Part shown: positions 1 through 55,916 of the stretch, piece by piece
How the letters are laid out: each line of letters opens with the position of its first letter
How positions within the stretch are numbered: position 1 is the stretch's first letter
Assembly (NCBI GenBank): GCA_947306495.1
Contig: CAMZGT010000007.1
Span: forward strand, 1-55,916
DNA: 55,916 nucleotides
DNA from: an uncultured Acinetobacter sp.
GTDB lineage: Bacteria; Cyanobacteriota; Vampirovibrionia; Gastranaerophilales; Gastranaerophilaceae
Direction of reading: 5' to 3'
Notes under the pieces: generated by a model
What the model saw: the letters and a program-made list of their open reading frames with translations, nothing else
Told to the model about the DNA's origin: nothing
Database searches by the model: none
Made by a program: the position numbers and the translations under genes

Positions 1-141
1 TATCAGCTTTTTTTGCTCTTTTTTTGTTAATATGTTCGTCTATCAAATAACCGATACCAAAGGTATCCAACAAATCACAAGCATTTTTATTGAAAAATAT
101 TATTTTGCGGACACACATTCGTTTTGTCCACCCTACATAGC
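1..141 (-). pseudogene. 3' fragment of a small two-TM protein gene (partial copy)
   Basis: Read on the minus strand, this stretch encodes a tail nearly identical to the C-terminus of the 115-residue protein at 1311-1658; both share FGIGYLIDEHINKKRA. The open frame runs off the window edge, so its end is not visible. Upstream similarity fades after about 30 residues, and no ATG lies in frame before a stop at about 139-141. It is therefore probably a truncated duplicate left by recombination just downstream of the HExxH gene. The duplication is visible directly; that it is non-functional is an inference. Confidence 0.6.
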
Positions 142-146
142 TAAAT

Positions 147-1307
147 CTATTTTTGAGTTAATAAATCTTTTATTGAAAGTAATAAATTGTAAAACTTACT
201 ATGTTCTTCGTTTGCTTTATCAAATGCTCTGACCTCAAGAGGATCCTTTCTATAAATATTATAGTCACTTTTATCAAGATTATAAAGTCTTATTACTTTT
301 TTATGTCTTATTATATCATTTTCAAGATTACTATAATCTTTTAGTTTTTTTGAAAAAGGAAGTAAAACTCCGTCTTTCATGCACTTGTATCTTTCAACTG
401 CAACACGTTTTAAGCGAAAAGGTGCATATTTAAAACTATCTAAACCAAATGCTGCTAATAATTTTGTTTTTAGAAGAAACAAATTGAATTTTGATAAAAT
501 TTTACGCATTCCAATTTTATCTGCCACATGTTGATATTCGTGCGAAATAATTTCTAACAATTTTTCATTTGGTTTTATTTTGTTAAATAGAAAAACTTGA
601 TTAAAACCGGATTTGCCAAGACATTGGGGTAACCAATATAATCTTATTTCTTCTCTAGACTTTCCATTGTTTAAAAATTCGCAGGATTTTAAATTCGGCA
701 GAAGTGCAAGTTTCTTGATATGAGAATGAGAATTGATTTGTGCTTGTGCAATATGATTAATTCTTTTTGTAGAACCTTCTGAAATGATAAGAGGTAAGTA
801 TTCCAATCCTTCTTTGGGTAATTTACCTTTTATATTTTTATAATGTAGCTTTGGTTTCTTACCATCCCAATTTGTTTTATATGAAATTTCTTTGTCTTGG
901 ATTCCTTCAGACACAAATTTTATTTTATGCTCGTCAGCTTTGCCTCTCTCAACTTTTTCAATATAACTCATTTTACCCTGTTCCATTGGGAATGTTTCTT
1001 CTTTTGTGTATGATATATTGCCCGTTTTTGCATCTTTTACAAAAACTCTTTTTATATCAGCGTCCTTTCTTGTTTCGTATGCAGTTACTTTAACTTCTTT
1101 TAAAACATTTCCTTTGACAACATTCTCAACTTCTTTAACAATTTTCCCAACAGCATTTTTAAATTGATATAATTCTCTGGTAATTCCACTATTGTCAGCA
1201 ATTTTTTGATAATCATAAGAATGCGTGGATTTTGGGACAATATGCCCCTCTAATATTTTCAATGATTTATCAAGTATTATATTTTGTTGGTTTGCAATAA
1301 TTTTCAT
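147..1307 (-). CDS. Putative HExxH (gluzincin-like) metallopeptidase, 386 aa
   Basis: I do not recognise the family by overall sequence. Residues 256-260 read HEYQH within a hydrophobic-helix context (EIISHEYQHVAD), the classic zinc-binding HExxH pattern. Further on, DPLEVRAFDKA supplies an ExxA motif that could hold the third, glutamate ligand of a gluzincin. No signal peptide or clear membrane segment is visible. It is the last gene of a minus-strand operon that starts at 3676, only 3 bases beyond the stop of the previous gene. Peptidase activity is inferred from motifs only. Confidence 0.6.
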   Translation of the reverse strand: MKIIANQQNIILDKSLKILEGHIVPKSTHSYDYQKIADNSGITRELYQFKNAVGKIVKEVENVVKGNVLKEVKVTAYETRKDADIKRVFVKDAKTGNISYTKEETFPMEQGKMSYIEKVERGKADEHKIKFVSEGIQDKEISYKTNWDGKKPKLHYKNIKGKLPKEGLEYLPLIISEGSTKRINHIAQAQINSHSHIKKLALLPNLKSCEFLNNGKSREEIRLYWLPQCLGKSGFNQVFLFNKIKPNEKLLEIISHEYQHVADKIGMRKILSKFNLFLLKTKLLAAFGLDSFKYAPFRLKRVAVERYKCMKDGVLLPFSKKLKDYSNLENDIIRHKKVIRLYNLDKSDYNIYRKDPLEVRAFDKANEEHSKFYNLLLSIKDLLTQK

Positions 1308-1310
1308 GTT

Positions 1311-1658
1311 TTATTCTCCGTCAGCTTTTTCTGCTCTTTTTTTGTTAATATGTTCGTCTATCAAATAACCGATACCAAAGGTAGCCAATATATCACAAGC
1401 AAAATCAAATTTTCTTAAAATATTTTTTGTATTGTCTGAAAACTTGACTTCTTTACCAAATGCTTTTGCTATTTCACTAAATGACTCATCTGCCCAATAA
1501 AGACCGAAAGGTCTATTTTGTTTCAATTTTGGAGCAAGAACAAAACCAACACCAACGGCAGAAGCAAGACCTATGGTTTTGCAAATGTTTGATTTTTGAT
1601 ATTCGTTTCCGTTTTTGGTTCGACTTTGATAGCCGATGGGGTTTAAGTTGATTGACAT
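1311..1658 (-). CDS. Small protein with two hydrophobic segments, 115 aa
   Basis: The chosen ATG at 1658 is preceded by AGGA at suitable spacing; a longer start at 1694 would overlap the upstream gene. The sequence has two hydrophobic stretches, one near residues 25-42 and one near residues 85-105, so a small membrane protein is likely. A partial duplicate of its C-terminus lies at 1-141. It sits in the operon between a 115-residue motif protein and the HExxH gene. The family is not recognised. Confidence 0.6.
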   Translation of the reverse strand: MSINLNPIGYQSRTKNGNEYQKSNICKTIGLASAVGVGFVLAPKLKQNRPFGLYWADESFSEIAKAFGKEVKFSDNTKNILRKFDFACDILATFGIGYLIDEHINKKRAEKADGE

Positions 1659-1671
1659 TATTATTCCTAAC

Positions 1672-2019
1672 TTATGAGGACATTCCCTGTGCAATTGCGT
1701 TATATATCATAATTTTAGTTGCATCATCTTTTGAGATTTCGCCTTTTTTGTATTGGTTAACTGTATAAATTGTGCTTACAGCAGGGTTTGACATTATAGG
1801 CATTAACATAGTGTTTTTTACAACATTTCCCAAGTTTTCTTTTCTTTTTTCGGAATCGACTAACGTATCTGCTAAGTTATAAGCATTTGCGTACTCATTC
1901 GTTTTATTCAAAACATTTTGTCCGTTCTCAGTTAATCCGATGGAATTTTTTTGCTGCTGAGTTTGCGGTGGTATATTTTGTGTCGGATAGTTATTTTCTG
2001 CTCTGAATGATATTGTCAT
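1672..2019 (-). CDS. Small protein with N-terminal ISFR motif, 115 aa
   Basis: Begins MTISFRAENN, a short form of the N-terminal motif that recurs in many proteins of the accessory region. A strong AAGGAG ribosome binding site precedes the ATG. The body is polar and predicted helical, with a weak hydrophobic stretch around NTMLMPIMSNPAVSTIY. It lies between the 211-residue membrane protein and the 115-residue two-TM protein in the same operon. No known domain is recognised. Confidence 0.65.
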   Translation of the reverse strand: MTISFRAENNYPTQNIPPQTQQQKNSIGLTENGQNVLNKTNEYANAYNLADTLVDSEKRKENLGNVVKNTMLMPIMSNPAVSTIYTVNQYKKGEISKDDATKIMIYNAIAQGMSS

Positions 2020-2029
2020 TGTTTACTCC

Positions 2030-2665
2030 TTAATTTGATTCACCAAATGCCCAACGAAGTGCATAACCGCCTACTAATCCTAATAATGTTACAATTATAC
2101 CATTTTTTATTGCGTGAGCTGAATTAATATTTTTAGCAGCTTCTTTTATGCAATCAAATTGTGTTTTTGAGATTTTATTTGAATCAAAAACAAATTCTTT
2201 TTTACTTTTATTATAAGCCTTTTCAAACAAATCCGTAAAATATTTGTTATATCTTTCATCAGAAACTTCTATGCCAGCTTTGACGAATTTTTTAGCACGT
2301 TCAAGTTCCATTTTAGGTATATTTTCCGTTACAACCTTCTTATCCTGTTCACTCAAATTGCTATTGTTTTTAAGATAATATTTCAATACTTCATCTACAT
2401 TTTTTAAATTATCTATTTCTTTATGTTTATCTGCTAACCATTTTGTATCTTTAATAAAATCTTTATCTTTTGCTTCTGTCAAATATTCTTCCGTAGTTTT
2501 TATAAATTCATCACGCAACTTACCATCTGCATCCATATATGAATTGCCAAACTTATACCATAAACCACCAGTAGCAGCTCCTAATCCTAAAGAAGTTGCT
2601 GCGATAGCAGTATGAGAGATTTTGTTTTTATGATTTGTTTGATGAGTTGGTTGAATAGTTGTCAT
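2030..2665 (-). CDS. Membrane protein with terminal TM segments, 211 aa
   Basis: A strong AAGGAGG site precedes the start. A hydrophobic segment near residues 20-37 and another at the extreme C-terminus (about 188-206) flank a charged, helical central region of about 150 residues, a layout expected of a protein anchored at both ends. It follows the HExxH gene at 2678-3676 by 12 bases and belongs to the same operon. No family recognised. Confidence 0.65.
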   Translation of the reverse strand: MTTIQPTHQTNHKNKISHTAIAATSLGLGAATGGLWYKFGNSYMDADGKLRDEFIKTTEEYLTEAKDKDFIKDTKWLADKHKEIDNLKNVDEVLKYYLKNNSNLSEQDKKVVTENIPKMELERAKKFVKAGIEVSDERYNKYFTDLFEKAYNKSKKEFVFDSNKISKTQFDCIKEAAKNINSAHAIKNGIIVTLLGLVGGYALRWAFGESN

Positions 2666-2677
2666 AATACCTCCTTA

Positions 2678-3676
2678 TTATAAATTTTGCTGTATATATT
2701 TCAATAATTTGTCTGCATTATCACCACATTTGAATGCTTCTTTTTCACACAAAAGATTTCTGTATTCTTCGTATCCTTTCTTATCAATAGGTACTCCTGT
2801 TCTGTTTTTAATTAAAGAGTCAAGATACGCTATTCCTTTTTTATATTCCGGAGAATCTTTCTCATATTTTTGTAAATTTTTATATACAGGCTCCATTTCT
2901 TTTTTTATTCTCTTATATAATTCATCAAATGCATATTTTTCAGCTTGTTCTTTACTCATTCCACCTTTCATTAGTTCTTGCTTTGCATCTTGTAATGCTT
3001 TATTTGCACTTATACAACCATCCTCTGTAACAGCTTTTAAAAACTCTTCACTATCTGCTTTCCAAAGTTCTGCATATTGTTGCATATGCTTTAATTCGTG
3101 GAATAAAGTGTTAAAACCACTTTCATCGCCATGATTTTTCATATTTTGTGGAAATATAGTAATCTCACCATTTCTTGCAGCCATTCCACCTACTTGATAT
3201 TCAGTAAGGTTAATTGTCTGCTCCAATTTTAACGTCGTATTTACATTTTCTATTCCATAATCTTTTTTCAGCTGTTCAACTAATTTATTGTAATAAGTTT
3301 TAGAATCTTTTTCTTTATATAATTCGGTATATTTTTTTATTAAATTTTCAGCTTCTTCTTTTGAAAAATCTTTTTCAAAAATCTCTGACAAAGCCTTTTG
3401 AACATCCTCAAACGGAATTTTCTTTGTTTTCAAAGCAAAAAATGCAATTGTAGCTATTGTGCCAATACTACCAAGTCCTAACAACCATTTTAGACCTTTT
3501 GACATTCCTTTTTTATTTTCAGATTTTGTTGTAAATGTTTCTTTGTCAAAAGAATCTTTTACAGGTGTTTTTTCATAGTCCGATTTAATATTATTAGTAA
3601 TACTATTATTTTTTATTTTTACTTCAGTATTTTCTTTAAAGTTTATACTGCTTAAATTAATTGAATTTAAAGTCAT
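2678..3676 (-). CDS. Membrane-anchored putative HExxH metallopeptidase, 332 aa
   Basis: The N-terminus carries INFK at residues 11-14, the motif shared across the accessory region. A single transmembrane segment lies near residues 62-82. Residues 193-197 read HELKH (zinc-binding HExxH), and a downstream CEKEAFKCGD supplies an ExxA motif that could contribute the third zinc ligand. The domain order (short polar N-terminus, TM helix, helical region, peptidase-like domain) suggests a membrane-tethered peptidase. It is the first gene of the operon that runs to 147. The conserved upstream element at 3701-3735 lies 25 bases before its ATG. Confidence 0.65.
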   Translation of the reverse strand: MTLNSINLSSINFKENTEVKIKNNSITNNIKSDYEKTPVKDSFDKETFTTKSENKKGMSKGLKWLLGLGSIGTIATIAFFALKTKKIPFEDVQKALSEIFEKDFSKEEAENLIKKYTELYKEKDSKTYYNKLVEQLKKDYGIENVNTTLKLEQTINLTEYQVGGMAARNGEITIFPQNMKNHGDESGFNTLFHELKHMQQYAELWKADSEEFLKAVTEDGCISANKALQDAKQELMKGGMSKEQAEKYAFDELYKRIKKEMEPVYKNLQKYEKDSPEYKKGIAYLDSLIKNRTGVPIDKKGYEEYRNLLCEKEAFKCGDNADKLLKYIQQNL

Positions 3677-3700
3677 AATAGCGCCTATTTAATCTTCTAC

Positions 3701-3735
3701 TGTATATATAAAGTATTTCGAAGAAAAGAAATTGA
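3701..3735 (-). promoter_or_regulatory. Shared upstream element (copy C)
   Basis: Reads AAATACTTTATATATACA on the minus strand, preceded at fixed distance by a TCAATTT block. The same layout, with 23 bases from the first block to TTTATA, occurs before the genes starting at 5107 and 8813. It starts 25 bases upstream of the ATG at 3676. The TATATA part may act as a -10 region, but there is no good TTGACA-like -35 box. Confidence 0.55.
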
Positions 3736-3769
3736 CTTTTGGGAAAAATATTTTAAGATTTGTTACAAA

Positions 3770-4177
3770 TTATTTTTTAGAAATATGAGAATTGGCTACT
3801 CTTTTTATAAATTTTAAATATTCTTCAACGCTATCTTCAAAATGATAACAATATTGGGTTGAACCATTGTCTCTCGGTCTATCATATTCAAAAGTTAAAT
3901 CGGTATTAGTAATTTTTATACCATTAACTTTTGATGTAGCTGTCATAGTTTGTTTTGTTCGCCATTCTTTTCCTGTATTATTTCTACCGAGTTTTATAGT
4001 TATAGTATCTCTCGGTGTTCTAATGCCCCACGCTTTTCTTGCTCATTCTTCTTCTTTTTCTTTTAGCCATTGTCCTTCAAACCAATCCATAGCCGGTTTA
4101 TATGCTTTTGTTCTCTGTATTTTAAATTTTGCATTGAATGTTTGTGAATTGGTATTGTTTAGTGGTGTAATATTCAT
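3770..4177 (-). pseudogene. Small protein gene interrupted by an in-frame TGA, 135 codons
   Basis: From an ATG at 4177 with an AAAGGAG site, the frame runs 44 codons, meets TGA at 4043-4045, and continues open for another 90 codons to a TAA at 3770. The N-terminus has the regional motif (QTFN, residues 12-15). The part after the TGA has a coherent composition (RKAWGIRTPRDTITIKLG). TGA is a normal stop elsewhere here (smpB and the GT2 gene), so recoding is unlikely. A point mutation such as CGA to TGA, readthrough or a sequencing error remain possible. Family unknown. Confidence 0.6.
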
Positions 4178-4288
4178 ATTTGCTCCTTTATGATAAACAT
4201 ATATTTTCTGCGCTATTATTTATAAAATGTCTAAAAATAAAATTTGCTAATAAGTCTATAGGGTACAATTTTTTGCACCAAAATAATT

Positions 4289-4520
4289 CTCAATCTCTCT
4301 GTTCTTTCTTCTCAAACCGACTGTTATCAGACACTCAAACCGACTGTTCTTTTGCTATAGTTTAACAGGACATTTTATTTGAACGATTAATGTAATTTTT
4401 CTGATAGTTTGAGATTTTGGAAAAGTTTGAGATTTCCCTTATTTACCCCATAAACACTAAATCCTAGCGGTCGGAAGTTTTAAAAACAAAAAATCTCAAA
4501 CTTCCTCAAAGTATCATTTT
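4289..4520. repeat. Dispersed intergenic repeat, copy 1
   Basis: This copy fills much of the 531-base gene-free stretch 4178-4708. It holds two CTCAAACCGACTGTT heads (4311 and 4334), two direct repeats of AGTTTGAGATTT (4406 and 4424), the invariant core GCGGTCGGAAGTT (4467-4479), and AAATCTCAAACT (4491-4502). The last is the perfect reverse complement of the 4424-4435 repeat. The same order of parts occurs near 6.4 and 9.1 kb with different arm sequences. Function unknown. Confidence 0.7.
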
Positions 4521-4646
4521 CAGGCATCAAAATTCCAAAATTAGAAATTTAAAATGTCTAAATTTGTCCCCAAATACCGACAAAATCTGAATCATACAAA
4601 AAGACAAAAATAGGTATTTTGAAAATTTTTAAACAAAATATTAATA

Positions 4647-4675
4647 TCGTGTTCAATTATGATTATTGAACACGA
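4647..4675 (-). terminator. Probable terminator of the EF-hand gene
   Basis: An 11-bp perfect stem (TCGTGTTCAAT with its complement) around a 7-base loop lies 34 bases past the stop of the EF-hand gene at 4709. An AT-rich but not pure T tract follows on the minus strand. Confidence 0.5.
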
Positions 4676-4708
4676 CTTGTAAAATTTTATATGTTTTATG
4701 TTGTTTTG

Positions 4709-5107
4709 TTATAACTCATTTGTCCATGCAGCTTTAGCATCTTCAATTAAATCTGTGCCCCATTCAAGCGGTAATTTACGTACATCTACAACTTCTTTAC
4801 CATTTCTGAGTCGAGTTCTTGAGTGCATATCTAATTTCCCGTCTCCATTATCATCTATACGTTCCTCTATAACAGTAATTTGGTTTTGATTTGCTGATGT
4901 ATATGACATATAATTTTCAATTTTATATACTTCATTTTCTGTAATAAAACCATCTCCATTAAAATCTTTGTATGTGACATTCATTTTATTATTTGTTTTC
5001 ACAAAGATACTGCCTTCTTGTTTTTCCGTTTCTGTTAATTGATGCAAAACTCTATAAGCTGGTTGTTTCTCTGATTGTTGTAAATTTTGTGTTTTTTGAA
5101 TACCCAT
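4709..5107 (-). CDS. Small EF-hand (calcium-binding) protein, 132 aa
   Basis: Two EF-hand-type loops are visible: DFNGDGFITENE and DDNGDGKLDMHS. Both carry the D-x-[DN]-x-D-G spacing; the first also has the terminal Glu. The ATG at 5107 is chosen because AAGGAG lies just upstream and the longer frame to 5179 runs back over the upstream element. No signal peptide is visible, so a cytoplasmic location is the default. The N-terminus (MGIQKTQNLQQ) lacks the regional F motif. Its upstream element is the same as that of two HExxH genes, hinting at co-regulation. Confidence 0.75.
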   Translation of the reverse strand: MGIQKTQNLQQSEKQPAYRVLHQLTETEKQEGSIFVKTNNKMNVTYKDFNGDGFITENEVYKIENYMSYTSANQNQITVIEERIDDNGDGKLDMHSRTRLRNGKEVVDVRKLPLEWGTDLIEDAKAAWTNEL

Positions 5108-5151
5108 AATGTTTCTCCTTTTCTGCTCGTGTAATACTTTAATTGTTTTGA

Positions 5152-5186
5152 TACATATATAAAGTATTTTTCTCTTCAAAAATTGC
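5152..5186 (-). promoter_or_regulatory. Shared upstream element (copy B)
   Basis: Reads GCAATTTTTGAA, six bases, then AAATACTTTATATA on the minus strand. It is nearly identical to copy A at 8836-8874 and keeps exactly the same internal spacing. It lies 45 bases before the ATG at 5107. Confidence 0.6.
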
Positions 5187-5263
5187 CTAAAATTATGTCT
5201 TCAAAAGATAATATTTTATAAAATACCGTCGTAACGAGCCATTACAGGTTTACAAAACTTAAT

Positions 5264-5275
5264 ATATCATGATAT
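5264..5275. promoter_or_regulatory. Palindrome upstream of the XRE regulator
   Basis: ATATCATGATAT is a perfect 12-base palindrome 50 bases before the XRE gene, just downstream of a TTTACA box. It is a candidate autoregulatory operator; only the palindrome itself is directly visible. Confidence 0.4.
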
Positions 5276-5324
5276 TAAACGTCAGATTTTAATAATAAAC
5301 AGACGTGTAATAAAGGTAGTTGTC

Positions 5325-5657
5325 ATGAATATTAAAAACTTACTTGGAGAAAAAGTTAAACGATTAAGAAAAATGCGCGGATTCACTCAAGAACAGTTTG
5401 CTGAAATAATAGACATAACTCCTCGTAATTTATGTAGAATTGAATCAGGGGAAAATTTTGTAACGGCAGAAACACTTGATAAAATATTAGCTGCTTTAAA
5501 TATTCCTGCTGATATTTTGTTTACATATGAACATTTAAAAGACGATAAGGAATTACTTGCTGATATCTATACATATATAGATAAAATTAAGCCTAATCAC
5601 AAACAACTGGAAAAAACATATCGCATACTAAGACTTATGGCAGAAGATGAATTTTAA
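5325..5657 (+). CDS. XRE/Cro-C1 family transcriptional regulator, 110 aa
   Basis: Residues about 8-63 form a typical helix-turn-helix of the Cro/C1 type (VKRLRKMRGFTQEQFAEI, then NLCRIESGENFVTAETLDKI, and a C-terminal helix ending NIPADILF). A short charged C-terminal helix region follows, possibly for dimerisation. It is convergent with hicB; the two stops are 1 base apart. It may regulate the neighbouring accessory genes or itself through the palindrome at 5264, which is an inference from position. Confidence 0.85.
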   Translation: MNIKNLLGEKVKRLRKMRGFTQEQFAEIIDITPRNLCRIESGENFVTAETLDKILAALNIPADILFTYEHLKDDKELLADIYTYIDKIKPNHKQLEKTYRILRLMAEDEF

Positions 5658-5658
5658 C

Positions 5659-6021
5659 TTAGGCAGTTTCTCTTAAAAACAAATCTGTCGCTTCATCAAT
5701 AATTGAATTTATACTTTTTCCTGTAGATTTTGCTCTTTGTGCTAATTTATAATGTTTTTCGGAAGTTGTTCTATATGGAATTTGACCTTTGTAATCAGAA
5801 GGTTTTAAAGGTTCAGGAATATTATATCCTGCCTCTAAACAAGCAGAAATATAAGATTCCAATGCATCCTTTATCTGATGAGTTGCTTCTTCAATAGTTG
5901 CGCCATCTGCAACACAACCTTTCAATTCGGCTATTGTTGCAATATAACATTGGTCTTCAATAGACCATTCAAAACGATATGTCCAATTTAAGTTCATGTA
6001 GTAATCAATACTGCTTGTCAT
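5659..6021 (-). CDS. hicB: HicB-type antitoxin, 120 aa
   Basis: The N-terminal half has the HicB fold signature (YRFEWSIEDQCYIATIAE, LKGCVADGATIEEA, then the helix IKDALESYISACLEAG), a degenerate RNase-H-like domain. The C-terminal segment (SEKHYKLAQRAKSTGKSINSIIDEAT) looks like a ribbon-helix-helix DNA-binding region. HicB proteins neutralise the HicA mRNase and repress the operon. The ATG at 6021 follows an AAGGAGG site and overlaps the end of hicA by 17 bases, consistent with translational coupling. Confidence 0.88.
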   Translation of the reverse strand: MTSSIDYYMNLNWTYRFEWSIEDQCYIATIAELKGCVADGATIEEATHQIKDALESYISACLEAGYNIPEPLKPSDYKGQIPYRTTSEKHYKLAQRAKSTGKSINSIIDEATDLFLRETA

Positions 6022-6247
6022 ATTCAATAGCCTCCTTAATTAGTCGTACTAAATATTTTTTAAGTGGTTTTTGCGTTCTTACCAGAGTAATAATTTGATT
6101 TGGTGATTTTGTAAAAGTTATATGCGAACTGCCACCTTTTGGTGCTCTTGCAATATAACCAAGATACAAAAGAACTTTTTCTGCTTCTTGATATGTAATA
6201 TCTTTTTCATCAAGAATTTTGTGAATAAGTTTATCAAATTGACTCAT
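6005..6247 (-). CDS. hicA: HicA-type mRNA interferase toxin, 80 aa
   Basis: Full-length HicA: an N-terminal helix, AEKVLLYLGYIARAPKGGSSHITFTK with the conserved Gly-Ser-x-His catalytic region, and a C-terminal KYLVRLIKEA helix. It contains a double-stranded-RNA-binding-like fold and cleaves mRNA when HicB is depleted. The gene precedes hicB, the usual order. It has no Shine-Dalgarno sequence: a -10 box (TATCAT, 6254-6259) stands only 6 bases before the ATG, with TTGAAT 17 bases further up, so the mRNA is probably leaderless. Confidence 0.88.
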   Translation of the reverse strand: MSQFDKLIHKILDEKDITYQEAEKVLLYLGYIARAPKGGSSHITFTKSPNQIITLVRTQKPLKKYLVRLIKEAIEYDKQY

Positions 6248-6251
6248 ACTA

Positions 6252-6278
6252 ATATGATATCATATATTGATATCATAT
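6252..6278 (-). promoter_or_regulatory. hicAB promoter with inverted-repeat operator
   Basis: A perfect 11-bp inverted repeat (ATATGATATCA, 5-base spacer, TGATATCATAT) lies between and over the -35 (TTGAAT, 6277-6282) and -10 (TATCAT, 6254-6259) boxes. This is where a HicB repressor would be expected to bind. The repeat and boxes are visible; the binding is inferred from the known autoregulation of hicAB operons. Confidence 0.65.
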
Positions 6279-6289
6279 TCAAGTGCTAA

Positions 6290-6621
6290 AATTCATGGGT
6301 TCGGATTCCACCTTGTCCGATTATCAAACATAGTGTTCTTTCTTCTCAAACCGAGTGTTATTTTGCTGTAATTTTTCTGATTGTATTTTTTTGAGTAGTT
6401 TGATTATTTCAGTTAGTTTGATTTTTTTTGTGTGTTTTAGTATTTATAGGGGTTTGGGCGGTCGGAAGTTCTGCAAAAAAGAAAAATCAAACTGGACGAA
6501 ATGTGACTTTTTCTACTCTTTTTGTTCGCCATTATTTTACACCTCAAATCCAATAATAGCTTAATTTGGCATTTAGTTTGATTATTTCGGTTAGTTTGAT
6601 TATTTGGGAAAAGTCACATTT
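6290..6621. repeat. Dispersed intergenic repeat, copy 2, with tRNA-like head
   Basis: Occupies the 403-base gene-free stretch 6248-6650. It begins with a degenerate tRNA 3'-end-like segment (6295-6319), then CTCAAACCGAGTGTT (6344) and two direct AGTTTGATT repeats (6397 and 6415). The core GCGGTCGGAAGTT (6458-6470) and AAAAATCAAACT (6482-6493) follow; the latter is a perfect complement of 6415-6426. A further 13-bp perfect inverted repeat (6499-6511 with 6609-6621) encloses two TAGTTTGATTATTT repeats (6574 and 6592). Layout matches copies 1 and 3 although the arms differ. Confidence 0.7.
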
Positions 6622-6650
6622 GAAAAATTGTTATAATAATCAAATTTATA

Positions 6651-8813
6651 TTATGCCACACAAAGTGTTTTATTTTGGTTTGGTAATTTACCTAGCGGAG
6701 TTTTGCTTAAATCTGGCATTTTTTTTGATATTTTGTCTAAACTTACCATTCCAGAAAATATCTTTTTGGATTCAGGAAGAACATGAGGTTCTGTATAAGC
6801 TGTTGCTTTTTCAATCTGTGCGATAGTTTCAGGAAAATACCTTTCTAAATATTCTGTTCTAATCGAGAATAAAGACAGATTATTATATGTATTTAGTGCA
6901 GCTCCACCTTCTGCAATTGTTTCTTCTATTGAAGTAACAGGATTTAATTGATTTGTGAAGTAGTTAACATGATTTCGTTGAGCTTCTGGAAAATGCTCTA
7001 AAAACAACTTCAATTCTTTTTGATATGTATCTGAAATTCTATTTCTAACATATTTAGGCAAGTTGAAAATTTTATCTGCATTCCTTACATTTTCAGCTTG
7101 GCTTATGAGATGATATAACTCATGATTTGTTACAAATTGATTACCGCCTGTTGCAATTACTCCAACATCTTGCCCTGCATAACAAGCACAGGAGCCTAAC
7201 AAATCATCAATAACTTTGAAATTTTTGACTTTATCGTTTATATGTAACAAATTTTCACCTGACATTTGTTTCAAAACAGCCATCATTTCCTGCTTTTGTT
7301 CAGGTGTACAGTCTTTAAGTATCTCTGTGAGATTAATATCTGTAACTTTACCATTTTGAGAATTAAGTACAGAAATTTTATCAGTAGAGTAAGTTATTCT
7401 GTAAGTATTGCCATTAACTTTAGATATAGCCTCAGTAGGACTTACAAAAGTGTGTGTTAATTGCCTGTTCATCAAAACATTTCCCTCTACATCTTTAACA
7501 ATGTATGTGAGAGACATATTACCATTCGGTTGAATTGTTATAACTTTATTTGTTGTAGTTCCATTTAAAGACTCCATATTTTTAGTAATTGTTTTAATAC
7601 CTGTTTTGGGGTCAATTTTAGCGTCTCCCAGAACTTTTACAGCTCCGTTAGGTGCTTTTTGTATAATTCTATATACACCTTCAACCTCTGACGGTACCAT
7701 TGTTTCTACAAGTTGCTCACCATTTTTACCTATAAATGACATTTCTTCACTAACTACTTGAGATTTATGCAATACTGCTTGTGTTGGAAGTTTCCTTGAT
7801 TCAACCCAATTAGCTTGTAATGTTACATCAGATTGTAAGTTACCCTTTTTTGATATTCTTTTTAAAGTAACAATGGCATTTTCATCATCTAAGAGGGCTT
7901 GTAATTCTTCTCTATGTGTAATATTTTGTGTACCTGCTCTTGAAACAGACCTTTGACCATTTTTAATACTTTCAATAAATAATTGTTCTTCACTGATGAT
8001 ATTAAAATCTTTATCAAAAGTTTTTAAATATGCTTTGCCGTTATGGTCAGTAATCCCTAACGAGAAGCTGTGCGGATTATAATCATTATGAAGAACATGT
8101 GCACTTTTAAAATTCTTACCATATGCTTTTTTTGCTTTGTTAATTTCCTGAATAAGTTTATCAATATTCAAATCCTTAACTGCTGTTGCTTCCACAATAC
8201 TTTCACCATACAGACCACCGTCAAATATAAGTCTGTTGATTTGTTGTTCATTACACCCATGTTTTGCAAGAGTTACAATTTGTTTATCATTGAAAACCTG
8301 AAATCCTCTATTTTCAATTTGCAAGTATTTTTTTACAAAATCTAATTGCGGTTGTTCCATTTCTGATAATACTTTTAATGTATCAGATTTTACTGCTTGG
8401 AAGTATTCACAATGAGGGTCTTTCATCCTTATAAAGTCTCTTAGCTTTAACAATTTTTCATCTGGCAATTCTTGTAAGAATTTTACAGTTTCAGTATCAT
8501 ATCTTGCTATACTACCAATATCTTTTACTTTTAAACCGTTTCTTGAACACAATTGTTCTAATAATTTCCATTTTTGCTCACCAACTCCACTCATACAACC
8601 CATATCTTCTAACGCAGGTGTATAGTTATGTCTGAAAAATTGTTTAAATCTCGTTGGTTGTTCCATTACAAACATTTTGGCTTCTTCGCCAACATTACGA
8701 ACAGGTCTCAAGTTCTTTATTTCTTGCAAAATGTTCTCTATAGGTCTAGCTTTTAATGCTCTCATAGACGCTGTATGTGGTAATATAAATTTTAAAACTT
8801 TACTTGCAAGCAT
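6651..8813 (-). CDS. Large putative HExxH protein, 720 aa
   Basis: The N-terminal third is helical. The centre (about residues 290-500) is rich in beta-type, threonine- and glycine-containing segments reminiscent of repeated beta-hairpin units. The C-terminal part carries HELYH at residues 564-568, followed by SIEETIAEGGAAL with an ExxA motif. This HExxH...E pattern is expected of a gluzincin metallopeptidase. No signal peptide or convincing transmembrane segment is seen. The gene stands alone between repeat copies 2 and 3 and is preceded by element A at 8836-8874. Function is inferred only from the motif. Confidence 0.6.
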   Translation of the reverse strand: MLASKVLKFILPHTASMRALKARPIENILQEIKNLRPVRNVGEEAKMFVMEQPTRFKQFFRHNYTPALEDMGCMSGVGEQKWKLLEQLCSRNGLKVKDIGSIARYDTETVKFLQELPDEKLLKLRDFIRMKDPHCEYFQAVKSDTLKVLSEMEQPQLDFVKKYLQIENRGFQVFNDKQIVTLAKHGCNEQQINRLIFDGGLYGESIVEATAVKDLNIDKLIQEINKAKKAYGKNFKSAHVLHNDYNPHSFSLGITDHNGKAYLKTFDKDFNIISEEQLFIESIKNGQRSVSRAGTQNITHREELQALLDDENAIVTLKRISKKGNLQSDVTLQANWVESRKLPTQAVLHKSQVVSEEMSFIGKNGEQLVETMVPSEVEGVYRIIQKAPNGAVKVLGDAKIDPKTGIKTITKNMESLNGTTTNKVITIQPNGNMSLTYIVKDVEGNVLMNRQLTHTFVSPTEAISKVNGNTYRITYSTDKISVLNSQNGKVTDINLTEILKDCTPEQKQEMMAVLKQMSGENLLHINDKVKNFKVIDDLLGSCACYAGQDVGVIATGGNQFVTNHELYHLISQAENVRNADKIFNLPKYVRNRISDTYQKELKLFLEHFPEAQRNHVNYFTNQLNPVTSIEETIAEGGAALNTYNNLSLFSIRTEYLERYFPETIAQIEKATAYTEPHVLPESKKIFSGMVSLDKISKKMPDLSKTPLGKLPNQNKTLCVA

Positions 8814-8835
8814 ATATTATTCCCTAAAAGTCCCC

Positions 8836-8874
8836 TGTATATCTATATAAAGTATTTTTTTGTTCAAAAATTGC
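8836..8874 (-). promoter_or_regulatory. Shared upstream element (copy A)
   Basis: Reads GCAATTTTTGAAC, then AAAAAAATACTTTATATA, on the minus strand, starting 23 bases before the ATG at 8813. It is the closest match to copy B, with identical spacing. Confidence 0.6.
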
Positions 8875-9040
8875 TTAAATTTGGATAATTATGAATTATT
8901 TGTTACAAAAAATTGTCCAAAAATTAGACAGCAAATTAGCCGAATGGCTAGTTGATATTGTTGCCGACAAGAGTTAATCTGATTGTGTAATAGATTAAAC
9001 TTGGAGGATTTAGTAAAAAGATAAATTAAAAATATATGCT

Positions 9041-9066
9041 CGTGGGTTCGAATCCCATGGGCTCCG
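9041..9066 (+). other. tRNA 3'-end fragment (tRNA-Ser-like), possible attachment-site remnant
   Basis: GTGGG-TTCGAAT-CCCAT forms a proper T-arm with a 7-base TTCGAAT loop. It is followed directly by GGGCTCC and a G discriminator, matching the 3' acceptor strand of a tRNA such as tRNA-Ser. No matching 5' half, D-arm or anticodon arm lies at the right distance upstream, so this is a fragment rather than a tRNA gene. Such 3' ends are typical integration sites of mobile elements. Confidence 0.6.
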
Positions 9067-9345
9067 AACATCATACTGACTGTTCAAAGTACTCAAACCG
9101 CCTGTTCTTTTACACTGATAGTTTGAGATTTTGGTAAACTTTTAAAATTGGCTCTAATACCCCATAAACATTATATTCTAGCGGTCGGAAGTTCTTGAAA
9201 ATAAAATTCTCAAACTACCTCAAATTACCTCTTTTGGTAAACAAAATTCCCTGAAAGGAATTTTGAAAAACTATTGCTATACCTGTGTTTTAGATATAGT
9301 TTGAGAATTTTGGTATAGTTTGAGAATTTGGTAAAGGTAATTTGA
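9067..9345. repeat. Dispersed intergenic repeat, copy 3
   Basis: Together with the tRNA-like head, this fills most of the 572-base gene-free stretch 8814-9385. Parts in order: CTCAAACCGCCTGTTC (9092), AGTTTGAGATTTTGG (9120), the core GCGGTCGGAAGTT (9181-9193), and AAAATTCTCAAACTA (9203-9217). Then come TCAAATTACCT (9220-9230), a small hairpin AAAATTCC/GGAATTTT (9244-9265), TAGTTTGAGAATTTT (9297-9311, perfect 15-bp complement of 9203-9217), a second copy at 9316, and AGGTAATTTGA (9335-9345, perfect complement of 9220-9230). Confidence 0.7.
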
Positions 9346-9385
9346 AATTTTAAGGCAAATTTTTTAATTTATTTTTCGCTTAATT

Positions 9386-10093
9386 TTAAGAAATTTTTGT
9401 TTTATTAGAATTTTTATTTTTATCGTCTTGTTTATCATAATAAATATATTTAGATTTAGGATTTAATTCTTTTGCTTTATTATAATCCGCTTCTGCTCCG
9501 GCTATATCGCCTGAATGATATCGGCATAAACCACGATTATAATATACGGAATCAATAGTTTTAAGATCAGGAGTAATTTTTATTATTGTATTAAAATCCT
9601 TGATTGCTCCTTTATAATCTCCATTGTGATATTTTGCCATTGCCCTGTTTGCGTAAGCAAGAGCTTTATCATATTTAGTAGCATTGCTTAATCTTAATGC
9701 TCTGTTGTAATCTTTTTCAGCTTCTTTATATTTCCCCATTTGATAATTTGATAAACCTCTGTGGATATATGCATCAAAGTATTTTTTATCTACTTTTAAA
9801 CAGTCATTAAACGCAACTATTGCCGGCTCATAATATCCTGAATCCATACGAGCTGTTCCTAGTAAAAAATATCCGACTGGTTCATTTGGATATCTTCGAG
9901 TTAATTCATAAGCAGTTGCACAAGCCCAAGAATAACTTTTAATATCCATTAAGTGTTCAATATAGCCGGCAAAAGCATTGACTTCTTTTTGTTGTTCTTC
10001 TGTTAATGGCTGTGTTTTCGCAGCATAAACATTATTATTGCTATTAAATATCATGCAAAAAAGTACTAGTAAGCAAATAAAAATCTTTTTCAT
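9386..10093 (-). CDS. Exported TPR-repeat protein, 235 aa
   Basis: A signal peptide is clear (MKKIFICLLVLFCMIFNS then NNNVYAA, likely cleaved near residue 25). The rest is a run of tetratricopeptide repeats; visible units include EPVGYFLLGTARMDSGYYEPA, KYFDAYIHRGLSNYQMGKY and DSVYYNRGLCRYHSGD. TPR proteins serve as protein-protein scaffolds; here it would act in the periplasm or at the envelope. It is transcribed divergently from hup. The partner is unknown. Confidence 0.8.
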   Translation of the reverse strand: MKKIFICLLVLFCMIFNSNNNVYAAKTQPLTEEQQKEVNAFAGYIEHLMDIKSYSWACATAYELTRRYPNEPVGYFLLGTARMDSGYYEPAIVAFNDCLKVDKKYFDAYIHRGLSNYQMGKYKEAEKDYNRALRLSNATKYDKALAYANRAMAKYHNGDYKGAIKDFNTIIKITPDLKTIDSVYYNRGLCRYHSGDIAGAEADYNKAKELNPKSKYIYYDKQDDKNKNSNKTKIS

Positions 10094-10130
10094 ATCATAC
10101 TCCTATATAGATATATTATCATGAAAGTGT

Positions 10131-10158
10131 TTTACAAAATCCTGAATACTGCTATAAT
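10131..10158 (+). promoter_or_regulatory. Promoter of hup
   Basis: TTTACA (10131-10136) and TATAAT (10153-10158) are separated by 16 bases, about 30 bases before the hup start, which has its own AAAGGGG ribosome binding site. Confidence 0.65.
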
Positions 10159-10188
10159 AAAGGGGTGTTATAAGAAAGGGGATTTATC

Positions 10189-10464
10189 ATGAACAAAGAA
10201 GAGTTAATTTCAGAAATTTCAAAAAAGACAAAAGTTTCTAAAAAAGAAGCAGGAATGATTTTATCAGCTACTATTGATACTATTCAATCTCAAGTTAAGA
10301 AAGGCGAAAAAATCACTTTAGTCGGTTTCGGAACTTTCTCAAGAAAACACAGAGATGCAAGAAAAGGTCGTAACCCTCAAACAGGAAAAGAACTTAAAAT
10401 CGCTGCTAAAAATGTTCCATCATTCTCAGCAGGAAAAGCATTCAAATCTTTGCTTTCTAAATAA
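10189..10464 (+). CDS. hup: HU-type histone-like DNA-binding protein, 91 aa
   Basis: Complete member of the HU/IHF family at the usual 90-residue length. The N-terminal helix pair (MNKEELISEISKKTKVSKKE) is followed by the dimerisation core with VGFGTFSRKHRDARKGRNPQ and the DNA-binding arm containing RNPQTGKELKI and the proline region NVPSFSAGKAFK. It acts as a dimer that bends and compacts DNA. It is monocistronic, with its own promoter and a strong terminator. The Mu-type transposon begins immediately after that terminator; HU helps Mu-type transposition in known systems, but a link here is only positional. Confidence 0.95.
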   Translation: MNKEELISEISKKTKVSKKEAGMILSATIDTIQSQVKKGEKITLVGFGTFSRKHRDARKGRNPQTGKELKIAAKNVPSFSAGKAFKSLLSK

Positions 10465-10481
10465 GAATTATTCTTAATTCC

Positions 10482-10513
10482 AAAAGCCGGTGGTTTTATA
10501 CCCCGGCTTTTTT
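10482..10513 (+). terminator. Rho-independent terminator of hup
   Basis: AAAAGCCGG pairs with CCGGCTTTTTT around an 11-14 base loop and is followed by a T tract, 18 bases after the hup stop. Confidence 0.85.
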
Positions 10514-10587
10514 GTTGTTACAAAACCGACACAATGCTCGGAAGTGGTGTTCCATTGTTCCACACACAGAGTTATTCTGTGAGTACG

Positions 10588-12327
10588 ATGAATAACGATT
10601 TTTATGTAAATATTAATGACGTGGCAAAAGCAAAAGGGTTAACAAGTAACCGAGCATTAAGGTTAGAAATAAATAAACCTAACAGTAAATATATTGCTCG
10701 GAAAGTAAAAGTCAACGGTGGCGAAACTTACGAGATATTATATTCAACATTAGAGGCTGATGTTCAGGAAATTTTATCGCAGATGTACTCAGGAACGACA
10801 GCACTCGTTCCGGCAAATTGTCAGCCACAAAATTTTGAATCCGAGAGTGCGAAAATGACAGCACTTGCACGATGCGATATTGTTAAAGCTGCTCTAAACT
10901 TCAGGTCAAAATATCGCACTAATAAAGAGGCTGATGCCGTATTTTTAGAATTATTTAATCTCGGACAATATCTTCCTAAATTACATAATTATGTCGGTAA
11001 TATTTCAATCGGAACTCTGCATCGGTGGATTAGTAAATATAAACAAAGTGAATCTGCAGAAGTTTTAGCACCGAATTATAAATATTCTAAAGCAATGGAA
11101 TATAATACAATTCTTGATGACACGATGCAAAAGGTTTTATTATCATTTTTATTGCATCCGCACCGATTAAAACTTGGCAAAGCAATAAAACTTACAAAAG
11201 CATATTTGAAAATAAAATGCGGATATCAAGATTTGCCTTGCGATTTAACCTTCAAAAGATTTGCGGAACATTTCAAAAATACTCACTTTGATTTATGGAC
11301 TTATGCACGAGACGGAAAGAAAGCATACCACGATAATGTGGAAGCATATCTTGAAAGAGATATTTCTAAAATTGAGGTTGGGGATATTTTTGTGGCAGAC
11401 GGACATAAATTAAACTTCCAAGTCTTGGATCCGTTAACAGGAAAACCGGCGAGAGCAACTCTTGTCGGTTTTTTAGATTGGAAGTCTACAGCACTTGTCG
11501 GTTATGAAATAATGATGTCAGAAAATACTCAATGTATTGCATCTGCTTTACGAAACGCAATTATTAATCTTGATTTGATTCCGAAAGTTGTTTACCAAGA
11601 CAATGGCAAAGCCTTTAAGTCGAGGTTCTTCCAAAATTGTGACTTTGAGGAGGAGGGCTTTAACGGAGTTTATGCAAGTTTAGGGATAAAATCAGTTTTT
11701 GCAAAACCGTATAATGCAAGAGCCAAAGTTATTGAGCGGTTTTTCAGAGAATTTCAGGAAGAATTTGAAAAAATGATGATATCTTATTGCGGTTCAAGTA
11801 TTGAAAATAAACCGGCTTGGATGAAACGTGGTGAAAAGTTACACAGAGATTTACACCGCAAAATGACGGAAAATTATATTCCGACAGTTCATGAAATTAT
11901 AAAATATATTGATTGTTGGATTGATTATCATAACTTGAAACCCTGCCCAAACGATAGTCAAATGACAATCAAGGAATGTTTAAATACAGTTCAAAAACAA
12001 GAAATTGATAAAAATATCCTAAATGATTTGATGATGAAAACCGAAGCCAGAACAATAAACAGAGGCGAGATAACATTTTTAGGACTTCATTTCAGAAACG
12101 ATTTTCTGATTGATTTAAGAGAAAAAGTTTTTATCCGCTACTCGCTTTTTGATTTAACAAAAGTGTACGTGTATTCGGTTAAGGGGGAATTTTTATGCAT
12201 CGCCAAACAAGTTGAAAAAGTGCATCCTATGGCAAATCATCTTGGAACAGTTAAAGATATGGAAGAATTTAAGCAGCAAATCCAAAACAAAAACGGCAGT
12301 TTAATAAAGCAAAAAAGGAATTTCTAA
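10588..12327 (+). CDS. Mu-type DDE transposase, C-terminus lost by frameshift
   Basis: Retroviral-integrase-fold transposase with the catalytic triad visible at Asp271 (VADGH), Asp338 (YQDNGKA) and Glu383 (VIERFF). An N-terminal helix-turn-helix-like region (NDVAKAKGLTSNRALRLEI) resembles Mu-type DNA-binding domains. The ATG at 10588 is preferred to 10534 because the N-terminal domain begins there, though neither start has a good ribosome site. The frame ends at 12327, but a -1 frame continues the protein to 12650. Neighbouring genes (ATPase and accessory) match a Mu/Tn552-like transposition module; all carry lesions. Confidence 0.85.
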   Translation: MNNDFYVNINDVAKAKGLTSNRALRLEINKPNSKYIARKVKVNGGETYEILYSTLEADVQEILSQMYSGTTALVPANCQPQNFESESAKMTALARCDIVKAALNFRSKYRTNKEADAVFLELFNLGQYLPKLHNYVGNISIGTLHRWISKYKQSESAEVLAPNYKYSKAMEYNTILDDTMQKVLLSFLLHPHRLKLGKAIKLTKAYLKIKCGYQDLPCDLTFKRFAEHFKNTHFDLWTYARDGKKAYHDNVEAYLERDISKIEVGDIFVADGHKLNFQVLDPLTGKPARATLVGFLDWKSTALVGYEIMMSENTQCIASALRNAIINLDLIPKVVYQDNGKAFKSRFFQNCDFEEEGFNGVYASLGIKSVFAKPYNARAKVIERFFREFQEEFEKMMISYCGSSIENKPAWMKRGEKLHRDLHRKMTENYIPTVHEIIKYIDCWIDYHNLKPCPNDSQMTIKECLNTVQKQEIDKNILNDLMMKTEARTINRGEITFLGLHFRNDFLIDLREKVFIRYSLFDLTKVYVYSVKGEFLCIAKQVEKVHPMANHLGTVKDMEEFKQQIQNKNGSLIKQKRNF

Positions 12328-12650
12328 AATATTTTCCTGCTGAAAAAATAGAGGTTTTAGAAATAGAACCTAATGAAAATATTATTAAAATAGAAAAATT
12401 TGCGGATTGCAAGCAGAGGGCTGAAGCATCAGCGTGCCCGTTTATTGCGAGCAACCAAGAAGGGCAGAAAAAAACGGTAAAAAAACATAAATTGACCGAG
12501 CGTGAAACGCAGATGAATATCCCGATATTTTCATCAAATTATGAAAAATATGAGTGGTTAATGCAACATGGCTGCACTAATCCCGAACAACGTAAGTGGC
12601 TTGCTGACTATATTAGAAGTGATGAATTTATTAATCTATATGAGGACTAA
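12297..12650 (+). pseudogene. Displaced C-terminal part of the Mu-type transposase
   Basis: This 117-codon open stretch, in the -1 frame relative to the transposase, lacks its own start and begins exactly where the transposase frame ends (FNKAKKEFLKYFPAEKIEV onward). It ends at TAA just before the ATPase ATG at 12654. In Mu, the equivalent C-terminal region contacts the ATPase MuB. A one-base change near the A-rich run at about 12284-12294 explains the break; no perfect slippery heptamer is present, so mutation is more likely than programmed shifting. Confidence 0.65.
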
Positions 12651-12653
12651 ATT

Positions 12654-13430
12654 ATGAACAAAAAATTTGTAAAAACAAAAAATGTCAAAGAATTTGTAGG
12701 GTTTATGGAAGAATTGAAATCGCTTCCTCTAAATATACCTAAAATTGCTCTTGTATATGGTGATTATGGTTTAGGAAAATCCGAAACAATTAAATGGTGG
12801 ACATTCAAAAATGACTGCGTGTATGTAAGAGCAACAAAAGGAATGTCCGTTCGGTGGTTATTATCGGAAATAGCGGAGGAACTCGGAGAAGAACCTTATT
12901 GGCATTCGCAAGAAACTTTTAATATGATTGAAAATAAATTAAGGCAAAACCCGAAAACCATAATCATTGACGAGGTTGATTATCTAATAAATAATAATGT
13001 GATTTAGATTTTAAGGGATTTACATGACAGATCAGGTTGTCCTATGGTACTTGTCGGGATGGCAAATATAGATAAGAAATTATCCAAATATCCACACCTG
13101 AAATACAGGATTTATAAAGTATACAAATTTGAAAGTTATGAGTCTCAGGATATAAAGCAAATTATATCTGAACTATCAGAAATCCCGATTACACCTGACG
13201 GTTTAGAATATCTTGCGACAAGGCATAATCAATTCCGGCAGATAGTAAAACTAATTAACAAAATCGAAAAAATGGCTAAAACGAATGAAATTAAGGAACT
13301 TAACGAAGAAAATTTAAGGAGCATACTAAATGAGCGGCGGATTTTGACAAGAGCGGAGTCGAACGTAGTGAGCGAGCTCGTCCCTGTGAAAAATCTAACG
13401 AAATGCAGAATTGCCGGAGGTAATTCGTAA
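12654..13430 (+). pseudogene. MuB/IstB-like transposition ATPase with in-frame TAG
   Basis: Residues 1-117 carry Walker A (GDYGLGKSE) and Walker B (TIIIDEVDYL) of an AAA+ transposition ATPase. The frame is then cut by TAG at 13005-13007 and resumes in the same frame with ILRDLHDRSGCPMVLVGMAN, which contains the sensor-1 region, and a C-terminal lid-like helix domain to 13430. Reading through the stop gives a continuous 258-residue protein of normal MuB-like layout. A GAG or AAG to TAG change is the simplest cause. The stop codon overlaps the ATG of the next gene. Confidence 0.75.
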
Positions 13431-14127
13431 TGGAGTGCAAAGATTTTGAACCGTCAATAATCCAAGACAAACGAATATTACAACTTTGCAAACGGCTAAA
13501 CAAGTTTTCGCTTGATGAAATTGCAACAATCTCGGAAATCCCTGCGGATAATTTGTTGCCTATTTTAAATGAATTGATTTGTGAGAATAAATTATCGCTT
13601 GAAAATAATATTTATTCTTACCAAAAGAAACAAAATATTTCTGATCAATATCCGATTTTTAAATATTATCCAAAAGCCTCAATCGACTTTCTATTAAGGT
13701 GTTTTTGTGAATCAATTATTACGACCAAAGTTTCGCATATTTTATCCATCGGTGAACCGCAGGTGCAAAAATTTTATACGATATTTCGTACTTTAATTTA
13801 TGAAAGACAGAAAAATTATTGGATAATTATTATCCCAAAGAGCCTCAAAACGCACGACACAGAACATTTTTCAATAAAGAAGTTTATCTATATTTTTACG
13901 ATGGACAGGTTTTTATTTCAAAAAATCTGCTAAAAAGCAAAAACGATAAACCTTTAACCGCAAAGGATAAAGCAGATTTTACAACAATTTATTGCTACAT
14001 TTCACGCAGCCTTACTCATAATCAGAATGTGCATAATTTGGAATATAAAATTGCTGAAACTCTTTGGCGAAGAAATAAAGACTTTCTTGAATTGTATGAA
14101 CAATTAATAAAACTTGTAAACGTATGA
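13430..14127 (+). pseudogene. Third transposon gene, frameshifted
   Basis: The first half (13430 to about 13815) starts MECKDFEPSIIQDKRI and has a winged-helix-like region (FSLDEIATISEIPADNLLPIL). The second half continues in another frame as DNYYPKEPQNARHRTFF through to LEQ-type helices ending at 14127. The two pieces join near the A-run in AGACAGAAAAATTATTGG at about 13805. Function unknown; the position after transposase and ATPase suggests an accessory regulator of transposition. Confidence 0.55.
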
Positions 14128-14130
14128 TGA

Positions 14131-14319
14131 ATGGATATTAAACATATTTTAAACAGGGTTAGAATATCAAACTTATCATTTCGACACAAACAAAAATTTT
14201 CGGTTGCAATCGATTAATGTTAGTGACAAAAAGGAACATAAAATGATTTAGATCGGCAAAAAGTACCGATTAAAAAAATCAAAGACGGATTTGATAATGA
14301 TAGAAGAAATGATTCTTAG
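14131..14319 (+). pseudogene. Remnant of a small fourth transposon gene
   Basis: ATG at 14131 opens a frame of 28 codons (MDIKHILNRVRISNLSFRHK). Plausible continuations lie in the +1 frame (INVSDKKEHKM) and then again in the first frame (DLDRQKVPIKKIKDGFDND), ending at TAG 14317-14319. The pieces read as one short, basic protein broken by two frameshifts. Identity is uncertain; the stretch may instead be non-coding. Confidence 0.35.
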
Positions 14320-14585
14320 CAATTAGTAATAAAGTATAATATATATTTGAATAAACGTGATAAATAATTTAATAGCAATATTGAGTTTGGCAATAGATTT
14401 ATTACAAACCAATTTTTTCTTTTTCTTTGTTAAAAATTATTACATATAATATTTCGTAAAATAAACATTTATATTATAATAATACTGTAGTTTACTGATT
14501 TTTGCTTTTATAAACCAGCAAAAAATCTTTTTAGGGGTTTTAATATAACTGTACTAAATCAACAACTTAAATAGGAAAGGAAATT

Positions 14586-15017
14586 ATGAATATTAATGCG
14601 ATTAATTCGACTATAAAATCTATTCAAAAAATTTCTTTCAAATCAAGCAATAATCAAACAGTTAGTAGTAATCAACTAGTTGCCGACGAATTTGTTTCTG
14701 AACAAAATGCTCCTCAAAAGAAAAAAAAGAAAAAAAACATTTGGACATATGTTGCAATAGGTGCTTTAATATTGGCTCTTGTTGCCGACATAGCTGTTGA
14801 ACATAAAATACGAGTTGAAGAAAAAGCAAAAAAAGAAGCTATACAAAAAGAAAAAGAACTTGCTGAAAAGCTAAAAAAAGAAGCAGAAGAAAAAGCTAAA
14901 AAACTCGAAGAAGAAATAAAAAAACAAAAAGAAGCTCTTGAAAAGGCAAAAAAAAATGGAAAGTCCAGTGGGGATTCAGATATACCAGATATTAATATTG
15001 AACAGCCAAAATCATAA
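14586..15017 (+). CDS. TM plus coiled-coil protein with N-terminal ISFK motif, 143 aa
   Basis: The N-terminus has ISFK at residues 16-19, then a lysine run (44-50), one transmembrane helix (about 52-71) and a highly charged coiled coil (about 76-130) built from K, E and A heptads. AAAGGAAA provides the ribosome site. The TM and coiled-coil layout closely resembles residues 48-118 of the 822-residue double AAA+ protein encoded convergently, so the two could pair at the membrane; this is an inference. No catalytic motif is visible. Confidence 0.7.
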   Translation: MNINAINSTIKSIQKISFKSSNNQTVSSNQLVADEFVSEQNAPQKKKKKKNIWTYVAIGALILALVADIAVEHKIRVEEKAKKEAIQKEKELAEKLKKEAEEKAKKLEEEIKKQKEALEKAKKNGKSSGDSDIPDINIEQPKS

Positions 15018-15024
15018 TTTTTGT

Positions 15025-15060
15025 AAAAAAATAGAGAATAAACTTTATTCCCTATTTTTT
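15025..15060. terminator. Bidirectional terminator
   Basis: AAAAAATAG pairs with CTATTTTTT, with an inner GAATAAA/TTTATTC stem, giving T tracts on both strands between the convergent coiled-coil gene and the AAA+ operon. Confidence 0.8.
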
Positions 15061-15065
15061 ATTTA

Positions 15066-16421
15066 TTAAATATGTTTAATGTATTCTATTTGTCGTCTAA
15101 ATTTTTGTATTTGTTCCGGTTTGATATCAGCAATCAAATCTTTAATCTGTTCCGGTGTCTTAAAAGATTTTATAAATGATTTCAACATATTGACACTATA
15201 TGCACCACCATTTTTTGCCTTTTCTATTAATTCAGACAATGATGTTAAGTTAATACTATCAATCAATTCTAATGGCAAATATCTTTTTATAATAGACAAT
15301 ATGTCATTTTCAGCCATTGCGGGAATTGCTATTTTGGATTCAAAACGACCACTTCTTAATAATATATCGTCCAATAATTCCGGCGTTTCGGTTGTTGCTA
15401 TTATAGTTGCGTGAGAATCTTTTGATACATTATCGAGAAAACTTTTAAGCGGTCCAATCATGCGTGAACCTTTTGGTGCAAATTCTTCAAATTTATTTAT
15501 AATAATTAATGTTCTACCGTAACCTTCTTCAAAAGTTTTCTTTGCTTTTATACTTGCTTCTTTTACCCTATTAAAACGTTCTGCTTCACTGCCGTTGGAT
15601 GTTAAAATTATTGATTTAGTATTAAATTGTCTAGCGATTGCATTTGCAAAATCACTATTGTTATTAACATCAGGACCATATAATAGAATTCCATTTGGAA
15701 CATCAATTGTTTTACCATTTTTTTCTAAGACTAATAATTGGCCTATTGCCGCAATTATAGCTTTTTTGACATCTGTAAATCCCGAAATTTTACCAAAACC
15801 GTTTGGTTTAGGAGCATTAATTTCTTTCATTATAGAGTCCGGTTTTTTGATAGAATTGTTAATATTATCAGCTATAACCGATAACTTACTTTTAAATTCA
15901 GTTTTTACAGTTTCAATCTTTTTTTCCGCGTCTTGTCTTAGTGATTTTTGGAATTCTTTATTTTGAGTTTTTAAATTTTCTGTTTCCGCTTTTAAACTAT
16001 CTATATTTGACTCTTGTTGAGATAAGGTACTGCGAGCGGAAGAATTTGCACTTGATAACTGCCCGCCCTGTGAACCTAAATAACTTAGAGTTCTATTTAT
16101 TCCCGGTATTACAGTTCTTTCATTATAGTTTATCTGACTTTGAATTCTTGATAAACGTGACCTTTTAGATGATAAAATGCTTGAATGATTACTTTTTGCA
16201 TCTCTCTCTGCACTTTCCCTATATCGTAATTGAGTTTCTTTTTGTGCGATTTGCCTTTCCAAATCATTAATTTCACTTCTCATGCGTCTTTCAATAATTT
16301 CTTCAGCATTCCAATAATCTGAACTAAAAAAACTACTACGATCTTCTAAATCACGCACCCTTTCGTAATAACCTTTAAATGATTGAGAATTATTTATACA
16401 ATTTATTTTGTTTATTAACAT
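15066..16421 (-). CDS. AAA+ pseudo-ATPase retaining the arginine finger, 451 aa
   Basis: Begins with the regional motif (QSFKG, residues 13-17), followed by about 170 residues of coiled coil and then a FtsH/Cdc48-like AAA+ module (GFGKISGFTDVKKAI). The Walker A site is destroyed: residues 249-256 read GPDVNNNS instead of GPKGNGKS. Walker B reads LIIINKFEEF, lacking the Asp-Glu pair, and sensor 1 is ATTE rather than ATTN. Yet the arginine-finger segment LLRSGRF is intact. It should neither bind nor hydrolyse ATP normally but could complete a neighbour's active site. Last gene of the operon, 11 bases after the 356-residue gene. Confidence 0.8.
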   Translation of the reverse strand: MLINKINCINNSQSFKGYYERVRDLEDRSSFFSSDYWNAEEIIERRMRSEINDLERQIAQKETQLRYRESAERDAKSNHSSILSSKRSRLSRIQSQINYNERTVIPGINRTLSYLGSQGGQLSSANSSARSTLSQQESNIDSLKAETENLKTQNKEFQKSLRQDAEKKIETVKTEFKSKLSVIADNINNSIKKPDSIMKEINAPKPNGFGKISGFTDVKKAIIAAIGQLLVLEKNGKTIDVPNGILLYGPDVNNNSDFANAIARQFNTKSIILTSNGSEAERFNRVKEASIKAKKTFEEGYGRTLIIINKFEEFAPKGSRMIGPLKSFLDNVSKDSHATIIATTETPELLDDILLRSGRFESKIAIPAMAENDILSIIKRYLPLELIDSINLTSLSELIEKAKNGGAYSVNMLKSFIKSFKTPEQIKDLIADIKPEQIQKFRRQIEYIKHI

Positions 16422-16432
16422 ATATTAAACCT

Positions 16433-17503
16433 CTATTTTCTAACTATTTTTGATAATAAATTTTCACCGGTATATTGATGTTTAGAAACAAATTCTACTA
16501 AACTATCTTTACCGAGTTTTTTATCTGTTAAAAAGTTCTTTTCAACTGTTACTACATCTGAAAATTTGATTTTTGGGGATAGTTCTAAATAAGGAATTTT
16601 AGATATTACAACTATTATGTTGTGATACATTTTTTCTGCATTCAAAAATAATTCTTTTATACTTTCATTATCTTTTAGTGATGATATTATATTTTCAAAC
16701 CCTGAAATTAGTGTAAATGTTCTCTTTCCGGTTTCTTCATAATTTCTTGAAGCTAAAAAAGATATTTTTTTAAGTAATGAAAAAACTTCTTGTTTATCTG
16801 AATATTCTGCTGTATTAATTTTTGCATAGTTAGAATCGGTTTGTTTTACTAACCATGAAAAAAGAGGTTCGGCTACATCATATGAATTTTTAATATAAAT
16901 ACTTGAAGGAAGATCCTCTTCTTTACCTTCTACAGAATCAATTATTGGGTTAATAACTTTTTGTATCAATGACGATTTTACACCCTTTTGCATTTCTTCT
17001 GCATTTGTTTTGAATTCATTTTCTATCTGTTCAGATTTTGTTTTAAATTCTTCTGCTAGTGCATTTTGTAGTGTTTTATTGGATTCTTGCAACTGTTTAA
17101 CCGTATTTTGTTTTTCTGTTTCTAAGCTTTTAATTGTGCCTAAATTTCTTTTAGCTTTTTGCTGTAGCCTATATCCTTCACTTGAAAGACTATCAATATA
17201 AGATTCTTTACTATCTGCTCTATCACGTAATTTACTAATACGTCTTTCTGTTTCATCCAACCTACTTTCAGCACTATCTATTTGTGAATCCAGTGATGAA
17301 GATTCCCATTCAAAGTCTCTGTTTTCACTCCATATACGTTCGTCAACATTTCGTATATCTGATTCTACAGTGGCAAGCCTTGATTGCTTGTTATACATTT
17401 CATCATCTAAGTAATGTCCAAAAGTAATATTGTTTTGCTTTGGGTATTTAGTTAAATTAGAAATATGATTATATCTATAATTATTTACTGGAATTATTTT
17501 CAT
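16433..17503 (-). CDS. Degenerate AAA+ protein with coiled coil, 356 aa
   Basis: The N-terminus carries ITFG at residues 26-29; residues about 35-190 are coiled coil. The C-terminal region aligns by eye with the AAA+ modules next door (NYEETGKRTFTLISGFENI against HYEKTGKETIIQIDEVEGF), but Walker A, Walker B, sensor 1 and the arginine finger are all lost. The C-terminal lid is also shortened. It is best described as a structural paralogue. AGGAAGG lies before the ATG; spacing to both neighbours is 11 bases. Confidence 0.7.
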   Translation of the reverse strand: MKIIPVNNYRYNHISNLTKYPKQNNITFGHYLDDEMYNKQSRLATVESDIRNVDERIWSENRDFEWESSSLDSQIDSAESRLDETERRISKLRDRADSKESYIDSLSSEGYRLQQKAKRNLGTIKSLETEKQNTVKQLQESNKTLQNALAEEFKTKSEQIENEFKTNAEEMQKGVKSSLIQKVINPIIDSVEGKEEDLPSSIYIKNSYDVAEPLFSWLVKQTDSNYAKINTAEYSDKQEVFSLLKKISFLASRNYEETGKRTFTLISGFENIISSLKDNESIKELFLNAEKMYHNIIVVISKIPYLELSPKIKFSDVVTVEKNFLTDKKLGKDSLVEFVSKHQYTGENLLSKIVRK

Positions 17504-17514
17504 TACACACCTTC

Positions 17515-19002
17515 CTATATCTTTCTCATATATATAATTTGGTCTGCAAACTTTTCTAATGCTTGTTTTGAAATATCAGCACCAAATTCTTTGATTTTAC
17601 CCAACAATTCAGTATGACTGAATGTTTTTTTACCTTTTTCAGTAATTTCAGAAATAAGTCCTTTTATTATAGTTTCAATTTTTGCATTGCTGTATGCTTC
17701 ATTTGGTTGAACACTTACAAGTTCTTCTGCAATTTTTTCATAATTAACTGTTGCATCTGCGAATTTTTCTGCATAATGTTTAACTATATCTGTCGTATTT
17801 GATTTATTTGCTGGTGCCAGCGGTACTTTTACACTGAAACGACCATTTCTTAATAATATGTCATCAATGTTTTCAGGGAAATTGGTTGTAGCAAAAATAG
17901 TAGCATGATATTTTTGTGATACATCATCCATAAATGATTTGAGAGGTGCAACTATTCTTGAATTTTTTGGTGCAAAATCATCAAATTCTTCTATTCTTAT
18001 AATAGTTCTAGTTCCGTCTTTTTCAAAATTTTCTTGTGCTTTCTTTGCAGCTTCTTTAAGATTTCTTAAATTAGTTGCTTCATCAATATCTAATTCTATC
18101 TTTACATTATGACACCCAAGCTGTTCTGCAAATGCTCTAGCAAATAAAGATTTTCCATTTCCTTTTGGACCGTAGAATAAAATCCCATTAGGAATCTCTG
18201 TAGGTTGTCCGCTTTTTTCTGATATAATTGAGTTTCCTATTTGAGTAATTAATACGTCTTTTTCTTTTTGATAACCGCCAACTTTACCAAAACCTTTTCC
18301 GGCATTTGTTTCGTGCATTTTTCTAAACATTTCATCCATGTGCTTAGTTTTTTCGGCTTCTTCTGCTTTTATTTTATATTTTTGCTCAAATTCTTTTCTT
18401 AACTCATCTTTCATTCGGTTGAGTTCTTCTTCCATACTTTTATTATTAGTATTTTTAGCTTCAATCAGTTGTTTTATTAATTCTTGTGTTGTTCTTTCAG
18501 ATTCAGACCTCATTGCTTGCATTTCTTTCATAATATTTGCAAAGCTTGATATTTGTTCACTTATCATTCTAGTAGTCTGCTGTGAGGATTCATACATTTC
18601 CCTCTGCCATTGTATATGCCCTCTTTGAGCATCTTCCAGTGCTGCTATTCTAGCAGTGTCTTGTTGTCTTAATTGTTCAATTTTAGTTGCAAATGCCATT
18701 TGATCCGCAACACGTTTTTTAGTTTCTTCATTAATTGTTTTTTGCACAAGCAATTCCTTATCTCTTGCCAAATCTTCCTTTTCTACTTCTCTTTCAGCAG
18801 AAGTTCTGGCTTTTGATTTCCCACCTAACAAGTTTCTTTCTACCCAACTCATATCTTTAGTTTTTTCTTTTACTTTTTCTTCAATACGTCTTTCATGTTC
18901 TGATATACCAAACGTAATTTGACTCCTTTTGACAGGATAAGAGTGGTTGGTTGTTGTTCTTGTTTGGTTAACAGTTACAGAGGTGATTGGGCTAATTCTC
19001 AT
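17515..19002 (-). CDS. AAA+ ATPase with coiled coil and intact arginine finger, 495 aa
   Basis: The ATG at 19002 is chosen because AAAGGAAA precedes it; a TTG 18 bases upstream also lies in frame. ITF at residues 29-31 is the regional motif. A long coiled coil (about 40-235) precedes one AAA+ module with Walker A GPKGNGKS (278-285), a variant Walker B IIRIEEFDDF (Glu for Asp), sensor 1 ATTN and the arginine finger LLRNGRF. Of the six modules in the operon, it is the only one with both an ATP site and a finger. The C-terminus (ADISKQALEKFADQI) matches the tail of the paralogues. Confidence 0.85.
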   Translation of the reverse strand: MRISPITSVTVNQTRTTTNHSYPVKRSQITFGISEHERRIEEKVKEKTKDMSWVERNLLGGKSKARTSAEREVEKEDLARDKELLVQKTINEETKKRVADQMAFATKIEQLRQQDTARIAALEDAQRGHIQWQREMYESSQQTTRMISEQISSFANIMKEMQAMRSESERTTQELIKQLIEAKNTNNKSMEEELNRMKDELRKEFEQKYKIKAEEAEKTKHMDEMFRKMHETNAGKGFGKVGGYQKEKDVLITQIGNSIISEKSGQPTEIPNGILFYGPKGNGKSLFARAFAEQLGCHNVKIELDIDEATNLRNLKEAAKKAQENFEKDGTRTIIRIEEFDDFAPKNSRIVAPLKSFMDDVSQKYHATIFATTNFPENIDDILLRNGRFSVKVPLAPANKSNTTDIVKHYAEKFADATVNYEKIAEELVSVQPNEAYSNAKIETIIKGLISEITEKGKKTFSHTELLGKIKEFGADISKQALEKFADQIIYMRKI

Positions 19003-19023
19003 TTCTTTATTTCCTTTCAATTA

Positions 19024-21492
19024 TTAAAATATATTCTTATATTCGCTTAGTGTTGATTTTGATATATCTGGTGTAAAGTTTTTATCGATTATCAAATTAA
19101 TAATGTTTTGTTCTGTAATTTTACTGAAAGTTGCTTTCTTATTTTGCTTAATTTTTTGAGTAAGAGCGTTATCTACTCTTGATGTAACAAAATCATGCAT
19201 TTTATCATATATTCTAGCATTACTAAAAGCATTCTCGCCGGCTTTAGATATAATCATTTGAGCCAATTTATCATAATTTATTGTTGATTCAGAAAAATCT
19301 TTTAATACAAATTTCATGATTTCGGCAATATCTTCTTTCCCTGCCGGAGAAATTAGCATTTTTTCAAATTTGGAAGTATTTATAATATTTTTATTAATCC
19401 TTTGCGGATGATTTGTTGTTGCAAACAACACAGCGTGATATTTATTAGATAAATCATTAATAATATTTTGATATTCTTTTATTGTTTCCGAACTTCCTAC
19501 AAAAATTCCGTCAATTTCATCAGCTTGGATAATTGTTATTTTTCCTGTTTTTTCATAATACTGTTTTGCTTTATCAGCAGCTTCTTTAAATGCTTTCAAA
19601 TCTTCTAATTCATCTAATGAACTATTCAAAGATATCTGATTACAACCGGATTCTTCTATTGCTGCTTTGATAAATAAAGTTTTACCAGTACCTTTAGGTC
19701 CATACATTAATATTGTATTTGGTAAAGGTTGATTGTTTCTCAGTGGTTGCAAAAATTTATCAGATATAAATTTCTTTTGTTCTGTATAACCTTGAATACG
19801 AGCAAAACTTCTAATATTATTTAATTGTGCAAGTAAATTTTTAGTTGCATTTAATTCTATAATTTCTTGCGATTCTCTTGTCGTGCGTTCAAGTTCATCC
19901 ATTCGAGAATTAAAACCTTCTTGCCATTGTAATAATTCTTCAATGCTATCTTGTTCGCCTGTTGCATTTATGCGACCTCTGCCATTAATAGAAAATTCTG
20001 AAAAACTTTCAAGTGTTTCTTTTTTTATATCGGGTACAAAGTCTTTTTGCATAATAGCATTTCTAATATCTTGTTGTGTTAATTGCTTTATGCTAGAACT
20101 TTGTTGTTGTTTTATTTTTGCATTTAAAGCATCGTTTGCACTTTTTGCGGCTAAATCTCGTGCCATATTATAGACTCTTGCATTACTATATGCATCTTTT
20201 CCGGCTCTATTAATTATTAAATCTGCCAATTCATTATAATTAACAGTTGATTCAGAAAAATCTTTGAGTACAAATTTTAAAATTTCTTCAATATCTTTTT
20301 TATTCGCTTGTGGTATAAGCATTTTTTCAAGTTTTACAGTTTGGAGAATCTGATTGTCAATTTCTTGCGGGTGGTTTGTTGTTGCAAATATTGTTGCGTG
20401 ATATTTATCAGAAGCGGTATTTATTAAATCAGAAAATTCCTTAATAGAACTATTACTTCCGGCAAAAAATCCTTCCACCTCATCTATCTGAATAATAGTT
20501 TCTTTTCCTGTCTTTTCGTAATGTTGTTTTGATTTTTTTAATGCTTCGCTAAAAGCAGCAATATCTTCTTTTTCATTTAAAGAACTTATTAACGATATTC
20601 TGTTACATCCAGTTTCATCTACAACTGCTGTGACAAAAGATGTTTTACCAGTGCCTTTAGGACCATACATTAATATTGTATTTGGTATAGATTTTTTATT
20701 GTTTTTTAAAGGCAATATAAATTTTTTAGTTAAAAAATCTTTTTGAGTTTCATACCCCCTTATTCTGTCAAAACTTTTTGTTGCATCAATTTGTGCAAGT
20801 CTTGCAGATGTTGAAAGAACTTCCCTTGTTTCTTTCGTATCAACAATTTGTTGCTCAAGTTGGTCTAAACGTTCATTATAACCCCTGTTCCAATTTTCTA
20901 ACTCTTGAATAGTTTCATCAGCAGAACTACTATTTGGCTTTCCTGTTGGTTTTGATGTTCCAACTATAGGTTTTGTTTTGCCGGCTCTATCAGTGTTAGA
21001 ACTTGTTCCACCACCACCTCCTGAATGATTGGTTCTGCCTGACCCACCGCCACCAGTGCTGCCATTTCCACGATTACTACCGGAAGAATGACCGCTATTA
21101 CTTGTGTGACCGGTTGGCTTAGTTGTATTTGTGCCAAGGATTTTATTATTTATTTCATCTAATTGTTTTGATAATGCATCATTTTCTTCTTTTAACTGTT
21201 TTAATTTGGCTTCCGCTTCTTGTTTCAACTTCTCCGCTGCTTCTTTTTCCGCCTGTGCAAGTTTTTTATCTACACTTGATTTATGACCTCTAAGTAATGC
21301 CCATCCGGTACCCAATAATGCTAAAAATCCTGCCGCCCAACCTAAAGTATGGTCACCATTTCCCGCATGTTCAGCGGCTGTTGTTAATAATTCATCGGAA
21401 GCCCCCGCTTTAAACATTGGTTTCAAAAAATTCATTTTTGAATTAAATGTAACTTTTCTATAGTTTTGATTTTCGACAGGCTCAATTCGCAT
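19024..21492 (-). CDS. Double AAA+ ATPase with TM segment and Ser/Gly linker, 822 aa
   Basis: Order: regional motif VTFN (14-17), a probable TM helix (about 48-66), a short coiled coil (73-118), a low-complexity Ser/Gly/Thr linker (about 120-185), then two AAA+ modules. Walker A is GPKGTGKT in both (277-284 and 598-605). Walker B is IIQIDEVEGF and IIQADEIDGI, and sensor 1 is ATTN in both. The arginine-finger region is replaced (ILQTVKLEK and IINTSKFEK; Lys for the second Arg). The modules are more alike each other than to the 495-residue protein, pointing to internal duplication. The tail DISKSTLSEYKNIF is shared with the 591-residue protein. Confidence 0.85.
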   Translation of the reverse strand: MRIEPVENQNYRKVTFNSKMNFLKPMFKAGASDELLTTAAEHAGNGDHTLGWAAGFLALLGTGWALLRGHKSSVDKKLAQAEKEAAEKLKQEAEAKLKQLKEENDALSKQLDEINNKILGTNTTKPTGHTSNSGHSSGSNRGNGSTGGGGSGRTNHSGGGGGTSSNTDRAGKTKPIVGTSKPTGKPNSSSADETIQELENWNRGYNERLDQLEQQIVDTKETREVLSTSARLAQIDATKSFDRIRGYETQKDFLTKKFILPLKNNKKSIPNTILMYGPKGTGKTSFVTAVVDETGCNRISLISSLNEKEDIAAFSEALKKSKQHYEKTGKETIIQIDEVEGFFAGSNSSIKEFSDLINTASDKYHATIFATTNHPQEIDNQILQTVKLEKMLIPQANKKDIEEILKFVLKDFSESTVNYNELADLIINRAGKDAYSNARVYNMARDLAAKSANDALNAKIKQQQSSSIKQLTQQDIRNAIMQKDFVPDIKKETLESFSEFSINGRGRINATGEQDSIEELLQWQEGFNSRMDELERTTRESQEIIELNATKNLLAQLNNIRSFARIQGYTEQKKFISDKFLQPLRNNQPLPNTILMYGPKGTGKTLFIKAAIEESGCNQISLNSSLDELEDLKAFKEAADKAKQYYEKTGKITIIQADEIDGIFVGSSETIKEYQNIINDLSNKYHAVLFATTNHPQRINKNIINTSKFEKMLISPAGKEDIAEIMKFVLKDFSESTINYDKLAQMIISKAGENAFSNARIYDKMHDFVTSRVDNALTQKIKQNKKATFSKITEQNIINLIIDKNFTPDISKSTLSEYKNIF

Positions 21493-21507
21493 ATTGTTTC
21501 CTTTCTT

Positions 21508-23283
21508 TTATTTATATTCTTTAATATTTGTTTTTGATATATCAGGTTCTAATTTTAAAATAATATCTTCTATATATTCTTGATTTATTTTTTTATTTGT
21601 ATCAGCAAGAGTTTCTTTTATTCCATTGACAATACCCTCTGCGATTTGTGCATTGCTATATAAATCTTTTCCGATTTTTACTTGAATTATGTCGTAAAGT
21701 TGTCTGTAATCAATATCAGAATCTGCAAAGTCTTCAAGGTAATACTTTAAAACCTCCTGAATATTAGTTTTGTTCGGAGGCTCTATATAAATTTTCTCAT
21801 TCTTATTTTTAGGAATAACATTTTGATTTAATTTGTTTGGATAATTTGTTGTAGCAACTATTGTACAATAATTATCTGATAATGAATTTACTATATTTTG
21901 AAGTTCCTTTGGTTTGTATGTTTCATCTGAAATAAAACCGTCGAGTTCATCAATATGAATAATAGAATATATACCTTCTTTATTATATTTGTTTTTTGCG
22001 GTATCAATAGCTTTTTCTAAATTTTGAAAATCTTGTTTATTGTCCAAAGTAAGTTCAATATTTATAACATTGCACTTTGTTTCATCAGCAATAGCTTTAC
22101 TAAACAATGTTTTTCCGCAACCTTTTGGACCGTATAACAAAATCATATTTGGCAACTCTACAGTTTTTCCGGCATTAAATTTTTGAACAGGCAACAGAAA
22201 TTTATTTTTCAATAGTTGTTTAATATTATCATATCCCGCAATGCGGTTAAAACCGGTTTGCGATGTTCTCTTATACAGTATTTCGTTAAATTTTATAATT
22301 TTATCAGCAAGTTCTATTGTTGCATTTATATCACTGCATTCTTCCTCATAATATTTTTGAGAAAAATCTTTAATATCTTGCATAATCTTAAATTCTTCAC
22401 TGTCTTTAGACATAGAATTCATTGTTTCTTTAATTTCGTTCATGCAACTACTGTAATTACTAAATAAATTTTGTTGTAATGTCTTTAGTGACTGTAATTT
22501 GCCTATTAACTCAGCATTAGAATCAACATAACTTCTTGCACCCTGTTGGCACATTTGTTGAATAGCAGTTTCTCTGGCAATCATTTGGTCTAGTTGTTCA
22601 TGTGAATTTTGTAGCATTTGTATTCTTGTTTGTCCCCAAGTGTCAATTGCGACTTTGTTTTTTTCACTTGAAATCAGTATCTGATCTACATTTTTTTGTA
22701 GCCATTCTTCACGTGCTTTGTTATATTCCTCGTATGCCATTTTTTCCGGATCATTTACCAAATCCTTCCAAAACTGTTTAGGACTAATAACCGCTTTCTC
22801 TACGTTTCTACGATTTTTACCCCAGTGTCTCATTGCATAGAAATAGCCTTTTACAAAACCGGCATCCGGTGTATCAGAACCACGCATTTTTACAATAAGT
22901 CCTCTAATTGCACCTAAACCGCCATAAACCATTCTTATTTTTAGTGCAGCGACATCAACAACATTTACGGCAGTTCTTTTTATTGCCGCTGAAAAATTAC
23001 CCTTTTTTAAATCTTTTATTGGCTCAACAAGTCTTGTTAGTAATGATAAACCATAAATTCCGTCCGTAACACCGGCTAAAGTATCGCTTAAAACAGCACT
23101 ATGCTCTAATGTTGAAGTGTGTTCAAGCAAAGATGTTGCACCTGTGAATGTATCTTGAACAGGTGCGTGTTCTATGACAGTTGCCAAATTTGTTGGCAAA
23201 GAAACTGAACTTAATACATCAAGTTCTGACTTGGGTATATGTTTTAAACTTCCATATAGTTGTTCTATGTGTGGGACTTTCAT
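21508..23283 (-). CDS. AAA+ ATPase lacking the arginine finger, 591 aa
   Basis: First gene of the AAA+ operon. The N-terminal half has no regional motif; it contains hydrophobic stretches (about 70-165) and then helical, coiled-coil-prone sequence. One AAA+ module follows with Walker A GPKGCGKT (385-392), Walker B IIHIDELDGF (Asp445-Glu446) and sensor 1 ATTN. The finger segment reads VIPKNKNEK instead of LLRxGRF. ATP binding is likely; hydrolysis would need a finger from another subunit. The tail (EPDISKTNIKEYK) matches that of the 822-residue protein. A good promoter lies about 75 bases upstream. Confidence 0.83.
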   Translation of the reverse strand: MKVPHIEQLYGSLKHIPKSELDVLSSVSLPTNLATVIEHAPVQDTFTGATSLLEHTSTLEHSAVLSDTLAGVTDGIYGLSLLTRLVEPIKDLKKGNFSAAIKRTAVNVVDVAALKIRMVYGGLGAIRGLIVKMRGSDTPDAGFVKGYFYAMRHWGKNRRNVEKAVISPKQFWKDLVNDPEKMAYEEYNKAREEWLQKNVDQILISSEKNKVAIDTWGQTRIQMLQNSHEQLDQMIARETAIQQMCQQGARSYVDSNAELIGKLQSLKTLQQNLFSNYSSCMNEIKETMNSMSKDSEEFKIMQDIKDFSQKYYEEECSDINATIELADKIIKFNEILYKRTSQTGFNRIAGYDNIKQLLKNKFLLPVQKFNAGKTVELPNMILLYGPKGCGKTLFSKAIADETKCNVINIELTLDNKQDFQNLEKAIDTAKNKYNKEGIYSIIHIDELDGFISDETYKPKELQNIVNSLSDNYCTIVATTNYPNKLNQNVIPKNKNEKIYIEPPNKTNIQEVLKYYLEDFADSDIDYRQLYDIIQVKIGKDLYSNAQIAEGIVNGIKETLADTNKKINQEYIEDIILKLEPDISKTNIKEYK

Positions 23284-23356
23284 TATGATACACCAACCCT
23301 TGAATGTAACTTATTTTTGTACTTATCTGATAGTTGAATCCCTAGACTGATATGTG

Positions 23357-23385
23357 ATTATATTTTACAAAATTCTATCACGCAA
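23357..23385 (-). promoter_or_regulatory. Promoter of the AAA+ operon
   Basis: TTGCGT (23380-23385) and TATAAT (23357-23362) are separated by 17 bases, giving a leader of about 65 bases. This is a canonical housekeeping layout, unlike the shared elements A-C. Confidence 0.6.
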
Positions 23386-23452
23386 TTGATTAATTGTAAA
23401 TTATAATTTTAACAAATATTCATATTATCACTATAAATAATGTACTCCTTTT

Positions 23453-24217
23453 TTACACATTGAGAATTTTTTTTATAATTTCTATAAATTCCTTTGGATA
23501 TTCTCGAAACTTGTCTAGTGGGTTTTCTTTAGGTAAAATATCTGTTGCAGATAATGAATCGCAAATTGATTTTGTAAAAGTATCAGCAAAAATCTCATGA
23601 TATTGATTTAATGGATTTGTTGCATATTCTCCCAATAAATTACCAACAATTTCATTTTCTCGCTCGTTTAAAGTTTTTCCTTCTAAACCTTTTAGAATAT
23701 CAAATGACATAGACCCATATTTTTCATAAATTTTATTCAAATAAATTGCGTGCATCATTTCATGAATAATATCCGATAAAAAATGATTAGTATTTTTTAA
23801 TCCTTGTTTTTTTGCTTGTTCTGCTTGAAAATCAAGTTCCTCTATACTTGGAATATTTGAATAAAAAATTGCAGCGGGTTTAAATTCAGGCTCATTTATC
23901 AATACTTTTTTATTTTCCGGAATACAAAAATGATACAAGTTAGAATCTAATAAGAGTTTATCTTTTGAATATACATTTATACTTGGAGATCTGAATTTAA
24001 ACATATTAAATGCACTGTTTAAGTAATTAAGTATATTTACCGCCATGTTTGCAGATAGTGCCATCGCTCTATTATTTTGAAAGTTTGAAACTATTCCTTG
24101 TGTACTTAAAAATTTTTCAGCATTTTTGCAGTCAAATGTGTGTTGTAACTGAACAACACCCTTATTAAGTCCGGCTTTAAAAGATAAATTTGGTTGATTT
24201 TGTTGAATTGAAAGCAT
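23453..24217 (-). CDS. Putative HExxH metallopeptidase with LSFK motif, 254 aa
   Basis: ATG at 24217 is preferred to a TTG at 24253; it puts LSFK at residues 11-14 as in the other motif proteins. HEMMH lies at residues 152-156 in a typical helix (LSDIIHEMMHAIYL). YHEIFADTFTKS downstream has the ExxA pattern expected of the third zinc ligand. No signal peptide. It lies about 170 bases upstream of the AAA+ operon on the same strand, so a functional link as the proteolytic partner of the AAA+ proteins is possible but unproven. Confidence 0.68.
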   Translation of the reverse strand: MLSIQQNQPNLSFKAGLNKGVVQLQHTFDCKNAEKFLSTQGIVSNFQNNRAMALSANMAVNILNYLNSAFNMFKFRSPSINVYSKDKLLLDSNLYHFCIPENKKVLINEPEFKPAAIFYSNIPSIEELDFQAEQAKKQGLKNTNHFLSDIIHEMMHAIYLNKIYEKYGSMSFDILKGLEGKTLNERENEIVGNLLGEYATNPLNQYHEIFADTFTKSICDSLSATDILPKENPLDKFREYPKEFIEIIKKILNV

Positions 24218-24278
24218 AAATAATCTAGATTTTCTTTGAAAAAATTCTATCAAAATTTTTTATTTAATGCAATCTATT

Positions 24279-24303
24279 GTAAATATATATTAAGTATTTG
24301 AAC
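24279..24303 (-). promoter_or_regulatory. Shared upstream element (weaker copy D)
   Basis: CAAATACTTAATATATAT on the minus strand resembles the AAATACTTTATATA block of elements A-C, before the HExxH gene at 24217. The upstream CAATTT block is not conserved. Confidence 0.35.
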
Positions 24304-24311
24304 TTATCATG

Positions 24312-24341
24312 TTTACAAAAATACAAGCCTAACATTATAAT
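24312..24341 (+). promoter_or_regulatory. Promoter of the small tandem genes
   Basis: TTTACA (24312-24317) and TATAAT (24336-24341) are separated by 18 bases, followed by AGGAGG before the ATG at 24369. It is divergent from element D. Confidence 0.6.
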
Positions 24342-24368
24342 GATTTTTAAGATAGGAGGTTATTAGAA

Positions 24369-24701
24369 ATGATCCCAAAAATTAGCAACGCTATGCCGAT
24401 TTTAACAAAAGTAACAAAAAATCCTAAAGCTGCTATTGCTGCGACAGTCGGAACACTAGCAGTATTATCAACTCATCAAGTATGGCCGCATCCTGAAAAA
24501 CCGAGCAGTCTTCCTCGTATAGAGGTAGAACCAACTGTTCCGGAAGTCAATGTAAGTTCGGATATTGATCCTTCTGAAATGACTCCATTTGGAGATATGG
24601 TAGCAAATGATAATATTGTAGATGTATTCGGTCATATTGCAGATAAGGCAAAAGATACCTTTGAACATGTAAGAGATTTTTTTGAAAGTCTTGGACATTA
24701 A
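24369..24701 (+). CDS. Small protein, tandem paralogue 1, 110 aa
   Basis: The N-terminus MIPKISNAMPILTK leads into a hydrophobic helix (NPKAAIAATVGTLAVLST) ending in QVWPH. A proline-rich acidic region follows, and a C-terminal amphipathic helix ends in VRDFFESLGH. AGGAGG precedes the start. The next gene encodes a clear paralogue with the same beginning and the same ten-residue end. Likely a membrane-associated peptide; the invariant tail may be a recognition tag. Function unknown. Confidence 0.65.
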   Translation: MIPKISNAMPILTKVTKNPKAAIAATVGTLAVLSTHQVWPHPEKPSSLPRIEVEPTVPEVNVSSDIDPSEMTPFGDMVANDNIVDVFGHIADKAKDTFEHVRDFFESLGH

Positions 24702-24732
24702 TCACAATCAACCAATGAAAGTAAGAGGCAAA

Positions 24733-25080
24733 ATGATTCCAAAAATTAATGGTGCTACACCGGTATTAACAAAGTTAGCAAAAAATCCTAAAGCCGCAGT
24801 TTTAGCGGCTACAACAGGCACATTAGCAGTATTGGCGACAGGACAGGCTTGGCCGCATTGCAATGGAATACTAGGACACGATATGCCAATTCCGTCAAAA
24901 ACACCGGAAGTTCCTGATATAAATTTAGAGGGTGCTCAAAACAATTTTGATATGCCTAGTGCAATGGATTTTATTAAACATCCGATTGATAGCACAACAG
25001 AAGTTATGGCGCACGCAGTGGATAAAACGCAAACAGCATTTGATAATGTAAGGGACTTTTTTGAAAGCTTAGGTCATTAA
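24733..25080 (+). CDS. Small protein, tandem paralogue 2, 115 aa
   Basis: The ATG at 24733 is chosen because MIPKING aligns with the start of the preceding gene; a longer frame begins at 24682 inside that gene. It shares NPKAAVLAATTGTLAVLAT, QAWPH and the exact VRDFFESLGH tail; the middle differs, with Asp/Pro-rich sequence. The gene follows 31 bases after its paralogue and ends just before a perfect hairpin terminator. Family not recognised. Confidence 0.65.
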   Translation: MIPKINGATPVLTKLAKNPKAAVLAATTGTLAVLATGQAWPHCNGILGHDMPIPSKTPEVPDINLEGAQNNFDMPSAMDFIKHPIDSTTEVMAHAVDKTQTAFDNVRDFFESLGH

Positions 25081-25104
25081 TAATAAATTTTTAAAAATAG
25101 TATT

Positions 25105-25145
25105 ATGAGATTTTAAAACTAAATAGTTTTAAAATCTCATTTTAT
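25105..25145 (+). terminator. Terminator of the tandem paralogues
   Basis: A perfect 16-bp stem (ATGAGATTTTAAAACT and its complement) with a 4-base loop AAAT is followed by TTTATAT. Confidence 0.8.
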
Positions 25146-25630
25146 ATATGCAATTTAAATTTTCTGTAAAAATAAATATTGAAGTTATAGTCATCTGTTA
25201 CCTCGTGTTTTTATATATACCAGCTCCTATTTGTAGAGATATGATGAAAAATAATAGCAAAATAGGTTCTTAAAGTTTGATATATGTATTTTATAAGAAT
25301 ATATAAGACAGTTGGGTAATATTATTTTTTTAAATTTTGATAGAATGTATAATGGAAAAATCTGACTAAATATAGGGAAAATAAGCTCTATTATATACAA
25401 ACAGAATTTCTGTCAATATTGCTTAACATTTCTTTGTATAAAATCGGACAATTTTAAAATTGCCCTTAATTACAATAACAACAATAGTTTTCGTGATTTC
25501 GCATAAAAAAATAATAAATTCAAAACCCCTGTTATTACAGTATTGTAGAAATATAAATTGTACAAAAATCGTACTTTACAATGTTAAGCAGTATTCCAAT
25601 CATAGAATGCCGGAGATAAAATAGATATTT
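25146..25630. other. Gene-free stretch before the second transposase
   Basis: No open frame of note. AT-rich throughout. The part nearest the transposase contains the near-palindromic TGTACAAAAATCGTAC (25559-25574) and may hold the left transposon end, but I cannot define the end or any target duplication. Confidence 0.3.
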
Positions 25631-27817
25631 ATGAAAGCAGTAAAAGATAAAACAAACTTGTGGGTGGATATAGAAAAGGCAGCTGAGGTACTAGGTTTAA
25701 GTGAGCAAACCATTAAAAAACAATGCAGAAAAGGTGAATACGTTTTTAAAATAGTAAAAAAGGGGAAACGTGCAAACTATTTCATTATGTTTAAATCAAT
25801 GCCGCAATTCGCTCAGGATAAATATCTTGGAGATACATTATTGGATATTAAGTATTCAGAAGTTCCATCTTGGGCAAAGCAGCAAGCAGAAAAATATGTT
25901 CGGATTCTGGATGCTTCCGCAGGGCTTAAAGGCAAAGCTCTGGAAGAATTTGTCGAAAATTGGAATAATGACGAGAACGAAGAATACACGACATCGTATC
26001 CTTCATTAATAAAAATGCGCAGAAGATATTTCAGATATGGTGTTGCAGGATTATTATCAAAGCACGGTCAGCATTTGATAGGCTCCTCCGTTCCTGATAA
26101 ATATTTTGAGTATTTTAAAAATCTGTATTTAGTGGAAGGTGCACCGTCTCTCAGAACCTGTTGGGATTTAACTTTAGGTTATGCCCTAAGAGAAGATGAT
26201 GTTGACAGAGACAAGTTCCCAAGTTTTATGGCTTTTAAACGAAGGCTGGATAAGGATATTCCGAAACAAAGTATTTATCTTGCAAGATATGGTCAATCCG
26301 CTTGGAACAGAAAATACGGAAATTATATTGAAAGAGATTATTCAAATATAACCTGCAATCAGGTTTGTGTGTCTGATCACGCACAAATAGATGTTGCTTG
26401 TTATGACTCCAATAATAAACCGATTTTTCCGTGGGTTACTGTTTGGCGGGATTATAAATCAGGGAAATGGCTCGGTTGGATTTTACAAACAGGAAACCCA
26501 AACTCAGATTTAATTTTTCAATCTTTTTATGATGCAGCTCAAGAATATGGTTTACCCAAAGATGTAATTATTGATAACGGTAAAGATTATCGTTCAAAAG
26601 ATTTTGCAGGAGGAAGAAAGAGTTTTAAAGTAATATCAAATGAAAATAAAACATCGGCGATGTTAAAAGAACTGAATATTAATGTTCATTTCGCACTTCC
26701 TTATAACGCACAAACAAAACCTGTCGAAAGAGATTTTCTAAAAATCAAAGAATTGTTATCCAAACATTGTGTCGGATATCGTGGCGGAAATGTTGTTGAA
26801 AGACCTAAAAAACTGGCAAAAGAAATCAAAGACGGCAAGATTATGAAGTTTGAAGATTTTAAGAAAATTTTTTATGATTTTATTGTTAATATTTTGAATA
26901 AAAAACCATCGCAGGGTAAAAATCTTCAGGGCAAGTGTCCGGACGAATTATTTTATGAAGAATTTAAGGAAAAAATTGTAGCTTCTAAAGATGCATTAAA
27001 ACTGTTTTGTATGCGAACTTCAAAGGATTATACAGTTCGCAGAAACGGTATTAAAGACAGTGCTCTCGGTATTACATACTGGAATGATTGGATGATTAAT
27101 GAAACAGGCTTGCGGGTTTATTTAAGAAGAGATATTAAAAATTATAAAGAAGCTTGGGCATTCAGATCCGACAATGATGAATTTGTCGGAATAGTTACCG
27201 TTTCCGATTCTATCGCAGCATTGCATGCTGATAAAATTTCAAAAGATGAATTTAAAGAAGCTATGGCAAGAAAAAGACGCAACTTAAAAACTGCTATGGC
27301 ATATATTAAACAAACAGAATCAATATCATTTTCCGAGAAATATGAAAATTACCAAGCTGTATATAAAAGTTTGGAAAGAGATTACAAAAAAGAAGTTAAA
27401 GTTTCAAAAATTGCAGATACAAATATAGATAAAGCTATAAAAAAGAAAAAAGAAATGGACGAATACAAGAACATGGATATGTCAGCATTCTTAAGATTGG
27501 AAGAAGCTGCAGAAAGGTATAGAAAGCCAAAACGTAAAATATATTTATGGGAAACTGACAAAAAGTTGGATGAAGAACGAATGAGGGAAGAAGCTGCAAA
27601 TATGCAGACACAAGAAGATGACGAACCATTTTATTTTTACGAAACGGATAGAAGATTAGCGGAAGAAGAACGGAAATATAGAGAAGAACAAGCAAAAGCA
27701 GATAAAAAAGAAAAAACTTCCACTAAAATAATAAATAACATGATAGATAAAGAATTTGATTATTTGTATGAAACAGACAGAATTCTTGCAGAAGAAGCAA
27801 ACGTCAGTATAGGATAA
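25631..27817 (+). CDS. Mu-type DDE transposase with C-terminal ETDR repeats, 728 aa
   Basis: An N-terminal helix-turn-helix (VDIEKAAEVLGLSEQTIKKQ) is followed by the integrase-fold catalytic core. Likely catalytic residues are Asp249 (VSDHAQ), Asp315 (IIDNGKD) and Glu366 (KPVERDF). The last 90 residues contain three copies of a short motif, YLWETDKKLDEE, YFYETDRRLAEE and YLYETDRILAEE, at about residues 638, 668 and 711. This end probably contacts a partner such as a MuB-type ATPase, but no such gene follows. The gene is intact, unlike the transposon at 10.6-14.3 kb. Confidence 0.85.
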   Translation: MKAVKDKTNLWVDIEKAAEVLGLSEQTIKKQCRKGEYVFKIVKKGKRANYFIMFKSMPQFAQDKYLGDTLLDIKYSEVPSWAKQQAEKYVRILDASAGLKGKALEEFVENWNNDENEEYTTSYPSLIKMRRRYFRYGVAGLLSKHGQHLIGSSVPDKYFEYFKNLYLVEGAPSLRTCWDLTLGYALREDDVDRDKFPSFMAFKRRLDKDIPKQSIYLARYGQSAWNRKYGNYIERDYSNITCNQVCVSDHAQIDVACYDSNNKPIFPWVTVWRDYKSGKWLGWILQTGNPNSDLIFQSFYDAAQEYGLPKDVIIDNGKDYRSKDFAGGRKSFKVISNENKTSAMLKELNINVHFALPYNAQTKPVERDFLKIKELLSKHCVGYRGGNVVERPKKLAKEIKDGKIMKFEDFKKIFYDFIVNILNKKPSQGKNLQGKCPDELFYEEFKEKIVASKDALKLFCMRTSKDYTVRRNGIKDSALGITYWNDWMINETGLRVYLRRDIKNYKEAWAFRSDNDEFVGIVTVSDSIAALHADKISKDEFKEAMARKRRNLKTAMAYIKQTESISFSEKYENYQAVYKSLERDYKKEVKVSKIADTNIDKAIKKKKEMDEYKNMDMSAFLRLEEAAERYRKPKRKIYLWETDKKLDEERMREEAANMQTQEDDEPFYFYETDRRLAEEERKYREEQAKADKKEKTSTKIINNMIDKEFDYLYETDRILAEEANVSIG

Positions 27818-27854
27818 TTATGAAAAAAATAAATATTACGATATAGCAGAAAAA

Positions 27855-28256
27855 ATGTATGTTGAGCAATTTATAACAGAAGCAGAAATTGCCAAGAGAA
27901 TTGGAGTCTCAGATAGAACCATAAGGAGATGGAAAGCCATTGGCGACTGGGGTATAAAACGTGACGGATTTTATAAAGAAAATACCATTTCAAGAGAGAC
28001 GATTTATGCACTTGTCAGAAAAATGATTGATGACTTTCATACAGATTTAGATAATAATTATAATATTGATACGTTAAGATTAAACATCTTTATAAATTTA
28101 ACAGAGGAGATTATTAAACAAAGAAAATTAAGCTATAAGGTTAATGAGCTTTTGAATATTGCAAGAAAAACGTTTAATATAGATGATGAAATCAAAAAAG
28201 ACGAACAAAGTATAATACGAGAAATAATACGAGATATGTTTCGTGAAGATTTTTAA
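27855..28256 (+). CDS. Helix-turn-helix protein, 133 aa
   Basis: Residues about 8-30 (EAEIAKRIGVSDRTIRRWKAIG) form a clear helix-turn-helix of the terminase-small-subunit or MerR-like sort. The rest is helical and charged. It follows the transposase by 37 bases on the same strand and probably belongs to the same mobile element, perhaps as a regulator. No strong ribosome site is visible before the ATG. Confidence 0.7.
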   Translation: MYVEQFITEAEIAKRIGVSDRTIRRWKAIGDWGIKRDGFYKENTISRETIYALVRKMIDDFHTDLDNNYNIDTLRLNIFINLTEEIIKQRKLSYKVNELLNIARKTFNIDDEIKKDEQSIIREIIRDMFREDF

Positions 28257-28285
28257 ATGCCGTTCAATAGGTATTTAATAGCTAC

Positions 28286-28519
28286 TTAATCGGTATTCAA
28301 GTTTTCAACATTTTGTTCATTATCTATAAAAAATGCGTTCAACAAATCTGCCTCCCGATGTAAATATTTAACAATTGGTGCAAGATTATAACATTCTTCT
28401 TTATCCGGCTGCGTTTCACAAAAATAATCTATAACAACTGCAATATTATAAACCTCTTCCGCCAATTTACTTAATTGCTTAAATTCTTTTGGTGTAATAT
28501 TTAATCCATATTTTTCCAT
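28286..28519 (-). CDS. Small helical hypothetical protein, 77 aa
   Basis: The ATG at 28519 follows TTAGGAGG closely; the longer frame to 28591 has no such site. The protein (MEKYGLNITPKEFKQLSKL...) is predicted all-helical with an acidic C-terminus. It has no recognised family. It lies tail to tail with the HTH gene of the transposon and may be its cargo. Confidence 0.5.
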   Translation of the reverse strand: MEKYGLNITPKEFKQLSKLAEEVYNIAVVIDYFCETQPDKEECYNLAPIVKYLHREADLLNAFFIDNEQNVENLNTD

Positions 28520-28607
28520 AAAACCTCCTAACGCACACACAACATTAGCGTAAAGGTGGAGAAAAAACATAAAAGTTTTACACAAAGACACATTTTGATA
28601 ATTGTAG

Positions 28608-28649
28608 AATAATCATTTACCGTGTTACAAATAATCATTTAGAGTGTTA
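28608..28649. repeat. Two direct 20-base repeats near a possible transposon end
   Basis: AATAATCATTTA followed by CCGTGTTA, then, 22 bases later, the same 12 bases followed by GAGTGTTA. Paired direct sites of this spacing are typical transposase-binding sites at Mu-type ends. The second copy overlaps the stop of the adjoining EF-hand gene. No inverted counterpart was found by eye upstream of the transposase. Confidence 0.45.
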
Positions 28650-29350
28650 GTTTACAACTTCATTTTTATCAGTTGAAACCCACGCACTGCCATCTACAGA
28701 AGCATAGAAGTTATATATCCCCGGAGGAACTGCTCCATCTTTCTTCGTTGAAAATTTTGCTTCACTAACTTTAATTTTCACTCCTCTATATGTATATGAT
28801 TTTGGCTTATTTGCTTCTTTTTTTTCAAAACCTTTATTTATTGGTTCAACAATTTTATTAACTATTTCTTGAACTTCTCTATCAACTTCCTTAGGATTTG
28901 TATTTGTACATTCATGCCAATCATTTCCAATTCTATAATAATATTTCCCATCGCTATTTTTTGCATAATTAATTCTTATTTGAGTACCATCATATGTTTC
29001 CGCATGACACACTCCTTCGCTACCGTCATATATAAAATTAAAATTTATATTTTTAGATGAATTAACATCAGAATTACTGTTAATACCAAAGTTTGGTCTT
29101 TCTCCACGTTCTAATACTTGCTTTTTTTGTATTATATCATTCAGTAATTCATCAATGTCCTCTTTGTAATTAGGATTATCATATACTAATTGAAAATAAG
29201 ATTCTGAAACATCTCCTGTTGTTTCTTGTATGCCAAATGCTTGTAATAATCGTATTTGAGAACTATTTGCTTGTTTGTAATCAGCTGCGTTGACTTTACC
29301 ATCACCATTAGTATCTATTAATGTGAAAAATTTATCGGTAAATTATTCAT
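28647..29350 (-). pseudogene. EF-hand protein with N-terminal frameshift, about 234 codons
   Basis: From ATG 29350 (preceded by AGGAG), the frame reads MNNLPINF and stops two codons later. The -1 frame is open for the rest: FFTLIDTNGDGKVNAADYKQ contains a good EF-hand loop (DTNGDGKVNAAD), followed by a region of about 190 residues without known domains to the stop at 28647. The switch falls at A-AAT-TTT (29327-29333), which fits the XXXYYYZ slippery pattern. Either a frameshift mutation or a programmed -1 shift fits. The N-terminus matches the regional INF motif. Confidence 0.6.
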
Positions 29351-29599
29351 ATTAGAACTCCTATTTTTTCATGCATATAAGCATAATATCGGCAAATTTT
29401 TAAAAAAATTTAGGGCAAAAAGATAAATTTTCTCTATTCTATTCTATATAGTATTATGACTGAGCTTTAGCCAATTGTAAAGATTTTCCATAAAGCTTAA
29501 CAATATTAAGTTTTGTTAATAAGATCGAATTCTAATTTTATTTTTTTTATTTTGAAAATTTAATAAAATATGTCATAACAAGAATAAATGAAAAGTATT

Positions 29600-29787
29600 A
29601 TGAATATTGATATTGTCATACATAAAGAAGAAAACGAATATTTGCAGAAGTTCCTGCTTTGAAAGGTTGTTTCAGTCAAGGTGAAACAATGGAGGAAATT
29701 ACGGAAAACATTAAAGAAGCTATTAATGCTTGGTTTTCTGTAGATATTCCAGAAAGTGACGGAGAAGTTATATATTTGGCATTATAA
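29600..29787 (+). pseudogene. Decayed HicB-type antitoxin gene
   Basis: Starts MNIDIVIHKEENEY and then, after a frameshift, AEVPALKGCFSQGETMEEITENIKEAI and a short end at TAA 29785. This is the order of a short HicB partial-RNase-H domain. The frames do not join, so the gene is broken. Confidence 0.6.
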
Positions 29788-29970
29788 AGAACATTACAGG
29801 AAAGAAACTTGTAAGCTTTTGGAGGAAAATTGTTGGACTTTTGTTCACATTAGTGGCTCTCATCACGTTTATACAAAAGAAGGTGAAGAAGCACGTATTG
29901 TTGTACCTTTATAGAAATAAAGAAATTAAAATAGGGTTACTTAAAGCTATCTTAAAGACCGCAGGTTTAT
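29784..29970 (+). pseudogene. Decayed HicA-type toxin gene
   Basis: Pieces in two frames give KNITGKKLV, KLLEENCWTFVHISGSHHVYTKEGEEARIVVPL and NKEIKIGLLKAILKTAGL, together a recognisable HicA with the catalytic GSHH. There is no ATG at the expected start, and at least two frameshifts split it. With the upstream hicB remnant it forms a dead type II toxin-antitoxin locus at the border of the accessory region. Confidence 0.65.
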
Positions 29971-30007
29971 TATCGTTATTTTTTACAATTTATATTAGTA
30001 TCTGGTT

Positions 30008-30051
30008 CTCAAATTCTCTGTTAAAAATCCTCAAACCGAATGTTATTTTAC
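30008..30051. repeat. Head of the dispersed repeat, copy 4
   Basis: CTCAAATTCTCTGTT and CTCAAACCGAATGTTATTTT match the heads of copies 1 and 2 (for example 4289-4325 and 6344). The GCGGTCGG core and arms are absent. It lies at the junction with the core region. Confidence 0.5.
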
Positions 30052-30072
30052 ATATTTTACACAAAAGTATAA

Positions 30073-30115
30073 TAAAAAAAGCGTTCAAACCGAAAATTTC
30101 AAGATTGAACGCCTT
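30073..30115 (-). terminator. Rho-independent terminator of tuf
   Basis: On the minus strand GCGTTCAA pairs with TTGAACGC around a 16-base loop and is followed by a run of T, 40 bases past the tuf stop. Confidence 0.8.
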
Positions 30116-30154
30116 TTATATTTTGCTTAAGTGCAATTGCACTTATCTTAATTA

Positions 30155-31363
30155 CTAAGCAGTAATTTTGTCAACAACACCGGCACCAACAGTTCTACCA
30201 CCTTCACGAATAGCGAATCTCATACCTTCTTCGATAGCTACAGGAGCGATAAGTTCAACTTCCATAACTACGTTATCACCAGGCATTACCATTTCGCCGT
30301 CGAATTTGATTGAACCTGTAACGTCAGTTGTTCTGATATAGAATTGTGGTCTGTAACCAGGGAAGAATGGAGTGTGACGTCCGCCTTCTTCTTTTGTCAA
30401 AACGTAAACGTTAGCAGTAAATTTAGTGTGTGGGTGAATTGAACCAGGTTTTGCTAAAACTTGACCACGTTGGATTTCAGTCTTATCAATACCTCTTAAC
30501 AAAGCACCTATGTTGTCACCTGCTTGACCTTGGTCAAGAGATTTTCTGAACATTTCAACACCTGTTACTGTAGTTTTCTTAGTTTCGCCTAAACCAACTA
30601 ATTCAACTTCGTCACCAACTTTAACAATACCACGTTCTACTCTACCAGTAGCAACTGTACCACGACCTGTAATAGAGAATACGTCTTCAACAGGCATCAA
30701 GAATGGTTTGTCTAAGTCACGTTCAGGAGTTGGAATGTATGAGTCAATAGCATCCATCAATTCCCAAATTTTATCAACCCATTTATCAGCACCTCTTGCA
30801 ATTGTTGGGTTAGCTTGAACTGCTTCCAATGCTTTAAGAGCTGAACCATGAATAAACGGAATGTTGTCACCGTCGAATTCATAAGATGAAAGAAGTTCTC
30901 TAACTTCCATTTCAACTAATTCCAATAATTCAGGGTCATCAACCATATCACATTTGTTCAGGAATACAACTAATTTAGGAACACCAACCTGTCTAGCAAG
31001 CAAGATGTGTTCACGAGTTTGAGGCATTGCACCGTCTGTAGCTGCAACAACAAGGATTGCACCATCCATTTGAGCAGCACCTGTAATCATGTTCTTAACA
31101 TAGTCTGCGTGGCCTGGGCAGTCTACGTGAGCATAGTGTCTTGCGTCAGTTTCGTATTCAATGTGAGCTGTAGAGATGGTTATACCTCTTGCTCTTTCTT
31201 CCGGAGCAGCGTCGATTTCATCGAATTTTTTTGCGTCTGCTTTACCAGCTGCAGCTAATACGCCTGAAATAGCAGCTGTTAATGTTGTTTTACCGTGGTC
31301 AACGTGGCCAATTGTACCTACGTTAACGTGTGGTTTCGTACGTTCATACTTTTCACGTGCCAT
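30155..31363 (-). CDS. tuf: Translation elongation factor Tu, 402 aa
   Basis: Complete EF-Tu: the GTPase domain shows GHVDHGKT (P-loop), RGITIS (switch I), DCPGHADY (switch II) and NKCD; domains II and III follow, including [12 protein letters not shown] and the C-terminal [11 protein letters not shown]. It delivers aminoacyl-tRNA to the ribosome. AAGGAG lies 9 bases before the ATG. Here it stands alone, with its own terminator, not next to fusA or ribosomal genes as in many bacteria. It marks the beginning of the conserved core after the accessory region. Confidence 0.98.
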
Positions 31364-31514
31364 GAGATTAATCTCCTTCTTTGATTAAATATACTACGTT
31401 AACTTATACCTTACTAAGTTATAATACAATTTTACATTGTAAAGATATGTTGTCAATCTCTACTTCAAAGAGTTTGTATACTTAAGCATGGAAATATAGA
31501 TTTTAACGTAAAAT

Positions 31515-31543
31515 TTGTATTAGATTTTAATTTAAACTATAAT
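31515..31543 (+). promoter_or_regulatory. Promoter of smpB giving a leaderless start
   Basis: TTGTAT (31515-31520), 17 bases, TATAAT (31538-31543), then only 7 bases to the smpB ATG at 31551. Transcription would begin at or next to the start codon, and no Shine-Dalgarno sequence is present. Confidence 0.6.
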
Positions 31544-31550
31544 TAATTTT

Positions 31551-31997
31551 ATGGATAAGAAAATCATTTCAACAAACAGAAAAGCCTTTCATGACTATAT
31601 AATTCTTGACAAGTATACAGCCGGAATAGTACTTATGGGAACCGAAATTAAATCAATAAGACTGGGAACGGTTAACTTGAAAGATTCTTTTGCAAAGATT
31701 GAAGATAATGAAGTTTTTCTTTACGGAATGCATATTTCGCCATATACACACGGAAATCGTTACAATCATAAACCTGACAGAGTTCGAAAATTATTACTGA
31801 ACAAGCGTGAAATATTGAAGATACAGGATAAAGTAAAAAAAGACAGTGTAACAATTGTGCCTTTAGAATTGTTTTTATCAAAAGGTTTTGCTAAACTGGA
31901 AATAGGTTTGGCAAAAGGTAAAAAAATATATGATAAGCGTGAAGCTATTACTAAAAAAACTCAGGAACGAGATATGGCAAGACTTATGAAAAGGTGA
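31551..31997 (+). CDS. smpB: SsrA-binding protein SmpB, 148 aa
   Basis: A full-length SmpB: FHDYIILDKYTAGIVLMGTEIKSIR at the front, the beta-barrel core with GMHISPYTHGNRYNH, and the basic C-terminal tail KKIYDKREAITKKTQERD. It binds tmRNA and brings it to stalled ribosomes. It heads a plus-strand gene string through 34143. The start lacks a ribosome site and is probably leaderless. Confidence 0.96.
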   Translation: MDKKIISTNRKAFHDYIILDKYTAGIVLMGTEIKSIRLGTVNLKDSFAKIEDNEVFLYGMHISPYTHGNRYNHKPDRVRKLLLNKREILKIQDKVKKDSVTIVPLELFLSKGFAKLEIGLAKGKKIYDKREAITKKTQERDMARLMKR

Positions 31998-32007
31998 GGA
32001 GCAGGAT

Positions 32008-32637
32008 ATGTTTAACAGAGAAATGATTTTAAAAAGTTTAAATTCTGAAAATTATTATATTGACAAACACTCACTTGATTTATTTTTGGAAGATTGGAGA
32101 ATTGAGTCTATATATGAGGATGAAAGTGGCTTAGAATTTTATGACGATTTAGCTCTGGAAAAAATCAAAAAAGGAATTTCTCTGAAAGCGCAAGGGTACA
32201 GTGACGAACAAATCGTAACAAAACTATCCAGAATAGAAGCAAAAGTTGAAAAAACAGAATCAAAACTCGCTCAACCTATAGTTTTGAGCCAACAAACAGA
32301 ACAAGAAACTGACGAAGAACAACAAAATTCTACAGAAATAACACTACAAAAAGATACTGCTCCTGAATCAGGTTCTTCAAAAAGTTTTACTTTGGATGTA
32401 ACAAGTCAAACGCTCCAAATGCTTGCAGAAGCTGTTGCAAAAAAAATCAGTGACGATATTACAAATTCAGATATGGCTTCAAAGCTTATAGAAGCAGGCG
32501 GTTATAAAAGAGATAACGAAATCTTAGCAAAACAAGTGCAAGAACTGTTGGAGCATAATAAAGAACTCTCTCAAAGAATCGAGCAATTGGAAAGCAAAGC
32601 TTCCAAAAACTTCTGGGGAAGGTTTTGGTCAAAGTAG
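32008..32637 (+). CDS. Hypothetical protein with MerR-like N-terminus and coiled coil, 209 aa
   Basis: The first 75 residues (YYIDKHSLDLFLEDWRIESIYEDESG...IKKGISLKAQGYSDEQI) look like a MerR-type helix-turn-helix fold. A low-complexity Gln/Glu/Thr-rich linker (about 90-130) follows, then a helical region and a terminal coiled coil ending NFWGRFWSK. It follows smpB by 10 bases. I do not know its function; regulatory DNA binding is a guess from the fold impression. Confidence 0.6.
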   Translation: MFNREMILKSLNSENYYIDKHSLDLFLEDWRIESIYEDESGLEFYDDLALEKIKKGISLKAQGYSDEQIVTKLSRIEAKVEKTESKLAQPIVLSQQTEQETDEEQQNSTEITLQKDTAPESGSSKSFTLDVTSQTLQMLAEAVAKKISDDITNSDMASKLIEAGGYKRDNEILAKQVQELLEHNKELSQRIEQLESKASKNFWGRFWSK

Positions 32638-32640
32638 TAG

Positions 32641-33141
32641 ATGTATTACCCTGATTTTTTAAAAGAACTTGATGCAAAATTAGAAAACTTTTTCAAATCT
32701 CATAAAGAATTTTTGCACTGTAAAGCCGGGTGCGCAAATTGTTGCAAAAAAGGTGATTATCCTATTTCGGAAATTGAGCTGAAGTACCTTATGCAAGGCT
32801 ACATAAAGTTAGATAATAGCGTAAAACAAAAAATTCAAAACAACATTAAAAATATTAAAAAAAGTGAAGCTTGTCCGTTTTTGATTGATGATCTTTGTTC
32901 AGTTTATGAATACAGACCAATAATATGCAGGGTTCACGGTTTAGCGTATGTATGTAAAGATAAAATCGTCAAAATACCATATTGTGTGAATGATGGAAAA
33001 AATTATTCATCAGTTTTCGTAAACGGCGAATTTATTATTGAGCCAATAAAAGAGAAGCTGGACACACTTGATATATTAAAAGAATTTGACTGTGGTGAAA
33101 TCAGAAATCTTTACGACTGGATTAATAACATTGACAATTAA
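32641..33141 (+). CDS. YkgJ-family cysteine cluster protein, 166 aa
   Basis: Conserved cysteines CKAGCANCCKKG near residue 27 and CPFLIDDLCSVYEYRPIICRVHG (about residues 80-102) match the metal-binding YkgJ/UPF0153 family, thought to chelate Zn or Fe. Three bases separate it from the preceding gene. A later pair of cysteines (YVCKDK, PYCVN) may add ligands. The biochemical role of the family is not well known. Confidence 0.82.
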   Translation: MYYPDFLKELDAKLENFFKSHKEFLHCKAGCANCCKKGDYPISEIELKYLMQGYIKLDNSVKQKIQNNIKNIKKSEACPFLIDDLCSVYEYRPIICRVHGLAYVCKDKIVKIPYCVNDGKNYSSVFVNGEFIIEPIKEKLDTLDILKEFDCGEIRNLYDWINNIDN

Positions 33142-33184
33142 TCAATATATATATATCATGGTCATAAAAAAGAAGAGGTAACAA

Positions 33185-33838
33185 ATGCAACAAAATATTT
33201 TACAAAATTCAAATTTAACAAAAACAATTTTGATATATACAGATGAAAGAGGACTAAAAAAGAGATTTAAGGTCTCTCTCAGATATATGGACACGATACA
33301 GTGCTATTTCGCTGCACCGATTGTAGGAGGCTTTCAAAAACCAAAGAAAAATACGCCTGTATTAGTAACTGTATACACAACCGATGGTGTATACAGCTCA
33401 AACCTGCAAATAAATGATACGACAACGACACTAAATGAAATTTTGTTTGAAGTTTCACTTCCAAAAGTTTGGAGTTTTAAACAATCCAGAAACAGCAGCA
33501 GAAAAATGACTGATATGCCGATAAGCATAAAGTTCGATGACGGATTTGAAATCACCTCAACAACTTATGATTTATCTCTTGACGGAGTTTCATTTTTCTA
33601 CAATAAGCCTATTTCCAGCATTTATAAAAAGCTTAAAGGAACTTTAACAATCCAATTCCCAGATAATTTAACTATTGATTTTCCATTGAAAAGTTTCGAA
33701 ACAGAAACCAAATTTATCAGAGAACAGCTTGAAGTAAAAGATACATACAGAGATGGCTCACTGTACGTTTTCGGTTTTTTGGAACTTGAACCAAAAGAAC
33801 AAGAATTAATAAAAAAATACTTGATATCAATTGAATAA
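33185..33838 (+). CDS. PilZ-domain (c-di-GMP-binding) protein, 217 aa
   Basis: The C-terminal half has the PilZ signature: RNSSR (RxxxR), about 30 residues, then DLSLDG ([DN]xSxxG). The N-terminal half is a beta domain like the YcgR-N flagellar-brake or general PilZ-partner domain. It should respond to cyclic di-GMP in the cytoplasm. AGAGGT precedes the ATG. The gene lies in the smpB string; no motility genes are nearby. Confidence 0.8.
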   Translation: MQQNILQNSNLTKTILIYTDERGLKKRFKVSLRYMDTIQCYFAAPIVGGFQKPKKNTPVLVTVYTTDGVYSSNLQINDTTTTLNEILFEVSLPKVWSFKQSRNSSRKMTDMPISIKFDDGFEITSTTYDLSLDGVSFFYNKPISSIYKKLKGTLTIQFPDNLTIDFPLKSFETETKFIREQLEVKDTYRDGSLYVFGFLELEPKEQELIKKYLISIE

Positions 33839-33900
33839 AATTTGACTTTCACAAAAATAAGACTAATAATAATATATACACATTAGACAAAGGCAATTAA

Positions 33901-34143
33901 ATGAAACTTATAAACAGGTTAAAAGTTTTTGAACAGAAATACGTTTTTTTAAGATGGGCAACCGGAGCTGAATACGGAAAAGTTACATACGTTGGTGATG
34001 ATTACATTGAGTTCAATATAATCGATATTGATACAATGGAATACCGAGAAACAACTATTATTAATTCTTCTCTGATTCTTGAGGCTATCTTCGGAGGTCC
34101 AGATATCTCACGTATAATAGCTGAAATTTCCTCCATGATGTAA
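33901..34143 (+). CDS. Small beta-rich hypothetical protein, 80 aa
   Basis: Compact sequence YVFLRWATGAEYGKVTYVGDDY followed by a short strand-rich segment looks like an Sm-like or SH3-like small barrel, but no diagnostic residues are present. It is the last gene before the terminator at 34202. Function unknown. Confidence 0.6.
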   Translation: MKLINRLKVFEQKYVFLRWATGAEYGKVTYVGDDYIEFNIIDIDTMEYRETTIINSSLILEAIFGGPDISRIIAEISSMM

Positions 34144-34201
34144 GTTAACACTTAACTAGCCATACATAATCCGCATTTTTTGTGAACTTATATTAAGCAG
34201 C

Positions 34202-34230
34202 TTAGCAATTTTTTGATTGCTAATGTTTTT
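34202..34230 (+). terminator. Terminator of the smpB gene string
   Basis: TTAGCAAT and ATTGCTAA form an 8-bp stem with a 6-base loop, followed by TGTTTTT. Confidence 0.7.
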
Positions 34231-34265
34231 ATATAAATATAGTGTAGAATAATGGAGATTTTTGT

Positions 34266-34928
34266 ATGTATGAAGTAAAAAACGGCGTTACAAGTATCGA
34301 TGGAATTAAAGGTAAATATGATGATAAAACAGTAACTAATCCTTCTGAAAGGTACGGAAGAAACGCTGTTGACAATTTTTATTCTTATGCCGAACAGCCG
34401 CTAATTAATGACCAAATGAATACAGCACCCATACTGGATTTTGGTATTAGCCCGAATGCCACAGAAGAAAATGCAGAAAAACTTGGCAAATTTATTGATG
34501 ATAATGAAAAATATCTGAATGCCTTACCTCCTCTTGAATTTGAATATAGATACATGCCAAATATCAATAAAGGACAGATCGATAAAAAAGCATTACTCGG
34601 CGCAGCTTATGAAGAAATGGGTAAACGTTCAGAAATAGATGTAAAAGAAATGGACGCTAATTATACTCCATCTGATGAATATACATTCAAAACAATGGAT
34701 TTGAATAATGACGGAAAAATTTCTAACGCAGAATACAGCACAAGCATGTTGGCTGCAGATATGTTTAGTAAGTCTAAGACACCGGATACTAAGAATATTG
34801 ATGGCACTATCAATGCAAACGGCTTGAATGCACTAATGGAATATTCTAAAAAAAATAATGCAGCTGCAGCAGCCGCATTATATTCAAATCTTTATAAAAA
34901 TTATAATTTGGGCGAAGCTAATCAATAA
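34266..34928 (+). CDS. EF-hand-like protein, 220 aa
   Basis: A single good EF-hand loop, DLNNDGKISNAE, lies near residue 145, with a second poorer loop (NIDGTINANG) downstream. The N-terminal half is polar with no signal peptide. GGAG precedes the ATG. The C-terminus contains an alanine-rich helix (KKNNAAAAAALYSNL). The end overlaps the convergent ilvE gene by 11 bases. Calcium binding is inferred from the loop only. Confidence 0.7.
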   Translation: MYEVKNGVTSIDGIKGKYDDKTVTNPSERYGRNAVDNFYSYAEQPLINDQMNTAPILDFGISPNATEENAEKLGKFIDDNEKYLNALPPLEFEYRYMPNINKGQIDKKALLGAAYEEMGKRSEIDVKEMDANYTPSDEYTFKTMDLNNDGKISNAEYSTSMLAADMFSKSKTPDTKNIDGTINANGLNALMEYSKKNNAAAAAALYSNLYKNYNLGEANQ

Positions 34929-35940
34929 TATATATCCATCCTTTAGGAGCCTCTATTCTGCCCATTTGAATACCGGTTAAGGTTTCATACAATTTTTGAG
35001 TTATATTACCCATTTTTTCCATTCCGGAAGGGAAAGATATTTCTTTATCATGATCTACAACTTTACCAACAGGTGATAGAACAGCTGCAGTTCCACACAA
35101 TGCACATTCCGCAAAATCATTCAGCTCCTCTTTAAAAATCTCTCTTTCCTCCACCTGTAACCCCAAGTAGTGCTCCGCAACATACATTAAAGATCTTCTT
35201 GTAATAGAAGGGAGTATCGTGGATGATTTTGGTGTAACAACTCTATTATCCTTAGTTACAAATATTATATTTGCACCGCCGGTTTCTTCTACTTTAGTTC
35301 TTGTTGCAGAATCAAGGTACATATTTTCGTTATATCCAAGATTATGAGCTTCTACAATAGCATGTAAGCTCATTGCATAATTCAAACCTGCTTTAACATG
35401 ACCTGTTCCAAGAGGCGCTGCTCTGTCAAAGTCAGGCACTCTTAAAGTTATTGGTTTAGCCCCTCCTTTAAAATAAGGACCTACCGGAGAGGTAAAAATT
35501 CTGAATTGATATTCGTCTGCAGGTTTTACTCCCATAACAGGGTTTGTGCCAAACATATACGGCCTTATATATAAGGTTGCTCCGGAACCGTAGGGAGGAA
35601 CCCAATCAATATTTTTTTTAACAACTTGCTTAACTGCATCAACAAATCTTTCTTCGGGAAAAACCGGCATTTCCAGCCTTCTTGCAGAATCTGCCATTCT
35701 TGAAGCATTTAAATCAGGTCTGAAACATACTACATAATTATCCACTGTTCTATAGGCCTTTAAACCTTCGAAACACGTTTGAGCATATTGCAAAACTCCT
35801 GCACTTTCATTCAAAACAACTTTTTCATCAGTTGTAAATGTTCCTGTGTCCCATTCCCCATTTTTGTAGTCTGAAACATATCTGTAATCTGTTTTTTGAT
35901 ACCCAAAACCTAATGATTGCCAATCAATATTCTTTTCCAT
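34918..35940 (-). CDS. ilvE: Branched-chain amino acid aminotransferase, 340 aa
   Basis: Class IV (fold type IV) PLP aminotransferase of the BCAT2-like length. The PLP lysine is in GHVKAGLNYA. Other motifs include CFEGLKAYR, YIRPYMFGT, KVEETGGANI and CGTAAVLSPVG. It transfers the amino group between glutamate and the keto acids of Val, Leu and Ile. TTGGAGG precedes the ATG. It is monocistronic. Confidence 0.93.
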   Translation of the reverse strand: MEKNIDWQSLGFGYQKTDYRYVSDYKNGEWDTGTFTTDEKVVLNESAGVLQYAQTCFEGLKAYRTVDNYVVCFRPDLNASRMADSARRLEMPVFPEERFVDAVKQVVKKNIDWVPPYGSGATLYIRPYMFGTNPVMGVKPADEYQFRIFTSPVGPYFKGGAKPITLRVPDFDRAAPLGTGHVKAGLNYAMSLHAIVEAHNLGYNENMYLDSATRTKVEETGGANIIFVTKDNRVVTPKSSTILPSITRRSLMYVAEHYLGLQVEEREIFKEELNDFAECALCGTAAVLSPVGKVVDHDKEISFPSGMEKMGNITQKLYETLTGIQMGRIEAPKGWIYIID

Positions 35941-35973
35941 AACATTCCTCCAAATTAAGTATAATTATATAAC

Positions 35974-36003
35974 AAAAAGTCGGGAAAGATTCCCGACTTT
36001 TTT
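35974..36003. terminator. Bidirectional-type terminator after the symporter gene
   Basis: AAAAAGTCGGGAA and TTCCCGACTTTTT form a 13-bp near-perfect hairpin. It lies 21 bases past the symporter stop on the minus strand and upstream of ilvE. Confidence 0.85.
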
Positions 36004-36023
36004 ATAATTATTACATTTGTTAA

Positions 36024-37349
36024 CTAACTTATTATATCCCCATATTCTTCAGGATTATTTAGTAAATCATAATTTATCTCATTTTCATTATCAGCAATAG
36101 CCGCTGCAACAACAGCATCTGATGTTACATTTAATAATGTCCTCATCATATCCGTAATTCTCTCTATTGTAAATAGGAACGCAAAACCTGCAACTAATTG
36201 TTCAGGACTCAGCCCCAAACCGTTAAGGACTAATGCTATTGTAATTAAACCTGCTCCAGGGATTCCGGCACAAGTTGAAGATGCGACAATTGCCAATAAT
36301 GCAATTTGAACTATTAAAAATGGTGAAAGCACAACTCCGTATGCTTGAGCAAGAAATATAACCGCTACCACTTGAAGCATTGCTGTACCATCCATATTAA
36401 GCGTAGCCCCCAATGGTAAAACAAAGCTTGAAACCTTGTGAGAAATTCCTCGTTTTTCACAGCATGCAATTGTTAATGGTAATGTTGCTGAAGAGCTTGC
36501 AGTACCGAATGCCACCATCATAGCTTCTGCCATTGCCGCATATAGCATTAACACAGGTACTTTGGAGAATACTTTTAGGAAAATCGGATAAACAACAAAG
36601 AATTGAATAGCAAATCCAATAGCCAAAACACCCAAATACTTCGAAATGCTTGCAAAAATATCCAAACCGAATGATGATACCGCTACAGCTGTAAGTGCAA
36701 ACACACCTGGAGCTGCAAAACACATTATCCAGTCAGTTATTTTCATAGTTGCCGCAAAAATTGATTCAAAGAAACTAACAAAAGGCCTGTTAATTTCACC
36801 AACTTTTGCCAATGCAACAGAAAACATTAAAGCAAAAACAATAATTGGAACCATATCACCACTTGCAATAGATGCAAGAGGATTTTTAGGGATAAAACCT
36901 AAAATTATATTTAACAAATTGCCCCTTTGAGCTTCAATTGTAGCCGCAACGTGTGCTTGAATATCTCCTGCTATATCAGAATTAATCAAATGTGCCGCTC
37001 CCAACCCCGGTTGAAATACCAATGCTAATATTGCTCCGATTGAAACGGCTGCAGCAGTAATGATACCGTAATACAAAATCATTTTTGTACCGAGTTTCCC
37101 GATTTGCTTACTATCACCAACTGAAGTTATACCAATAACTATTGCAGATATAACCAAAGGAATGACTATCATCTGTATTAATCTTATAAATACCTGTCCT
37201 ATAAAAGTAAGTGTCATTAAAACAGCGTGATTTTGACTTTCATGCAGCCAAATACCGACAAAAACACCTAAAATAAGACCTGCAAAAATATGCCAGTTAC
37301 GCTTAAGACCGAGACCAAGCGCAATTAACACCTGCATGTAAAACTTCAT
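36024..37349 (-). CDS. Dicarboxylate/glutamate:cation symporter (DAACS family), 441 aa
   Basis: Hydrophobic throughout with about eight membrane helices. It has the two re-entrant hairpin signatures of the family: the serine-rich FGTASSSATLPLT and the LGATLNMDGTAM motif, as in GltP/GltT/DctA. It imports glutamate, aspartate or C4-dicarboxylates with H+ or Na+. The exact substrate cannot be told from the sequence. An acidic C-terminal tail follows the last helix. Confidence 0.9.
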   Translation of the reverse strand: MKFYMQVLIALGLGLKRNWHIFAGLILGVFVGIWLHESQNHAVLMTLTFIGQVFIRLIQMIVIPLVISAIVIGITSVGDSKQIGKLGTKMILYYGIITAAAVSIGAILALVFQPGLGAAHLINSDIAGDIQAHVAATIEAQRGNLLNIILGFIPKNPLASIASGDMVPIIVFALMFSVALAKVGEINRPFVSFFESIFAATMKITDWIMCFAAPGVFALTAVAVSSFGLDIFASISKYLGVLAIGFAIQFFVVYPIFLKVFSKVPVLMLYAAMAEAMMVAFGTASSSATLPLTIACCEKRGISHKVSSFVLPLGATLNMDGTAMLQVVAVIFLAQAYGVVLSPFLIVQIALLAIVASSTCAGIPGAGLITIALVLNGLGLSPEQLVAGFAFLFTIERITDMMRTLLNVTSDAVVAAAIADNENEINYDLLNNPEEYGDIIS

Positions 37350-37448
37350 ATAATACCTCTCTTTTTATACTTATATAACCAAATTATTGTACTATTATTT
37401 ATAGTAAATGTAAAGATATTATAAGAATATATCCTAACAATGATGTAC

Positions 37449-37943
37449 TCATTTTAAGATATTTTCACCGGAATATTTTTCCCCCTCTATCAAATATTTT
37501 GCATTCTGTATTGACATCAGATGAGCATCTACATATGAATATGACTCAAGAGATAGAGTATTTAGGCCGGAAAATCTACCATTTTGAAGCCTTAAAGAAA
37601 CTGTATCGGTAAGAATTTTATTATCATACTTTACTTGTCGTGTAAAAATTATCAAATTTCCTTCTACTGCTTTTAAGGAAACCTCAGCAGATGCACCTGA
37701 CAGAGGGTTTTTTAAGATCACTATGTCACCGTTTCTGGAAAGTGTCCAAATATCAAAACTTTGTGGTTTAAATGTTTGATAACTGTTTGTATTATCAAGT
37801 TTCCCTGTTACTTTCCAACTTCCGAAGAATTCTTTTGGTATTTCATTCACCGAAACTCCCGCTGAAAGAGAATACTCTTCTGCATATACAGATTTCAACG
37901 AAAGTAACGCTATTAGAGAAATAATCGCAATTAAATTTTTCAT
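37449..37943 (-). CDS. Exported hypothetical protein, 164 aa
   Basis: Signal peptide MKNLIAIISLIALLSLKSVYA with a probable cut after residue 21. The mature part is beta-rich (FFGSWKVTGKLDNTNS, DIWTLSRNGDIVILKN), suggesting a small periplasmic beta-barrel or lipocalin-like fold. No family recognised. It lies divergently from the GT2 gene. Confidence 0.7.
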   Translation of the reverse strand: MKNLIAIISLIALLSLKSVYAEEYSLSAGVSVNEIPKEFFGSWKVTGKLDNTNSYQTFKPQSFDIWTLSRNGDIVILKNPLSGASAEVSLKAVEGNLIIFTRQVKYDNKILTDTVSLRLQNGRFSGLNTLSLESYSYVDAHLMSIQNAKYLIEGEKYSGENILK

Positions 37944-38058
37944 AGTAACATTATAACTATTTTGAGGAAAATGTCATTACTAAAATTTGTAACAATAATT
38001 TATAATATTATCTGTACATAAGATTCTTTTTGATATAATGTAGAATGCTGGGTCAATT

Positions 38059-39444
38059 ATGAGAGAAAGATTACTATTATTTATTATACTTGTAGGATTG
38101 GGAGTGTTTTTATATATCTTCCAGAATTATGTTAATACTGTTGTCGGATTCGTTATTTTGTGCGTTTGCATGGTTATTTACGGTCTGTATTCAATTGCAG
38201 CCACAAAATATAAAAAACGCCAACTAAAGAAACATCCTCTCGTTATAAACGAAAACTACAAACCGTTTGTCTCGATTTTAATACCTGCCCACAATGAAGA
38301 GGGAGTAATCGCTCATACAGTAGAAAACATTTTGGCTTTAGATTATCCAAACTTTGAAATAATATTAATTGATGACAGAAGTACTGATAATACTGCCGCT
38401 GTAATAACGGACATTGCATCTAAACATGAAAATATTGCGGCAATGGTTCGCAACAAAGGTGCTTTTCCGGGGAAATCAGCCGTTCTTAATGATGCATTTG
38501 AAGTTGCTCATGGTGATGCGATTCTTGTTTTTGATGCCGATGCAACTGTTGAACCGGATTTTTTAAATAAATTAATTCCACATTTGGAACCTTCAGATGT
38601 TGGTGCAGTACAGGCAAGAAAAATTATTCGAAATAAAGATGTAAATATTTTAACAAAATGTCAAAACAATGAATATACAATGGATACACAGCTTCAAGTC
38701 GGACGTGATGCCGTGAAAGGAGCCGTGGAACTTCGCGGGAACGGAGAACTTATAAAGCGGGAAGCTATTATAGATATTGGCGGTTGGAACAATTATACAA
38801 TTACTGATGATCTAGACATGTCTACAAGGCTGCATATAAAAGGTTGGGATGTACGGTTCTGTCCTGAAGCTTGTGTCTACGAGGAGGGTATTGTTTATAT
38901 ACTTCCGCTTTTCAGGCAAAGGCGACGTTGGTTAGAAGGCACCATTAGAAGATATTTGGAATATTTCTGGGCAGCGATAACTTCAAAAAAAATGTCCCTT
39001 AGAGCACAATTGGATATGACGGTTTATATTGCTCAATTTATTATGCCTCTGTGGTTTATGATGGAAGTTTTTTTCCGCGTAATTAAGCTATTTGCGGATA
39101 AAGTTGACCCTTACAGTTTACATAACGTTTTATGGTCATCTTTAATTGTTGCAAGCGTCGTATGGATGGGATTTTTCTCTTTAATAAGGTACAGCCTTAG
39201 ACGACACGATAATGTCCCAAGGCTACAATCTTTATGGCAAGCATTTATAACAACAATATACTTCTTAATAATTTGGTTTCCAATGGAACTGTTTATATGC
39301 GGAAAAATTCTTTTCTGTAAAAAAGATATGAACTGGGGCAAAACTGCACATGGTCTTGTGATGGAAGAAAAAGAAAAAATTATTGACAGGATAAATAAAA
39401 AATTACAAAAACTACAAAATAAACTACAAGAGGTATTAAAATGA
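38059..39444 (+). CDS. Membrane GT2 glycosyltransferase (NodC/IcaA/BcsA-like), 461 aa
   Basis: Two N-terminal TM helices precede a GT-A domain with VSILIPAHNEE, DDRSTDNT, a DAD metal site (VFDADATVE), TDDLDMSTRL and the QRRRW motif (RQRRRWLEG) of processive beta-glycosyltransferases. Two or three further TM helices and a C-terminal coiled coil follow. It probably extends or exports a polysaccharide at the inner membrane; the sugar is not known. Its stop overlaps the apt start (ATGA). Confidence 0.9.
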   Translation: MRERLLLFIILVGLGVFLYIFQNYVNTVVGFVILCVCMVIYGLYSIAATKYKKRQLKKHPLVINENYKPFVSILIPAHNEEGVIAHTVENILALDYPNFEIILIDDRSTDNTAAVITDIASKHENIAAMVRNKGAFPGKSAVLNDAFEVAHGDAILVFDADATVEPDFLNKLIPHLEPSDVGAVQARKIIRNKDVNILTKCQNNEYTMDTQLQVGRDAVKGAVELRGNGELIKREAIIDIGGWNNYTITDDLDMSTRLHIKGWDVRFCPEACVYEEGIVYILPLFRQRRRWLEGTIRRYLEYFWAAITSKKMSLRAQLDMTVYIAQFIMPLWFMMEVFFRVIKLFADKVDPYSLHNVLWSSLIVASVVWMGFFSLIRYSLRRHDNVPRLQSLWQAFITTIYFLIIWFPMELFICGKILFCKKDMNWGKTAHGLVMEEKEKIIDRINKKLQKLQNKLQEVLK

Positions 39445-39992
39445 CAATTACATCAGAAAAATATGATTACGTAAGAGAACACATTAGACAAATACCTGAT
39501 TTTCCAAAACCGGGAATATTGTTTCTTGATATAACTACAGCAGCAAAAGACCATAAAGCTATGCAACTAATAGTTGATTTCTTATATGAAAACTTCAAAG
39601 ATGAAAATATTGATTATATCGCAGGCGTTGAATCAAGAGGATTTATTTTCGGTGCAGCATTAGCTTACAAATTAAATATCGGCTTTATTCCCATAAGAAA
39701 ACCAAATAAGCTTCCTGCTAAAACAATCAAAGAGAGTTATTCACTTGAGTATGGAACTGATACTATTGAGATGCATGAAGACGCTTTAAAGAAAGGTGAC
39801 AAAGTTGTTATTATAGATGACCTGTTGGCAACCGGAGGTACTGCTGTTGCGGCTTGTAACTTATGTAAAAGAGCAGGAGCAGATGTTGCTGCAGCCGCAT
39901 TCATAATAGAACTTGATCCTCTTAAAGGAAGAGAAAAAATTGAGGCAACAGGCGTAAAAGTAATATCAATGTTAAATTACGATTTAGATTAA
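39441..39992 (+). CDS. apt: Adenine phosphoribosyltransferase, 183 aa
   Basis: Full length. Motifs include IPDFPKPGILFLDIT at the N-terminus, VESRGFIFG, IRKPNKLPA, and the PRPP-binding VVIIDDLLATGGTA. It salvages adenine to AMP. It is coupled to the glycosyltransferase gene by a 4-base overlap, with AGAGG inside that gene. Confidence 0.96.
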   Translation: MTITSEKYDYVREHIRQIPDFPKPGILFLDITTAAKDHKAMQLIVDFLYENFKDENIDYIAGVESRGFIFGAALAYKLNIGFIPIRKPNKLPAKTIKESYSLEYGTDTIEMHEDALKKGDKVVIIDDLLATGGTAVAACNLCKRAGADVAAAAFIIELDPLKGREKIEATGVKVISMLNYDLD

Positions 39993-40026
39993 TATTTCTT
40001 TTCTATGATTTTTACAAAAAATATTA

Positions 40027-40332
40027 TTACGCTCTTAGTGATTTAATAAATTCCATCAGAAATTTTTTACTGTCATCAATTGCGTTTAATACTTGGTTTA
40101 TTACATGTTCTAAATCGTTTGATTTTATACCGTCACCGTTGTATTCACGCATTGCTCCGACCACCATATTTCCTTTTGAGGTTTTTCGGATAACCAAAAC
40201 GTCAAATAGATTATCGTTGTGCTTGCATATAAGCTTATCACCATTGTTTAAAAAATACTGAAATTCTTTTACTGCAGGTTTTAAATTAGCCTTTGATGCT
40301 AGCGAAAAATTAGAATTTAAATTTACGTTCAT
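40027..40332 (-). CDS. Hypothetical protein, 101 aa
   Basis: Cytoplasmic, mixed alpha/beta, no known domain. Its Asn-rich start (MNVNLNSNFSLASKANLKP) recalls the N-termini of the accessory motif proteins, although the exact F-motif is not present. It lies alone between apt and the exported protein gene. Confidence 0.55.
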   Translation of the reverse strand: MNVNLNSNFSLASKANLKPAVKEFQYFLNNGDKLICKHNDNLFDVLVIRKTSKGNMVVGAMREYNGDGIKSNDLEHVINQVLNAIDDSKKFLMEFIKSLRA

Positions 40333-40383
40333 TTTTACCGCCTTTCTATTTACATAAAAACAGTAAAAAAAAAAATTTGTCAG

Positions 40384-41535
40384 CTAAATTTCAAATGGGT
40401 CATCTTCTTTATAATAGTTGGTTTTCTTTTTATTGATTTTTGCATTCCGTTTTTTTACGTCTTGAGAAACATTCTTATAAGCATTATCCAAAGAAATTTT
40501 CACAATGGGCCTATTTGTTTTTCTATCGTTTACAACAAGCCAATACGATTGTTTGACATTATTTACCGAAAAAGAAATCTTACCGGCAAATCTGTCTCCC
40601 GGCTTCAATTGAGAAAACAAAAGACGTGTATCCCCAAAAATAGAAGGATTGTATATGTTGTTATAATCATTCATTAACGCTAAATCCATGCCGGAAAAAG
40701 TTTTCTTAGACATATTGGATATACATAATGACAGAGTTACTGTATTAACTTCGCCAAACGGATCTTTTTCATAAATAATATTCGCTATTCTTATATCAAG
40801 TCCTGGATGCTTTATTTCTTTTTTCAACAAAGCTTCATCTCTGTAAACCGGCAATTCAACACCTGAGAGAATTTTAACTTTAATTTCATCACCTGGTGCA
40901 ATTAAAACATTTTTTCCTTTCCTGTACAATGCCATTCCGAGTCCTACTGCTCCACCTAAAGCCGCACCACCTGCTACGGTGTACCCCTGTGAAGCAATTG
41001 CAGCTTCAAGACCCAAAGCTTGCATTGCAAAAAGACCGCCTATAACACCTCCGCCTGCAGTATAACCAATATCTGTTGCAACTATTTTAGCCGCCTCTTT
41101 TATAGGGTGCAATCTTGTTGTCATTTTACCCTCAATTGGAATATCTCTTCCATCAGGAGTTGTCAAATAATCAAAACTGAGATCCATATATCCGTTTCGT
41201 CCTAGTCTTTTTGCTTCTTTTGTTTGAATTATAGTTCCGTGCGCAACTGTTCCCTTTGGAATAATAACACCTTTATCTCCGATTACATCAGATGTAACTT
41301 CCGCAAAAAATTCATCACCTTCAAGTGAAAAAGAGGCATCTAAAACCTGAGAAACTGTCATCTCTATAATATCTCTTTTATCAAGCATCTCAGTCTTGCC
41401 GGTGAATAATTCTTCGCTTGTTTTATTTAATTCATTGTCATACTCTGCATGACCATGAAATTGTCCATAGTCTGCCCAAGCAAACGAATTCAACATAAAA
41501 ATGCTTAACAATAATAATGCTAACCTCTTCCTCAT
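40384..41535 (-). CDS. Exported protein with VirB10-like domain, 383 aa
   Basis: Signal peptide MRKRLALLLLSIFMLNSFAWA. Residues about 60-140 (GDEFFAEVTSDV, VIIPKGTVAHGTII, NGYMDLSFDYLTTPDGRDI) resemble the TrbI/VirB10 beta-barrel domain. A glycine/alanine-rich stretch (YTAGGGVIGGLFAMQALGLE) is membrane-active-looking and reminiscent of the VirB10 antenna. A similar domain occurs in the SLH protein at 48122. No other type IV secretion genes are present, so it is more likely an envelope structural protein. Confidence 0.65.
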   Translation of the reverse strand: MRKRLALLLLSIFMLNSFAWADYGQFHGHAEYDNELNKTSEELFTGKTEMLDKRDIIEMTVSQVLDASFSLEGDEFFAEVTSDVIGDKGVIIPKGTVAHGTIIQTKEAKRLGRNGYMDLSFDYLTTPDGRDIPIEGKMTTRLHPIKEAAKIVATDIGYTAGGGVIGGLFAMQALGLEAAIASQGYTVAGGAALGGAVGLGMALYRKGKNVLIAPGDEIKVKILSGVELPVYRDEALLKKEIKHPGLDIRIANIIYEKDPFGEVNTVTLSLCISNMSKKTFSGMDLALMNDYNNIYNPSIFGDTRLLFSQLKPGDRFAGKISFSVNNVKQSYWLVVNDRKTNRPIVKISLDNAYKNVSQDVKKRNAKINKKKTNYYKEDDPFEI

Positions 41536-41610
41536 AATGCAATATTATACATCATTTTCGTAAATAATTCCAATATATTCGAAACTTTAATTCACCTGCT
41601 GTATATTTTG

Positions 41611-42543
41611 CTATTGATTATATGAGCATTTTATTCCTTGCCAAGAGTCCCTTTTTATAAACTCCCTATCTATTTTATTTAAACAATCCAATTTTTTACC
41701 AATCCACCGTGGTGCTACAAGCTCAGTTCTCAAACCGTTTCCTGCCAATCTGTGAATTGTTGTTTGCGGGGGCAAATACTCAAGGAAATCACACACAGTC
41801 ATTACATATTCATCTTCAGACATAAAATTTATTTCACCATTATTATACATATCTGCTATTTTTGTACCCTCGAGCGCACAAAGCATATGAATTTTAACAC
41901 CATCCGGTTCTAATTTTGCAATAGTTTTAGCAGTTTCCATCATTTCTTCATATGTCTCGAAAAGATTAAGTATTACATGTAAGCACACATTTATGCCCCT
42001 TGTTTTTGTTTTTTCATATGAGTCGAGAAAGCATCTGTAATTATGGCCCCGATTAATTTTTACTAATGTTTTGTCATGTACGGACTGCAATCCGTACTCA
42101 ATCCAAGTATAATACTCGGAAGTAAAAGAGGCGATTAAGTCTAATTTATCATTATCAACGCAATCCGGACGTGTACCTATTGAGAGTCCTACAATATCAT
42201 TTCTGCATAATGAAGATGTATAAATTTTTTCAAGCTCACTTAATGATTTATATGTATTTGAAAAAGCCTGAAAATATGCCATAAATTTTTTTGCCTTAAA
42301 CCTGCGTGCTAATGTTTCTGCTCCTATATTCACCTGTTCTTCTATGCTTAACTTATTTGAATGCGCTTGCGAAAAACTTCCTCCATCATCACAGAATATA
42401 CAACCTTTGTTTGAAATCGTGCCATCACGATTTGGGCAAGAAAATCCGGCATCAAGAGTAATTTTATAAACCTTTGCGCCAAATTTATTTTTTAAATACT
42501 CGCTAAATTGATTATATCTCTTATTTGTCCCATTAAATTCCAT
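41611..42543 (-). CDS. YhcC-type (TIGR01212) radical SAM protein, 310 aa
   Basis: Radical SAM cysteines appear as CPNRDGTISNKGCIFCDDGG, the arrangement typical of the YhcC/TIGR01212 family. Other motifs: YFQAFSNTYKS, SIGTRPDC and GLQSVHDKTL. The substrate of the family is not established. ATG 42543 is preferred to a TTG at 42558. No Shine-Dalgarno is visible, and TATTAT stands 6 bases upstream, so this may be another leaderless gene. Confidence 0.88.
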   Translation of the reverse strand: MEFNGTNKRYNQFSEYLKNKFGAKVYKITLDAGFSCPNRDGTISNKGCIFCDDGGSFSQAHSNKLSIEEQVNIGAETLARRFKAKKFMAYFQAFSNTYKSLSELEKIYTSSLCRNDIVGLSIGTRPDCVDNDKLDLIASFTSEYYTWIEYGLQSVHDKTLVKINRGHNYRCFLDSYEKTKTRGINVCLHVILNLFETYEEMMETAKTIAKLEPDGVKIHMLCALEGTKIADMYNNGEINFMSEDEYVMTVCDFLEYLPPQTTIHRLAGNGLRTELVAPRWIGKKLDCLNKIDREFIKRDSWQGIKCSYNQ

Positions 42544-42624
42544 ATAAATATAATACAATAGTTATACAAAAATATTTACTCTTGGCATTATTTAATGTAT
42601 TATTATGCTGTAAGGAGTATATTT

Positions 42625-43608
42625 ATGCCGACATTAACTCAAAATTCACAATCAGAACTTGACAGAGCATCCGCAATAAGAACAATCGAATCAGAAATTA
42701 ACACGCTCGAAGAATTAAGAAAATCTCTGGAACTTGGTAGTCTTACTGCTGCCTTAGATTTAATGCAAAAAGCAAAAGGCAGGATAATTATCACCGGCAT
42801 GGGGAAATCCGGTCATATCGGAAGAAAAATTGCGGCTTCACTGGCATCAACAGGGACTCCTTCATTTTTTGTTCATCCGGCAGAAGCTAGTCATGGGGAC
42901 CTAGGTATGATTACGGAAGAAGATGTTGTGGTTGCAATTTCTAACAGCGGTGAATCCAGAGAATTGTTGGATATATTGAGTTACTGCAAAAGATTCGGTA
43001 TTACAATTATAGCAATAACTAAAAATCCTCAAAGCTCATTAGGTAAGGCAGGAAATGTAGTCTTAGAACTTCCAAACAACGGAGAAGCTTGTCCGCTTGG
43101 ATTAGCACCGACAAGTTCTACCACAGCAACTTTAGTTCTCGGAGACATTTTAACAATAGGCTTAATTGAGAGAAAGGGTTTTTCAAAAGAAGATTTTAAC
43201 GATAGACATCCCGGAGGAAAACTCGGTTCAATTCTTAAACACGTCTCAGATTTGATGCATACAGGAGAAGATATGCCTATTCTGACAGAAGATGCAAATA
43301 TGCAGGCTGTTCTACTTGAAATGACTTCAAAAAGATTGGGATGCGTCGGATTTATAAATAACTCCGGTGATTTAACAGGGATTTTAACAGACGGAGACTT
43401 AAGAAGATGCTTATCTGCTGACATACTGAATTCAAAAGCATCTGACCTAATGACTAAAAATCCAAAAACAATTACTCCTGATGCAATGACAGCTGAAGCT
43501 TTAAAACTTATGCACGATAAAAAAATTACAAATTTATTTGTACTGGAGGGCAAAAAACCTGTCGGTGTAATTCATATTCATGACCTGCTGAATAATGGTG
43601 TGGCATAA
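42625..43608 (+). CDS. kdsD: Arabinose-5-phosphate isomerase (KpsF/GutQ/KdsD family), 327 aa
   Basis: A SIS domain (GRIIITGMGKSGHIGRKIAASLAS, EASHGDLGMI, AISNSGES) is followed by two CBS domains at about residues 205-325 (VSDLMHTGEDMP and ASDLMTKNPKTI). It interconverts ribulose-5-P and arabinose-5-P for Kdo, implying an LPS-type outer membrane. The ATG at 42625 follows AAGGAG; the longer frame to 42595 lacks a site. Confidence 0.92.
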   Translation: MPTLTQNSQSELDRASAIRTIESEINTLEELRKSLELGSLTAALDLMQKAKGRIIITGMGKSGHIGRKIAASLASTGTPSFFVHPAEASHGDLGMITEEDVVVAISNSGESRELLDILSYCKRFGITIIAITKNPQSSLGKAGNVVLELPNNGEACPLGLAPTSSTTATLVLGDILTIGLIERKGFSKEDFNDRHPGGKLGSILKHVSDLMHTGEDMPILTEDANMQAVLLEMTSKRLGCVGFINNSGDLTGILTDGDLRRCLSADILNSKASDLMTKNPKTITPDAMTAEALKLMHDKKITNLFVLEGKKPVGVIHIHDLLNNGVA

Positions 43609-43676
43609 AATATTACAAAAAAACACAAGGTAATGGTTTTAATGAAAGTTTAACTTAGCTTTCCTCTTTTCCCCCC

Positions 43677-43704
43677 TTTACATTGTTTATTGACATGATA
43701 GTAT
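43677..43704 (+). promoter_or_regulatory. Promoter of rpsF-ssb-rpsR
   Basis: TTTACA (43677-43682), 16 bases, TAGTAT (43699-43704), with AAGGAG before the rpsF ATG at 43728. Confidence 0.5.
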
Positions 43705-43727
43705 ATTCTCATAAGGAGATATATATT

Positions 43728-44033
43728 ATGAAAAATTATGAATTATTAACAATTTTCAAGCCAAGTCTTGATTCAGAAGAATTAGACAAGGCAGTGGATA
43801 AAATTTCATCTGAAATTAAATCTGCAAAGGGTGAAATTGCTTCTGTTGACAAAATGGGCAGAAAAAAACTGGCTTATGATTTACAAGGATACAGAGACGG
43901 TTTCTTTACTACAATGATTGTTTCCCTTCCTGCAGACAAAATTGTAGATTTCAAAAGAAGTCTTAAACTCAACGAAAACGTTTTAAGATTTATGTTTATG
44001 GAAGTTGCTAAAAAAGCAGGAGTAAATGCATAG
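43728..44033 (+). CDS. rpsF: 30S ribosomal protein S6, 101 aa
   Basis: Typical bS6: YELLTIFKPSLDSEELD at the start, KMGRKKLAYDLQGYRDGF in the middle, and KLNENVLRFMFMEV near the end. ATG 43728 is preceded by AAGGAG; an in-frame upstream ATG at 43683 is not. It is followed by ssb and rpsR, the widespread order. Confidence 0.97.
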   Translation: MKNYELLTIFKPSLDSEELDKAVDKISSEIKSAKGEIASVDKMGRKKLAYDLQGYRDGFFTTMIVSLPADKIVDFKRSLKLNENVLRFMFMEVAKKAGVNA

Positions 44034-44096
44034 AGTTTACTTTTAAAATTACCTATCCATATTTTCTTAATTAAAATATTGTATGAGGACAATTTC

Positions 44097-44495
44097 ATGA
44101 CATTAGCAAAAGCAGTTGTAACAGGGACAATTTATAGAGCACCTGAAAAACGTTTCACCCAAAATAATATTCCGGTATCATCATTTGTTCTGAATATTGG
44201 TGACAGAGAGGAAATGCTTTTAAGAGTTATATCAAGAAGAACCGCTCTTGATGAAGTCGTTTCTGCTCTTAACAAAGATGATAGAGTTTTAGTTGAAGGA
44301 CGACTTCAAATTACAAATGTTAAAAATGAAAACGGAGCAGAAAGAAAAATCTACGAAATAGATGCCAATGCAGTAGAAACCGTGAGTGGCGTTAATGTCA
44401 GTGCTTCAGTCGCGTCATCAAGTGAAGATATTGTGAAGTTTTCTCAAGAAGAATTCTCTGATGAACTAATCGGAGAAGATGAAATTCCATTTTAG
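44097..44495 (+). CDS. ssb: Single-stranded DNA-binding protein, 132 aa
   Basis: OB-fold protein beginning MTLAKAVVTGTIYRAPEKRFT and ending in the acidic partner-binding tip DEIPF, the SSB hallmark. It is a little shorter and more divergent than usual (for example VISRRTALDEVV instead of the normal WxxxAE stretch). It binds ssDNA in replication and repair. A GAGG site precedes it; it sits between rpsF and rpsR as in many bacteria. Confidence 0.93.
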   Translation: MTLAKAVVTGTIYRAPEKRFTQNNIPVSSFVLNIGDREEMLLRVISRRTALDEVVSALNKDDRVLVEGRLQITNVKNENGAERKIYEIDANAVETVSGVNVSASVASSSEDIVKFSQEEFSDELIGEDEIPF

Positions 44496-44550
44496 AGTTG
44501 AACACAAATACAAGAAATAGTATAAAAAGGCTAGAAAGGCAAATAAAAAC

Positions 44551-44784
44551 ATGGCAAAACAAGATGCAGCAGATAGAAAGAAAAAGAAAACATGCAGTTT
44601 TTGTGCTGAACATGTTGATTCTATCGATTACAAAGATGCAGCTAAACTTAAAAGATACTTAACAGAAGCCGGAAAAATTATTCCAAGACGTGTTACAGGT
44701 AACTGTGCAAGACACCAAAGAATGATTACAACAGCTATTAAAAGAGCAAGAGAAGCTGCAATAATTAGTTACGTTTTTGACTAA
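44551..44784 (+). CDS. rpsR: 30S ribosomal protein S18, 77 aa
   Basis: bS18 with [27 protein letters not shown] and the basic [19 protein letters not shown] end. The N-terminal CSFC and the later NCARH could form the zinc site kept in many S18 proteins. Terminal gene of the rpsF operon. Confidence 0.97.
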
Positions 44785-44803
44785 TATGGTCAAGCAAAAG
44801 TAT

Positions 44804-44838
44804 AGGAATGGCAGGATTACTGTCATTCCTGAATTTTT
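44804..44838 (+). terminator. Terminator of the rpsF operon
   Basis: AGGAATGGCAG pairs with CTGTCATTCCT around a short loop and is followed by GAATTTTT. A second hairpin, CTTTCTCTC with GAGAGTGAAAG (about 44851-44877), lies before the next gene. Confidence 0.7.
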
Positions 44839-44903
44839 AAGCTTTCTCTCCAACCCTGAGAGTGAAAGATAAAGTATGAGTGCAATTTAATTAGGAGTAA
44901 AAA

Positions 44904-45092
44904 ATGACTAACCAAATCACAATCAGATCAGACAGAAAAACCGACTATGTATTTCAGTACAAAGGTGAAGATGTTACTTTAAAAGCCGGCGGCATATTAA
45001 GTGTTGCAGACGGACTTGATGAAATAGTTCTTCCTACCTGTGCAATGAAAGTTGTAAAGAATCTGATTGTCATTAAAGATGATGTAAAATAA
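44904..45092 (+). CDS. Small hypothetical protein, 62 aa
   Basis: MTNQITIRSDRKTDYVFQYKG followed by short strands, predicted all-beta. TTAGGAG precedes the ATG and a perfect hairpin terminator follows, so it appears to be a real monocistronic gene. No family recognised. It is the only gene between rpsR and ribE, where rplI is often found. Confidence 0.65.
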   Translation: MTNQITIRSDRKTDYVFQYKGEDVTLKAGGILSVADGLDEIVLPTCAMKVVKNLIVIKDDVK

Positions 45093-45110
45093 GGTAATAC
45101 TAAAAGATTC

Positions 45111-45149
45111 AAAAAAGCCGAACGAATATAAATATTCGTTCGGCTTTTT
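45111..45149 (+). terminator. Strong terminator
   Basis: AAAAAGCCGAACGAATAT with its full complement forms a stem of about 18 bp ending in a T tract. Confidence 0.9.
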
Positions 45150-45156
45150 AATAATT

Positions 45157-45185
45157 TTTACAATAAAAATTATGTGTGTTAAAAT
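45157..45185 (+). promoter_or_regulatory. Promoter of ribE giving a leaderless start
   Basis: TTTACA (45157-45162), 17 bases, TAAAAT (45180-45185), then 6 bases to the ATG at 45192. There is no room for a Shine-Dalgarno sequence or an FMN riboswitch. Confidence 0.6.
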
Positions 45186-45191
45186 ATACTT

Positions 45192-45818
45192 ATGTTCACC
45201 GGCATCATAGAAGAAATAGGAAAAGTACAAACTGTCACAAAAAATAAGCTCGTAATTGAAGCTATAAATGTGCTTGAAAACACAAAAATCGGAGATAGTA
45301 TTGCTGTTAACGGAATTTGCCTGACAGTTACGAAAATAGATAAAAATAAATTTGAAGCAGACATTTCAGATGAAACTAAAAGCTCAACAAATATAAGCTT
45401 TCTCCGACATGGAACATATGTAAATCTTGAACGCGCAATGGGAGCTTACGAAAGATTCGGCGGGCATATAGTTTCAGGACATATTGACGGAATAGGCAAA
45501 ATTTCTTCCATAAAAGAATTCGGAAATTTTTACAATTTTGAAATTGAACTTTCTTCCAAAGAAGCACAATATATAATAAAAAAGGGTTCTGTTACAGTTA
45601 ACGGAATAAGCTTAACTGTAGCTGAAATTTATAATAATATTATTAAAATAGCCATTGTGCCACACACATTCAAAAATACGACATTGCAATTTCTTAAAGT
45701 TGGTGAACACGTAAACATTGAAGTTGATGTTATTTCCAAATATGTTGAAAAATTTTTATCAATGAGAGATAATAGAGCAGGAATAGATATGGAATTCTTG
45801 CGCGAAAACGGGTTCTAA
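45192..45818 (+). CDS. ribE: Riboflavin synthase alpha chain, 208 aa
   Basis: Two lumazine-binding repeats: MFTGIIEEIGKV, then GDSIAVNGICLTV, and SGHIDGIGKI then GSVTVNGISLTVAE. It converts two lumazine molecules to riboflavin. The start is probably leaderless. ribBA follows 4 bases after the stop, so the two are cotranscribed. Confidence 0.95.
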   Translation: MFTGIIEEIGKVQTVTKNKLVIEAINVLENTKIGDSIAVNGICLTVTKIDKNKFEADISDETKSSTNISFLRHGTYVNLERAMGAYERFGGHIVSGHIDGIGKISSIKEFGNFYNFEIELSSKEAQYIIKKGSVTVNGISLTVAEIYNNIIKIAIVPHTFKNTTLQFLKVGEHVNIEVDVISKYVEKFLSMRDNRAGIDMEFLRENGF

Positions 45819-45822
45819 ATAT

Positions 45823-47034
45823 ATGCCAAACACAAATCGATTTAATACAATAGACGAAGCATTAGAAGATTTTAAAACAGGGAAACCGCTTGTTGTGGCG
45901 GACGATGAAGATCGTGAAAACGAAGGGGACCTTATTTGTTCCGCTCAGTTTGTGACACCGGAACTTATCAACTTTATAACAAAGGAATGCCGAGGAATCG
46001 TATGCCTTGCAATATCAGATGAAATTGCAGCAAAATTAGAACTTCCGCAAATGGTACAACAAAATACAGAAAGTATGCAAACAGCATTTTCTTTAAGCAT
46101 AGATGCGAATCCAAAATATGGCGTAACAACAGGAGTTTCAGCTTTTGACAGAGCAAAAACAATAGAAGTTGCCATAGCTCCTGATGCAGAACCTTCAGAT
46201 TTGCGTCGTCCGGGACATTTATTTCCTTGTGTCGCAAGAAAAGGTGGCGTATTAAAACGATGCGGCCATACCGAAGCGGTAGTTGATTTAGCTCGTATAT
46301 GCGGACACAGAGCTGCAGGAGTTATGTGTGAAATTATGAACTCAGACGGAACAATGGCTAGGCGCGATGATTTATTTGCTTTTGCTAAAAAGCACGATTT
46401 AAAGATAATTACTGTTGCAGATTTAATTGCTTATAGATTAAAAAGCGAAAAATTTGTAAAAAGAGAAGTTGAAGTATTTTTACCTTCAAAATTCGGAGAT
46501 TTTAACATTGTCGGATACACTGATACAATAACCGGCTGCGAACATGTAGCCATGGTAAAAGATGACGGTTCTGACAAAATCCCATTAATAAGAGTACACA
46601 GTGAGTGTTTAACAGGAGATGTTTTTCACAGCTTAAAATGTGATTGCAATTGGCAATTACATGCAGCACTAAAAAAAATTTCAGAATATGGAAAAGGTGC
46701 TGTTGTATACATAAGAGATCACGAAGGCAGAGGAATCGGACTTATAAATAAATTAAAAGCTTATAAACTACAAGAGCAAGGACAAGATACAGTAGAAGCT
46801 AATGTTTCTCTTGGTTTTGCACCCGACTTAAGGAATTATGGGGTTGGTGCGCAAATAATACTTGATTTGGGTTTCAATAACTTCAATCTTATAACAAATA
46901 ATCCTAAAAAAATCATAGGACTTAAAGGATATGGTTTAAAAATTCACGAAAATATAAACATAAAATCTGAAGAGACTCCGTATAATAAACGTTACATGGA
47001 AACGAAAAGAGAAAAAATGCATCACCTTATGTAA
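45823..47034 (+). CDS. ribBA: Bifunctional DHBP synthase / GTP cyclohydrolase II, 403 aa
   Basis: The N-terminal RibB domain has VVADDEDRENEGDLI and TGVSAFDRAKTI with RPGHLFPC. The C-terminal RibA domain has HSECLTGDVFHSLKCDCN with the three zinc cysteines and RDHEGRGIGL. RibB makes the four-carbon unit and RibA opens GTP in flavin synthesis. In the RibA zinc motif the usual CDCG reads CDCN; the effect is unknown. No ribosome site is obvious, fitting translational coupling to ribE. Confidence 0.95.
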   Translation: MPNTNRFNTIDEALEDFKTGKPLVVADDEDRENEGDLICSAQFVTPELINFITKECRGIVCLAISDEIAAKLELPQMVQQNTESMQTAFSLSIDANPKYGVTTGVSAFDRAKTIEVAIAPDAEPSDLRRPGHLFPCVARKGGVLKRCGHTEAVVDLARICGHRAAGVMCEIMNSDGTMARRDDLFAFAKKHDLKIITVADLIAYRLKSEKFVKREVEVFLPSKFGDFNIVGYTDTITGCEHVAMVKDDGSDKIPLIRVHSECLTGDVFHSLKCDCNWQLHAALKKISEYGKGAVVYIRDHEGRGIGLINKLKAYKLQEQGQDTVEANVSLGFAPDLRNYGVGAQIILDLGFNNFNLITNNPKKIIGLKGYGLKIHENINIKSEETPYNKRYMETKREKMHHLM

Positions 47035-47045
47035 AGGAAACTATT

Positions 47046-48035
47046 ATGTCAGACACTAACTATTCAGTAGAATTATTAAATGTTAACACATACAAAATTT
47101 TTACAGGAGTCTATAATGACTTCAAAGCTAAAGCTGTAAATGAATATAAATTTGAGCTTGAACCGCTTGAGTATGATGAATTTATAAGTGCCATTGACAA
47201 AGGTTACTTAAAATGTATTGTACTAAAGGAAAATGATATCCCAACAGCATTTCTGGTATACACAACTTCTATTTCCGAATCGATTGAACTGAATATAATT
47301 CACTGCCTTGGTAACGAAGATGAAGTAATTAAAACAAAATTGCTTATTGAAAAATTTTTGGAACTCACAGAGCTTGAAAGAAAATCAAAGGTTGTATCTT
47401 ATCCTATGATAGGGCATCAATCAGTATTTACACCTGATATTGCAAAATACGGATTTAAATTTGTAGGACTCGCTGTTTTAAGATTCATTATGGGAAATGC
47501 TTCTTCCGAGAGGATATTGGAGAATATGAAATTATCCGAGCTTCCTGAAGGATATAAAATTGTAAGCTACCAAGACTCCTACAGAAAAGATGCTATTCGG
47601 GTTATTCACGAATCATTTAAAGACACACAAGATGCTTTATATGACACAAGATACAAATCAATCGAAGGAACTACGGATATTGTAAATAAAGTTGTAGACA
47701 ACATTTACGGGGAATTTCTTCCGGAAGTAACATCAGTTTTGCTATATAATGAAACTCCTGTCGGTTTTGCTTTTTCTAACATAACGGGCGGTAAAATCGC
47801 AAATATACCGCTTGTTGCTATAGAAAAAGCTCATAGGGGCAAAGGTTTTTCTGAAAAATTGTTAAACCGTTCGGTTAAAATAATTGTTGATTGGACAAAG
47901 CTTGGTAAACAAGTGTTTTCTGAAGTAAATGTTACAACTGAAACAAATAATTACAAAGCTTTAAAATTATACAGAAGAATCGGCTTTAAAGAAGATTACT
48001 GCTATCCTCAAGCATATTTAATAAGTAAAAAATAA
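47046..48035 (+). CDS. GNAT-type N-acetyltransferase, 329 aa
   Basis: The C-terminal half carries the acetyl-CoA-binding signature IEKAHRGKGFSEKLLNRSV and the later NYKALKLYRRIGF. The N-terminal half looks like a second, degenerate GNAT fold. AAAGGAAA precedes the ATG, 11 bases after ribBA, so it is part of the same transcript. The substrate is unknown. Confidence 0.82.
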   Translation: MSDTNYSVELLNVNTYKIFTGVYNDFKAKAVNEYKFELEPLEYDEFISAIDKGYLKCIVLKENDIPTAFLVYTTSISESIELNIIHCLGNEDEVIKTKLLIEKFLELTELERKSKVVSYPMIGHQSVFTPDIAKYGFKFVGLAVLRFIMGNASSERILENMKLSELPEGYKIVSYQDSYRKDAIRVIHESFKDTQDALYDTRYKSIEGTTDIVNKVVDNIYGEFLPEVTSVLLYNETPVGFAFSNITGGKIANIPLVAIEKAHRGKGFSEKLLNRSVKIIVDWTKLGKQVFSEVNVTTETNNYKALKLYRRIGFKEDYCYPQAYLISKK

Positions 48036-48121
48036 TACAAAAGAATTAAAAAATAAAAAGTAGGTTACAAATTTTATATTTTGTAGTAAAATATATACGG
48101 AAATTATACGAAAGGAGAAGT

Positions 48122-49552
48122 ATGAGACTATCTAAAGAATTATTGGCAACAATTGGTGTTGTATGCTTAACTTCAGGAGTTGCATTTGCAGGTGATTGCA
48201 ATACTACAGCAGATGTACAAGCATATGCACATCCTACATTATTCAGCGCACAAGGTCACTCACTTTTAACAGGTGATGCTGATTTAGTTACAACAGGTGC
48301 TAAAATTTTTAAACCTTGCAACGCAAAAACTATTAGCGGCAAGCAAAATGTTGTAATCGGCCGTGAAGTAAAAAAACAATTAGCTGACATGAAAGCTAAG
48401 ATGGACGTTGCAAGAGCTAACGCTTATGATCCAAAAATGGCTGTTTTACGTTCAGAAGTTGCTTACATTATTGTTGAAGGTTTGGGATTCACTCAAACTG
48501 CTGCTAACAAGTACACTGATTTATCAGCTAATTACTGGGCAAAAGATGAAATCGACAGAGCTTTGGCTGCTGACGTTATGATTGGTTACCCGGATAACAC
48601 ATTTAAACCTGATCAAGCTATCACTAAGGCTGAAGTATTTGCTACTTTTGCTAAATTGATGGTTGTTGACCACAGTAAGACAGCTACTCCTGTATTTAAC
48701 GGTCAAGAAGTTAAATACATTCCAAACTGGGCAGTCGGATGCACAAACGAAGTTCTTGCTTCAGGCATCTTGAACGCAGTTCCTGAAAAAGATAAAGTTG
48801 TTAATGCAGAATATTTAACTAAAGAACAAGTTTCTTACATGTTGAATGCTATGAAAGCATCATTCAGCATAAATACTTCAAATGGTGCTGAAGGTTGTGC
48901 TACACTTTACACACCAACAGAAGTTAAAATCAAATTAAGCGAAAGATTAAGTGCAAGAACTTCTACAATTGGCGATACTTTCACAGCTAAAACAACTGCT
49001 GCAACTACAGTTAACGGACAAAACTTCCCTGCAGGTTCAACTGTTAAAGGTGTTGTAACAGGTGTTGCAAGACCTGGTGTTGGTAACCCTGGCTATATCG
49101 AAGTTAAATTCCAAGAAATTAAAAACGGCGATTGCAAAGCTGAATTCCCTTGCCAAGTAAACTGCGCTTCTCTTGACGTTAAGAAAAATCCAAACATTGT
49201 TTCAAGATTACTTAGCGTACCGGTTGAAATAGTTGGCAGAACAGCAGGCGTTTCAGGAAGAACAGTTTCTACAACTGCAGAAGTTATTTCTAACGGTACA
49301 GAAGAAGTTGTTGGAAACGTAGCAGATGCTTTATCTGATACAGCTTCACTTCACCCGCTAAAAGGTCTTAAAGACGTTTCAAGCGGTGTAATTGCTGTTG
49401 GAAAAGGCACAACAAATATCGTTAAAACAGCTACAACAGGCGTATTTGGTGTTCTTTATGAAATCACAGACGAGCTTAAATATGTATTTGTTCCTAGCTC
49501 AACTAACGATTCAAGCTTAAATCCTGATGAAGAATTAACAATTGTTTTCTAA
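48122..49552 (+). CDS. SLH-domain envelope protein, 476 aa
   Basis: Signal peptide MRLSKELLATIGVVCLTSGVAFA. Residues about 95-180 form an SLH domain (YTDLSANYWAKDEIDRALAA, MIGYPDNTFKPDQAITKAEV). Residues about 265-350 resemble the VirB10-like domain of the 383-residue protein at 40384. The C-terminus is glycine/threonine-rich. SLH proteins bind cell-wall or outer-membrane polymers; cyanobacteria-like lineages have such porin-type proteins. AAAGGAG site; codon usage looks like that of a highly expressed gene. Confidence 0.83.
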   Translation: MRLSKELLATIGVVCLTSGVAFAGDCNTTADVQAYAHPTLFSAQGHSLLTGDADLVTTGAKIFKPCNAKTISGKQNVVIGREVKKQLADMKAKMDVARANAYDPKMAVLRSEVAYIIVEGLGFTQTAANKYTDLSANYWAKDEIDRALAADVMIGYPDNTFKPDQAITKAEVFATFAKLMVVDHSKTATPVFNGQEVKYIPNWAVGCTNEVLASGILNAVPEKDKVVNAEYLTKEQVSYMLNAMKASFSINTSNGAEGCATLYTPTEVKIKLSERLSARTSTIGDTFTAKTTAATTVNGQNFPAGSTVKGVVTGVARPGVGNPGYIEVKFQEIKNGDCKAEFPCQVNCASLDVKKNPNIVSRLLSVPVEIVGRTAGVSGRTVSTTAEVISNGTEEVVGNVADALSDTASLHPLKGLKDVSSGVIAVGKGTTNIVKTATTGVFGVLYEITDELKYVFVPSSTNDSSLNPDEELTIVF

Positions 49553-49576
49553 GGAATTGACTTGAAGATAATAATT

Positions 49577-49610
49577 AAACGCTCTGAAGATAATTCTTCA
49601 GAGCGTTTTT
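49577..49610 (+). terminator. Terminator of the SLH gene
   Basis: AAACGCTCTGAAGA and TCTTCAGAGCGTTT make a perfect 14-bp stem with loop TAAT, followed by T. Confidence 0.9.
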
Positions 49611-49625
49611 ATCTCTTTACGGCAT

Positions 49626-50063
49626 TTAATATGCTTTAACCAAGAAAATTTTTATTCCGTTTTCCAAACGCTCTATTCTTTTTACATATTTATAATCTGC
49701 AGGTGATGTCAAAATTAAAACAACAGCAGGTGGTTTTCCCGTTAATTTTGAATAATACAGTGATTGCCCTATACTTTCGGCCCATTTTTTTGCAAAATCA
49801 AATTCTATAGCATAATCTTTAGTTAAGCAATCTACCCTTGTCATATCCCATAAAATAGCTTCTTTTCTGCCAAAATCCGGCGTGCACCATTGGTTTACAT
49901 AGTATGATTCTACTTGATTCGGCATCATTGTTTGTTCTTCATACCATTTTTGAGGAACATAGTTTAATCCTAAATAATATACTCCCGTAAACATTAGAAA
50001 TAACGTCACTCCAAAATGTAAAATTCTGTTTTTGCCCAAAACTTGTTTCTTTTTACGTCCCAT
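49626..50063 (-). CDS. Membrane-anchored protein with PD-(D/E)xK-like domain, 145 aa
   Basis: A TM helix near residues 17-35 follows a basic N-terminus. The C-terminal part (RVDCLTKDYAIEFDFAKKWAESIGQSLYYSKLTG) has the DCLT...AIEFDFAKKW pattern seen in small restriction-nuclease-fold proteins, with E and K at the catalytic-type spacing. Nuclease activity is not shown. It follows the decarboxylase gene, 26 bases apart, on the same strand. Confidence 0.65.
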   Translation of the reverse strand: MGRKKKQVLGKNRILHFGVTLFLMFTGVYYLGLNYVPQKWYEEQTMMPNQVESYYVNQWCTPDFGRKEAILWDMTRVDCLTKDYAIEFDFAKKWAESIGQSLYYSKLTGKPPAVVLILTSPADYKYVKRIERLENGIKIFLVKAY

Positions 50064-50089
50064 CAGCTAAAATTATTCCTTGTGTCCGC

Positions 50090-51535
50090 TTATTCTGATT
50101 TCACGACTTCTAATGTATCATAATCATTTAGGTACGGCAAATGTTCTTCTGTTATCAATTCACCGGGAAGCAATATAGAAATTCCCGGAGGACATTCAGC
50201 TATAACTTCGGCAGAAATTCTTCCTATAGCATCCTCTTTGGAAACCCGTTCTTTATCTGCGTAAAAAGCATCTCTTAAGCTCATTTTTATTTGAGGTTCT
50301 AACATCGGCATGTGTTTTCGCTTTTCTAAATAATAAACATCGTGATAATGATTAGAAGCAATTTTCTCTAAAGCATCCGCAAGATACTTAAAATCAGAAC
50401 GCTTATTACCAAGATTACACAAAATTAAGACGCCGATATCTGAGGCTGATTCAACTTCTATTCCAAAATCAATTTCTAAAATCGATTCCAGCCTTTTTCC
50501 GGACAATCCGTCTATTTTTATAAACACTTTTGTAACATCTGTTTTATATCCGAAATCCGCTTTTATTTGGTGTAGATTAGAAATATTATCCAATCTGTTT
50601 CTTAAATACTTTGCATTTGCAACCATTCTGTCCAGAAGCTTTTGACCGCCTTTGGATTGTAAGTTTGCTCTTGCAGCATCTAAACTTCCTAATAACATCA
50701 AAGACGGACTTGTTGTATGCAAAAGCTTTAATGTCTTTTCTACGGCAATCTCATCTAGACAGGAATCCTTAGATATATGAAGCATTGAAGTTTGGCTCAT
50801 GCTTCCGCCAGTCTTATGCAAAGAATGGACAACTGCGTCAGCTCCAAGCTTTAGAGCCGTTTCAGGCAAATGTTTATTGAAATTCCACAAACAACCATGA
50901 GCCTCATCTACAATTAGAGGAACCCCATATTTTTTACAAACTTTACTTATGGACTTAATATCAGAAACAACGCCTTCATATGTCGGATTTGTAATCCAAA
51001 CCATAGAGATATCATTGTTAGATTCTAAAAGTTTTTCTATTTGATTAGCCTCTATATTTCCCCAAATAGACCAATCCTCTATTCTGTTGGGACAAACCCA
51101 TATAGGTTCTGCACCTGAAATAATAAGTCCGGTTAAAATTGAACGATGACAATTCCTGTTAACGATAACCTTCTGACCTTTTTTAGTTAATGCCATGGCA
51201 ATGGCCAAATTACCTGCAGTGGAGCCATTTAGCAAGAAGAAAGTTTTCTTGGCTCCAAAAGCCTCTGCTGCAAGTTCTTGCGCTTCTTTAATAGGACCGG
51301 TTGCCGGATGTAATGTTCCAAGGTTATCAAACTCGTCGGTTGTATCAACGCTTAAAGCTTTTTCACCTATCAATTTTTTGAAATCTTTTAATACAGCTCT
51401 GCCTTTTGTATGTCCTGGAATATGGAACTGGTAAGTTGGGTTGTCATAGGCAGCTTTTAATGCTTCTACAATAGGAGCTTTTATTTTGGTTCCCTCATTA
51501 AGATTTTTGTTTATATTTTTAATTTCTTTTACCAA
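50090..51535 (-). CDS. Orn/Lys/Arg decarboxylase (PLP), 481 aa
   Basis: Fold type I PLP enzyme. FHIPGHTKG at the front, DEAHGCLW (the PLP Asp) and the lysine motif HSLHKTGGSMSQTSM place it in the Orn/Lys/Arg decarboxylase group that in Gram-positives includes SpeA. It probably makes agmatine, cadaverine or putrescine; which one cannot be told. The start is TTG at 51535, supported by AAGGAAAT 8 bases upstream. No earlier or later ATG fits. Confidence 0.9.
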   Translation of the reverse strand: MVKEIKNINKNLNEGTKIKAPIVEALKAAYDNPTYQFHIPGHTKGRAVLKDFKKLIGEKALSVDTTDEFDNLGTLHPATGPIKEAQELAAEAFGAKKTFFLLNGSTAGNLAIAMALTKKGQKVIVNRNCHRSILTGLIISGAEPIWVCPNRIEDWSIWGNIEANQIEKLLESNNDISMVWITNPTYEGVVSDIKSISKVCKKYGVPLIVDEAHGCLWNFNKHLPETALKLGADAVVHSLHKTGGSMSQTSMLHISKDSCLDEIAVEKTLKLLHTTSPSLMLLGSLDAARANLQSKGGQKLLDRMVANAKYLRNRLDNISNLHQIKADFGYKTDVTKVFIKIDGLSGKRLESILEIDFGIEVESASDIGVLILCNLGNKRSDFKYLADALEKIASNHYHDVYYLEKRKHMPMLEPQIKMSLRDAFYADKERVSKEDAIGRISAEVIAECPPGISILLPGELITEEHLPYLNDYDTLEVVKSE

Positions 51536-51724
51536 TTCTTATTTCCTTTTGATACATCAGTCTTTCAATAAGTATAATACTCGAAAATAAAATAATTTGC
51601 TAGTAGAAAATATCTATTTTTCGCATATCGACAACCAGAAGTTTATTATAGTCCGTCAAAAGATTGATATCTAACAGATGAATTAATTAAAAAAATTTTT
51701 TCATAATAATTTCTTAAGTTATAT

Positions 51725-51770
51725 GGAATCCTTCGGTCACCAATTATTATTTTCCCTCAGGATGACGGGA
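51725..51770. repeat. Short intergenic hairpin-like repeat
   Basis: The stretch GGAATCCTTCGGTCAC...CCCTCAGGATGACGGG recalls common dispersed intergenic repeats in bacteria whose ends pair (ATCCTT with AGGAT). Only one copy is seen here, in an otherwise empty 292-base gap (51536-51827). Confidence 0.4.
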
Positions 51771-51827
51771 AACCTGTAGTTATAGCATAAATCGAATTCT
51801 ATTTATTGTCCTTGTCAAATTGCCCAT

Positions 51828-52895
51828 TTACCCCTTTGTTCCTTGACTTTTAGGATCAAGAATATCTCTTATCGCATCTCCTAAGAGATTAAAAGCTAAC
51901 ACTGCTACAAAAATTAACCCCCCCGGAGCAAGCAGCCATGGTCTGTACAAAATATTCGTAAATTCTTGAGCTTCTTTAAGCATATTTCCCCAACTTGCAT
52001 CAGGCTGCTGAATGCCTAAACCCAAAAAACTTAAACCTGATTCTGCAAGTATGTATGAAGGGACAGAAAGTGTCATTGCAATAATAACATAACTTGTTGT
52101 CTGAGGAAGTATGTGTTTGAGTATTATCCTCTTTTTAGAAGCTCCTAATACTTTTTCCGCTTGAACAAATTCCTCTTCTTTTACGGATAAAACCATTCCT
52201 CTAACAACTCTTGCAAATCCCGCCCAACCTATTAGGGCAAGAATTACAACAATAAGAGAAAAACGTTGTATACTTGTCATACCGCTCGGGAGAATTGCTG
52301 CAAGAATTATCAAAAGATAAAAACTTGGTATGGCCATAACAGCTTCAGCAAATCTCATCATAAGAATATCTGTTATCCCTCCCAAATATCCGGAAATTCC
52401 GCCATATAATAATCCTATAGGGAATACTATAAGCAGCGATAAAAATCCTACTGTCATAGAAATTCTTCCACCAAATAATAGTCTTGAAAACACATCCCTT
52501 CCATTTATATCCGTTCCCAAAATGTGTAATTCTCCACCTTTACTAACTCCAAACAAATGCCTGTGAGTCGGAATAATACCAAGTACTTTATAACTTTCAG
52601 CCTTTGGAAACATTCTTAAATAATATTTTTTTGTTCGATCTTGTTTAAAAACTGTTTGCATCATATTAGAGTCATATTTTCTAATATAATTATAAGTATA
52701 TGGCTTGGAGAATTTTCCGCTTTCATCAATTGTATAAATCTTTGATGGCGGTGCGTAAGACAAATCTCTGTTAGAATAACTTGAAGAATAAGGAGCAATA
52801 AAATCCGCAAACAATATCAAAGTATAAAGTATTACAAGCACAATAAATGCTGCCTTTGCAAATTTATCCCCAAATATTTTTCTAATTATTTCCAT
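51828..52895 (-). CDS. oppC: Oligopeptide/dipeptide ABC transporter permease (OppC/DppC type), 355 aa
   Basis: Six membrane helices; the EAA loop AEKVLGASKKRIILKHILP contacts the ATPase. The conserved LAESGLSFLGLGIQQPDASWG is typical of OppC. An inserted periplasmic loop of about 100 residues after the first helix is somewhat long. It follows the OppB-type gene by 32 bases. The ATPase genes are not in the window. Confidence 0.9.
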   Translation of the reverse strand: MEIIRKIFGDKFAKAAFIVLVILYTLILFADFIAPYSSSYSNRDLSYAPPSKIYTIDESGKFSKPYTYNYIRKYDSNMMQTVFKQDRTKKYYLRMFPKAESYKVLGIIPTHRHLFGVSKGGELHILGTDINGRDVFSRLLFGGRISMTVGFLSLLIVFPIGLLYGGISGYLGGITDILMMRFAEAVMAIPSFYLLIILAAILPSGMTSIQRFSLIVVILALIGWAGFARVVRGMVLSVKEEEFVQAEKVLGASKKRIILKHILPQTTSYVIIAMTLSVPSYILAESGLSFLGLGIQQPDASWGNMLKEAQEFTNILYRPWLLAPGGLIFVAVLAFNLLGDAIRDILDPKSQGTKG

Positions 52896-52927
52896 TTTAC
52901 CTTTCTCGCACGTATATCATTTTCAAA

Positions 52928-53899
52928 TTAATTTTCTCTTACACTGCGTATTCGCGGATCAGTAATCATAAGCAGTATATCAGCGAGCAGATTACCCAGA
53001 ATTAACATTATTGTGCCCATCATTAAAGATGCCATTACAAGATTTATGTCAGATTTCATAACGGCTTCAAGAATAAGTCTGCCTAAACCAGGATATTGAA
53101 ATACATATTCCGTAAGAGCAGCACCGCTCAAAAGTCCTGCAAATTCAAATCCCAAAAGTGTAATCATAGGATTAATCGCATTTCTCAGTGCGTGTTTAAA
53201 TATAACTTTAAACTCACTCAGTCCTTTTGCTCTTGCAAATTTGACGTAATCACTATCAAGAACTTCAAGCATATTAGCTCTCATTTGTCTTTGCAATCCT
53301 GATAGCGAAATTGTAAATAAAACAACAACTGGTAAGAATAAATGTTTTGTAATATCAGTTATCTTTCCCCAAAAACTCAAGTCATTATAATTATAACTTG
53401 TAAGTCCGCCTACCGGAAACCACCCTGTTTTTACTGCGAACATCAGTAAGAGAATTGCAAAGAAAAAGGACGGAATTGCCATACCAATACTTGAAATAAC
53501 AGTAAGCATTCTGTCAAAAGCTGTTTCTTTCTTTATGGCAGCAAAAATTCCAAGTGGTATACCCGCTAACCAAGTAATAAAAATAACTATAGAAGTCAAT
53601 AATAGTGTATTGGGTATTCTTTCTTTGAGCTTATCAGAAACCTTTTCTCCTGCAGATGTATATCCTAAATCCCCTTTAACAAAAGACTTTGCCCACGCTG
53701 CATACTGAATATATATTGGTTTATCCAATTTTAGTCTGTGAATTTCTTTATCCAAAGTTTCTTGAGATATAGAAGGATTTAGCCTTAACTCCGCCAGAGG
53801 ATCAATCGGTGCCAGACGAATTATGAAAAAGCTTATTACCGATACTATAATAAGCAGCGGTATTGTTTGTAAAAATCTTTTTAAAATATACTTAATCAC
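52928..53899 (-). CDS. oppB: Oligopeptide/dipeptide ABC transporter permease (OppB/DppB type), 323 aa
   Basis: A standard OppB: RFLQTIPLLIIVSVISFFI at the N-terminus, DKPIYIQY, and the EAA motif ARAKGLSEFKVIFKHALRNA. It pairs with the OppC-type permease. Located between the binding protein gene (20 bases away) and oppC. Confidence 0.92.
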   Translation of the reverse strand: MIKYILKRFLQTIPLLIIVSVISFFIIRLAPIDPLAELRLNPSISQETLDKEIHRLKLDKPIYIQYAAWAKSFVKGDLGYTSAGEKVSDKLKERIPNTLLLTSIVIFITWLAGIPLGIFAAIKKETAFDRMLTVISSIGMAIPSFFFAILLLMFAVKTGWFPVGGLTSYNYNDLSFWGKITDITKHLFLPVVVLFTISLSGLQRQMRANMLEVLDSDYVKFARAKGLSEFKVIFKHALRNAINPMITLLGFEFAGLLSGAALTEYVFQYPGLGRLILEAVMKSDINLVMASLMMGTIMLILGNLLADILLMITDPRIRSVREN

Positions 53900-53919
53900 T
53901 AAATCACCTGTTCACTAAA

Positions 53920-55764
53920 TCACTTCTCTATATATATTTCATCTAAATTATATAATAACCCGCTTAACGGAGTCGGGTAAATATTTCTAAATTTATTCCT
54001 GATAGCAGTTATCCTTGTGGGCGAATATAAATATATTATAGGTTTTTCTTCATAAATAATTTCCTGATATCTGTCATACAAAGGCTTTCTTTCCTCATAA
54101 GTAAGTTTTAACGCTCCTTTTTCGAAAATTTCATCCAATTCTTTTTCCCAAGGATAAATATTTTCTCTGTTTGACTTTGAGCTTACCCCTTTATTTACCC
54201 CCATGTTGAACATGTGCAAACTTCCTCCGGATGTCCAAACATTTTTTCCGTCATGCGGCTCTAACGGAGAACCTGTTAAACCCATTATTGCGAAATCCCA
54301 ATCATGAGTGTTCGTTAGTTTGTTCACCAAAGAATTAAACTCAACAGGTTTGAAGTTAACTTTCATCCCGAGTTCTTCCAAGTCTTGCTTTATCATTACA
54401 CCTAAAGCTTCTCTTTCAAGATTTCCAGCATTTGTGTATAAATCAAATTCGACTTTGTTTCCGTAATTATCGTAAAGAACATTATTTTTTAATTTAAAAC
54501 CGGCTTCTTCCAATAGTTTTGCAGCTTTAACTTTATCGCAAACATGCCCTTTAATATTTTTATTCAAATAAATCGAATTTAAGCTTTCTGCCGTGAATAA
54601 AGGTTTTGCCACACCAAATGCAACATTCTGAATCATACTTTTTCTGTCAATTGCCCAATCAATTGCGGTTCTAAAATTTTTATTCTGAAACCATCTTTGT
54701 TTTATACTGCTTATAAAATATTTTCCGTTTTTATCTTTTTTATTATTTAAATTTATGACAATAAACATCGTTCCTGTATCTGCGCCAAGATTATAGACCT
54801 TATAATCAGATTTAGCTTCTCTTGATTTATACCTCGCAACGTTATCACCCTTTAAAGACAGCACATCAATTTCTTTGGCTTCAAATTTTAAGATTTCATT
54901 GTTTGTATCACCAACAATAAGGTAAACTAATTTGTCTATGTATGGTAACTGCTTGTTATCAAGATTAACTTTGTAATAATTTGGATTTCTTTCGAAAACA
55001 ACTCTCTGAGCTGCAACATACTCTTTTAACTTGAATGCTCCTGAAGAAACAATTGTCTTTGGTTCTGTATTAGGATTTAAAAACGTATCAAAAGCTTTGG
55101 CTCCCATATCAGAATAAGGCTTAAAGTAATGTTTAGGTACAATTTGATATGAAAGCTGCCTTAAAAATGGTGCAAAAGGTTTCGATGTAGTAAATTTAAC
55201 CGTATAATCATCAATTTTTGTTAAAGTCGGAAGTCTACCCTCAATCATCATTGCATCCATTGTTGACGGATTTCCGAGCCCCTTGAACACAATTTCTTCA
55301 TATGTATACATAACATCATCTGCAGTTATAGGTTTTCCGTCAGTCCACTTTATGCCCTTTCTCAAGTGAATTACATAATCATTACCCTTTATTTCATAAG
55401 ACTTTGCAAGTAGAGGAACAACCTTTCCGGTTCTGGGTTCCGTAGTTAACAAACCGTCATACAATAGTCCTGCCATAGCGGAAGAAGTTGCATCTTTTGT
55501 ATTACAAGGATTAAAAGTTTTAGGTCCTTCGCCAATAGTTGAAATCACAAATTCTCCGCCAAATTTTCCTGTCGGAGCCTGTGTTTGCAGGTAATCAACG
55601 CCATTCAAAATTATATTCTTAGGTTCGTTAGGATATATTATTTCTTCTAAATTTTCTTTATTAGAAATTTTATTTTCAACATCGGGAACATCTGCCTTTA
55701 TACAAGCCTTTAGTATTCCCCCTAATATTATTAAAACAATTATAAAACCAAAAACTCTTTTCAT
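53920..55764 (-). CDS. oppA: Peptide ABC transporter substrate-binding lipoprotein, 614 aa
   Basis: ATG 55764 is chosen because it gives a lipoprotein-type signal (MKRVFGFIIVLIILGGILKAC, Cys at residue 21); the longer frame to 55848 would bury this. The mature part is a family 5 solute-binding protein (FNPCNTKDATSSAMAGLLYDGL, IHLRKGIKWTDGKPITADD). It captures oligopeptides for the OppBC permeases. First gene of the opp operon as seen. Confidence 0.9.
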   Translation of the reverse strand: MKRVFGFIIVLIILGGILKACIKADVPDVENKISNKENLEEIIYPNEPKNIILNGVDYLQTQAPTGKFGGEFVISTIGEGPKTFNPCNTKDATSSAMAGLLYDGLLTTEPRTGKVVPLLAKSYEIKGNDYVIHLRKGIKWTDGKPITADDVMYTYEEIVFKGLGNPSTMDAMMIEGRLPTLTKIDDYTVKFTTSKPFAPFLRQLSYQIVPKHYFKPYSDMGAKAFDTFLNPNTEPKTIVSSGAFKLKEYVAAQRVVFERNPNYYKVNLDNKQLPYIDKLVYLIVGDTNNEILKFEAKEIDVLSLKGDNVARYKSREAKSDYKVYNLGADTGTMFIVINLNNKKDKNGKYFISSIKQRWFQNKNFRTAIDWAIDRKSMIQNVAFGVAKPLFTAESLNSIYLNKNIKGHVCDKVKAAKLLEEAGFKLKNNVLYDNYGNKVEFDLYTNAGNLEREALGVMIKQDLEELGMKVNFKPVEFNSLVNKLTNTHDWDFAIMGLTGSPLEPHDGKNVWTSGGSLHMFNMGVNKGVSSKSNRENIYPWEKELDEIFEKGALKLTYEERKPLYDRYQEIIYEEKPIIYLYSPTRITAIRNKFRNIYPTPLSGLLYNLDEIYIEK

Positions 55765-55916
55765 ATGTATAAGAATAACACATATAAAAAATTTTATCTT
55801 AGTCCATCGGGATAATATCAACTTTTCTTTTGTAAAGTTTTGTAACAATTTAAATTAAAAGTCTAAAGTTTTTGGGATTTCTGCCGATATACATGGCAAA
55901 AGGGATAACCTAACAC

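Follow-up and report, generated by a model that had tools for sequence, protein, structure and literature searches.

In this study, an operon of AAA genes from a genome of the Gastranaerophilales, a group of gut bacteria, was investigated, and we consider it likely that its products form an obligate hetero-oligomeric AAA machine that divides ATP binding and the trans-acting arginine finger among different proteins. The division itself is shown by the motifs: among 122 related modules of the lineage, the finger arginine is missing in 48 of the 59 ATP-competent modules and kept in 57 of the 63 ATP-incompetent ones, an anti-association of ATP-competence and finger arginine with a Fisher p of ~1e-17. 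The assembly and activity of the machine are inferred, without biochemical or structural data. The window, by which we mean the whole stretch of DNA analysed (55,916 nucleotides), is one contig from a genome of 1.65 Mb.

The operon and its active-site motifs

The operon consists of five minus-strand genes transcribed in the order 591, 822, 495, 356 and 451 aa, and the intergenic gaps of 11-21 nt show that it is tight. Their coordinates and motifs, together with those of two adjoining genes, are collected in Table 1. For the 495-aa protein, the ORF caller gives 501 aa via an upstream TTG. Small ORFs in a similar place to the 143-aa gene were noticed in three of the relatives described below (G034, G045 and G021), with poor alignment.

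Table 1. Features of the AAA operon and adjoining genes in the window
Feature	Position	Strand	Remarks
143-aa short membrane/coiled-coil protein	14586..15017	+	adjoins cluster; membership in system uncertain
451-aa coiled-coil + pseudo-AAA	15066..16421	-	Pfam AAA E 3.4e-9; ATP-incompetent, LLRSGRF intact; sensor 1 ATTE
451-aa finger	15342-15365		ILLRSGRF
451-aa Walker B	15492-15512		IIINKFEE (NK in Walker B)
451-aa Walker A, degenerate	15654-15677		GPDVNNNS
356-aa coiled-coil + pseudo-AAA	16433..17503	-	AAA fold ~16436-16981; neither ATP motifs nor finger
495-aa AAA ATPase	17515..19002	-	Pfam AAA E 3.6e-18; ATP motifs and LLRNGRF finger; sensor 1 ATTN
495-aa finger	17836-17859		ILLRNGRF
495-aa Walker B	17986-18006		IIRIEE (Glu instead of first Asp)
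495-aa Walker A	18148-18171		GPKGNGKS
822-aa protein, two AAA modules	19024..21492	-	Pfam AAA E 5.4e-29; both modules ATP-competent, finger-less
822-aa module b	19027-19809		GPKGTGKT / IIQADE / ATTN
822-aa module b, box VII	19360-19389		NIINTSKFEK
822-aa module a	20026-20775		GPKGTGKT / IIQIDE / ATTN
822-aa module a, box VII	20323-20352		QILQTVKLEK
591-aa AAA ATPase	21508..23283	-	Pfam AAA E 4.4e-15; ATP-competent, finger-less
591-aa box VII	21793-21822		NVIPKNKNEK
591-aa sensor 1	21844-21855		ATTN
591-aa Walker B	21946-21966		IIHIDE
591-aa Walker A	22108-22131		GPKGCGKT
266-aa zincin-like protein	23453..24253	-	adjoins operon; conserved neighbour of AAA clusters
266-aa HExxH motif	23750-23764		HEMMH

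The first-pass annotation had assigned Walker A, Walker B and sensor 1 without a finger to the 591-aa protein and both 822-aa modules, an intact LLRSGRF without Walker A or B to the 451-aa protein, both sets of motifs with Glu for Asp in Walker B to the 495-aa protein, and neither set to the 356-aa protein, and all four assignments held. In the finger-less modules both box VII arginines are missing, and the 591-aa protein carries Pro and Lys at the two canonical finger positions in alignments with Cdc48/p97. The LLRxGRF of the 495-aa and 451-aa proteins was aligned onto the canonical LRRFGRF / LLRAGRF finger pair of solved Cdc48/p97, and the 495-aa protein aligns to p97 D1 with LRRFGRF included, confirming that the finger positions had not been misassigned. 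It had also been claimed that a Lys-containing segment replaces the finger, which is true of the three window modules, although the Lys is not conserved in the orthologs of the 591-aa protein.

Matches to Pfam AAA (PF00004) above the gathering score were obtained for the 591-, 822- (two), 495- and 451-aa proteins, and none for the 356-aa protein, which has no Walker A, Walker B or SRH arginine. Its subfamily is nevertheless related to the other modules at a profile-profile probability of 99.7% (E 5.8e-26), and its model (mean pLDDT 77) matches Vps4 and p97 with a Foldseek E of 1.5e-5. The protein thus still has an AAA+ fold, as supported by the profile-profile match and predicted by the model.

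Orthologous clusters and selection

The closest named relatives were found in 'Candidatus Gastranaerophilales bacterium' (L001; 60% identity over the 495-aa protein) and Candidatus Scatousia (L002). The identical five-gene order is present in four other genomes, G034, G045, G021 and G321, of which G045 is the same record as L001 and G321 belongs to a different genus. The five orthologous clusters, from two genera, agree subunit by subunit in their motif assignment, so that its conservation is also shown. The orthologs of the 591-aa protein keep the ATP motifs and are missing both arginines, with SEKF, SVNI, GTKT and GTNI at the segment of the Lys replacement; the arginine is missing from the 356-aa protein in all five orthologs; and the first Walker B position of the 495-aa protein is Asp in two of the five (G021 and G321).

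The counterpart of the 822-aa protein has a single module in the four relatives, and modules a and b of the window are sisters in the tree (support 0.96), indicating that a local tandem duplication gave rise to the sixth module. The earlier count of six modules therefore held for the window only, since each of the other four orthologous clusters contains five. The same count rules out a general scheme in which six modules would build a single hexamer.

Purifying selection on the pseudo-subunits is shown by comparison of G034 with G045, in which dN/dS was 0.16 for the 356-aa and 0.14 for the 451-aa protein, neither of them evolving neutrally, next to 0.15 (591), 0.20 (518) and 0.07 (495). These NG86 values are rough, since dS was 1.0-2.2 and near saturation, and more distant pairs with G021 gave dN/dS up to 0.59. 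With that reservation, the constraint on the pseudo-subunits appears roughly equal to that on two of the three ATPases, and their reading frames are intact in five species.

Distribution and motif statistics

Of 383 genomes from the family to which the window belongs, 135, spread over 22 of its 41 genera, contain relatives, as detected with a profile of 24 modules. In a phylum-wide sample of 386 genomes, all matches but one fell in the same family, the exception coming from another family of the order. Viral contigs gave only weak matches to the ATPase profile (21-50% identity over part of the query). Approximately 70 cluster regions were considered, in which modules were located with two profiles and then aligned, and reduction to <60% identity left the 122 modules; relatedness was not removed beyond 60%. 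They comprise 48 ATP-competent modules without the finger arginine, 11 ATP-competent with it, 57 ATP-incompetent with it and 6 with neither, after correction of one misaligned module (L036, 346 aa) that had first been scored as finger-bearing.

Conservation of the box VII arginine in the pseudo-modules is 92%, and by information its column is second among 165 in the alignment, as against rank 151 for the Walker A Lys and rank 99 for the sensor-1 Asn. A pseudo profile truncated before box VII recovered 83 of 85 pseudo-ORFs and added three, two of them with QPHRTAK at the box VII position; as nearly the same pseudo-ORFs were recovered, retention of the arginine is not a product of how they were searched for. 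Among the 48 finger-less ATPases, the residue at the second Arg position is most often Ile (12), followed by Lys (10), a gap (8) and Val (8).

A finger-bearing neighbour is present in 55 of the 60 clusters that contain a finger-less ATPase. In the common arrangements, a single ATPase is accompanied by one donor (17), by two donors (14), or by a donor and a finger-bearing ATPase (14). The five clusters lacking such a neighbour include one on a 4-kb contig, one whose pseudo-module has no Arg (L093) and one with only another AAA type alongside (L095). Out of 96 same-strand neighbour pairs, 71 lie no more than 50 nt apart and 16 overlap.

Donor structure and evolutionary history

The L002 set consists of a 425-aa finger-less ATPase and two donors of 596 and 433 aa. 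The donor domain of its 596-aa protein was modelled with AF2 as an AAA large subdomain at a mean pLDDT of 90.9. Against p97 D1 (204-370), 156 residues were aligned with a Z of 16.9 and an rmsd of 2.9, the alignment ending with residue 172 on p97 370. If an ungapped ending is assumed, Arg164 of the donor (HRVGLKFDLS) is predicted to fall on p97 Arg362, a canonical finger, the p97 numbering being general background. Donors of this type that end no more than 30 residues after box VII, and have no lid, make up 20 of 55 non-redundant ones, and no ATPases do so. LAP1 and LULL1 were not among the top VIA-align/Foldseek matches, an absence to which we attach no weight. In the segment of pore loop 1, which is shortened, the FVG of FtsH is missing and no conserved aromatic-hydrophobic-Gly motif was detected. 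Classical threading is possibly doubtful on this ground, though the motif test is crude and is failed by two of three reference AAA proteins as well.

In the module tree, most pseudo-AAA modules form one clade (support 0.92). The 451-type makes up a separate group (support 1.00) beside the finger-bearing ATPases of the 495-type (0.82), and being separate from the main pseudo-AAA clade, it indicates that finger-only subunits arose at least two times. Finger state on the ATPase tree requires approximately seven changes with a finger-bearing root and six with weak nodes collapsed, showing repeated finger-state change in ATPases of donor-containing clusters. The supports are from FastTree and the deep nodes are weak. 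Two solitary finger-less ATPases on long contigs, L066 (G396) and L068 (G214), have no detectable donor nearby, and they have lost the sensor-1 Asn too, unlike their sisters with partners. Partner loss here accompanies decay of the remaining site, as would be expected if a donor were required, although two closely related examples can serve as an illustration only.

The HExxH neighbour

The HExxH motif of the 266-aa protein is invariant in 13 aligned homologs, and searches including Pfam and NCBIfam gave no match to a named family. In 14 genomes a copy of the gene is situated no more than approximately 4 kb from an AAA cluster, and it is often the sole copy of the genome; the gene is missing from cluster-bearing genomes of several other genera, and present in some genomes without a cluster. 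A ring with a separate metallopeptidase-like partner could suggest a split FtsH-like device, which remains no more than a possibility, with the association being inferred.

Proposed mechanism

We propose that the 591-aa protein and the two modules of the 822-aa protein would not hydrolyze ATP efficiently as homomers, and that these finger-less ATPases would be switched on when a finger donor is placed against the nucleotide pocket. The donor would be either the 451-aa protein, a nucleotide-free pseudo-AAA, or the 495-aa protein, which would bind ATP as well. The 356-aa pseudo-AAA may complete the ring or fill an interface, and would activate no neighbour. Ring formation, subunit order, stoichiometry and the dependence of the ATPases on a donor are all inferred. 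One consistent order would place the 451- and 495-aa proteins beside two finger-less ATPases, with the 356-aa protein facing a site that does not need hydrolysis. As for the output, it may perhaps be guessed that the machine remodels a membrane-associated or proteolytic target, possibly with the adjacent HExxH protein.

A map of the interfaces that bring a finger to a live site is under-determined for the window. Live sites occur in the 591-aa protein, both 822-aa modules and the 495-aa protein, and donors are the 495- and 451-aa proteins; with two donors for four live sites, no more than two sites can be completed if each protein is present once, and some would stay incomplete unless the stoichiometry is uneven. 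Three further points might be raised against the model. The 11 of 59 non-redundant ATPases that keep their own finger could conceivably work alone, which speaks against obligate mixing, and Lys at the second Arg position, found in 10 of 48 finger-less ATPases and in all three window modules, might possibly keep a weak function. The third is the group of five clusters described above, in which a finger-less ATPase has no finger-bearing neighbour.

Alternative explanations

The alternative that survives best, though we regard it as unlikely, is a switch like the clamp loader or ORC, in which the finger-less sites bind ATP to assemble the ring and hydrolysis is confined to one or two sites completed by a finger, most subunits being structural ATP binders and the ring an open pentamer. 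For five-module clusters such a pentamer is a real alternative: G034, G045, G021 and G321 each have five modules (three ATP-competent, one finger-only and one with neither), the delta and delta' subunits of the clamp loader are likewise without ATPase activity (PMC3331839), and the FVG pore loop of the FtsH type is missing. Against it, approximately 33 clusters with one ATPase and one to three pseudo-AAA proteins are at odds with a pentamer of fixed, distinct subunits, and the NCBIfam holB/dnaX models score only 20-30 bits against cut-offs of 180-250.

A second alternative, that Lys or another basic residue at the second finger position substitutes for the arginine and makes every site complete with no need of complementation, is very unlikely; it draws on the Lys of all three window modules, but this residue is found neither in the four orthologs of the 591-aa protein nor in most finger-less ATPases, and arginine retention in the pseudo-ATPases is left unexplained.

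Decay of paralogues after duplication, with an accidental mix of motifs, has in its favour that duplicated AAA genes often lose motifs, that nothing recognisable is left in the 356-aa protein and that the 822-aa tandem is a local duplication, but it is very unlikely and largely refuted by the dN/dS of about 0.15 for the 356- and 451-aa proteins, the intact frames and identical assignment in five species, the near-complete division of functions over approximately 70 clusters and the retention of the arginine in modules that have lost the remainder of the active site. The reading of the first-pass annotation, complementary specialisation rather than decay, is supported by the orthologs, dN/dS, the module statistics and the finger-state changes; a one-to-one pairing of fingers with live sites is not demonstrated for the window, where one subunit has neither.

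Novelty and significance

In the open-access literature searched, no paper on such AAA proteins in Gastranaerophilales or Melainabacteria was found, and no prokaryotic torsin-like system, only a McrBC structure being returned; subscription papers and preprints were mostly outside coverage, so priority is not established by this outcome. The main known case in which a finger-less AAA+ partner is activated by pseudo-ATPases that donate the finger is torsin with its two cofactors. The principle is known, and the family, its host range, its mixed composition and its repeated evolution are likely new as far as this limited coverage allows. A bolder reading, which can be held only as a possibility, is that Gastranaerophilales independently evolved and repeatedly elaborated split AAA engines of the torsin-LAP1 kind, coupled to a dedicated, separate HExxH protein as a donor-gated protease or remodelling machine. 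With dozens of diverged bacterial examples, operon-encoded partners and independent changes of finger state, the lineage would offer a natural experiment on split-site evolution, as well as a genetically simple system in which to test the gating of AAA rings by pseudo-ATPases. AAA genes of these genomes that look 'degenerate' ought not to be dismissed as decayed.

Comparison with known systems

The closest relatives in sequence and fold are Cdc48/p97 and Vps4/CdvC: our A2 profile matches a VCP-like ATPase with an E of 5.8e-46, and the NCBIfam models CDC48 and CdvC are among the top matches, below cut-off. A family-level match to Cdc48/p97 (TIGR01243) was not met, at 47-80 bits against a cut-off of 802.65. 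Unlike Cdc48/p97, these proteins have no recognised p97 N-domain, one module per chain (except the 822-aa protein), degenerate sites and a shortened pore-loop 1 region.

FtsH and the chloroplast FtsHi/Ycf2 hetero-motors are comparable to the proposed machine in having hetero-ring AAA subunits with divided or lost activities, with an HExxH gene alongside here; unlike in FtsH, the HExxH protein is separate, and there is neither an M41 domain nor an FVG pore loop. The bacterial clamp loader (gamma/tau, delta and delta'; PMC3331839) resembles the proposed machine in that AAA+ subunits of mixed kind, some of them ATP-less, form a ring in which fingers act in trans. It differs in three respects: homology does not extend beyond AAA+, the number of modules here ranges from 1+1 to 6, and the ATPases of the clamp loader retain a finger of their own.

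TorsinA with LAP1/LULL1 differs in being a eukaryotic system of the nuclear envelope and ER, the present one being bacterial. The ATPases here are of the classical Cdc48/VCP, Afg2 and Vps4 type and not of the ClpB-D2-like clade of torsin, and a donor and its ATPase are members of a single family encoded in one operon, with complex clusters of 5-6 modules in mixed states. The likeness lies in the finger-less ATPase (48 of 59; the 591-aa protein and both 822-aa modules in the window) and in a partner without nucleotide motifs that conserves an arginine at the finger position (57 of 63 pseudo-modules); a further likeness is that many donors stop soon after box VII. The AAA+ fold of LAP1 is atypical and carries no nucleotide motifs, and Arg563 of this protein, located at the finger position, stimulates torsin (PMC4358337). 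Without claiming membership, and with assembly and activity here being inferred, we regard torsin with LAP1/LULL1, by analogy, as the precedent in principle for the split active sites of Gastranaerophilales.

Apparent mobility and neighbours of the AAA cluster

The AAA cluster is apparently horizontally mobile, because the cluster genes of L025 (same genus as the window) and L036 (another genus), two regions fetched around related clusters, pair together and not with those of the window's genus-mates, and because the genes flanking the cluster vary from genome to genome. In the window, the AAA operon and its neighbours are bracketed by two Mu-type transposase genes.

In 14 genomes, an AAA cluster lies within about 4 kb of a gene of an unnamed HExxH (zincin-like) family. 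Homologs of the window member were detected in L023, L024, L025 (two), L028, L036, L067, L078, L050, L072, L065, L060, L062 and L051, and the family is absent from several other genera with AAA clusters. The apparent ankyrin-AAA fusion gene of L026 is convergent to the adjoining smaller AAA/pseudo-AAA cluster, and a peptidase-like gene, assigned by eye only, stands ahead of the AAA genes in genomes G042 and G050.

Features near the window's operon and related clusters
Feature	Region	Position	Remarks
Mu-type transposase gene	window	10534-12327	phrog_310, E 1.5e-91
Mu-type transposase gene	window	25631-27817	phrog_310, E 1.6e-82
HExxH (zincin-like) protein	window	23453-24253	unnamed family
Ankyrin-repeat protein with two Cdc48-like AAA modules, 903 aa	L026	8071-10782	apparent fusion; repeats judged by eye
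M16-type peptidase-like protein, 474 aa	L028	5037-6461	likeness by eye
M16-type peptidase-like protein, 474 aa	L027	10854-12278	likeness by eye
M16-type peptidase-like gene, further copy	L028	12774-14237	likeness by eye
Solitary finger-less ATPase	L066	6747-7856	
Solitary finger-less ATPase	L068	6993-7967	

Solitary ATPases and the N-terminal motif

No pseudo-AAA partner was found near the two solitary ATPases, which lack the box VII arginine and have also lost the sensor-1 Asn, with MTSS replacing TTN.

The motif [STN]F[KG] follows a short N-terminal leader (e.g., ITFGHY, SFKGYY) in the window ORFs of 15066-23283 and in many ORFs of L023-L095. It occurs within residues 5-35 in 13% of ORFs, and further in at 3-4%; the broader [STN]F[KGQ] was recorded in the first 50 residues of 88/183 AAA-cluster ORFs, against 87/628 other ORFs. 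Possibly, [STN]F[KG] is a lineage-specific N-terminal motif for sorting or binding.
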